Part shown: positions 1 to 36,513 of the stretch, piece after piece
How the letters are laid out: each line of letters opens with the position of its first letter
Position numbering within the stretch: the stretch's first letter is position 1
NCBI GenBank assembly: GCA_945890645.1
Contig: CAMDCV010000040.1
Span: forward strand, 1 to 36,513
From: Akkermansia muciniphila
Lineage (GTDB): Bacteria > Verrucomicrobiota > Verrucomicrobiia > Verrucomicrobiales > Akkermansiaceae
Length of the DNA stretch: 36,513 nt
Reading direction: 5' to 3'
Position numbers and translations under genes: made by a program
Notes under the pieces: generated by a model
What the model was told of the DNA's origin: nothing
The model's input: the letters and a program-made list of their open reading frames with translations, nothing else
Databases searched by the model: none

Positions 1-1
1 G

Positions 2-148
2 CATGTGCCTGAACAATCTGACTCAGGCTAAGTGTGATCGCATCGCCCAAAAATTAAACACCCGACCCAGGAAACGCTATGGATACAAGACTCCTGAAGA
101 GCTTTTTAACTAAATATCATTCTGTTGCACTTCGCTCTTGAACCTGAG
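2..148 (+). mobile_element. Right end of an IS30-family insertion sequence (left window edge)
   Basis: This segment is the inner end of an insertion sequence whose body lies outside the window. It holds the last 36 codons of an IS30-like transposase (3-113) and then about 35 bp of terminal sequence, including TTGCACTTCGCTCTTGAA, which resembles ends of IS30-family elements. The whole segment recurs in reverse complement at 36367-36513, and the match stops exactly at base 148, where the flanking sequences diverge. The IS boundary is therefore placed at or just before 148. No target duplication can be examined because the other IS end is not present. Confidence 0.85.
3..113 (+). CDS. IS30-family transposase, C-terminal fragment (gene runs off the window)
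   Basis: Only the last 36 residues and the TAA stop are visible. The residues LNTRPRKRYGYKTPEELF form the typical C-terminal end of the IS30-family DDE transposase, just after the catalytic domain. The frame is open up to the window edge, so the ATG at base 3 is very probably an internal methionine and not the start. The catalytic residues lie outside the window, so activity cannot be judged. The same fragment occurs on the minus strand at the other end of the window. Confidence 0.85.
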   Translation: MCLNNLTQAKCDRIAQKLNTRPRKRYGYKTPEELFN

Positions 149-1094
149 AATCCCGCAGTTGCCGACGCTCGGGCGTATCGCGGTGGAGGACAGTCACGCC
201 GTGGTTGACCCAAGGGAGATTGACAAAAGTGAATACCCCTAGGGGATGATGCAGGGCGACAAACTGCCGGGTGTGCTCGATCTCCATCAGCGGCTCTAAA
301 CGCAATTCGACTTTGGCAGCAGCAAATGTGTTCAGATTTTTGTCTTTGATGGTTTGAAGCAACGTAGCGTCATTGAGCGATCGCGAGGCATACTCACCAG
401 AGATCAACTGGGGTGTATTGCCAAGCCGCTGCAAGCGCTCTGCGGCACGCGCTCTTTCCTCGGGTTTCATGCCCCACGCGGTGTGGCCATCGTCGTAATG
501 GCTGACCACAATGACAGCTCGCCATAGCTTAGCGATTTCATCGTCATGCAGGCCGATGAAATTGCAGGCGATGGCACCGCGCGAGTATCCGGTCAAGATG
601 ACTTGTGAGGGATCGCCGCCCCAATGTCGGCAGATCGTCGGGACAACTTCCTTCGCGTAGGCAACCGTGGCATTCACATCGCCCCACCACTGATCCATGT
701 CTTGTTTACCATCTGCGCTGACAAACGGCAGCACGGCCCAGATGACTCCTTTGCCGCCGCTGAGGGCGTAGCCGATGCCACTGTTATCCCGGAAGCGATT
801 CTTGTTGCCGAGGTATTCGATGATGACCGGGTAACGTTTTCCCTTCTCCCAATCAGGTGGCAAGTAAAGCGTATGCGCGACTGCAGTATTAGCATATGAT
901 GGCAACGATTGCAGCACCATCTTACCCGGCGCTGGTGCGCCATCGGTAATGGCCGGATTTTTGATATCAGCGGGCAACGTCATCACATCCGGATGACGTG
1001 ACTCATCCGACATCAGCCCGGTAGGCATGAGTAACAACGCGGCGAGAAGTGTGAGCGAGTAGTTCATTCTCTTCGTTTCTGAAGAACGTTTCAC
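117..1094 (-). CDS. Secreted alpha/beta hydrolase (esterase-like), C-terminus replaced by IS sequence
   Basis: The 325-residue product starts with a basic stretch and a hydrophobic segment (about residues 14-28), consistent with a signal peptide. The longer start at 1094 is preferred because it supplies the positive charges; the methionine at residue 10 (1067) is an alternative. The nucleophile elbow is GYSRGA with Ser171, an acidic DDGH lies near 201, and a likely catalytic His is in NHGV near residue 298. The fold is an alpha/beta hydrolase of the kind annotated as putative esterase in Verrucomicrobia and Planctomycetes. It is the last gene of the sulfatase series, 14 bp after the sulfatase at 1109, which suggests deacylation of the same carbohydrate (inference). 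The last residues, QVQERSATE, are encoded by the IS end, so the native C-terminus after about residue 316 is lost. The conserved core appears complete, so it may still work. Confidence 0.75.
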   Translation of the reverse strand: MKRSSETKRMNYSLTLLAALLLMPTGLMSDESRHPDVMTLPADIKNPAITDGAPAPGKMVLQSLPSYANTAVAHTLYLPPDWEKGKRYPVIIEYLGNKNRFRDNSGIGYALSGGKGVIWAVLPFVSADGKQDMDQWWGDVNATVAYAKEVVPTICRHWGGDPSQVILTGYSRGAIACNFIGLHDDEIAKLWRAVIVVSHYDDGHTAWGMKPEERARAAERLQRLGNTPQLISGEYASRSLNDATLLQTIKDKNLNTFAAAKVELRLEPLMEIEHTRQFVALHHPLGVFTFVNLPWVNHGVTVLHRDTPERRQLRDSQVQERSATE

Positions 1095-1108
1095 TCGGTC
1101 TGTTTCTT

Positions 1109-2491
1109 TTACTTTTTGTTAGGTTTTTTCTCGGCTTGATTTTTGGTCTTCACCCAGTCCGGTCCTTCGGCTTCGATCTCGGTGTTGAGTTTGATCAGGG
1201 AGGTTTTCATTTCTTCTAGCTTCGCGGGCTGGGCGGCACTTTGTTCGGACTTTTCCTGCGGATCGGTTTTGAGATTGTAGAGTTCAAACTGCGTGAGTTT
1301 TTCATCGGCGAGGATTTTCCAATCACCGATGCGCATGGCTATCTTTAATGGACCCGGCGCGATGGGGCAGCGCCAGTAAAGGGGGCGTGATCGCTCAACC
1401 TCTTTATTTTTAATCGCAGCCAAAAAATTTCCGCCATCTAAGACACGGTCACTTGGCAATTTCGCGCCAGCGATGTTCACGGTGGTGACGAAAATATCTG
1501 AGCCGATTACGGGCACGTCGCTGGTGGTTCCGGGTTGCGTTTCGCCGGGCCAACGCACGATGCCTGGCACGCGGATGCCTCCTTCGTAAACAGCTCTCTT
1601 GCGAGCACGCAAGCCGCCTGTGGAACCACGGCCGGGGGACTTGATGCCATCGCCTTCGGGGCCGTTGTCGGAGGTGAAAATGACCACGGTGTTGTCCGTG
1701 AGCTTCAATTCATCGAGTGTCTTCATGAGCTTGCCAAAGGCATGATCGAGTTGGGTGACATTGGCGTGATGCTCGCGCTGCACGTCGTCAGTGAGGTTAG
1801 GGTATTTGGCCCTGAATTCAGGCGATGCCTTGATCGGGTAGTGCGGTTCGTGGGTCCATACCGATAACAAAAACGGTTTCGTCTTATCGCGATGTTCCTT
1901 CAGCCACGCCGTGGCTTCATCGACGATGAGCGGCGCGGAGTAGCCTTCGAGTTTGCCAACTGGTTCGCCATTGCGCACAAAATTGATCGGGTTCTCATGA
2001 CTAGGGGCCGCATTGTTTTGTGTGGCGAGCCACCAGTCGTAGCCATGATCATTTGGTTGGGGTTGGGTAGGTTTGTTGAAGTGACCATTGAGGTGCCACT
2101 TGCCGACGTGACAGGTCGCATAGCCGCTTTCCTTAAGCAACTTCGGCAAGGCGATCTCGCTAGTCCGCAAGTGGATCTCTCGACCTTCGGGAATCCATGT
2201 GAAGACGCCATTGCGAAACGGCGTCCGTCCCGTGAGGATTGCCGAGCGCGACGGACTGCACACTGCACTCGCTGAATAGAATTGGGTGAAGCGTGTTCCT
2301 TGTTTAGCAAAGGCATCGAGATTCGGTGTTTGAATGATCGGATGGCCGTAGCAACTCAGATCGCCATAGCCCAGATCATCGGCCAAGAAGATCACGATGT
2401 TCGGTTTTGGTTTTGGTGCTTCTTCGGCGGCGTGGAGAGATGCTAGCGGAGCGAGGAGTAGAGTGATAAAAAGTGTTAGACTTTGTTTCAT
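1109..2491 (-). CDS. Secreted S1-family sulfatase (1)
   Basis: The protein has 460 residues with a signal peptide (1-21, ending LHA-A). The metal-binding start ADDLGYGDLSCYG lies at about 37-49. The active-site motif CSPSR is at 78-82; Cys78 would be converted to formylglycine. The downstream motifs GKWHL and SDNG (a metal ligand region) are present, and the Lys-rich C-terminus is normal for the family. It should hydrolyse a sulfate ester outside the cytoplasm; the overall pattern is arylsulfatase A/GALNS-like, but the substrate cannot be read from sequence. It lies in a co-directional series, 101 bp after the sulfatase at 2593 and 14 bp before the esterase. No clear Shine-Dalgarno sequence precedes the ATG. 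Confidence 0.9.
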   Translation of the reverse strand: MKQSLTLFITLLLAPLASLHAAEEAPKPKPNIVIFLADDLGYGDLSCYGHPIIQTPNLDAFAKQGTRFTQFYSASAVCSPSRSAILTGRTPFRNGVFTWIPEGREIHLRTSEIALPKLLKESGYATCHVGKWHLNGHFNKPTQPQPNDHGYDWWLATQNNAAPSHENPINFVRNGEPVGKLEGYSAPLIVDEATAWLKEHRDKTKPFLLSVWTHEPHYPIKASPEFRAKYPNLTDDVQREHHANVTQLDHAFGKLMKTLDELKLTDNTVVIFTSDNGPEGDGIKSPGRGSTGGLRARKRAVYEGGIRVPGIVRWPGETQPGTTSDVPVIGSDIFVTTVNIAGAKLPSDRVLDGGNFLAAIKNKEVERSRPLYWRCPIAPGPLKIAMRIGDWKILADEKLTQFELYNLKTDPQEKSEQSAAQPAKLEEMKTSLIKLNTEIEAEGPDWVKTKNQAEKKPNKK

Positions 2492-2518
2492 TGTATGTTG
2501 TTAGGAAAAATTGTAACA

Positions 2519-2541
2519 AAGGAATGGGATAGGGGAATGAT
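2519..2541. repeat. Intergenic copy of an AGGAATGG..AGGGGAATGAT repeat
   Basis: The gap between the sulfatases at 1109 and 2593 contains AGGAATGGGATAGGGGAATG followed by AT. This closely resembles 5421-5446 and, in part, 5570-5596 in the other large gap of the sulfatase series. Here it stands alone without its inverted partner. The meaning is unknown; it may be the remnant of a small dispersed palindromic repeat. Confidence 0.45.
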
Positions 2542-2592
2542 GGGATTGGGGCCGTATTCGTCCGAGAGAGGAACGAAAACTTCGTGGTGCGT

Positions 2593-4038
2593 TTATTTAG
2601 AGCGATTTTTTTTCTTGGGTGCCTCGTCGGACAAGGCGGGGAGCGGTAGATAGTCGAAATCGAGAATCATCTTCTCCGCTAGTGCGAGGCGGAGATCGCG
2701 CTCGATGGCAGCCACTTCGCGCTTGCCGCTGATGTTGTTGAGTTCCGACGGATCGGCTTCGAGATCGTAAAGTTCATACACAGGACGCGGCGTGTTGAAA
2801 TACGTCGCACGCAATCCGTCGGCCAGTTTCCCTGCGGCGTTTGCTTGGGACATTTGTTTCCATGCGGCGCCACCGCTGCTGTCCACCGGGCTGTAGGGAA
2901 TCCATGGCGTGCAATTGTAAATGAACTTGTATCGATCGCTAAGCACCGCGCGAGAGAGGTCGTAGCCAGAGTTTGACATATTGACCGTCACCGGCGCGCT
3001 GCCGTGGGGGCCGCGCTCGACGAAGATGTGCTTGCGTGGCGCGTGTGTTTCGCCTTTGAGGAGTGGGAGGAAATTTACGCCAGACATGCGCGCGGGCACA
3101 GCGACTCCGGCGGCGGCGAGTAGCGTGGGGGCGAGGTCTTCGCCGCTGAGCAGCGCGCGCGATTCGCCGCCGGCCTTCACCACGCCGGGCCAACGGACGA
3201 CGAAAGGCACGTTCGAACCGGGATCGTATAGCGAGCCTTTGCCATGCGGGAGCGCGGCACCGTTGTCGCCGGCGAAGACAATCAGAGTTTGCTCAGCGAG
3301 ACCACGTTGTTCTAACAGATCGAGCGCCGTCTTGACCGTGCGGTCGAGCCGGTTCACCTCGGCGCAGTAGTCGGCGAACTGCTCGCGCATACCGGGCAGG
3401 TCGGGCCAGTGGACGGGGAGCTTGAGAGAAGCGGGATCGGGGCGGAATTCTGCGGGTGCATCCCAAACGTGGTGTGGATCGCTGAAGTTGACCCAAAGAC
3501 AAAACGGTTGGTCTTTCGGTTTGCGGTCGAGGAACTCCGCCATCTGCGCCGCGGCTTCTTTGTCGTTGCCGTTTTTCACATAGTCGAAGCGCTGCTCGAA
3601 AGTCCGCAGTCCGTGCTTTTCTAACAACTCGTCCATTGCGTTGCCTTTATTCGAACCGTCGAGGTGATAGCTTCTGCCGCATACGCCCACAAAATATCCG
3701 GCATCGCGTTTCAGTAGTTCGGGAAACGTGATTTCATCGCGTGCAAGTGGTGCCGAAAACCGCGTGATGCGCGCCGCTACGGGCGAGCGTCCGGTCATCA
3801 GCGCCGCTCGCGACGGCACACACTGCGGCGCGGCGGTGAAGAAGCGATGGAATTTCATTCCCTCTGCCGCGAGCTGATCGAGCACCGGTGTTTTCACGTT
3901 CGAGTCGCCGTAGCAACTGAGAAACGGATAACTGTGGTCGTCGCTGAGAAGGAAGAGGATGTTTGGTTTTTCTGCGGCACTCAATGCCTGAGCGCAGAGC
4001 AGCAGGCAAGTTGTTAGGATGGTGAGATGAGGTTTCAT
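2593..4038 (-). CDS. Secreted S1-family sulfatase (2), heparan N-sulfatase-like pattern
   Basis: The protein has 481 residues with a signal peptide (about 1-21, cleavage after ALSA). The first metal motif reads LSDDHSYPFLSCYGD (30-44), and the active-site motif CVPSR is at 73-77 with Cys73 as the formylglycine precursor. FAGDNG, later in the protein, corresponds to the second metal-ligand segment. The DDHS variant of the first motif is common among sulfatases related to N-sulfoglucosamine sulfohydrolase, so this member may have a different substrate from its neighbours (inference). The C-terminus ends in a Lys/Arg-rich tail. It follows the sulfatase at 4063 after only 24 bp and so is probably cotranscribed with it. 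Confidence 0.88.
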   Translation of the reverse strand: MKPHLTILTTCLLLCAQALSAAEKPNILFLLSDDHSYPFLSCYGDSNVKTPVLDQLAAEGMKFHRFFTAAPQCVPSRAALMTGRSPVAARITRFSAPLARDEITFPELLKRDAGYFVGVCGRSYHLDGSNKGNAMDELLEKHGLRTFEQRFDYVKNGNDKEAAAQMAEFLDRKPKDQPFCLWVNFSDPHHVWDAPAEFRPDPASLKLPVHWPDLPGMREQFADYCAEVNRLDRTVKTALDLLEQRGLAEQTLIVFAGDNGAALPHGKGSLYDPGSNVPFVVRWPGVVKAGGESRALLSGEDLAPTLLAAAGVAVPARMSGVNFLPLLKGETHAPRKHIFVERGPHGSAPVTVNMSNSGYDLSRAVLSDRYKFIYNCTPWIPYSPVDSSGGAAWKQMSQANAAGKLADGLRATYFNTPRPVYELYDLEADPSELNNISGKREVAAIERDLRLALAEKMILDFDYLPLPALSDEAPKKKNRSK

Positions 4039-4062
4039 GGATAACGGGTAAAAGTGTTTTCA

Positions 4063-5367
4063 TCATGGTTTCGTTAGAGCCGGCGGGCGGGCGTCTTTGA
4101 ATTGATCGAGCGCATTCTGCAAGGTCTCGCGAATCTGGGTTTCTTCCGGGTTGGGAGTGGTGATGGGCTTCTTTTCCAGAACATCGTTGCTGATGTCGAA
4201 AAGTTCGCCGGATGTATACAGCTTGTAGCGCTGGTTTCTCACAAACTCTCTTTTCGCTGCGGGTCCTCCTTTCGGACTATACCAGGAATAGACCCATTCC
4301 CGTGGCTGACCTTTTTCACCGCGTAACTGTTGCAGAAAACTACGCCCATCGATTTTCAAATCTGTTGGCACTATTGCACCCGCCGCCTCGCAGAGCGTGG
4401 GGAGAAAGTCGGTGAAGTCTACTAGGTCGTGGCTCACGACACCCTTTTTCACAACGCCCGGCCAGTTCGCGATCAATGGCACACGCGTTCCGGCATCGGT
4501 GGATTGCCCTTTGCCACCTGCCACTCGCTTACCGTTCATCATCGAAACGATGGGCACATCCGTGCCATTGTCGCCGGTGAAGATGACGAGCGTGTTTTCC
4601 CGCAAACCGAGGGAATCCAGTTTCGCGATGATCTTGCCGACTTCCTTATCCATGTACGCGACCATGTCGCCGAAGTATTTTGGATCGCCTTTGTAGGTCG
4701 GCGAGCCCTTGCTTTTCGGATCGTAGTCCGGCGAATCAGGAGTCGGAACAAAGGGGCAATGCGTTAGAATCATCGGGTAGTAGGCGAAGAAGGGCTTGTC
4801 TTTGTTTTTCTCGATGAACTGACAGACGAAGTCATTGGTCAAATCGGGGGCGAACTCGCCCCGGGTATAATCCACAGGCTTGCCATTGATCTCGAGCTGC
4901 GGATTCACATAGCGGGTGTCCAATTTTCTTGTGCTCTTCCGCGTATGCTGCCAGAGACAGGCTTCGTCGAAACCAAAATGCTGCGGTGAATCCGGTTCCT
5001 TGCCCAACTGCCATTTGCCGACGATGCAGGTCGCGTAGCCCTGTTTTTTCAGCAGATGCGCGAAAGTCGTTTGTGCGCGATCTAAGGTGCCGAATTCCAC
5101 ATAATTGCGGACATTGTAAATGCCTGTCATCATTTGGACTCGCGACGGTGTGCACAGCGGTTGCGCGTAGCAGTGCTCGAAGCGGACGCCCGTTGAAGCC
5201 AGCTTGTCGATGTTTGGCGTATTGTAGGAAGTGCCGCCGTTGGCACCGATGGTTTCATAACCGAGATCATCGGCCATGATCAGCACGATGTTCGGCTTTT
5301 TATCGGCGGCAAATGCTTGGACGTAAAGGAGTAAGCAGGCTGCGAGAATCGCTGATAGTTGTTTCAT
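4063..5367 (-). CDS. Secreted S1-family sulfatase (3)
   Basis: The protein has 434 residues and a signal peptide (1-20, ending AFA-A). The metal motif MADDLGYETIGANGG is at 31-45, the active-site motif CTPSR at 72-76 (Cys72), then GKWQLG and FTGDNGTD with the expected acidic and Asn ligands. Length and motif order are complete. The family hydrolyses sulfate esters in the periplasm or outside the cell after formylglycine formation; the substrate is unknown. A 278-bp gap with an inverted repeat separates it from the upstream sulfatase at 5646, so it may have its own promoter. The 24-bp gap to the next gene suggests cotranscription downstream. The start ATGAAACAA lacks an obvious Shine-Dalgarno sequence. 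Confidence 0.88.
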   Translation of the reverse strand: MKQLSAILAACLLLYVQAFAADKKPNIVLIMADDLGYETIGANGGTSYNTPNIDKLASTGVRFEHCYAQPLCTPSRVQMMTGIYNVRNYVEFGTLDRAQTTFAHLLKKQGYATCIVGKWQLGKEPDSPQHFGFDEACLWQHTRKSTRKLDTRYVNPQLEINGKPVDYTRGEFAPDLTNDFVCQFIEKNKDKPFFAYYPMILTHCPFVPTPDSPDYDPKSKGSPTYKGDPKYFGDMVAYMDKEVGKIIAKLDSLGLRENTLVIFTGDNGTDVPIVSMMNGKRVAGGKGQSTDAGTRVPLIANWPGVVKKGVVSHDLVDFTDFLPTLCEAAGAIVPTDLKIDGRSFLQQLRGEKGQPREWVYSWYSPKGGPAAKREFVRNQRYKLYTSGELFDISNDVLEKKPITTPNPEETQIRETLQNALDQFKDARPPALTKP

Positions 5368-5420
5368 GGGTTTTTTAGTTAAATCATGAAAAGTGTTAGA
5401 GAATTTCTCCTAGTAAATTG

Positions 5421-5489
5421 AGGAATGGTGACAGGGGAATGATTGAAAATTTAGATACATTTGCATTGATTCCTCTGTCCACCATTCCT
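5421..5489. repeat. Long imperfect hairpin in the gap between two sulfatase genes
   Basis: The left arm at 5421-5440 begins AGGAATGGTGACAG and ends GGAAT. The right arm at 5469-5489, read in reverse complement, gives the same sequence with one extra G and one G/A change. That makes a stem of about 20 bp with one bulge and one wobble, and a loop of 28 nt. Related single copies occur at 2519-2541 and about 5570-5596. It lies in the 278-bp gap 5368-5645, which has no gene. It could be an attenuator or processing site in the sulfatase transcript, or a small mobile palindrome. There is no U-run that would make it a clear terminator. Confidence 0.55.
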
Positions 5490-5645
5490 TTGTCTATCAT
5501 TTGGATTTCGATTAGTAGAGTGCTAAAACGATAAAGGTGTATTTCCTGTGAAATGGTGTTAGAATTATGATAGGGGAATGGGAATAGAAGAATGATTGAG
5601 AGTGCAAAAACAGTAGCATTCAGTGTGCTGTTGCTTGTGATCCGG

Positions 5646-7028
5646 CTATTCCTCTTTGTCCGCTCCGGCTGGGCCTTTTTCTCCAGACGGCACGGCGTCT
5701 TTGAGTAGGTGCTGGAGAACTACTTTCATCTCGGCGAGCTTTTCGGGGTTGCTGGTGGCGAGGTTTTTCGTTTCGCCGATATCGTTGGAAAGGTTGTAAA
5801 GCTGGTATTCGTTGTTAGGTTTTACTGCAGCTTTTTTCTTTCCTCCTTTACCGGCGTCTTGGCCGTGGATCAGTTTCCAATCGCCGACGCGCGCTGCTGC
5901 CTTGCCGAATGAAGTGCTGTGAAGTAGGAGCGCTTCATGAGGCGACTTGGCTCCTTGCGTGAGTACGGACCAGAGGTCTTTGCCGTCGACAGGCAGTGGT
6001 TGTTTGAGCGATCCGCCTGCTAGAGCTATGAGCGTCGGATACCAATCAATGATGTGAATGGGTTCTTCTACGATTTTGCCGGCAGGGATATGTCCGGGCC
6101 ATGAAGCGAAGGCACAGACGCGCACGCCGCCTTCGTAGAGAGTGCCTTTTCCTTCTCGCAAGGAACCGTTGTCGGTCACGGTGCCGGGAGAGGGGCCGCC
6201 GTTGTCGCTGGAAAAAACGATCAGCGTGTTCTCGAGCATTTGCTTTTCCTCGAGTGCCGCCACAACGTGTCCGATGGCCTCATCCATGGCCGCCAGCATG
6301 CCGGCGTAGGTTTTGCGTTTTCCTGTTAGATTTTCGTAAGGTGCGAGGTAGCTTTCCGGCACTTGGAGTGGTCCATGCACGGCGTTGAAGGGAAGGTAGA
6401 GAAAAAGGGGTTTGCTGGGGTTGCGTTCACGGATCATGCGACTGGCTTCTTTCGCGATGAGATGGGTGGCGTATCCTTCATCCTTGCAGGGTTCATCATT
6501 CTTATGCCAGTCGAGCACGCCATCGCGCTGGTGAGTGAAATAGTCGATCGCCCCGAACCATAAACCATACTGATGGTCGAAGCCGCGCTTGGTCGGCAAG
6601 TAGGCGGGTTGAAATTCACCGAGGTGCCACTTGCCACTGATGGCCGTTTCATAGCCCGCTTCTCGGAGTGCCTGCGCTAGAGTTCGTTCCTCCAATGGAA
6701 GTCCCCACGGCGTGGTCGGTTTCACGACACTGTAAACGCCCGTGTGCGTGACATAGCGACCCGTCATCAGCGAGGCGCGAGTGGGCGAACAAACTGGTTG
6801 GACATAGAAGGAACGCAGAATGGTGCCGGCCTTAGCGAGGCGGTCCAAGTGCGGCGTTTTTATTTCCTTTCCGCCATTAAATCCGGCATCGGCGTAGCCC
6901 ATGTCGTCGGCGAGAATATAAACGATATTCGGCTTTGGTTTTAGTGTTTCTTCGGCGGCCTGCGCGATGGAAGAATAGGAAATGACACACCATGCGAGAA
7001 AAAAGATCGGTTTTAGGATAAGCCTCAT
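5646..7028 (-). CDS. Secreted S1-family sulfatase (4), arylsulfatase B-like
   Basis: The protein has 460 residues with an N-terminal signal peptide (about 1-24, QA-AEE). The metal motif is LADDMGYADAGFNGG (39-53), the active-site motif CSPTR is at 80-84 (Cys80), and GKWHLG is followed by KRGFDHQYG and an IDYFTH segment, an arrangement typical of arylsulfatase B (N-acetylgalactosamine-4-sulfatase)-like enzymes. FSSDNGGP supplies the second metal site. The true substrate is not known. It is the promoter-proximal gene of the minus-strand sulfatase series and is divergent from the candidate glycoside hydrolase at 7148. The 119-bp space between them holds an inverted repeat that could control both. 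Confidence 0.9.
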   Translation of the reverse strand: MRLILKPIFFLAWCVISYSSIAQAAEETLKPKPNIVYILADDMGYADAGFNGGKEIKTPHLDRLAKAGTILRSFYVQPVCSPTRASLMTGRYVTHTGVYSVVKPTTPWGLPLEERTLAQALREAGYETAISGKWHLGEFQPAYLPTKRGFDHQYGLWFGAIDYFTHQRDGVLDWHKNDEPCKDEGYATHLIAKEASRMIRERNPSKPLFLYLPFNAVHGPLQVPESYLAPYENLTGKRKTYAGMLAAMDEAIGHVVAALEEKQMLENTLIVFSSDNGGPSPGTVTDNGSLREGKGTLYEGGVRVCAFASWPGHIPAGKIVEEPIHIIDWYPTLIALAGGSLKQPLPVDGKDLWSVLTQGAKSPHEALLLHSTSFGKAAARVGDWKLIHGQDAGKGGKKKAAVKPNNEYQLYNLSNDIGETKNLATSNPEKLAEMKVVLQHLLKDAVPSGEKGPAGADKEE

Positions 7029-7082
7029 TAGTCATCCAACACCATGCGAGGACAAAAGTTGTGAGGAAATGTGTTGCCGCGA

Positions 7083-7106
7083 GTCATTTGTCTTTTAGCA
7101 AATGAC
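7083..7106. promoter_or_regulatory. Perfect 8-bp dyad between divergent sulfatase and DUF5722 genes (possible operator)
   Basis: GTCATTTG (7083-7090) is followed by an 8-bp spacer and its exact reverse complement CAAATGAC (7099-7106). It lies 54 bp before the start of the sulfatase at 7028 and 41 bp before the start at 7148, with a TATAGT -10-like box at 7133-7138 on the plus side. The position suits a dimeric regulator acting on both genes. No regulator gene is adjacent, so this is inference. The 8-nt spacer would also allow a small hairpin. Confidence 0.5.
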
Positions 7107-7147
7107 CACATCTATTATTCTGACGCAGTAGCTATAGTATATCCACC

Positions 7148-8440
7148 ATGATTTTTATGCGAAACATCCTTGTCAATGGCTTACTAATTCTTTTGGCGAA
7201 TATGCCATTACTCGCTCAGTCTCCTGCGCCCGATGCGACTCCGTTTCCCAAGCCGCCATCGATCAAAGGACTGCAAGTGCAAATGAACGAAGACGCACTC
7301 GCGCTCGGCATCCATCACGCGGGAGTGAACATCAACCTCACCGCTCTGGTGGATCTGGAGAAAAAGCCCGGTAATACTAAGAGAATAGTAGATGGGCGTG
7401 AGTTTAGTTTCAATGAAGGCTATCTCAAGTCGCTTGATGCCCAGATCAAACCGCTCTCGGATCGTGGGGTATTGGTGTATTTGATTCTCATCGCATACGC
7501 TTCGAAAAATCCGGCGATCGATGCCTTGGCGATTCACCCCGATGCGCGCAAGGATTATAAATACAGTGTGGGCGCATTCAATGCGAAGACGCCCGAAGGC
7601 CGTGCTTGGCTGAAAGCGGTGACGCAAGAAATCGCGTCGCGCTGGAGCGGGGCTCGAGCGGAATCAGGACGTGTTTGGGGATGGATCGTTGGTAACGAAG
7701 TGAACTCTCACTGGATTTGGTCGAACATGGGGAAAAAGCCCATGGCCGAGGCGGTGTCGGAGTATGCCCAGGCATTTCGCATCGTTCATGGTGCCGTGCG
7801 CACGGCTTCTACGAACGCACGACTCTACATCTCCTTTGATCACCACTGGGCTGCCAGCATGCACGGAATCAGTGCGGAGGAAGCTACGCCGGGCAGGGAT
7901 TACTTGGATGCTTTTGCGAAGCTAACGGCGGATCTCGACTGGAATGTCGCGTGGCATCCCTATCCTGAGAACCTTGGCAATCCGCGAGCTTGGGCGGACA
8001 AGACGGTGACCATCGATGACTCATCGAACAAGGTCACTTTTAAGAATCTCGAAGTGCTTTGTCGGCATCTGAAAAAACCCGAGCTTCTATTCAAAGGCGA
8101 GCCGCGTCGAATCATCCTCTCCGAACAAGGATTCCATTTACTGCTCACCCCTGAAGGCGAAACATTGCAAGCGGCTGCGTATGCCTACGCTTGGGAAAAA
8201 TGCCGCAAGATGCCGCTGGTGGATGCGTTCATTTATCATCGCCACGTCGATCACGCGCACGAAGGTGGTCTGCGATTGGGACTGTGGAGAAACGCGCCGA
8301 ACTCCATCGCCGATCCTCACAGCAAAAAGCAAATATGGGAACTATTTCGCAGGGCGGGAACCCCTGAGTGGGATTCCGCTGCTGCACAGCTCTTGCCAGT
8401 CACGGGTTTGAAATCTTGGAGCGAACTGACGGGCGAATGA
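7148..8440 (+). CDS. DUF5722-like secreted protein, candidate clan GH-A glycoside hydrolase
   Basis: The protein has 430 residues with a signal peptide (about 1-24, ending LLAQ). From residue 38 it matches my memory of the DUF5722 family (IKGLQVQMNEDALALGIHHA start). Two acidic sites stand where the acid/base and nucleophile of clan GH-A TIM-barrel enzymes would be: NE in WIVGNEVNSH (Asn183-Glu184) and Glu326 in IILSEQGFH. A WHPYP loop lies near 269-273. It is therefore plausibly a secreted glycosidase, but this is inference from motif spacing. It is divergent from four sulfatases, which supports a role in sulfated polysaccharide breakdown. ATG 7148 is used; ATG 7157 is also possible, and neither has a strong Shine-Dalgarno sequence. 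Confidence 0.65.
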   Translation: MIFMRNILVNGLLILLANMPLLAQSPAPDATPFPKPPSIKGLQVQMNEDALALGIHHAGVNINLTALVDLEKKPGNTKRIVDGREFSFNEGYLKSLDAQIKPLSDRGVLVYLILIAYASKNPAIDALAIHPDARKDYKYSVGAFNAKTPEGRAWLKAVTQEIASRWSGARAESGRVWGWIVGNEVNSHWIWSNMGKKPMAEAVSEYAQAFRIVHGAVRTASTNARLYISFDHHWAASMHGISAEEATPGRDYLDAFAKLTADLDWNVAWHPYPENLGNPRAWADKTVTIDDSSNKVTFKNLEVLCRHLKKPELLFKGEPRRIILSEQGFHLLLTPEGETLQAAAYAYAWEKCRKMPLVDAFIYHRHVDHAHEGGLRLGLWRNAPNSIADPHSKKQIWELFRRAGTPEWDSAAAQLLPVTGLKSWSELTGE

Positions 8441-8463
8441 AACAAGTGCGGTAACGGAGCACG

Positions 8464-9741
8464 TTACTTCGCACCCTTATTTAAGCTGGCCCACGTTTGA
8501 TCCAGTCCCTCGCGGAGAATCCACGCTTTCTCTCTGGATGAGTCTTCCGCAGAAGCATTTTTCAAGACCTCCATCAGATGTTTTCGTGATTCTTTAGAAA
8601 CCTCTGGAATGCTGAGCAGCGCTGTGCACGTGATTTCGTAGATAGCCGCACAGGCCTCTACGTCACCGTGATTGAACAAGGGTATGCCACGATCGATCGC
8701 TAGTTCGATTAAACCCTTCGCGGATGGGGGGCTTTTTTGTGGCTGAGCAGGAACCAGCACTTGGTCGATCACGTGGATGATGCCATTTGAGGCTGCGATG
8801 TCGGCTGTGAGCAAGTTTGCAGCACCGATGCGGACTTTGCCGTCTACGAAACGCAAGTCGAGTTTGGTTCCGAGCAAGGTGGTGCCCTGTTTGAGTTCCA
8901 AAGCCTTAGCCAAAGTGATTTTTCCGGAGACGACGTGATTTTTTAAAATGGACGTTAGTAAGCCTTTGTTCTCGGGTTTTAGCAGCGTTGCCACCGTTCC
9001 CTCGGGTAATTTGGCGAAAGCTTCATCTGTGGGGGCAAAAACTGTAAGTGGTCCCTCAGCCGAGAGAGCGCCGACTAGATCAGCCGCTGTGGCGGCGGCG
9101 AGCAAGGTTTTGAAAGTACCTGCCTGTGTCGCAACATCGACGATGGTATTACCCTTTTTATCAACGGCGGCGGTTTTGCTGATCTCATCGCTGGCCATCA
9201 CCGACTCGATTTCTAGGGAAAATTCCCCCGCTTTTTTATCGGCCAGGGTAAATCCTAGGGATGAAACTTCTTCCATTTTGATCGGCTTACCCGCGACCTC
9301 TTCGCCGAAAGCTTGCAGTTTGAAATCAGAAATGGGAATGCTGGTTACCTGCCATTCGCCTGCAGTTGTTTTCAAAAAGGCGCGGTATGAGCTCGCTCTT
9401 ATTTGATCTTCTTGGCGCAGATCGATCCAGTAAGTGCGACCATCGCCGCGGGCTTTGACGACAATCTCTTTCATCCCCGCGAGATCGAGACCTTTTTGCT
9501 GGGAGCGGATAGAGCTAAATCCGCCGTTGTTTTCTAACGAAATTTCTCCGCTAAATACCAAGGTGCCCTCTTCTGTGCGTTTGCAACTGCCTTTGGATAC
9601 GCCGCCCATGACATTGTCGTTTACCGCGGTCCAAGAATCTAACGAATCAAGTTTTTGGAAAGTCGCTACACTTTTTTCGGCCGCCATCAGCGAGCTATGA
9701 GCGACGAAGGCGAGCAGAAAAGCGGAAATACTTTGTTTCAT
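8464..9741 (-). CDS. Secreted CIA30-FAS1 fusion protein
   Basis: The protein has 425 residues. A signal peptide (1-20) precedes a CIA30-type galactose-binding-like beta-sandwich (about 27-182; NDNVMGGVSKG and the GGFSSIRS stretch are typical). A fasciclin FAS1 domain follows (about 199-331; VDVATQAGTFKTLLAAA, TVFAPTDEAFAKLP, NGIIHVIDQVLVP). A helical tail of about 85 residues (341-425) contains Cys residues and resembles no domain I can name. FAS1 domains mediate adhesion and CIA30 folds often bind carbohydrate or protein, so an extracellular binding role is plausible. It is convergent with the gene at 7148, with 23 bp between the stops. On the minus strand a TTGACA box occurs at 9815-9820, without a good -10 box. 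Confidence 0.78.
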   Translation of the reverse strand: MKQSISAFLLAFVAHSSLMAAEKSVATFQKLDSLDSWTAVNDNVMGGVSKGSCKRTEEGTLVFSGEISLENNGGFSSIRSQQKGLDLAGMKEIVVKARGDGRTYWIDLRQEDQIRASSYRAFLKTTAGEWQVTSIPISDFKLQAFGEEVAGKPIKMEEVSSLGFTLADKKAGEFSLEIESVMASDEISKTAAVDKKGNTIVDVATQAGTFKTLLAAATAADLVGALSAEGPLTVFAPTDEAFAKLPEGTVATLLKPENKGLLTSILKNHVVSGKITLAKALELKQGTTLLGTKLDLRFVDGKVRIGAANLLTADIAASNGIIHVIDQVLVPAQPQKSPPSAKGLIELAIDRGIPLFNHGDVEACAAIYEITCTALLSIPEVSKESRKHLMEVLKNASAEDSSREKAWILREGLDQTWASLNKGAK

Positions 9742-9888
9742 GATTATAGAGGAAGTTTTAGTTAGTTTCTTATGGCAAATGAGAAGACGCGTAAACTGGA
9801 GTTGATTTACGATATGTCAAATTTTTGTCATAATATACCAAAAGACCTAAAGCGATGAGCCTCGCGATCGCCGGTGATCCTACGTTTT

Positions 9889-10527
9889 TTAGTCGCGTGA
9901 CGGATGATTTTTCTGCAGATGCCACTCTACTTTGGCGCTGAAGACGTGAGTGCAGGCTTCAGCATAAAGTTCCACCATGACCAGCAGCAGGACTCTTCCT
10001 TTAGCGGTGAGGGCTGTTTCGACTAGGGCAAGTGCTGCCGGATCGGCGGATGCTTTCGCGATGATGCGACCGTTCGCTGGTTTGCGGAATTTTGACTCGA
10101 GTTGTCTCACCACGGGAATGAAACCAGACTGAACACCAAGTTGACGCATAAGAAATTCACCGCTCGCGGCATCGGTGAGAAAAAGCAGTACTCCCGCGTG
10201 AATCGTGCCGATGTGATTCAGATACTGTGGGCCTTCCGGAAGTTCGAGCAGTGCTTGGGATCCGCCGCTCTCTCTCTTCTCGGGAGCCTCTGCGTTCTTC
10301 TCTGGTATGTTTGCTTTGTTTTTCTTCGGGAACGCCTTTGCTTCTTCCCTCGTTAGCACGCCGTCTTTATTCGCATCAGCATCGAGGAAGCGTGCGAGGG
10401 CGGCTTTTAATTTAGGATTGTCGTCAGAAGTTTGCGCCTGGGCAAAAAGGAGAAGCTCAGTAGGCCGAGGGTGAGTTTTAGAAAAGTGTAGTGCGTGGGT
10501 GTTAGTGCGTTTTCGATTGCTTAACAC
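9889..10527 (-). CDS. EF-hand plus hotdog-fold (thioesterase-like) fusion, probably frameshifted at its N-terminus
   Basis: The open frame begins at a GTG and encodes 212 residues. A single EF-hand loop runs Asp51-Glu62 (DANKDGVLTREE). A charged linker follows, then a hotdog domain from about residue 92 (LNHIGTIHAGVLLFLTDAASG) resembling DUF4442/YiiD-type acyl-CoA thioesterases but lacking their first strand and helix. Residues 1-28 do not look like a real N-terminus. The neighbouring frame reads LKLTLGLLS up to about 10455, and inserting one base there would give LTLGLLSLLLFAQAQ, a good signal peptide. This suggests a one-base deletion or a sequencing error. No ATG was found for the restored frame. 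A secreted CoA thioesterase would make little sense, so a chimera or decaying gene is possible. Confidence 0.55.
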   Translation of the reverse strand: MLSNRKRTNTHALHFSKTHPRPTELLLFAQAQTSDDNPKLKAALARFLDADANKDGVLTREEAKAFPKKNKANIPEKNAEAPEKRESGGSQALLELPEGPQYLNHIGTIHAGVLLFLTDAASGEFLMRQLGVQSGFIPVVRQLESKFRKPANGRIIAKASADPAALALVETALTAKGRVLLLVMVELYAEACTHVFSAKVEWHLQKNHPSRD

Positions 10528-10609
10528 TGTATGCCGAAGAAAGTTGTGAGGGATTAATTCTGCCTATTTGCTTCCATTCAATATTTGTAATTTTAACAAT
10601 ATTCAAATC

Positions 10610-12088
10610 CTACCGCGGGCGCGTAATGGCATTTGTTTTTGCTTTCTCTAACAAAGCAGCAAGGCGTTTGGCATCGTTGGGTTTTTCGGCGAAGAGGTTT
10701 TGTTTTTCGCCGGGGTCTTTTGCGAGATCATAGAGACCGGGGCGAGCGGGAGCATTGGGTTTTTTCTTGTTGCCGGCTTGCCAGCCATCAGCCACGGCGA
10801 GATCGGGGATATATTTCCAATCGCCGCTGCGGAGGGCGAGGTGGCCGGTGCCGCTCATCAGCACGAGGTGATCGCGCACGGGTGCTTGTTTTTCACCGAG
10901 CAGCGCGGGGAGAAGATTGTAGCTATCGGGTAGTGCGTCTTTCGGCACGGCAATTCCAGCAGCGGCGCAGATGGTGGCGGCGATGTCGATGGTGGAGACC
11001 AGGTCTTTTGGTTCGCTGGGCTGGAGGCGAGCGGGCCAGCGGGTGATGAAGGGAACGCGATGGCCACCTTCCCACAGTTGTGATTTTTTTCCGCGATAGG
11101 GACCGGTGGGCTTGTGGCCTTCTTCGTCGTTGATGTAGGCACCGTTATCGCTGCTATACATGATGAGGGTGTTTTTCGCTAGGCCGAGACGATCGAGCGT
11201 GTTGAGGATTTCGCCGATGGACCAATCGAGCTCGTGGAGCATATCGGCGCGATTGCTAAGACCACTGGTGCCGACAAAGCGCTTGTGCGGAATGACGGGC
11301 GCGTGGACATCGTGCGGAGTGAAGAACAGGAAAAATTTCTTGTCTTTGTTACGTTCGAGAAACTGCATGCATTCGCGCGTATGGGTATCGGCGATGTCGG
11401 TGTCTTTCCACCAAGCGGCTTTACCGCCTTTGCCCCAGCCGATGCGATTGCGTCCGGCGGCATAGGGTGACAAACCTTGTTTCTGGGCTTCGTCTTTGTC
11501 GTACGTGATCTGAATCGGATCCGCGGCATCGAGGCCGACGACGCGGTGATCGCGCACAAAGACGGTGGGGATGCGATCATTAGTGGCGGGGATGCCGAAG
11601 AATTCGTGGAAGCCGATTTCCAAGGGGCCGGGTCGGAGTTCCTGATTGTAGTCGGGTTTGGTTAAGCCAAAGCCGAGGTGCCATTTGCCGATGAGGGCAG
11701 TCTGGTAGCCGGCTTCTTTGAGTAGGCCGGGTGCGGTGGTCATATCGGTCGGAATCAGCAAGGGCGAGTCACCATTGGCAACACCTTTGTTCAGGCCGAC
11801 GGCATCACGTCGCCATGAATATTGGCCGGTGATGAGCGAGTAGCGAGTCGGCGTGCAGACCGCAGCAGAGGCATGGCCGTTTGCAAAACGTTGTCCTTCA
11901 CGCGCGAGGCGATCGATGTTTGGCGTCTTCACCTTGGTACCGCCGTAGCAACCGGCATCTCCCCAACCGACGTCATCGGCGAGGATGACGATGATGTTCG
12001 GTGGAGTGGTCACGGATTCCTCAGCGGCGGAAAATGAAAAGACCGTGAGGGCAAGAAGGGCGCGGAAGAAATATTGTTGGATTTGCAT
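10610..12088 (-). CDS. Secreted S1-family sulfatase (5)
   Basis: The frame is open to 12130, but ATG 12088 is chosen because it places a normal signal peptide (MQIQQYFFRALLALTVFSFS) at the N-terminus; the product then has 492 residues. The metal motif LADDVGWGDAGCYGG is followed by CTPTR, with the formylglycine Cys at residue 78 from this start (92 from 12130). GKWHLGFG, an FFTPHDVHAP segment and SSDNGAY complete the S1 sulfatase pattern. The long YAAGRNRIGWGKGGKAAWWKD insertion between the early motifs is a difference from the other four. The substrate is unknown. It stands apart from the other sulfatases, separated by the fusion genes, and follows the giant repeat genes after a 205-bp gap. 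Confidence 0.87.
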   Translation of the reverse strand: MQIQQYFFRALLALTVFSFSAAEESVTTPPNIIVILADDVGWGDAGCYGGTKVKTPNIDRLAREGQRFANGHASAAVCTPTRYSLITGQYSWRRDAVGLNKGVANGDSPLLIPTDMTTAPGLLKEAGYQTALIGKWHLGFGLTKPDYNQELRPGPLEIGFHEFFGIPATNDRIPTVFVRDHRVVGLDAADPIQITYDKDEAQKQGLSPYAAGRNRIGWGKGGKAAWWKDTDIADTHTRECMQFLERNKDKKFFLFFTPHDVHAPVIPHKRFVGTSGLSNRADMLHELDWSIGEILNTLDRLGLAKNTLIMYSSDNGAYINDEEGHKPTGPYRGKKSQLWEGGHRVPFITRWPARLQPSEPKDLVSTIDIAATICAAAGIAVPKDALPDSYNLLPALLGEKQAPVRDHLVLMSGTGHLALRSGDWKYIPDLAVADGWQAGNKKKPNAPARPGLYDLAKDPGEKQNLFAEKPNDAKRLAALLEKAKTNAITRPR

Positions 12089-12293
12089 AGGGTTGATGGT
12101 TTCCTTATCGTGCGCGGCGGGAAGTAACAATCTTTATATGGAGTGGGGAAGAAGTCAGAAATGTTCCAATGTTGAAAAGCCTGGAAGGCAAAGACACGGA
12201 CTTCCTGCACGATCTCGATAAGACTATCTTCGTGATTTTTTAGCGCGGCTAGGATGCCTTCGCTTATGGATCAAGTAATTTACCACCGCCGTA

Positions 12294-15200
12294 TTATCTA
12301 CGACGCCGGCGCAGTAAGGCGAGAATACCAAGACCTCCGAGAAGAGCAGTGCTCGGTTCTGGGATGACATTCAGCGTCAAGTTGCCTGAGCTTTGGCTAA
12401 AGGACCATGTTTGATCACCGCTGTTTGTGGTGGTTTGCCAGATGCCCGAGCCCATATTGGTCAATGTGCCAGTGTAGCTTCCGGTGAGAGCGACCGAGGT
12501 CAAGTCCCCCGATTGACCACCAAGAATGTCGAAGAGATCAAAGGTGTAACTTCCATTTCCGAAGATAAATCCTAATTCGAGAGTGAGTGCACCGCCGTAG
12601 GTCAAGGCACCGCTCGTGTCCACTCCATCATAGTCTGTTCCACGATCGATTCCATCGATTTCTATGATGGTAGTAGAGCTGCTGGCTAGTGCGAGTGTAG
12701 AACCAAAGGTAATTACGCCTAGGGTTTCACCGGGGGCAAGGAACCCATTGATGGTGGCGCCGCCGTTGATAGTTCCACTGCCAGCAAGTGTGCCAGAGGT
12801 GCCAACGGTCACGACGGAACTGGCGTCTGTGCTACCCGTAGCGCTAATGACCAAGGTGCCAGCATTGATGTTAGTGGCGCCCGTGTAGGTTTGGTCACCG
12901 CTCAGTATCTGCGTGCCACCACCGGTTTTGGTGACGGTCATACTGGTGGCTCCATCGCCGATGTCGCCGGAGTAAATATGGGTGATGCCAGAGCCGGGAT
13001 TCAGGGTGAGTGCGGTGAGGCCAGTATAGCCGCCGGTGGTGGTGAAGACATCCGCAAAGTTCTTGTTGCCGATAAGGCCGCCGATGTTGAGGGTGGTCAC
13101 CGTGGCGCGGAGGCCACCGGTGGATGTGCCGGTCATGCTATTGGTGGTGTCGAAAGCACTGTTCTGCAGGGAGTTTTGATGCTCTACGCTCAGAATACCT
13201 GCCTCTACCACAGTTTTGCCGGTGTGGGTGTGTCCGATTCCCGAGGCAAGAGTGAAGGTGCCTGCACCCTTCTTGGTCAGGGCGACGGCTCCGGTGAGTT
13301 GACCAGAACCGGGGTCGGCACCGGTGGTGTTGTTGCCGAAGGTGTAGTCGGCGCTGTTGTTGATGGTCAGCGTAGCTGCAGTACTAGAGGTTATCCGCTG
13401 GTTCCGGTCAGCCGCTGTTACGTTAGTCAGACCGGCGAGTTCTTGGTTCTGTCCGTTCAGGTCAAATGTGACAGTACGACCGCTACCTGTCCCGCTTCCG
13501 CCGGACATGGTCAGCACCGTGGTGACCGGCAAGACGTTGGCGGCTCCACTGGTGTTCCTGATCGTCGTCGAGTTATTAAAATTCCCAGTCGTCATCGTGG
13601 TGCTGCCGGCATACGTGCCCGCCGCGCCGAGATTGATGGTTTGGGCGTTGCCACCGCTGTTGTTGTTGGGCGTGGAGAAGATGATATTGCCGCCACCACC
13701 GATCGCGCCATTGAGGGTGATAGAGCCTGCAGCTGCGGTGCTTCTGCCAAATGCAATCGTGGAGCTGACACCCGAATTGGCGATGGTGATCGGTGCCGCA
13801 AGTGTGATGCCGTTAATCACAGTGGTGAGAGTGGCGGCACTGGTTCCGCCGAGGGTGAGGCCGCTGGTGTTCTGCAGGGCGTCAACGTTGTTAAGGCTCA
13901 GGGTGCCACGGGTGATGGTGGTGGCGCCGGAGTAGGTGTTGGCACCGCCGAGTGTCACCGTGCCTGGATTGCCGGACGGGTTGCTGCCGACGATAGTCAG
14001 GGCTGACGCCGTGCCCCCCACACCGCCGGTGCTGCCATTGTTGGCGATTGGGGCGCCGATACTGATGGCGGCTGTGTTATCCATGGCTATCACCAGGTTT
14101 TTTTCCGAACCGATGATGATATTGCTGGTTCCTGTTCCGGCGTTGATGTTCACCCCTTCCGTTGCCTTGATCTGGATGATCGAATTCAGGGTCAGGGTGC
14201 CGCTGTTGGCGACGATGATGGAAACACCGTTGGAAGTGGCATTGAGCAACAATCCGTAGACGCTTGCCGCAGCGTTGGTAAGCTGAATGTTACTGGCTCC
14301 GGTCAGCTGGTATGAATTCGTCGGGTCCACGCCGGTAGCGGCTGCAAGGTTTCCGGCATTTGCTTTCAGGAGAAGCTGCCCGCTGGAATTCACGGCGGCG
14401 AGGCGGAGCGATCCTGCTGCACCGCCCGCAGCGCGGTGAAACACACCGGCATTGACAAAGGCTGTGTTTGCACCTGCGGGAAGAGTCGGGACGCTACCCC
14501 CGGCGGAGATGAATACCCGTTCCGTGGTGGATGCGGTGGTTGTCCAAGCCGTGGTCGGGCTGAAGATTGTCCCAGAACCGGAGTTCACGGTGAGCGTGCC
14601 GAGATTGAGGGTGGCGGAAGTGGCCGAGGCACCCTTGGCAATGTTGACCGTGTTGACTCCCGCGCCAAGCGAGGTGCTTGCGAAAGTCTGGGCCGTGGTG
14701 GCAGCGGCGGCGTTCTTACCGGTGATGGTGAGCGCGCCGTTGTTGATCTGCAGGGCGTTGGTGGCGGCAACGAGATTGGTCGGAGTGGCCAGATTGTTGT
14801 AATCGAGTGTCAGCGTTCCGCCGTTGGTGTTGAGACCGCCGGTGAAGGTGTTCGCAATGCCTGAATTGAGGGTGAGGTTACCAGCGCCGGTCTTGGTTAA
14901 ACCAGTGCCCAGTCCGCCAATCAAATTGGTAACCGTCATTCCGCCCGCACCGATGTTCCAGGTCTGGGCGGCTCCAAGACTAATGTTGACGGCCTGATTG
15001 GCGACATTCGCTCCGATTTGCACCGCTCCGGCACCCGTCGTAATCCCCCCGCTGCCAAGGGTCAGGGTTTTGTCCACACCGCTGGTGGTGTTGGTGATGA
15101 AGGTCGCGGCGGTATTGGAGAAAATGAGGGAATTCGCGGAATTGTCCGCATCAAAATCGATGGTGAGCGCGCCCGCTATATTGAGCGGGCCGAGGATGGT

Positions 15201-15368
15201 GAGATCATCCGCAATCAGTGGAACCGTGATGCCTGACCAGTTGGCTCCCGTGTTCCATGTGCCGTTGGTGGCACCCGCCCAGTAGTAAGGTGTCGCGAAT
15301 GCGCAAGGCGCGGCGAGTGTGAGGGAGAGAGCGGCGGCAATGAGTGTGTTTTTGCGATTCAGTTTCAT
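12294..15368 (-). CDS. Autotransporter-associated beta-strand repeat protein with PEP-CTERM tail
   Basis: Start 15368 (MKLNRKNTLIAAALSLTLAA) is preferred over 15395 because it gives a clean signal peptide; about 1024 residues. The body is low in charge and rich in Gly, Thr, Asn and Ala. It contains at least four beta-strand repeats of the form LTKxGAGTLTL..NTYTGxTTxxxGTLxL (for example LTKKGAGTFTLASGIG and ATTITRGTLSL), expected to fold as a right-handed beta-helix. The last 23 residues are a PEP-CTERM signal: IPEPS, a hydrophobic segment, then five Arg. This predicts sorting by an exosortase system and C-terminal cleavage. No exosortase gene lies in the window. It is a paralogue of the next gene (15494-20218). 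The function is unknown beyond a surface or matrix role. Confidence 0.85.
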   Translation of the reverse strand: MKLNRKNTLIAAALSLTLAAPCAFATPYYWAGATNGTWNTGANWSGITVPLIADDLTILGPLNIAGALTIDFDADNSANSLIFSNTAATFITNTTSGVDKTLTLGSGGITTGAGAVQIGANVANQAVNISLGAAQTWNIGAGGMTVTNLIGGLGTGLTKTGAGNLTLNSGIANTFTGGLNTNGGTLTLDYNNLATPTNLVAATNALQINNGALTITGKNAAAATTAQTFASTSLGAGVNTVNIAKGASATSATLNLGTLTVNSGSGTIFSPTTAWTTTASTTERVFISAGGSVPTLPAGANTAFVNAGVFHRAAGGAAGSLRLAAVNSSGQLLLKANAGNLAAATGVDPTNSYQLTGASNIQLTNAAASVYGLLLNATSNGVSIIVANSGTLTLNSIIQIKATEGVNINAGTGTSNIIIGSEKNLVIAMDNTAAISIGAPIANNGSTGGVGGTASALTIVGSNPSGNPGTVTLGGANTYSGATTITRGTLSLNNVDALQNTSGLTLGGTSAATLTTVINGITLAAPITIANSGVSSTIAFGRSTAAAGSITLNGAIGGGGNIIFSTPNNNSGGNAQTINLGAAGTYAGSTTMTTGNFNNSTTIRNTSGAANVLPVTTVLTMSGGSGTGSGRTVTFDLNGQNQELAGLTNVTAADRNQRITSSTAATLTINNSADYTFGNNTTGADPGSGQLTGAVALTKKGAGTFTLASGIGHTHTGKTVVEAGILSVEHQNSLQNSAFDTTNSMTGTSTGGLRATVTTLNIGGLIGNKNFADVFTTTGGYTGLTALTLNPGSGITHIYSGDIGDGATSMTVTKTGGGTQILSGDQTYTGATNINAGTLVISATGSTDASSVVTVGTSGTLAGSGTINGGATINGFLAPGETLGVITFGSTLALASSSTTIIEIDGIDRGTDYDGVDTSGALTYGGALTLELGFIFGNGSYTFDLFDILGGQSGDLTSVALTGSYTGTLTNMGSGIWQTTTNSGDQTWSFSQSSGNLTLNVIPEPSTALLGGLGILALLRRRRR
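12940..14815. repeat. Block shared with 17823-19680 (paralogous repeat, copy 1)
   Basis: This part of the PEP-CTERM gene aligns along its length with 17823-19680 of the neighbouring gene, in the same orientation. Identity is uneven. Bases 13190-13380 match 18076-18266 with a single visible difference (13317/18203), while other parts differ at many positions. The offset is 4886 bp in the best part. Ends are approximate. The pattern suggests duplication followed by local gene conversion. Confidence 0.8.
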
Positions 15369-15459
15369 GGGTACGGTAGTACGGTGATAGAACAAGTCTA
15401 TTCGTGGGATTTAGGTTTTTGGGTTTCAGTAAAACTAGTGTTTTGCCATATTGTGTCCG

Positions 15460-15487
15460 TCCCCCAATCTGGTGAGAAACTGGGGGA
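15460..15487 (-). terminator. Stem-loop after the giant repeat gene (possible terminator)
   Basis: TCCCCCA (15460-15466) pairs with TGGGGGA (15481-15487) around a 14-nt loop. It starts 7 bp beyond the stop codon of the minus-strand gene at 15494. Position and GC-rich stem suit transcription termination or mRNA 3'-end protection between the two paralogues. There is no T-run after it on the minus strand, so it is not a textbook Rho-independent terminator. Confidence 0.45.
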
Positions 15488-15493
15488 AATGGA

Positions 15494-18400
15494 TCAGGGA
15501 ACTTGAATCACTTTGAGGCGCGCGAAGTTTTTCACTGGGCTGCCGGGGGTGAAGGTGTAGGAGATGGTCAGTGTTGGATCCGCGGCGGGTTGGGTGACTT
15601 GAGCCGTCCACGATCCGGGGGCGAGGGTCTGCGAGGTTTCGATGACCCAGGAGACATCGCCGTTAGCAATGGCGTCCGCTCCCTTGGTGTAGGTGATGTC
15701 GTTACCGACGAGAGCGCCGGCCGGTTGGCTAGAGACCCGTGGGTTTTGGCCAAGGGCGTATTCCACAATGTTGGAAATGCCGTCGTTGTCGAAGTCGTTG
15801 GCGGGGAGTTCTCCGGGGATGTTGCCCTTGAGCGGGTCATTTGCCCATGAGTCGTAGTTGCCCGCAGGAGCCAGTGTCAGAATGCCGGTGACCTCATCGA
15901 AGGTGTATCTCTTATTCGAGATATCCTTGGTCCATTTGTTGTCGCCAGCATCGACGAAGCCGACCACAGTAAAGGTGGCGCCATAAGTAGCCGTGGTGAC
16001 ATTTTCCAATGTCCAAGTGCCGGTGGCGAGGGCGTCCGCAGTGGAGGTGTCGATGACGAAGTCGCCGTCGAGCGTGGTGCTTCCCGCGCCGGTGATTGAG
16101 TTGTTGGTGCCGGAGGTGGAGCCAAGAACGAACGCAAGCTGCGCGTTGTCAGCGAGAGAAAGCGTGCCCGCGCTGACAGTGGTGTTGCCGCTGTAGGTGT
16201 TTGCGGCACCGAGGACAAGTGTGCCGCTGCCAGACTTGACCAGCGAACCGCCCGTGCCGGTAATTGCGTTGGTGTTGATGGTTTGGGTGGCGCCTCCATC
16301 GGTATTGATGGTGAGCACATTAGCTCCGAGACTGATGCCGCCGCTCAAGGTGCTGCCGGTGCTGCCGTCCGCCTGGATCAAGGTTGCGCCCCCCAAAGTG
16401 ATCGGTCCGGTGAGAGCCATGCCGGACACAGCGCCACCGAAATTGATCGCGCCATTGGTGGCGGTCGTGCCGGTGCCTGTGACGTTTAATGGCTCGGCTA
16501 CTGACAAGCTGGCCGTGGCCATAGCCAATCTGCCGCCCGATGCGACTACGGTATTTCCCCCGGTGGTTCCCAAGGCTGTGGCATGGGATATCGTCAGTTG
16601 TCCGAGGTTCACATTCGTCACTCCGGAGTAGGTGTTGGCTCCGGCAAGGGTGCTGATTCCAGAGCTGCCCTGGGTAAAAGTGGACGCGCCACTGATGACG
16701 CCCACCGCGCTTTGCGAGAAAACACCCGCGCCGGTAGTAGAAATAGCACCTCCGCCAGTCAGAGAGCCGGTGAGACTGAGGGTGCCTGCGGTGACGATGG
16801 TAGTGCCGCCGTAGCTGTTGACTTGGGATAGAGTCAGGGTGTTTGCACCGTTCTTGGTAAGCGTGCGGTTTGCCGTCAAGGCAATGGTTTGATCAAATGA
16901 AGCGGCGGTGGTGTCGATTACGACGCCGGAGGCAGGATCGAGGTCGAAACCGGTCAGGCTGTCGGTATTGAACAAAGCGTCAACTTCAGCCGCCGAGTAA
17001 AAGGCGGTGTCCGTGGGATGCACCCCGAGGCCAACGGTTCCAGTTGCGGCGACGGTAGCGATGCCGCCAGCCTTGGCGGCCTTGCTCCTGAACACCAAGG
17101 TGCCTTCATTGATTTGGGTGGCGCCTGTGTAGGTATTGGCACCGGAAAGTACCTGTACGCCCAAGCCATTTTTGGTGAGGGTTGTGCCCGTGGCGCCTTC
17201 GGCAATGATTCCACTGTAGCCGAGGGCGGCAGCCGGCAGCGTAGGAGGTGTATTCAGGTTGATAGCGGTAACGCTGGCGTAGTTGGAGATAACCGAAGCC
17301 AGATCTCCTGTAGCGCCGCTAAGGCCGCCGAGGTTCAGAACGGTGCCAATGTTTAGAGCGATAGAACCCGCGCCCGTGGTGACAAGCGGGCTATTCTGCA
17401 GCGCGTTTGCGTGGGTAAGAGTCAGCGTGCCTTGAGTGACCGTAGTGGTGCCAGTGTAGTTACTGGCTTGGTCAAGTGTCAGGTCATTTGCCCCAAGCTT
17501 GTTCAGCCCTAGCGAACCCAAGTTGGTGGTAGTGAATGGAGTCCACTGGGTAAGATTACCGTTGGTGGTGTCGATTCCGAGTGCACCGGAGGTTTTCGTG
17601 GCGTTGGTGAGAAGTGTGTCCACATCCGTCGTGGTCCAGCCTGCACCGCCCACTTGGGCGCCGATCGTCCCGCCATTGAAGATGACTTTTCCAGCGACGT
17701 TGAATCCGGGCAGAGCGGCCGCAGTTGTCGCAATAAGCGCACCAGCGCTGCCAGTGGTCGTGCCGGTGTAACTTTGCGTGGCGGCGAGTATTTGAGTGCC
17801 CGCGCCGGTTTTAATGAGATTCATGCCGGTGGCTCCATCGCCAATGTCGGCGGAGTAGGTGTGGGTGACGCCAGTGCTGGGATTCAGGGTGAGCGTGGTG
17901 AGGCCGGTGTAGCCACCGCTAGTGGTGGTGAAAACATCCGCGAAGTTCTTGTTGCCGATAAGGCCACCGATGTTGAGGGTGGTCACCGTGCTGCGCAGGC
18001 CGTTGGTGGCATCACCCACAATGCTGTTGGTGGTGTCGAAGGCGCTGTTCTGCAGGGAGTTTGTATTCCCCAAGCTCAGAATACCTGCCTCTACCACAGT
18101 TTTGCCGGTGTGGGTGTGTCCGATTCCCGAGGCAAGAGTGAAGGTGCCTGCACCCTTCTTGGTCAGGGCGACGGCTCCGGTGAGTTGACCAGAACCGGGG
18201 TCAGCACCGGTGGTGTTGTTGCCGAAGGTGTAGTCGGCGCTGTTGTTGATGGTCAGCGTAGCTGCATTACTAGAGGTGATCCGCTGGTTCCGGTCAACCG
18301 CCGTGACGTTTGTTAGACCCGCGAGTTCCTGATTCTGTCCGTTCAGGTCAAATGTGACAGTACGACCGCTACCCGCCCCGTTTCCGCCAGACATGGTCAG

Positions 18401-20218
18401 GACCGTGGTGACCGGCAGGACGTTGGCGGCTCCACTGGTGTTCCTGATCGTCACAGAGTTGTTTATGTTCCCAGTCGACATCGTGGTGCTGCCGGCATAC
18501 GTGCCCGCCACGCCCAGATTGAAGGATTGGACGTTGCCACCGCTGGCGACGTTGGGAGTGGTGAAGATCACATTGCCCGCACCACCGATCGCGCCATTGA
18601 GGGTGATAGAGCCTGCAGCTGCGGTGTTTCTCGTAAATGAAATCGTGGAACTGACACCCGAATTGGCGAGGGTGATCGGTGCTGCGAGAGTTATGCCGTC
18701 AATCAGAGTGGTAAGCGTGGCGGCACTGGTTCCGCCGAGGGTGATGCCACTGGTGTTCTGAAGGGCCAGAGCGTTGGTGAGGCTCAGGGTGCCTTTGGTG
18801 ATGGTGGTGGCGCCGGAGTAGGAGTTGGCACCGCCTAAGACCACGGTGCCCGGCGTGCCGGTCGGGGCTGTGCCGGCGATCGTGACAGCTGAAGCGCCGC
18901 CGCCGTTATTTACAATCGGAGCGTTGATGGTCAACGAGGAACTGTTATCCATGGCAAGCACCAGGTTTCTTTCCGAACCGATGACGAGATTACTGACTCC
19001 TGTTCCAGCGTTAATGATGACCGCTTGCGCTGACTTGATCTGGATCACTGAGTTCAGGGTCAGGGTACCGCTGTTGGCGATGGTGAGAGGCACGCCGTTT
19101 GAGTTGGCATTCAGAAACAAGCTGTAAGCGGTTGCTCCGGTGTTCGTCAGTTGCACGTTGGAAGATGCGCTGAACTGGTACGACGCCGTTGAGTCAGTTA
19201 AGTTGGTAGCTGAAACATTGGCTAAATTTCCTTTCTGCAGAAGCTGGCCACTGGAATTCACGGCGGCCAATCGGAGTGTTCCATTGGCACCGCCGGTTAT
19301 GCGGTTAAATACGCCGGCGTTGACAAAGGCCGTCGTGGCTCCGCTGGGAAGAGTAGGGACGCTGCCGCCGGCGGTAATGAACACCAGTTCCGTGGTGGAT
19401 GCGGTGGTCGTCCAAGCAGCAGTCGTATTGAAGGTCGTCGCGGAACCCGAGTTTACGGTGAGCATGCCGAGATTGAGGGTGGCGGATGTGGCCGATACGC
19501 CTTTGGCGATGTTGATCGTATTGATTCCTGCGCCGAGCGAGGTGTCGGCGAAAGTCTGGTCCGTGGTGGCGGCGGCGACGTTCTTGCCAGTGATGGTGAG
19601 CGCTCCGTTGTTGATCTGCAGGGCGTTGGTGGCGTCAACGAGGTTGGTCGGAGTGGCCAAATTATTGTAATTCAGTGCAAGCGTTCCCGCCCCGACCGTC
19701 ACGCCACCATTGAATGTATTCACGTCAGAGCTGCTAATGGTGAGAGAACCAGCACCTAGCTTAGTGAGCCCGACACTGCCACCGATGATCGTGTTTGTAG
19801 CATTTCCGATGGTGGCTGAGAGTGAAGTTCCGACGGTAATATTTCCACCTGCGCTGCCAAGGGTAACAATACCACCAGTTCCTTCAATAGTGGCGGTACC
19901 TTCTTGAAAGGAAAGGCTTCCCGCATTTTGTGCATCAGTCAGGCTGATCGTATAGGCGCCCGTTGCATCTGAGCCTGCCGAGAAAATCAGGTCGTCAGTA
20001 GCAAGAGTTGTGTATGCGGATGTGGTGGTTGCGCCGGTAGCATCGGTGCTCCATGTGGTACCCGCAGTACTCCACGAGCTGCTGGGGGTGGCGCCACCCG
20101 CGCCAGGGGTATCGCTATTTACATCCCAATAGTAGGGTGCCGCTATGGCAGAAGGTGTTGACAAAGTGAGACTAATTGAGACAAGGGCTCCGAATGAGAA
20201 AAGGCGGTTTGGTTTCAT
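15494..20218 (-). CDS. Giant autotransporter-associated beta-strand repeat protein, Asp-rich C-terminal domain
   Basis: The product has 1574 residues with a signal peptide (1-27, ending SAIAA). At least nine beta-strand repeats can be read, for example LTKLGAGSLTI, LNKLGANDLTLDQASNYTG, LTKNGANTLTLSQVNSYGG and LVKSGSGTLVLGAANTYSG; a long beta-helix is expected. Unlike its paralogue it has no PEP-CTERM tail. It ends in a domain of about 120 residues (1454-1574) with a Ca-binding-like DFDNDGISNIVEYALG (1475-1490) and the sequences WVIETSQTL and FARLKVIQV. This type of ending is frequent in secreted verrucomicrobial proteins (my recollection). No autotransporter translocator barrel is present. 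It was probably expressed from the promoter at 20299-20326. Function beyond a surface role is unknown. Confidence 0.85.
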   Translation of the reverse strand: MKPNRLFSFGALVSISLTLSTPSAIAAPYYWDVNSDTPGAGGATPSSSWSTAGTTWSTDATGATTTSAYTTLATDDLIFSAGSDATGAYTISLTDAQNAGSLSFQEGTATIEGTGGIVTLGSAGGNITVGTSLSATIGNATNTIIGGSVGLTKLGAGSLTISSSDVNTFNGGVTVGAGTLALNYNNLATPTNLVDATNALQINNGALTITGKNVAAATTDQTFADTSLGAGINTINIAKGVSATSATLNLGMLTVNSGSATTFNTTAAWTTTASTTELVFITAGGSVPTLPSGATTAFVNAGVFNRITGGANGTLRLAAVNSSGQLLQKGNLANVSATNLTDSTASYQFSASSNVQLTNTGATAYSLFLNANSNGVPLTIANSGTLTLNSVIQIKSAQAVIINAGTGVSNLVIGSERNLVLAMDNSSSLTINAPIVNNGGGASAVTIAGTAPTGTPGTVVLGGANSYSGATTITKGTLSLTNALALQNTSGITLGGTSAATLTTLIDGITLAAPITLANSGVSSTISFTRNTAAAGSITLNGAIGGAGNVIFTTPNVASGGNVQSFNLGVAGTYAGSTTMSTGNINNSVTIRNTSGAANVLPVTTVLTMSGGNGAGSGRTVTFDLNGQNQELAGLTNVTAVDRNQRITSSNAATLTINNSADYTFGNNTTGADPGSGQLTGAVALTKKGAGTFTLASGIGHTHTGKTVVEAGILSLGNTNSLQNSAFDTTNSIVGDATNGLRSTVTTLNIGGLIGNKNFADVFTTTSGGYTGLTTLTLNPSTGVTHTYSADIGDGATGMNLIKTGAGTQILAATQSYTGTTTGSAGALIATTAAALPGFNVAGKVIFNGGTIGAQVGGAGWTTTDVDTLLTNATKTSGALGIDTTNGNLTQWTPFTTTNLGSLGLNKLGANDLTLDQASNYTGTTTVTQGTLTLTHANALQNSPLVTTGAGSIALNIGTVLNLGGLSGATGDLASVISNYASVTAINLNTPPTLPAAALGYSGIIAEGATGTTLTKNGLGVQVLSGANTYTGATQINEGTLVFRSKAAKAGGIATVAATGTVGLGVHPTDTAFYSAAEVDALFNTDSLTGFDLDPASGVVIDTTAASFDQTIALTANRTLTKNGANTLTLSQVNSYGGTTIVTAGTLSLTGSLTGGGAISTTGAGVFSQSAVGVISGASTFTQGSSGISTLAGANTYSGVTNVNLGQLTISHATALGTTGGNTVVASGGRLAMATASLSVAEPLNVTGTGTTATNGAINFGGAVSGMALTGPITLGGATLIQADGSTGSTLSGGISLGANVLTINTDGGATQTINTNAITGTGGSLVKSGSGTLVLGAANTYSGNTTVSAGTLSLADNAQLAFVLGSTSGTNNSITGAGSTTLDGDFVIDTSTADALATGTWTLENVTTATYGATFTVVGFVDAGDNKWTKDISNKRYTFDEVTGILTLAPAGNYDSWANDPLKGNIPGELPANDFDNDGISNIVEYALGQNPRVSSQPAGALVGNDITYTKGADAIANGDVSWVIETSQTLAPGSWTAQVTQPAADPTLTISYTFTPGSPVKNFARLKVIQVP
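17823..19680. repeat. Block shared with 12940-14815 (paralogous repeat, copy 2)
   Basis: This is the partner of copy 1 inside the larger repeat protein gene. The encoded proteins share long identical runs, such as TVTTLNIGGLIGNKNFADVF and TNALQINNGALTITGKN. Two DNA tracts without visible differences, 18076-18202 and 18204-18266, show recent exchange. Outside this block the two genes differ: the larger gene has several extra repeats and a different C-terminus. Confidence 0.8.
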
Positions 20219-20549
20219 ATGGGTTATTTTTTATATGCTACGAAGCACGGCTGCAAAACTGCTGCCGGCTCCAAGAGCAAAGGGTTTAATGCTAGGGTTT
20301 TGTAGGCTACGTTACATTACTGTCAAAAAATATTCAGTAACTAAACTGTAGATCTAAACGACTAGCCAAACTGCTGCGCCCTGTCACGCAAAAAAGAATT
20401 TTTTTTCATTTTCTCTAATTTTGTTTAGTACAGGAGCCAGGCACACAGGAAAAAGTAGCAGGGAAAAGCAAATGCTACGGGAGCTGAAACTCCCCACACG
20501 AGGAAGGGCGATATTTTTGCTTTTTCCGCAAACATGCGTAGCATAGTGC
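20219..20549. other. 331-bp intergenic region between divergent genes
   Basis: No gene was found here. It holds a minus-strand promoter candidate (20299-20326) and a small hairpin, GGGAG (20479-20483) with CTCCC (20490-20494) around a 6-nt loop. Another short inverted pair, GTAGC/GCTAC, lies just before it. A run of T at about 20399-20406 follows AAAAAAG. The region separates the giant repeat gene (minus strand) from the SnoaL-like gene (plus strand), so it must carry promoters for both. No small RNA could be identified from sequence alone. Confidence 0.5.
20299..20326 (-). promoter_or_regulatory. Candidate promoter of the giant repeat gene
   Basis: On the minus strand TTGACA (20326-20321) is followed after 16 bp by TACAAA (20304-20299), a perfect -35 box and a 4/6 -10 box for a housekeeping sigma factor. 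Transcription would begin near 20292, giving a leader of about 70 nt before the ATG at 20218. The call rests on consensus and position only. Confidence 0.45.
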
Positions 20550-20987
20550 ATGATACTAGAAGATCAGAAATTGGCGCTTTCACGGATGGCAGGATTTTTC
20601 CAAGAAATGAGTGCCACGACAGTGGGACGTGTCGCTGAGTTGTATGCGAAAGATGCCACTTTTCGCGATCCGATTAACGAAGTGATTGGTGCGAAGGCGA
20701 TCGCAGCAGTCATGGCGGATTTGTTTCATCAATTGAAAAACATTCGCATCGTTGTGCGCGAAATGCGTGGCGATGAAGACGCAGGATGTTTGCTGTGGAC
20801 GATGCACTATGACTTTCGTGGGAAAAAACGCAGCATCCCCGGTGTGAGCCATTTTCGCTTCAATCAAGAGGGTTTGGTGACGGCACAGGAAGATTACTGG
20901 GATGCGTCGTTTGTGTTGTACGGCGAGTTCCCGATTTTGGGTGCGATCATGCGCGGCATTCGCCGAATGGTTCGAGTGAAGGTGTAG
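20550..20987 (+). CDS. SnoaL-like / NTF2-like fold protein
   Basis: The protein has 145 residues and no signal peptide. The helix-rich start, YAKDATFRDPINEVIGAKAIAAVMADLF and then YDFRGKKRSIPGVSHFRFNQEGLVTAQEDYWD form the conserved order of SnoaL-like/NTF2-like small proteins (a cone-shaped alpha+beta pocket). Such proteins act as small isomerases, hydrolases or ligand binders in the cytoplasm; no specific reaction can be given. In related bacteria similar genes often sit with photolyase, cyclopropane synthase or short-chain dehydrogenase genes, but none is present here, so the context is uninformative. It stands alone, 198 bp before clpB. Confidence 0.72.
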   Translation: MILEDQKLALSRMAGFFQEMSATTVGRVAELYAKDATFRDPINEVIGAKAIAAVMADLFHQLKNIRIVVREMRGDEDAGCLLWTMHYDFRGKKRSIPGVSHFRFNQEGLVTAQEDYWDASFVLYGEFPILGAIMRGIRRMVRVKV

Positions 20988-21185
20988 GCGTTTTTCTAGA
21001 CAAGCGGAGAGGTGAAAAATCGTCGAAATATCATAGCAACTATTTTACGAAAATAATTTGAATAAACTTTTCTCTATGACATCATACCCATGACAATAAA
21101 AAAGGCGCACAAATCCGCAACGACAGCGTAGCGATCGAGCGACTTCTCACCTATCGTAACTACACACCAAGAAAGAACCAAAACC

Positions 21186-23759
21186 ATGGGACTCGATAAA
21201 ATCACTCAGAAAATGCAAGAAGCTTTGCAGCAAGCGCAACGACTCGCCTCAAAATCGAGCCATGCGGAATTGAAGAGCGCGCATGTGTTGCAAACCTTGC
21301 TCGAACAAGAAGGCGGCATCCTCATTCCCATCCTGCAAAAGGCTGGCGTGGACCTCGCGGCCTTGAAAGCCGCCGTGCGCGATAACCTCGCCGCCGAGCC
21401 AAAGGTGCAGGGCTCCACCTCGCAACCACAGCTCAGCTACGGCTTGCGCGCGACCCTGGAAAAAGCCGACGACGCCCGCGAATCGCTCGGTGATGACTTT
21501 CTTAGCGTAGAGCACTTTGTGTTAGGTTCGCTGAGTGCCGACTCCCCCGCGGGCAAGTTGCTGAAAAGTGCGGGCCTCACGGAGGCGAAAGCGCGTGAAG
21601 CGATTCAATCAGTTCGCGGCAGCCAAAAGGTCACGGATGAAAATCCCGAAGGGAAATACCAAACACTCGAAAAATACGGCACCGACCTCACCGCTCGCGC
21701 TCGCGAAGGAAAAATTGATCCCGTTATCGGCCGCGACAATGAAATCCGTCGCGTGATGCAAGTGCTTTCCCGCCGCACGAAAAACAACCCAGTTCTCATT
21801 GGTGAACCCGGCGTCGGCAAGACTGCGATCGTCGAAGGCCTCGCCCGACGCATCGTTTCGGGTGACGTGCCGGAGTCGATGAAAAACAAACGCATCATCG
21901 TCATGGATGTCGGCGGCATGCTCGCTGGCGCGAAGTATCGCGGCGAGTTCGAGGATCGACTCAAGTCTTTCCTCAAAGAAGTCACCGAGTCGGAAGGACA
22001 AATCATTTTGTTCATCGATGAACTCCACACCATCGTCGGCGCCGGAGCTAGCGAGGGAGCCGTCGATGCCGCCAATATCCTCAAACCACAACTCGCCCGT
22101 GGCGAGCTCTCCACCATCGGCGCGACGACTCTCGACGAATATCGCAAGCACATCGAAAAAGACGCCGCTCTTGAGCGACGCTTCCAACCCGTGCTCGTCG
22201 GTGAACCATCCGCCGAAGACACCATCGCCATTTTGCGCGGCCTCAAGGAGCGCTACGAAGTGCACCACGGCGTGCGCATCCAAGACGGCGCGTTGGTGGC
22301 CGCGGCGATGCTGTCCGACCGCTACATTGCCGATCGTTTCCTGCCGGACAAAGCCGTCGATTTGATCGATGAAGCTGCCTCGCGTTTGAAAATCGAACTC
22401 GACTCGATGCCCACCGAGATCGATCAGATCGAGCGCCAAGTGCTGCAACTTGAAATGGAGAAAAAAGCGTTAGAAAAAGAGAAAGACAAAGCTTCGCTCG
22501 CACGCTTGGAAAAAGTCAAAGAAGAGCAATCGAACCTCAAGGAGCAGAGTGCCGCGCTCATCACGCAATGGCGCAATGAAAAATCGGTCATCGATGAAGT
22601 GCGCGGTGCGCAAGGAAAAATCGAATCGCTCAAAACACAAGCGGAACAAGCGCAGCGCATCGGCAATCTTACCCGTGCTTCAGAAATCACTTATGGCGAA
22701 TTGCCAAACGTGTTGCGCGAACTTGAAACCGCGAAGGAAAAACTCGCAGAGTATCAACTCAACGGCGGCATCCTCAAAGAGGAAGTCACCGAGGACGATA
22801 TTGCCCGTGTCGTTTCGGCCTGGACTGGCATCCCCGTCAATCGCTTGCAAGAAGGCGAACGCTCGAAATTGCTCAGCATGGAAGCCCGCCTCGGCGAGCG
22901 CGTGATTGGTCAAAAGAAAGCCATCACTGCTGTATCGAATGCTGTGCGCCGCGCGCGTTCGGGCTTGCAAGATGAGAACCGCCCCGTCGGATCGTTCCTC
23001 TTCCTCGGCCCCACCGGTGTTGGTAAAACGGAACTCTCGAAAGCCCTCGCGGAATTTCTCTTCGACGATGAAAACGCGATGGTCCGCATCGACATGTCGG
23101 AATACATGGAAAAGCACAGCGTCGCCCGACTCATCGGCGCACCGCCGGGATATGTGGGATATGATGAAGGCGGTCAACTCAGTGAACGCGTGCGACGCAA
23201 GCCCTACAGCGTCATCCTTTTCGACGAGGTCGAAAAAGCGCACAGCGATGTTTTTAACGTCCTACTGCAAGTGCTCGATGATGGACGCATCACCGATGGT
23301 CAAGGTCGCACGGTCGATTTCCGCAATACCGTGATCATATTAACTTCGAACATCGGTTCGCAATACATCCTCCACGAAGAAAACGCCGAGCAGCGCGAAG
23401 CAAAAGTGTTAGAAGCACTGCGCGCGCATTTCCGTCCCGAGTTTCTCAACCGCATCGATGAAACCATCATCTTCGATCGCCTCGCGCGTGAGGAAATCAC
23501 CAGCATTGTCGAGATCCAACTGACGCGCCTGCGCCAACGTCTCGCCAAGCAAGGTCTCGCGCTCGCTCTCAGCAGCGAAGCGAAAGAATTTCTCGGCACC
23601 CAAGGTTACGACCCGATCTACGGCGCCCGCCCCCTCAAACGAGCGATTCAGCATCATCTGTTAGATCCCCTCAGCATGGCCGTCCTCGATGGCAAATTTC
23701 AAGAGGGCGATGTGATCGAAGTCGGAGTCGAAAACAATGCGCTGACGTTTGTGAAATAA
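21186..23759 (+). CDS. clpB: ATP-dependent disaggregase ClpB
   Basis: The 857-residue length is normal for ClpB. It consists of an N-domain of two Clp repeats (about 1-145), AAA+ module 1 with Walker A GEPGVGKT (206-213) and Walker B ILFIDE (274-279), the coiled-coil M domain (about 400-525, rich in Glu/Lys heptads), and AAA+ module 2 with Walker A GPTGVGKT (608-615) followed by the ClpB C-terminal domain. The M domain distinguishes it from ClpA and ClpC. The protein resolves aggregated proteins with DnaK. The start is supported by an AAGAAAG ribosome-binding-like sequence upstream. No CIRCE element (HrcA site) was seen in the 198-bp upstream region, so its heat-shock control is not evident. 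It appears monocistronic, with REP palindromes directly downstream. Confidence 0.97.
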
Positions 23760-23775
23760 GGAGAGGGGTTTCAAT

Positions 23776-23801
23776 ATGGAGAAGGGGATTGCATCCCCTT
23801 T
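23776..23801 (+). repeat. REP palindrome 1 (left pair, forward)
   Basis: ATGGAGAAGGGGATTGCATC followed by CCCTTT. The core AAGGGGAT-TGC-ATCCCCTT (23782-23800) is a perfect 8-bp stem with a 3-nt loop. The identical 26-mer occurs at 24452-24477. It starts 17 bp after the clpB stop and could also serve as a 3'-end structure for that mRNA. Confidence 0.8.
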
Positions 23802-23836
23802 GTATTTAAGAAGAATTGAATTAGACTTCGCAAAAA

Positions 23837-23861
23837 AAGGGGTTTCAAACCCCTTCTCCCT
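23837..23861 (-). repeat. REP palindrome 2 (left pair, inverted)
   Basis: Core AAGGGGTTTCAAACCCCTT (23837-23855) followed by CTCCCT. Read on the minus strand it gives AGGGAGAAGGGG, the same head as the forward units, with a changed inner stem (TTT/AAA in place of AT/AT). Together with 23776-23801 it forms an inverted pair of the BIME type. It abuts the stop codon of the transposase gene. Confidence 0.75.
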
Positions 23862-24453
23862 ATTTCCAAAGGCGGAACGTTCCCGCTGGTAGTTTTTCAG
23901 GATTCCTCTCGATGTATTCTCTCACCCACTGGATGTGACGCTCACTCCGAATCAGCCTATCCCAATATTCACTTTGCCAAAGCGCTCCTTCTCGACTTAG
24001 TAGTTTATTAATTTGGCGCGCACTGAATCGCTTCCATGATCCGATAACATCTTCCAAACGACTCTCTTCGAGCAGATAGAAAAGCACATGCACGTGGTTT
24101 GGCATCACCACAAAGCAGTCCAGCGCGTAACGCTCACCTTGGAAGTGCAGCAGCGCATCCACCACTATGTCGGACATCGCAGGATTTTTTAGTATACAAC
24201 TTCCGTGCGCATCATCCAGCAGTGATTCGAAAGCGAGGGTAAAGAGTCGATTGTGTTCTTTTCTTTCTTTATCCGTCCAAGGCTTTGGGTGTGATGCCTC
24301 CCAGCGCTTCCGACGCTCATCGAGCTTCCGCACAACTGCCTCCGGTCAGGAATCTGCCAGCCTCCAAGTGACAAACAACCACGTCACTTCTTGCTGCCGG
24401 TGTGGCAGGTTCACCCGGTGCTTATCGATCTTCTTGTTAGGGTCTAGGAACAT
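23860..24453 (-). pseudogene. REP-associated tyrosine transposase (RAYT, Y1 family) broken by an in-frame TGA
   Basis: Translation from ATG 24453 gives MFLDPNKKIDKHRVNLPHRQ, then VTWLFVTWRLADS, a TGA stop (24348-24346), and in the same frame PEAVVRKLDERRKRWEASHP up to the stop at 23860. The second part carries the HUH metal motif (VVMPNHVHVLF), GALWQSEYWDRLIRS with the likely catalytic Tyr, and VREYIERNPEKL. All are hallmarks of RAYT/TnpA-REP proteins, which process REP palindromes as single-stranded DNA. Related proteins usually read LADSLPE across this point, so a Leu codon appears to have become a stop (for example TTA to TGA). A GTG at 24333 could start a shortened protein of 157 residues, but it would lack the first core strand. 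Two REP pairs flank the gene. Confidence 0.85.
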
Positions 24454-24477
24454 GGAGAAGGGGATTGCATCCCCTTT
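24452..24477 (+). repeat. REP palindrome 3 (right pair, forward)
   Basis: This is an exact copy of the 26-mer at 23776-23801, with core stem AAGGGGAT/ATCCCCTT at 24458-24476. Its first two bases overlap the start codon of the transposase gene (24453-24451), so the palindrome forms the immediate upstream region of that gene. Confidence 0.8.
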
Positions 24478-24513
24478 CTTTTCGAGCCATAGCCCATTGT
24501 CAATAATGAAGAA

Positions 24514-24540
24514 AAGGGGATGTAATCCCCTTCTCCCTAT
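24514..24540 (-). repeat. REP palindrome 4 (right pair, inverted)
   Basis: Core AAGGGGAT-GTA-ATCCCCTT (24514-24532) followed by CTCCCTAT, as in REP 2. With REP 3 it makes an inverted pair separated by about 36 bp, the same layout as the left pair. It ends 10 bp from the stop codon of the glyoxalase-family gene. Confidence 0.78.
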
Positions 24541-24549
24541 TCTCTACGA

Positions 24550-24927
24550 TCACCTGCGCTCCAGAATCTCCACCTCATACCCATCGGGATCGGTGACGAA
24601 TGCCATCTTTTTTTCATCGTTTAAAAACTTCTCACGCCACGCCGAGGGCCAGATCTCGATGCCGGACTTTTCCACTTGGTCGCAATAAGCGATGATGTCG
24701 GGGACGCCGAGACAGGTGTGCATCAAGTCCTCGGGGCAAGTGGCCGTGTAGTCAGGCGAAAAACAGAGTTCGAGAAACACGTCGTTCCCGGGGAGTTCGA
24801 GAAACACTAACTGATTGCCTTGGGGTGAGGCCTTGCGCACTCCTTCGGTGTAACCGAGTTTTTTGTAAAAATTGACGGAGGCTTCGATGTCTTTCACGCG
24901 GATGCGGGTGTGTAAAAAGCGGATCAT
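24550..24927 (-). CDS. VOC superfamily protein (lactoylglutathione lyase-like)
   Basis: The protein has 125 residues with two beta-alpha-beta-beta-beta units of the vicinal oxygen chelate fold. It starts FLHTRIRVKDIEASVNFYKKLGY (His6 a likely metal ligand), continues LELCFSP (Glu), LMHTCLGVPD (His) and ends DPDGYEVEILER (Glu), matching the H-E-H-E metal set of glyoxalase I. It may detoxify methylglyoxal adducts in the cytoplasm. Length is close to that of glyoxalase I of bacteria, but the name gloA is not given because many VOC proteins share this pattern. It lies between the REP cluster and the divergent recG gene. Confidence 0.78.
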   Translation of the reverse strand: MIRFLHTRIRVKDIEASVNFYKKLGYTEGVRKASPQGNQLVFLELPGNDVFLELCFSPDYTATCPEDLMHTCLGVPDIIAYCDQVEKSGIEIWPSAWREKFLNDEKKMAFVTDPDGYEVEILERR

Positions 24928-25050
24928 GCGAGAAGCCTAGCGCAGCACTCACTCATGCGCAAGCCCAGGAGATTTTGATAAAAGGTGTTCTGATGAGTAT
25001 TTGTGATTGGCAAGTGTGATGTCTTACGCGCATGATGCCGCCACACTCTT

Positions 25051-27111
25051 TTGGACGCCTCGCTCTTACTTCCCGCCAGCAATTTGCTGGAAAAATCTTC
25101 CTTCCTCATGCCGAAGGAAATCACCTCGCTTAAGGCCTCGGGGCTACTGACGTATGCTGATTTGCTGATGCACTTGCCGAAACGTCATGAAGATCGACGC
25201 CAGTTCGATGCCTTCCCTGTGATGCCGACCGCGCATGCGGTGTGCCTGCGCGGGATGGTGATCGATGCGCGTTCGATGCGTTTTTCTTCCTCCTATGCCG
25301 CGTATGAAGCGATCATTCTCAATGGCAGCGGCGGGGTGTTTGGCTCTAACAAAATTACCTGCCGCTGGTTCAATATGCCTTTTCTCTCAAAGATGCTGGC
25401 CGCCGGGCATGAGGTGATTGTTTATGGCAAGGTCAAGGATTTCAAAGGCAAGTTGGTCATCGATCATCCGGAATTTGAAATCATCCGCGATGAGGGCTCT
25501 GAGTCGATTCATGTCGATCGCATCGTGCCGGTCTATAAAAACTTCAGCGGCATCGCCCAGCGGCGCTTGCGGGAAATCCAGCACTTGTTGTTGCATCGTG
25601 TGAATCCTGCGAGTCTTGATTTCCCCATCGATGTAGCACCAGGGCGTGATCGATTCGCGGATCTGCGACTCGCGCATTTTCCAGAGCAACTCGAACAAGC
25701 ACAGCAAGCACGCCGTCGTTTTGCGTTAGAGGAATTTTTCGCCTTACAACTCAACGTCGTCTGGCGTCGTGCGCGTCACCTTGATGTCGCGGGTCGAGTG
25801 CTGGGTCGCAAGACCACATTACTGAAAGCGTTTTATGCATCGCTGCCTTTCGATCTCACCGGTGCCCAGAAGCGATCGATCAAAGAAATTTTAGCCGACA
25901 TGCGCAGCCCGCGTCCGATGAATCGCCTGCTGCAAGGTGATGTCGGTTCGGGAAAAACCTTCGTTGCGATGGCATCGATGCTGCTCGCCATCGACTCCGG
26001 TTGTCAGGCGGCATTGATGGCCCCCACGCAGATTCTTGCGGAGCAACATTATCTCACGTTTCAAAAATGGCTTGCCCCTCTTGGCGTGCGGATCGCTTTG
26101 CGCACCAGCAACCGCGAGGAAAATTCGCATCATGCCGATGACGGAAATGCGCAAATCATCATCGGCACGCACGCATTGCTCTACGATGCCAGCGCATTTC
26201 CTGATCTGGGATTTGTGGTAATCGATGAGCAACACAAGTTCGGTGTGTCGCAGCGCGCGCGTTTGATTTCCCATGGCGTGAAGCCTGATGTGTTAGTGAT
26301 GACTGCCACACCGATTCCGCGCACCTTGACACTAACACTTTACGGTGACCTTGATGTTTCCGTGCTCGATGAGCGCCCGGCGAATCGCGGAAAAATCATC
26401 ACCGCACTGCGCAAAGATCCGAAAATTTCCGACATCACGGCATTTCTCAAACAACATCTGTTAGATGGTCGTCAAGCGTATCTCGTCTATCCCTTGGTCG
26501 AAGAATCCGAGACCGTCAAAGCGGAGTCGGCGACGGAAGCATTCATCAAATGGCAGAAACGCCTCAAGCCGCACGTCACCGGATTGCTGCACGGAAAAAT
26601 GTCAGCGGAGGAGAAAGAACGCACCATGCAAGAGTTCCGTGCGGGTGATGTTCATACACTCGTAGCCACTACGGTGATCGAGGTCGGCGTCGATGTTCCG
26701 AATGCGAACATCATGATCATTCACAGCGCCGAGCGCTTTGGTTTGGCGCAATTGCATCAGTTGCGCGGGCGCATCGGGCGTGGAGAACACAAGTCGTATT
26801 GTATCCTGCTCACCGACTCGAAAGCCCCCGAGGCCTTGGAAAAATTGCAGGCACTGGTGGATAGCAGTGATGGCTTCGTGATTGCCGAAGTCGATCTGCG
26901 CCTGCGTGGTCCCGGCGATGTGTTAGGCACTGCGCAAAGTGGCATCGCCGACCTGAAATTTGCGGACTTCCTAGCGGACCCGACTTTGCTGCGCGAAGCC
27001 CGTGCTCTGGCCGATGAAGTCATCGCGCGTGATCCGCTGCTCGATGGCGAACATCACGCTTTACGGTTATGGATTTCCACCGAACTCGCTCTTAAGGAAC
27101 AGCGGGATTAA
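25051..27111 (+). CDS. recG: ATP-dependent DNA helicase RecG
   Basis: The product has 686 residues from TTG 25051, close to the usual RecG length. The N-terminal wedge (OB-fold) region contains LLMHLPKRHEDRR (about 38-50) and the VYGKVKDFKGKLVIDHPEFE stretch. The helicase core has Walker A GDVGSGKT (296-303), the DEQH box (392-395, followed by KFGVSQRARL, typical of RecG), MTATPIPRT, and motif VI QLRGRIGRG. The C-terminal LRGPGDVLGTAQSG is also characteristic. It remodels stalled replication forks and recombination intermediates. The start is uncertain: TTG 25051 is the first start after an in-frame stop, and ATG 25108 is an alternative that loses 19 residues. Its stop overlaps the stop of the convergent gene at 27108. 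Confidence 0.95.
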   Translation: MDASLLLPASNLLEKSSFLMPKEITSLKASGLLTYADLLMHLPKRHEDRRQFDAFPVMPTAHAVCLRGMVIDARSMRFSSSYAAYEAIILNGSGGVFGSNKITCRWFNMPFLSKMLAAGHEVIVYGKVKDFKGKLVIDHPEFEIIRDEGSESIHVDRIVPVYKNFSGIAQRRLREIQHLLLHRVNPASLDFPIDVAPGRDRFADLRLAHFPEQLEQAQQARRRFALEEFFALQLNVVWRRARHLDVAGRVLGRKTTLLKAFYASLPFDLTGAQKRSIKEILADMRSPRPMNRLLQGDVGSGKTFVAMASMLLAIDSGCQAALMAPTQILAEQHYLTFQKWLAPLGVRIALRTSNREENSHHADDGNAQIIIGTHALLYDASAFPDLGFVVIDEQHKFGVSQRARLISHGVKPDVLVMTATPIPRTLTLTLYGDLDVSVLDERPANRGKIITALRKDPKISDITAFLKQHLLDGRQAYLVYPLVEESETVKAESATEAFIKWQKRLKPHVTGLLHGKMSAEEKERTMQEFRAGDVHTLVATTVIEVGVDVPNANIMIIHSAERFGLAQLHQLRGRIGRGEHKSYCILLTDSKAPEALEKLQALVDSSDGFVIAEVDLRLRGPGDVLGTAQSGIADLKFADFLADPTLLREARALADEVIARDPLLDGEHHALRLWISTELALKEQRD

Positions 27112-27851
27112 TCCGATAATTTCGTCACAACGATGAATGATCCGAAACTGTTACTCGGTTTGTAGAGGTCGTCACCGGAACGCATTTGGCTGATGTCCCC
27201 ATCGAGAAACAGGGCGTCGTCGCAACCGAGCTTTCGAAACAATTCAGCGAACTCATGCAGGTTGGGAAATTTGGCTGATTTGAAGTCGGTTATGACAAAA
27301 ATCACTTCACCCGTTTTGGCGACGCCGATGCCATTGCGGTGCAATCGAGAAGTTGATTCTGCACGGAATACCGGATGGATTTTTCCCTGTCTGAGTAACA
27401 AAGGTCCTGATTGCACAGCATGTAGAATGTTTTTGTCGCGAAGAGGATATTCATCGGTGCGAATCACTGCAGCACCTTTGTCATGGAGTAGAAAAATTCC
27501 GTTAGGTTGCAAGAAGAAGTTGCCTTCACCGGGATTGCGATTCACGGGGTTAAGTTCCTTGCCTTCTTGAATCAGCAAACCACTGGGTATTCCGCCCGGT
27601 TCGAAAATCCCGCCATTCATCAGAGTGTCGATCGCGATGTTTTTGCTTTGATAAAATCGCGCGACCTCGGGAATGGTTCTGAGCTGCTTTTCCGCATCGT
27701 CTTTCCAAATGATTTTGATCGAAGCAACGGGCGCGGAAAGGATATAATAGGTAATACCATCGATGACTCGTTTCTCCGGTGCGGCATTGGCTTGGGTGAG
27801 ACACATCAATGCGATCAGTATAGAAATTATTGGGATATTATATCTTTGCAT
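27108..27851 (-). CDS. Secreted phosphodiester glycosidase-like (DUF2233/NAGPA) protein
   Basis: The protein has 247 residues with a signal peptide (1-23, ending ANA-A). The conserved sequence MNGGIFEPGGIPSGLLIQEG (about 77-96), VQSGPLLL, HRNGIGVAKTGEVIFVITDF and ALFLDGDISQMR match the phosphodiester glycosidase domain (NAGPA, also DUF2233). Members remove sugar caps from phosphodiesters in eukaryotes; bacterial members act on cell-wall or exopolysaccharide glycans, mostly unproven. It is the last gene of a six-gene minus-strand run, 19 bp after the WG-repeat gene. It converges on recG with stop codons sharing four bases (27108-27111). Confidence 0.82.
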   Translation of the reverse strand: MQRYNIPIISILIALMCLTQANAAPEKRVIDGITYYILSAPVASIKIIWKDDAEKQLRTIPEVARFYQSKNIAIDTLMNGGIFEPGGIPSGLLIQEGKELNPVNRNPGEGNFFLQPNGIFLLHDKGAAVIRTDEYPLRDKNILHAVQSGPLLLRQGKIHPVFRAESTSRLHRNGIGVAKTGEVIFVITDFKSAKFPNLHEFAELFRKLGCDDALFLDGDISQMRSGDDLYKPSNSFGSFIVVTKLSD

Positions 27852-27870
27852 ACAGGCGGAATCCGTTTTG

Positions 27871-29109
27871 CTATGCTTTCACAATTCGTTGAGCGTTCCT
27901 GAAATACTTCCTCGTTACGAGAACTAATAGCCAACATCCGAAAAGAATGAATCCGGTGTATCGAATCAGCTTGCGCCAGGTGATCTGAGAACCTGACCAA
28001 ATGAGACGTCCTTGCTCATCATAGCATCCAGGCTGAAAGGAGATGCGTGCCTCACTTAATCCGTAGTTTGGCGGAGGGATGCGTGCATACCATTCCCTTT
28101 CCGGTGCCATCGGGTCCTTGATCAACCTCAAATCCCCATCAGCGAGTGGCACTACCCAGTTTCCTTTTCGATCAATCAATCCGCTGCGATGGCCATCCTG
28201 CACGGCTAACACTTTCGGATGCTTGGCAAATGAATAAAACCATGATCCTGCATCCGTGGGAAATCGGCATTGGATCACTTCATTCCCGTTACGATCAATC
28301 CAACCGACATGCCGATTGGTCCAATCGGTTATCTTGACAACCTTGGCGAGTCCCCCTGCATCGAACGGTTGCACGGTTTCGTAGCGCAGTGGGATTACGA
28401 TTTCCCCCCGGCGATTGATAAATCCCGCGCTGCTGACCGAGGTGGCAGCGGCGAGTCCCTGTGCATCAAATTCCGAGAGTTCGCGGTAGTGAGGACGCAC
28501 AATGCGATTACCTGCTGCATTGATGAGCCCCCATTTCCCATTGCGGCACACGCGGGCGACACCCGCTTCATCGAAGCTGAATGCCTCATCCCAGACAAAA
28601 GGCAGCACCTCTTTTCCCGTGCGATCGATGAATCCCCAGTAGCCATTTTTGCACACAGCGGCGGCCTGATTTCCTTGAAATGGGTGCGCCGCTTCCCACG
28701 TTCCCGGAAAGGCCGGTTGTTGATTTTCAAAGACCCAGCGGTTGTTCCCTGGATTACGCAGCAATATCATCCCTTGAGAGTCAGGGCCGAGAGGAAGATG
28801 ATCGGGGTGCATTTGCGAATACTGAATATGTCCAGGGCACTCTGATGCTTTTCCGGTGCGGTCGATTTGATAGCAATTCTTTTTACTGATGGTCACATGG
28901 CTCATGCCCTTGTCGTCAAAAGAACCGGCATAGAGCCAAGGGCCGGGATGAACGACCGCACCAGAATCATTGATGAAGATCATCTGTTGGTCTTGTCGAT
29001 GTACCGGCAGAAGTATCCCGGGGCGAACCGGGAGCAACGAGAGCGATACACAGACCACGGCGATCCATAACAAAAGATGACGCATGATGATGGTGAGTGC
29101 GCGTTTCAT
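27871..29109 (-). CDS. WG-repeat membrane protein
   Basis: The protein has 412 residues. An N-terminal hydrophobic segment (about 11-27) acts as signal or anchor, and a second one lies at 383-398 near the C-terminus. Between them are at least five WG-type repeats (about 135-325), each about 35-45 residues, for example YWGFIDRTGKEVLPFVWDEA, KWGLINAAGNRIVRPHYREL, VGWIDRNGNEVIQCRF and RSGLIDRKGNWVVPL. Such repeats form a beta-propeller-like or solenoid surface and are thought to mediate binding; no enzymatic residues were seen. The ATG follows the stop of the upstream gene (TGAG-ATG), so translation is probably coupled. Confidence 0.8.
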   Translation of the reverse strand: MKRALTIIMRHLLLWIAVVCVSLSLLPVRPGILLPVHRQDQQMIFINDSGAVVHPGPWLYAGSFDDKGMSHVTISKKNCYQIDRTGKASECPGHIQYSQMHPDHLPLGPDSQGMILLRNPGNNRWVFENQQPAFPGTWEAAHPFQGNQAAAVCKNGYWGFIDRTGKEVLPFVWDEAFSFDEAGVARVCRNGKWGLINAAGNRIVRPHYRELSEFDAQGLAAATSVSSAGFINRRGEIVIPLRYETVQPFDAGGLAKVVKITDWTNRHVGWIDRNGNEVIQCRFPTDAGSWFYSFAKHPKVLAVQDGHRSGLIDRKGNWVVPLADGDLRLIKDPMAPEREWYARIPPPNYGLSEARISFQPGCYDEQGRLIWSGSQITWRKLIRYTGFILFGCWLLVLVTRKYFRNAQRIVKA

Positions 29110-29110
29110 C

Positions 29111-30391
29111 TCAGTCTGCGATGCGTTCTATTGCTTTGCTGAAGGCTGCGGCACGTTCCTCTTGCTTGGTCTGCGCAAAAAGATTTTTTACACGTTGGAT
29201 ATCACTTTCGTGAAAACGGAGTGTTGTTCTCAAGTTTTTTGGTCTATCCTGACGATTTACCAACTCGGACAACAAAAGTGTGCCGCGCCACAATTCTTCT
29301 GGATCGCGATTATCATAGCGCAGCATAATTTTGACTGTCCCAATCAACAAGTTGATCGGCATGGTTCGCGCCAATGCAGGCAACGCTTCATCAGGGCAGT
29401 CCTGGGTCGACAACAGAATCTGCAACAGGTGCGCGCGGAGACGGACGTCCAATTCTTCGTAGCGCTGCACCATGTCTATCTTTCCAGCGTATCGGGGCAG
29501 CATTTCCTGATACACGGTCGGGAGCGTTTGAAGCAATCTCACGGCCTCCTCGCGTTCTCCGGCTCGAAACAGCTTCACGACGTCACACCACGGGATGATT
29601 CCTTGTCGGGCGGTCATTTCCGCCACTTGCTGACGCAAGCCTGGTCGGCTTTTTTCCCACTCATCGAGTTTCATGATGACGGGGAAAATTTCATCGAGTT
29701 CCAAATTCCCACTCAACGCGGCAGCGAACAATAGTGCTAATGTTCTCGGTTTGCATGACTCTGGAATCATGCTTTGACTCAATTCTGGAGAGCGGCCTAA
29801 CAACTCGCCGAGCTTGTGGATGCTGGTATCATCATTTGCTTTTTCGTATTCACTGAGCATCGTTTGCATTTCACCACGCAAGCCACGCACCATGTGAATC
29901 CACTGCCAAGCATCCGCTTGCTTTGCCGCTTCCATCCAGTCGGCAGTGATCAGCGGATCGAGCGGTCCTAAGGTTTTTTGCAATGAGACACTGATATGCG
30001 GATAAGGCGTCATCGCCTCAAACAATGGAGCTAGTCGCTCAGGATGTTGCAACGTGGCTAATGACGGCAGGCCCTGAGGAAATGCACGTGGATTTTCAAG
30101 GATGAATAATCCGACTTCTCGCAATACATCGGCATAAAATTGCTTGATTCGGGAATGCTTTTCTTTCTGAAAATACGTTTCAGTTGAAACCGTAGGAATA
30201 CTGACGCCACTTGGCTTCCCCACGAAAATCTTCAGCTTTTCCACTGTTGCGACAGGATCGCCATGATTCACACAGTGTTCGATCAAATGCAAAAGCGCCG
30301 CGGGATCGCGCGGTGCGATCTCTTCCGCATGGGCGCAGATACTGCCCATCGCGAGCGAAAAAATCAGCTGAATGATGTTTCGGAAAATCAT
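29111..30391 (-). CDS. Secreted helical protein of unknown function
   Basis: I do not recognise this 426-residue protein. It has a signal peptide (1-22, ending AHA-E) and no other membrane segment. The rest is predicted mostly alpha-helical by inspection, with recurrent short leucine-rich helices (LLQTLP, LAALLFAAALSG-like, LLSELVNR) that would suit an alpha-solenoid. No catalytic motif was seen. It lies between an SHD1 hydrolase gene (46 bp away) and the WG-repeat gene (1 bp), so it probably belongs to the same transcript and acts in the periplasm. Confidence 0.65.
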   Translation of the reverse strand: MIFRNIIQLIFSLAMGSICAHAEEIAPRDPAALLHLIEHCVNHGDPVATVEKLKIFVGKPSGVSIPTVSTETYFQKEKHSRIKQFYADVLREVGLFILENPRAFPQGLPSLATLQHPERLAPLFEAMTPYPHISVSLQKTLGPLDPLITADWMEAAKQADAWQWIHMVRGLRGEMQTMLSEYEKANDDTSIHKLGELLGRSPELSQSMIPESCKPRTLALLFAAALSGNLELDEIFPVIMKLDEWEKSRPGLRQQVAEMTARQGIIPWCDVVKLFRAGEREEAVRLLQTLPTVYQEMLPRYAGKIDMVQRYEELDVRLRAHLLQILLSTQDCPDEALPALARTMPINLLIGTVKIMLRYDNRDPEELWRGTLLLSELVNRQDRPKNLRTTLRFHESDIQRVKNLFAQTKQEERAAAFSKAIERIAD

Positions 30392-30437
30392 TTTTCACAC
30401 TCCATTGGCTTTGGCCGTCTGATTTGTGACAGCGAAC

Positions 30438-31346
30438 TCACTCCGTTTCACCTAAGAGCCAGCGGAAGGATTTCACCTGCACGGACACGGGTGGGATTTG
30501 ATGGCCCCCTTCGAAGGCGAAGAGACTGACGGTACACCCGCGCTTTTGCAGAACGCGGGTGACAGTGTGTGCTTCGTGCGCCACGGCGAAGTCTTTGTTG
30601 CCGTTCACCATGGCGACACGGCAAGCGGGATAAGTGGTATCCTCGCTAGGATCTGGACCGAGCCAGCCGACGTTGGAATAGATACCGGCCACTTTGCGGT
30701 TTTCTAATCGCGAGGCAGTGTTGAAAGCAGCCCATGCACCGCCCGATGTGCCACCGAGATAAAGGCCTTGAGTGTTGTATGCGACATCTTTGTCAATGAC
30801 GGGGATTAGGTCATCGAAGCGCACGAACATCTCTTCTAGCGTGCGACGATTGCGGAAATACTCGGCGGATACGACGATGAATTTCGTTTGCTCTGCGGCT
30901 TCAATGTGGCGCAGTAGGTAGCGCATGGGATTGCCACTGGGGTCGATGAGAAATAGTAGCGGGCGTGGCTTGGTGGGATCGACCTCACCGGACGGGTGAT
31001 AGACATAGTAACCGGTCTTGAACTTGGCGCCTTGGCCCTCGAAACGTTTGAGCGTGCCGCCGAGCTCTTTGACTTTCGCTGCGAGTTCTTCGTTCATGTC
31101 GAGCCATTCCATGACCCAAGCGTTGTCGGTCATGCCGAGGTCATCGAAAGAGAAGGGGAGCTCGTCGCCCTTTTCATTGCGCAGAATGAGCGTGCGGTTC
31201 TTTTCATCGACGGATAAAATTTCTGCCTCCATGGCATCGCCATTTTTCATCGTCCAGCCACGCACTTCCGAGTTAGCCGCGAGTGGTCCGCATAAGAAAA
31301 GAAAGAGGCTGAATAAGCCAAAGAGTGAGGGGGAAATGTTTTTCAT
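30438..31346 (-). CDS. Secreted SHD1-domain alpha/beta hydrolase
   Basis: The protein has 302 residues. A signal peptide (1-24) is followed by an SHD1-like domain (about 27-85: VRGWTMKNGDAMEAEILSVD, LPFSFDDLGMTDNAWVMEWL), which is frequent in secreted verrucomicrobial and planctomycete proteins. An alpha/beta hydrolase domain follows (about 110-300), with nucleophile motif GGTSGGAWA (Ser201), acidic NGNKD (about 255) and a His in GGHQIPP (about 281). It is likely a secreted esterase or peptidase; the substrate is unknown. It is within the six-gene run, with 99 bp upstream and 46 bp downstream. Confidence 0.75.
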   Translation of the reverse strand: MKNISPSLFGLFSLFLFLCGPLAANSEVRGWTMKNGDAMEAEILSVDEKNRTLILRNEKGDELPFSFDDLGMTDNAWVMEWLDMNEELAAKVKELGGTLKRFEGQGAKFKTGYYVYHPSGEVDPTKPRPLLFLIDPSGNPMRYLLRHIEAAEQTKFIVVSAEYFRNRRTLEEMFVRFDDLIPVIDKDVAYNTQGLYLGGTSGGAWAAFNTASRLENRKVAGIYSNVGWLGPDPSEDTTYPACRVAMVNGNKDFAVAHEAHTVTRVLQKRGCTVSLFAFEGGHQIPPVSVQVKSFRWLLGETE

Positions 31347-31445
31347 GTGTTTGTAATGGCAGATCTATCCAATCGCACCTTTTTCGTCAAGGAAGTTTGG
31401 TCAGGGGCGGCATCATGGAGTGCGAGATACAAGCGGCACTGTGTC

Positions 31446-31982
31446 TTATTTCCATGTAAGGGCACGAATGCATAGCTCGACAGAAGTTTCGTCGGACTGA
31501 CGAGGAATGCGAGCTTTGCGCAGGACCTCCACCGCTCTTGCCGCTGCATGCGATGCGACAGTGCGCGAGGTGAATTTCATCACGGCGACTATCGCATTGA
31601 CCACCACCACGGCAGCGATGCTGATGACGGCAGGACGTCCGACCACAATGGCAAACACTGCGATCATAATACTCAAAGGCACCACGATTTGCGCCCAAGT
31701 GTCGGCGCGTTGGCGAAGGCGCACAGGTTGTGGATGCTCGGCTTTCAGTTCTTCATAGGCGGCCGCTAGCGAAATTTCTGCCAAGGCCGCCGCATTGCGT
31801 TTGCCCTGCTTGGAGCGGGGTATTTTTCCCGTGTAAGAAATTTTTTTGGCATAATCCTCGGTGCTCAAGCGGCAATCGACTTCACCCAACTGCCGCCGTG
31901 ATTTCTGATAGAAAAAATAGCGTGCCAGCCAATAGCCAATGATCGGGATCAGCCCGAATAGGATCATGAGTTTCCAAATCAT
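31446..31982 (-). CDS. Membrane protein, possible YugP-like fold without the zinc motif
   Basis: The protein has 178 residues: an N-terminal membrane helix (3-21), two further hydrophobic segments (about 99-114 and 118-136) and a cytoplasmic-type basic region. The layout recalls YugP-type membrane zinc peptidases: a first helix, an LSTEDYAKKI region where YugP has LTGAEVARRI, and an end KFTSRTVASHAAARAVEVL where YugP has a DASRRAL-type end. At the place of the HExxH box it reads ALAEISLAA (66-74), so both metal His are missing. Any homology is thus a guess and catalysis is unlikely. Its ATG directly abuts the stop of the flavoprotein gene (TAAATG), implying translational coupling. Confidence 0.5.
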   Translation of the reverse strand: MIWKLMILFGLIPIIGYWLARYFFYQKSRRQLGEVDCRLSTEDYAKKISYTGKIPRSKQGKRNAAALAEISLAAAYEELKAEHPQPVRLRQRADTWAQIVVPLSIMIAVFAIVVGRPAVISIAAVVVVNAIVAVMKFTSRTVASHAAARAVEVLRKARIPRQSDETSVELCIRALTWK

Positions 31983-33239
31983 TTACGGGGCAACACTACG
32001 TTCTTTCGCACAGAACGCAAGTGCTGCCAACGCCGCTCGATGTGCGGAGGCAAAGCAACCTTGCATCAGGTAGCCACCGGTTGGCGCTTCCCAATCAATC
32101 ATTTCACCGGCGACGAATATGTTCGGCGCAATCCGCAGCGAGAGATTGTCGCCCAGTGCCGACCACGCCACGCCACCTGCGGAAGAAATCGCTTCATCAA
32201 TGGGCCGTGAACGTAGCAAGGGCACGTGCAGATTTTTGACCAAGCGCGCCAAATCCCTTAGGTGGGTCGTTTTTTCCTCGTGGGATTTCCACGTAAGCAG
32301 GGCATGTGCCGCAGCGGAAAGTCGCCAGCGCGAGGCACATTCGTCGATAAGATTGCGTTTCACCGATTCCATCTTACGCAGCAATTGCTCTTCACTCTGA
32401 CCAGGCTTCAAATCAATGATCAATTCAGGAATTTCCCTCGCTCGCAGGTATGGCCCGAGTTGATAGATGATGCCACCCTCGAGACCATAGCGTGTCAGCA
32501 TGAGTTCGCCCGTGACCAATTGCGCACCAACCCGTGCCGCGATGTTTTTCAATGGCTGCCCTTCAATTTTCGGCACCAAATCTTCCGGCCACGCTACTTC
32601 CCAACCGCAGTTCGCCGATTGCCACGGTTGTATTGCCACACCACATTTTTCTAACAATTCCGTCCATCGTCCATCAGAGCCAGTGATGGCCCACGAGGCC
32701 CCACCCATGGCCAAAATGACTGCATCTGCTTCAACCACTTCGGTTCCCGCTGGTGTGTCAAATCGTAATCGCGCCTGTTCCCCCCGTGAAAGTTCCGCCA
32801 GACGATGCTTCACAAACATCGCCACTCTTTGTGCCCGCAAACGTTCCACCCATCGTCGCAGTAAGGGCGCGGCTTTCATTTCGCGAGGATAAATGCGACC
32901 GGTGCGTTGCTGAAACGTTTCAATACCCAGTCCCGCCGCCCACTCGCGCAGCATGGCAGGGGAAAATTCGGTCAAACACTGCGACCACCAATCCTCAGGC
33001 ATTGACTCACCAGTGTAGCGCGACGCGAAAATCTCCGGCGGATCCGCATGGGTGAGATTGAGTCCTCCTCGACCCGCCACCAACAACTTCCGTCCCACAG
33101 AAGGCTTCGCCTCAAACAAACTCACGCGCGCACCCTGTGCCGATGCGATTTCTGCCGCAAACAATCCCGCAGGCCCACCGCCGACAATGACAATGTGCGG
33201 TGGTGATACAAGCGGCATGAACAAGGCTACATAAGTCAT
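31983..33239 (-). CDS. FAD-dependent flavoprotein of the HI0933/BaiN-like family (PP_4765-type)
   Basis: The protein has 418 residues. The dinucleotide-binding motif IVGGGPAG (18-25) is followed by AGRGGLNLTHAD, typical of the HI0933-like family, then WAAGLGIETFQQRTGRIYPREMKA, GGASWAITGSDG and the C-terminal GGVAWSALGDNL and FVAGEMIDWEAPTGGYLMQG. These fit the TIGR03862 (PP_4765) subgroup of uncharacterised flavoproteins. The reaction is unknown; related BaiN reduces bile-acid intermediates, which should not be carried over. It is cytoplasmic. The start at 33239 is used; ATG 33218 (residue 8) is equally possible. It heads the six-gene minus-strand run and is divergent from the SGNH gene. Confidence 0.85.
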   Translation of the reverse strand: MTYVALFMPLVSPPHIVIVGGGPAGLFAAEIASAQGARVSLFEAKPSVGRKLLVAGRGGLNLTHADPPEIFASRYTGESMPEDWWSQCLTEFSPAMLREWAAGLGIETFQQRTGRIYPREMKAAPLLRRWVERLRAQRVAMFVKHRLAELSRGEQARLRFDTPAGTEVVEADAVILAMGGASWAITGSDGRWTELLEKCGVAIQPWQSANCGWEVAWPEDLVPKIEGQPLKNIAARVGAQLVTGELMLTRYGLEGGIIYQLGPYLRAREIPELIIDLKPGQSEEQLLRKMESVKRNLIDECASRWRLSAAAHALLTWKSHEEKTTHLRDLARLVKNLHVPLLRSRPIDEAISSAGGVAWSALGDNLSLRIAPNIFVAGEMIDWEAPTGGYLMQGCFASAHRAALAALAFCAKERSVAP

Positions 33240-33390
33240 CGCTCAGTGTCAACGACGCCTCAAAAAGTGCACTCTCAGCGTAGTGCGACACCATCCCTTC
33301 CACAGCTTATCGATATTTTCCTGCTGCTACTATTGCCATGGAACCCATATTGCTATAGCTAACTCTCATTCCTTATCGTAAACTCCATCC

Positions 33391-34182
33391 ATGAAAAAAC
33401 ATACTATCGTCCGCTGGCTCATCTCCACTGTCATTTCCCTCGCCTCCGTGATCAACGCGCAAGAACCCACCGCACTCGCGGTGAAATCCGGTGAGAAAAT
33501 CGCCTTTCTCGGCGACTCCATTACGCAAGCCGGAAACAAAAAAGGTGGTTACGTCTCCTTGGTGATGGATGCTCTGAAGCAGAACGGCATCGATGCTACC
33601 CACATCCCAGCAGGGATCTCAGGTAATAGATCCACCGACATGCTCGCACGACTCGATAAGGATGTGATTAGCAAAAGCCCGCAATGGATGGTCTTGAGCT
33701 GCGGCGTCAATGACGTCTGGCATTTTCAATTAACCCTAAACGGACGCCGCTTCCAAGGTGTGCCGCTCGACGATTACAAAAAGAATGTTACTGCTATCAT
33801 CGACAAAGCCCAGGCCGCTAACATCAAAGTGCTCGTTCTCACCTCCACCATGATAGGCGAAGATCCGGAACGTCAGCTGAACAAAAATCTCATCCCCTAC
33901 AATGAGATTCTTCACACCATCGCCAAAGAGAAAAAATGTCTTCTCGCCGACCTCAACAAGGACATGCAAGAAGCGCTGAAAAAAATCCCCGACACCAAAG
34001 GTCGTGCCTCAATGTTTGGGGAACCTGAGTACAAGCGCGATATCCAAAACAAACTTACCAGCGACGGCTGCCACATGAATTCCTTGGGCAACATCATGAT
34101 GGCGAAGGGTGTATTACGCGCCTTCGGTATGAGCGAAGAAAAAATTGCAGCTGCAGAAAAATCGTGGCTGGATAAAAAGTAA
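33391..34182 (+). CDS. Secreted SGNH/GDSL hydrolase
   Basis: The protein has 263 residues with a signal peptide (1-23, ending INA-Q). Block I is AFLGDSITQAG with Ser43, block II has Gly in GISGNRS (about 76-81), block III is CGVNDVW (Asn107), and block V is DGCHMN (Asp and His near 230), so all four SGNH catalytic positions are present. Such enzymes deacylate sugars or lipids; in this setting carbohydrate deacetylation or ester cleavage is a reasonable guess. It is monocistronic: 151 bp separate it from the divergent flavoprotein gene, and the next gene has its own promoter-like region. Confidence 0.85.
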   Translation: MKKHTIVRWLISTVISLASVINAQEPTALAVKSGEKIAFLGDSITQAGNKKGGYVSLVMDALKQNGIDATHIPAGISGNRSTDMLARLDKDVISKSPQWMVLSCGVNDVWHFQLTLNGRRFQGVPLDDYKKNVTAIIDKAQAANIKVLVLTSTMIGEDPERQLNKNLIPYNEILHTIAKEKKCLLADLNKDMQEALKKIPDTKGRASMFGEPEYKRDIQNKLTSDGCHMNSLGNIMMAKGVLRAFGMSEEKIAAAEKSWLDKK

Positions 34183-34202
34183 GTAGATTCGTCAAAATTA
34201 CG

Positions 34203-34288
34203 ATGCATAATGATTTGAAAAATCTTCCCAATCCATTGTATATAAATAGAAATTTGTGTTGACATTCGTGCAATTTATGATGCATTAT
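34203..34288 (+). promoter_or_regulatory. Promoter and possible repeated operator of the HipA/YjjJ-like gene
   Basis: TTGACA (34259-34264) and CATTAT (34283-34288) form -35 and -10 boxes with an 18-bp spacer. Transcription would then begin about 5 nt before the ATG at 34300, so the mRNA may be nearly leaderless, and no Shine-Dalgarno sequence is present. ATGCAT occurs twice (34203-34208 and 34280-34285), each followed by AAT or TAT; the second lies on the -10 box within the near-palindrome ATGATGCATTAT. A product with its own helix-turn-helix could bind there, but this is inference. Confidence 0.4.
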
Positions 34289-34299
34289 TGCGTCGATAA

Positions 34300-35685
34300 A
34301 TGGCTCGAACATCACAAATCACACGCGCAACATTGGCTCCACTGATTGGAGCGCGTGGGCCTATTTCCTCAACCGAACTTGCGGCGCTACTACGCACCAA
34401 TCGTTCAACCATCACCCGTGCCGTGGCGAGCATGGGCGATGAAATTGTCGCCTTGGGAGCTACGCGCAGCACTCGCTATGTGTTGCGGAGGCAGATCGCA
34501 ACGGCAGGAAATCGCTGGCCGATTTATCAGATCGATGAAACAGGCAAGAGCCAGCAGTGGACTGAGTTAGAGGCGTTTCATGATCGTCAATGGCGCGTCA
34601 CCTGGCACGGAACCGAGCCCGCATGGGCATCGCGCTTCATGAGTCGTGACGGGCTATGGCAGGGATTCCCGTTTTTCTTGAGCGATCTCAGACCACAAGG
34701 TTTTTTAGGTCGGGCCATCGCATCGCAGGTCTCACGGCTCTTGCCACTACCGGATGACCCACGACACTGGGGTGATGAAGACACCTTGTTGTATCTGCAA
34801 GCAGTGGGTGAAGATTTATTGGGCAACCTGGTGATTGGAGAAAACTGCTTGCGCAGAACGCTCGCGCAAGAGGGGAGCGAGGCAAAAAATCATGTTGTCG
34901 AGATCGCCGACTGTGCCAATCGCTATCCAGAGATTGCGCGTAGTGCCATCACCTTGCTTCATGGTTCATCCGCTGGTGGCGAGCAACCAAAATTTATAGC
35001 TACCTTGCGGGACATCTCCGGCATTGAGCAATCTGTGATAGTAAAGTTTTCGCCACCATTTCAGCAGGAGGTTGGGCGCAGATGGGCGGATTTATTGTTG
35101 TGTGAATTTCATGCTCATGAAGTTTTAGCGCAGCATGGTTTGGCGCTGCCGGGTGCGCGCCTCGTTGATACGGAAGAGCGTCGATTTCTGGAAGTGCCAC
35201 GCTTTGATCGGGTGGGAGCTAGAGGTAGATGCGGTGTCGTTTCGTTGGAGGCGCTGCATGCCGCTGCGGCAGGAGACCGACGTAGCAATCAGTGGCTGAG
35301 TGCAGCGAATGATTTACAGCGACTGGAGTGGGTGGATGAGCCAACCGTTAAAACCATCCAGCAACTCTACGCCTTTGGGGAGTGGATCGGCAATTCGGAT
35401 CGGCATTTTGGTAATCTGTCGTTTTTACTGACCGATGAGCTACCGCTTCGAGTGACTCCCTCTTATGATATGTTGCCCATGCTCTGGGCACCCGGCGCCC
35501 ATGGCGAAATCACCCAGCGCAGCTTGGCCCCCGCGCGCCCGAAACCGGCCGAGCAGGAAGCGTGGAGCGTAACGCGCGAATGGGCACTCGATTTCTGGCA
35601 ACGTGTGAGGGATGATACTCGAGTGTCGAAAAATTTCCGAAAAATTGCGTTAGATGCTATCAAGATTACGATACAAGCAAAATAA
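34300..35685 (+). CDS. HipA-family kinase of the YjjJ type, with N-terminal winged helix
   Basis: The protein has 461 residues. An N-terminal winged helix-turn-helix (about 10-62: ISSTELAALLRTNRSTITRAVAS, then RYVLRR) precedes a HipA kinase. Kinase features include the glycine-rich SSAGGEQPKF (223-232, equivalent to the region of HipA Ser150), Lys249 in VIVKF, the catalytic loop IGNSDRHFGN (Asp367, Asn372) and PSYDMLPM (Asp390 metal ligand). E. coli YjjJ has the same layout. HipA phosphorylates glutamyl-tRNA synthetase; the target here is unknown. No separate hipB gene is adjacent, so the fused domain may provide the antitoxin-like DNA binding. The motifs look intact. Confidence 0.87.
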   Translation: MARTSQITRATLAPLIGARGPISSTELAALLRTNRSTITRAVASMGDEIVALGATRSTRYVLRRQIATAGNRWPIYQIDETGKSQQWTELEAFHDRQWRVTWHGTEPAWASRFMSRDGLWQGFPFFLSDLRPQGFLGRAIASQVSRLLPLPDDPRHWGDEDTLLYLQAVGEDLLGNLVIGENCLRRTLAQEGSEAKNHVVEIADCANRYPEIARSAITLLHGSSAGGEQPKFIATLRDISGIEQSVIVKFSPPFQQEVGRRWADLLLCEFHAHEVLAQHGLALPGARLVDTEERRFLEVPRFDRVGARGRCGVVSLEALHAAAAGDRRSNQWLSAANDLQRLEWVDEPTVKTIQQLYAFGEWIGNSDRHFGNLSFLLTDELPLRVTPSYDMLPMLWAPGAHGEITQRSLAPARPKPAEQEAWSVTREWALDFWQRVRDDTRVSKNFRKIALDAIKITIQAK

Positions 35686-35862
35686 GTTAATAAAAGTATC
35701 TCATAAAATGCCAATCAAATCCCCCCATTTGGTACGTTATATCACTAAAGGAAGTGCCCCGCGCATCTCGCTGTTGAAAACGTCCTGATATACACACATG
35801 ATTTCGAAAATATCCTTGTAAAATTAGCGTTTTCCCAGTTTCTTCTTATTGTAGCTAATATC

Positions 35863-35872
35863 GTGATATCAC
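35863..35872. repeat. Perfect palindrome upstream of the truncated secreted-protein gene
   Basis: GTGATATCAC is a perfect 10-bp palindrome 38 bp before the ATG at 35910, inside an AT-rich 224-bp gap. An offset pair GTAGC (35851-35855) and GCTAC (35875-35879) surrounds it. This may be a regulator site, but such short palindromes also occur by chance. Confidence 0.3.
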
Positions 35873-35909
35873 ACGCTACCTACCTACGAATAAAATCTGT
35901 TCTGCAAAA

Positions 35910-36398
35910 ATGCAAATTCGTGCTCTACTACTCATCTTTATTGTAGCTGTTTCTCATTTAACTGCGGGAGAAGCCACAATCGGGAACTTGCGGTTCACCT
36001 TGCCTGAAGGATACCGACATGTGCCATCTAAAGGCATAGATACTTCTGTAGGACGTTTCTTCTCAGGAGATGGCTCGTGCGAGATATTCTATGATATTGG
36101 ACCCGGCGCGGGTTCAGCATTGGAGAAGTTTTCCCCAGAGGGGCAACATGACCGAGTGCTTCGCGACAAGAAGATTATCACAGGACTTGGTGTAGGTAGA
36201 TTTGTAGCGATTCGTCATCTCAAGGACGCGAAGATTAGTGCTGTTTTCAGTCCTAAAGATGGTGCCAATTTTTACGCAATTAATCTTACAGAAAAGCAGG
36301 TAGATGAATTTGAATCGATTGCCAGATCCCTTCTCGTGGTTCCCGATTCAAATCAAAAACAATCAGCTCAGGTTCAAGAGCGAAGTGCAACAGAATGA
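35910..36398 (+). CDS. Small secreted protein of unknown function, C-terminus replaced by IS sequence
   Basis: The protein has 162 residues with a signal peptide (1-19, ending LTAG). The mature part begins ATIGNLRFTLPEGYRHVPSKG, a pattern seen in small exported beta-rich proteins, and includes a GRFFSGDGSCEIFYDIGPGAG stretch; I cannot name a family. No catalytic motif is visible. The last nine residues, QVQERSATE, come from the IS30 end (36367 onward), so the native C-terminus is missing. How much is lost cannot be seen. It is 224 bp from the kinase gene and probably separately transcribed. Confidence 0.6.
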   Translation: MQIRALLLIFIVAVSHLTAGEATIGNLRFTLPEGYRHVPSKGIDTSVGRFFSGDGSCEIFYDIGPGAGSALEKFSPEGQHDRVLRDKKIITGLGVGRFVAIRHLKDAKISAVFSPKDGANFYAINLTEKQVDEFESIARSLLVVPDSNQKQSAQVQERSATE

Positions 36399-36513
36399 TA
36401 TTTAGTTAAAAAGCTCTTCAGGAGTCTTGTATCCATAGCGTTTCCTGGGTCGGGTGTTTAATTTTTGGGCGATGCGATCACACTTAGCCTGAGTCAGATT
36501 GTTCAGGCACATG
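36367..36513 (-). mobile_element. Right end of the same IS30-family element, inverted (right window edge)
   Basis: The reverse complement of 36367-36513 is identical to 2-148 by inspection. It begins within the preceding gene at CTCAGGTTCAAGAGCGAAGT. Both copies point their transposase 3' ends inward. The IS body lies beyond the window. Confidence 0.85.
36402..36512 (-). CDS. IS30-family transposase, C-terminal fragment (right copy)
   Basis: Identical to the fragment at 3-113 but on the minus strand: 36 residues ending PEELFN and TAA at 36404-36402. The 5' part and catalytic residues lie outside the window, so the methionine at 36512 is not the real start. Confidence 0.85.
   Translation of the reverse strand: MCLNNLTQAKCDRIAQKLNTRPRKRYGYKTPEELFN

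Follow-up and report, generated by a model that had tools for sequence, protein, structure and literature searches.

What has become of the REP-associated tyrosine transposase (RAYT) encoded in the 36,513-nucleotide stretch of Akkermansia muciniphila DNA analyzed here (the window), whose reading frame is broken by a TGA after only 35 codons? The original prediction placed a RAYT gene cut by an in-frame TGA at 23860-24453, and the minus-strand translation bears this out. The frame from 24453 to 23860 comprises 198 codons, final stop counted, and its sole internal stop is the TGA at 24348-24346; the minus strand of 23860-24471 translates as MFLDPNKKIDKHRVNLPHRQQEVTWLFVTWRLADS, the stop, then PEAVVRKL...FRLWK and the final stop. 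The gene and its principal landmarks are as follows.

23860 to 24453, minus strand: interrupted RAYT gene, from ATG 24453 to the final stop TAG at 23860-23862
24346 to 24348, minus strand: in-frame TGA, codon 36
24088 to 24096, minus strand: HUH motif, HVH at residues 120-122 when the frame is read through
23914 to 23916, minus strand: codon of Tyr 180, which lines up with Tyr 115 in 4er8 (E. coli TnpA_REP)

Homology had also been claimed to go on either side of the TGA, and this proved correct: identity to the intact relative L041 is 31 of 35 residues ahead of the stop and 119 of 161 beyond it, so the continuity of the frame reflects homology and not chance. The part after the TGA matches the Pfam family Y1_Tnp (PF01797) with an E-value of 8.7e-9, above the curated cut-off, and the 35-residue part before it matched no Pfam family by itself. 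The HUH motif and catalytic tyrosine that characterize a RAYT are both present (HVH 120-122 and Tyr 180), with Y115F described as a catalytic mutant of the E. coli enzyme (PMC8266576). The intact reading frame of a RAYT is lacking: the TGA at codon 36 makes this an interrupted RAYT and most probably a pseudogene.

The gene sits between four REP sites.

23778 to 23798, plus strand: exact REP, forming the downstream inverted pair with 23839-23859
23839 to 23859, minus strand: REP with 3 mismatches, abutting the final stop of the RAYT
24454 to 24474, plus strand: exact REP, abutting the ATG of the RAYT
24516 to 24536, minus strand: REP with 1 mismatch, forming a REPIN-like inverted pair upstream of the RAYT with 24454-24474

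Two inverted pairs therefore bracket the RAYT, one upstream (24454-24536) and one downstream (23778-23859), and in the order listed their sites differ from GGAGAAGGGGATTGCATCCCC by 0, 3, 0 and 1 mismatches. The earlier description of the REP sites as almost perfect fits three of the four (0, 0 and 1 mismatch) but not the site at 23839-23859. As in other RAYT systems, the REPs are also dispersed elsewhere: 17 sites with up to three mismatches were found in the whole genome, 10 of them exact, four lying at the gene and 13 further away, against 0 for a reversed control pattern, and a looser pattern gave 27 sites against 2. Inverted pairs occur at several places in the genome, spaced start to start by about 40 to 109 bases. 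The tetranucleotide tag before the REP palindrome is not GTAG but GGAG. This is a variant of GTAG and does not exclude the gene from the RAYTs, as GTAG is a consensus for which degenerate variants are described in some families (PMC3733652). A partial REP, GGAGAGGGGTTTC, lies at 23760-23772, right after the stop codon of a clpB-like gene and beside the complete REP at 23778. Inspected by eye, the REP sites of the genome (L094-L120) mostly have TA and one further base in front (TAAGGAG, TAGGGAG, TATGGAG, TACGGAG), suggesting that REPs often follow or supply the stop codon of the upstream gene; the site at 24454-24474 is an exception to this rule.

The genome from which the window comes (G000) is a 3.82 Mb assembly in 66 contigs, 97.55% complete. 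The original prediction called for a search for other RAYTs that could act on the REPs in trans, and this search recovered no intact RAYT with these REPs in the assembly. PF01797 has nine matches (E up to 1), none of which is a second RAYT flanked by a window-type REP in this 97.55%-complete assembly; the only other match on a contig with such REPs (C28) lies about 5.5 kb from them. An uninterrupted RAYT-like gene on contig C19 (L002, G000:C19:56126-56482) was the sole other match of this genome in a protein search; it is 41% identical and is bracketed by an inverted repeat of another kind. Action in trans by a second RAYT of the assembly was rejected, as only the window RAYT lies among these REPs and L002 has another repeat. 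Within the assembly, then, the window-type REPs appear to have lost their enzyme. An intact copy could have been missed, since about 2.4% of the genome is absent and repeats assemble badly. Elsewhere in the genome, a Y1 transposase at G000:C5:126986-127317 (L035, L039) is split over two frames that cover adjacent pieces of the profile (6-61 and 62-121), and is probably a second broken copy.

Among the relatives compared, the TGA is confined to the window genome. GTDB species genomes were scanned with a four-sequence alignment, yielding 53 loci, and codon 36 was compared in the first 14 of the 53 listed (L041-L054), among which L048-L051 are RAYTs inside LeuRS. All 14 have a sense codon there, leucine in 13 and isoleucine in one (L052), and none has a stop anywhere in the 195 codons compared. 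The nearest among them are L041 and L042, both Verrucomicrobiaceae MAGs, at 75-76% identity. The eight nearest full-length relatives (L041-L047, L053) also use the ATG 24453 start, and the position of GTG 24333 is GTA in L041 and L042, which rules out an ancestral GTG 24333 start. The comparison in close relatives that had been proposed thus contradicts the case in which they would all have the stop and start at GTG 24333. A family-wide profile search of 195 genomes returned at least 150 matches, and internal stops were found in five among the 150 matches listed (G000, G173:C342, G135:C98, G139:C530 and G193:C36); broken copies are therefore occasional and the window genome is not peculiar in having one.

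The position of the stop relative to the predicted fold, and to a nearby GTG, involves two further features.

24358 to 24381, minus strand: stretch encoding strand beta-1 (residues 25-32), ahead of the stop (AlphaFold2 model, DSSP)
24331 to 24333, minus strand: GTG at which translation may restart, 12 nt past the TGA, with GGAGG at 24339-24343 lying 5 nt upstream

In an AlphaFold2 model of the read-through frame, made from 19 aligned sequences (mean pLDDT 79, pTM 0.71, residues 1-5 and 7-22 under 50), residues 25-32 form beta-1 and residues 38-54 a helix, so that the TGA would sit directly behind beta-1 and part it from the rest of the fold. The first PDB fold match is 4er8, E. coli TnpA_REP with a REP hairpin (E 9.8e-5, with a TM-score of only 0.37-0.44 and an rmsd of 15.3), and 4er8 is again the first match in a sequence profile search (E 5.9e-5). 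In E. coli TnpA_REP, some of the residues contacting the GTAG tetranucleotide before the REP are reported in regions that include beta-1 (PMC8266576). A product begun at GTG 24333 would keep the HUH motif and the tyrosine but, according to the model, would be without beta-1, and is expected to be inactive. The original prediction had left open whether the transposase is inactivated or expressed in an N-terminally shortened form. Inactivation is favored, with a stop in none of the 14 relatives and little decay; a shortened form that remains active is unlikely, because a stop right after beta-1 leaves its product without this strand.

The rest of the gene speaks to the age of the loss. Of 67 columns at which nine relatives all agree, the window deviates at 3 (W19R, the stop and I136V); the corresponding figure for other rows of the same alignment is 0-12 of 64-76. 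Relative-rate tests pairing the window with L041 or L042 over seven outgroups found no difference in amino-acid rate in 14 of 14 comparisons (largest chi-square 1.0). Under a purpose-written codon model on a FastTree tree, omega was 0.087 on the window branch versus 0.083 elsewhere (LRT 0.005), and a value of 1 on the window branch was disfavored (LRT 4.67). The 95% range for that branch, taken from the lnL profile, is about 0.035-0.5; it excludes 1, and it is wide enough to be compatible with a neutral phase over part of the branch. Compared with each of the seven outgroups, the 35 codons before the stop are identical at 24-29 positions in the window and at 26-29 in L041, giving sums of 184/245 and 191/245, a shortfall explained by W19R alone; after the stop the corresponding sums are 645 and 643. 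All nine other sequences agree at the column struck by W19R, so it is possible that this change represents a second lesion or an earlier onset of decay. The scarcity of other decay and the near-intact conservation ahead of the stop suggest that the stop probably arose late on the window branch. The recent loss that had been proposed is consequently supported, by the absence of the stop from all 14 relatives compared and by the little decay elsewhere in the gene, whereas the REP near-identity offered as its sign agrees with it and is by itself weak evidence.

We consider it very probable that the window contains a REP-RAYT-REP module of a Verrucomicrobiota genome, in which the RAYT has recently been lost through a nonsense codon right after beta-1. 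In this model, the RAYT would by homology nick and rejoin single-stranded REP hairpins, thereby copying REP pairs of the GGAGAAGGGG type, until a nonsense codon was gained directly after beta-1. Translation would now give a 35-residue peptide, with little or none of the catalytic part being made and that part, if made, being without beta-1. The REPs, left without their enzyme, should now decay. We infer the function of the enzyme, the inactivity of the present protein and the fixation of the change in the population. Such decay is commonplace for this known class of element and is how its genes usually end.

Could the gene in fact be intact? The TGA might have arisen through miscalling or a faulty consensus, or reflect a variant of a minor strain, in an assembly that is multi-contig and probably metagenomic; both the unrelaxed appearance of the remainder of the gene and the 66 contigs of the assembly would suit such an origin. 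We nevertheless regard it as unlikely, given that the window and L041/L042 differ here at four adjacent bases, beyond what one miscall would produce, albeit in a comparison with relatives that are only about 75% identical, and that the frame is otherwise unbroken, with no hint of indel errors. A real stop could still permit a shortened or two-piece protein, with translation ending at the TGA and restarting at GTG 24333 to make a HUH protein of 157 residues, whether or not the 35-residue peptide accompanies it. The GGAGG 5 nt before the GTG, itself 12 nt past the stop, would suit a restart, as would the absence of both from L041 and L042, which have GGAAG and GTA instead, and the retention of HUH and tyrosine in the downstream part. 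However, the main product would, on the model, be devoid of beta-1 (residues 25-32), the 35 codons ahead of the stop show hardly any relaxation, which is unexpected for a long-standing shortened form, and no relative of the 14 compared has the stop, making this explanation very unlikely.

The least likely explanation, to which we assign only a very slim chance, is low-level read-through of the UGA that supplies enough full-length transposase, the stop damping expression without abolishing it. UGA followed by C is a leaky stop context; the base after this TGA is C, and there is little relaxation on either side of it. Against this, the stop is found only in the window genome among the 15 sequences compared here, and TGA is a normal stop, terminating 8 of the window's 22 open frames of at least 250 codons, a set that will include spurious ones. 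A change of genetic code was likewise ruled out, as TGA ends ordinary window frames and is absent here from the 14 relatives. Recent loss of the RAYT by a nonsense codon remains our preferred explanation.

The surroundings of the gene bear on the mobility of its clade. Two genes, both named by eye from their translations, lie on either side of the module.

21186 to 23759, plus strand: clpB-like gene
24550 to 24927, minus strand: VOC/glyoxalase-like gene

Flanks were compared by local BLAST of open frames of at least 110 aa, using the window span 20001-28500 (the flanks of L043 and L006 were short). Within the few kilobases compared, the window shares no neighbor besides the RAYT with L041-L047 or L006, and two further hits (L043, L046) are an antisense frame of the RAYT. 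L041 and L042 have a common locus, as do L006 and L046; the module thus occupies different places in the window, L041/L042, L043, L044, L045, L047 and L006/L046. These unrelated loci indicate that RAYTs of the window clade have moved or been transferred.

Not all members of the family are free-standing. In the 195-genome profile search, 57 among the 150 matches listed lie in open frames of at least 500 aa. From 79 loci submitted we obtained 77 RAYT-bearing frames of at least 480 aa, 75 of them distinct, and clustered them by their host parts; L024, at 443 aa, and L191, which has an internal stop, were dropped. Pfam was run on 18 frames, and the remaining cluster members were named by similarity.

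RAYT in LeuRS, 23 frames, related Verrucomicrobiota: L008, L009, L031, L048-L051, L169-L175, L177-L179, L182, L184, L185, L187-L189
RAYT in MetH (cobalamin-dependent methionine synthase), 22 frames: L124-L128, L193, L197-L202, L204-L206, L209-L212, L214, L215, L217
RAYT in adenosine deaminase-like protein, 4 frames: L007, L013, L180, L190
RAYT in IspG, 4 frames: L026, L203, L213, L216
RAYT in CarB, 4 frames: L121, L122, L181, L186
RAYT in DUF5107-TPR protein, 4 frames: L123, L195, L207, L208
RAYT in glycosyltransferase, 3 frames: L014, L016, L132
RAYT in HsdR-type protein, 5 frames in two clusters (3 + 2), several lineages in the quick tree: L060, L167, L168, L194, L196
RAYT in single hosts: L129 (AlaRS), L130 (RecG), L131 (NUDIX), and a methyltransferase-like case named by eye

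Two of the frames, L183 and L192, carry the RAYT at one end and may be long only by chance. Pfam recognized host domains in 18/18 frames and Y1_Tnp, within the chosen E-value, in 15/18, missing it in L129 (AlaRS), L130 (RecG) and L194 (HsdR). With L183 and L192 left out, simple patterns found HUH in 71/73 embedded domains (misses: AlaRS, RecG) and the tyrosine motif in 65/73 (misses: five MetH, two HsdR, one IspG). A quick tree of 98 RAYT domains sorts them largely by host, with one change each for IspG, CarB, the adenosine-deaminase-like, DUF5107 and glycosyltransferase hosts and three each for LeuRS, MetH and HsdR (at least two of those for HsdR are required by starred branches). The window RAYT groups in it with a set of 10 free copies (SH-aLRT 99).

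A single site of the LeuRS editing domain, corresponding to roughly residues 421-437 in the G000 LeuRS, takes the in-frame insert; the embedded RAYTs often carry translated REPs and keep HUH and tyrosine in 23/23 cases. In 19/19 RAYT-LeuRS genomes searched (23 such loci) the interrupted LeuRS is the sole match (E up to 1e-30), so the fused protein is presumably the working LeuRS. LeuRS is uninterrupted in G000, G009 and G006. Exceptions are G165, with halves on separate contigs, G183, where the contig ends inside the gene, G118, where the first piece extends to 472, and G185, with three pieces; the rows of G005 and G108 have one stop each, within the first eight aligned residues (from frame starts). 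The MetH insert falls within the activation domain in L125 (Pfam) and, by eye, seemingly at another site in L214. In-frame intragenic REPs are already known (PMC3733652), and a few unexpectedly long TnpA proteins, attributed to gene fusions or annotation errors, are described as discarded (PMC6006769); among open-licence PMC papers, we found no report of whole RAYTs inside LeuRS, MetH or similar enzymes.

It is tempting to see the window RAYT as the free, expendable member of a clan whose other branches reside permanently in frame in LeuRS, MetH, IspG, CarB and others, held in place or homing like inteins without splicing, a tentative idea about which we have somewhat more doubt than confidence. 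Embedded copies, which mostly keep their catalytic motifs and form lineages largely specific to a host gene, would be held because a stop codon inside them would kill the host enzyme, while free copies may die. In the same taxonomic family embedded RAYTs appear common and mostly intact, in contrast to the broken free copy of the window, and this lead deserves a separate study. The window genome itself, where the enzyme of one REP family has most likely been lost only recently, is a natural case for following how REPs decay once their RAYT is gone, in a field where one evolutionary model names RAYT evolution, loss included, as unaddressed (PMC8049555).

Several known systems resemble this module. 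TIRYTs and TIRtrons are tyrosine transposase genes between long terminal inverted repeats (PMC3733652), and inverted arms likewise flank the whole window module; its arms, however, are REPs of a dispersed family and not unrelated long TIRs. REPINs, inverted REP pairs thought to be mobilized by a RAYT in trans (PMC3116915), have their counterpart in the inverted pairs at several places in G000, although these are few (17 strict and 27 loose sites) and their RAYT is broken. RAYTs have been pictured as vertically inherited, single-copy genes (PMC8049555), whereas across most of the related species compared the loci of the window-type gene are unrelated. The gene itself is akin to RAYT/TnpA_REP of the IS200/IS605-like Y1 HUH family, as in E. 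coli 4er8: the window gene differs from it in its interrupting stop and in a REP tag of GGAG instead of GTAG, but shares its Y1_Tnp domain, HUH motif and tyrosine, has 4er8 as its first solved match by both sequence and fold, and is flanked by REP pairs.
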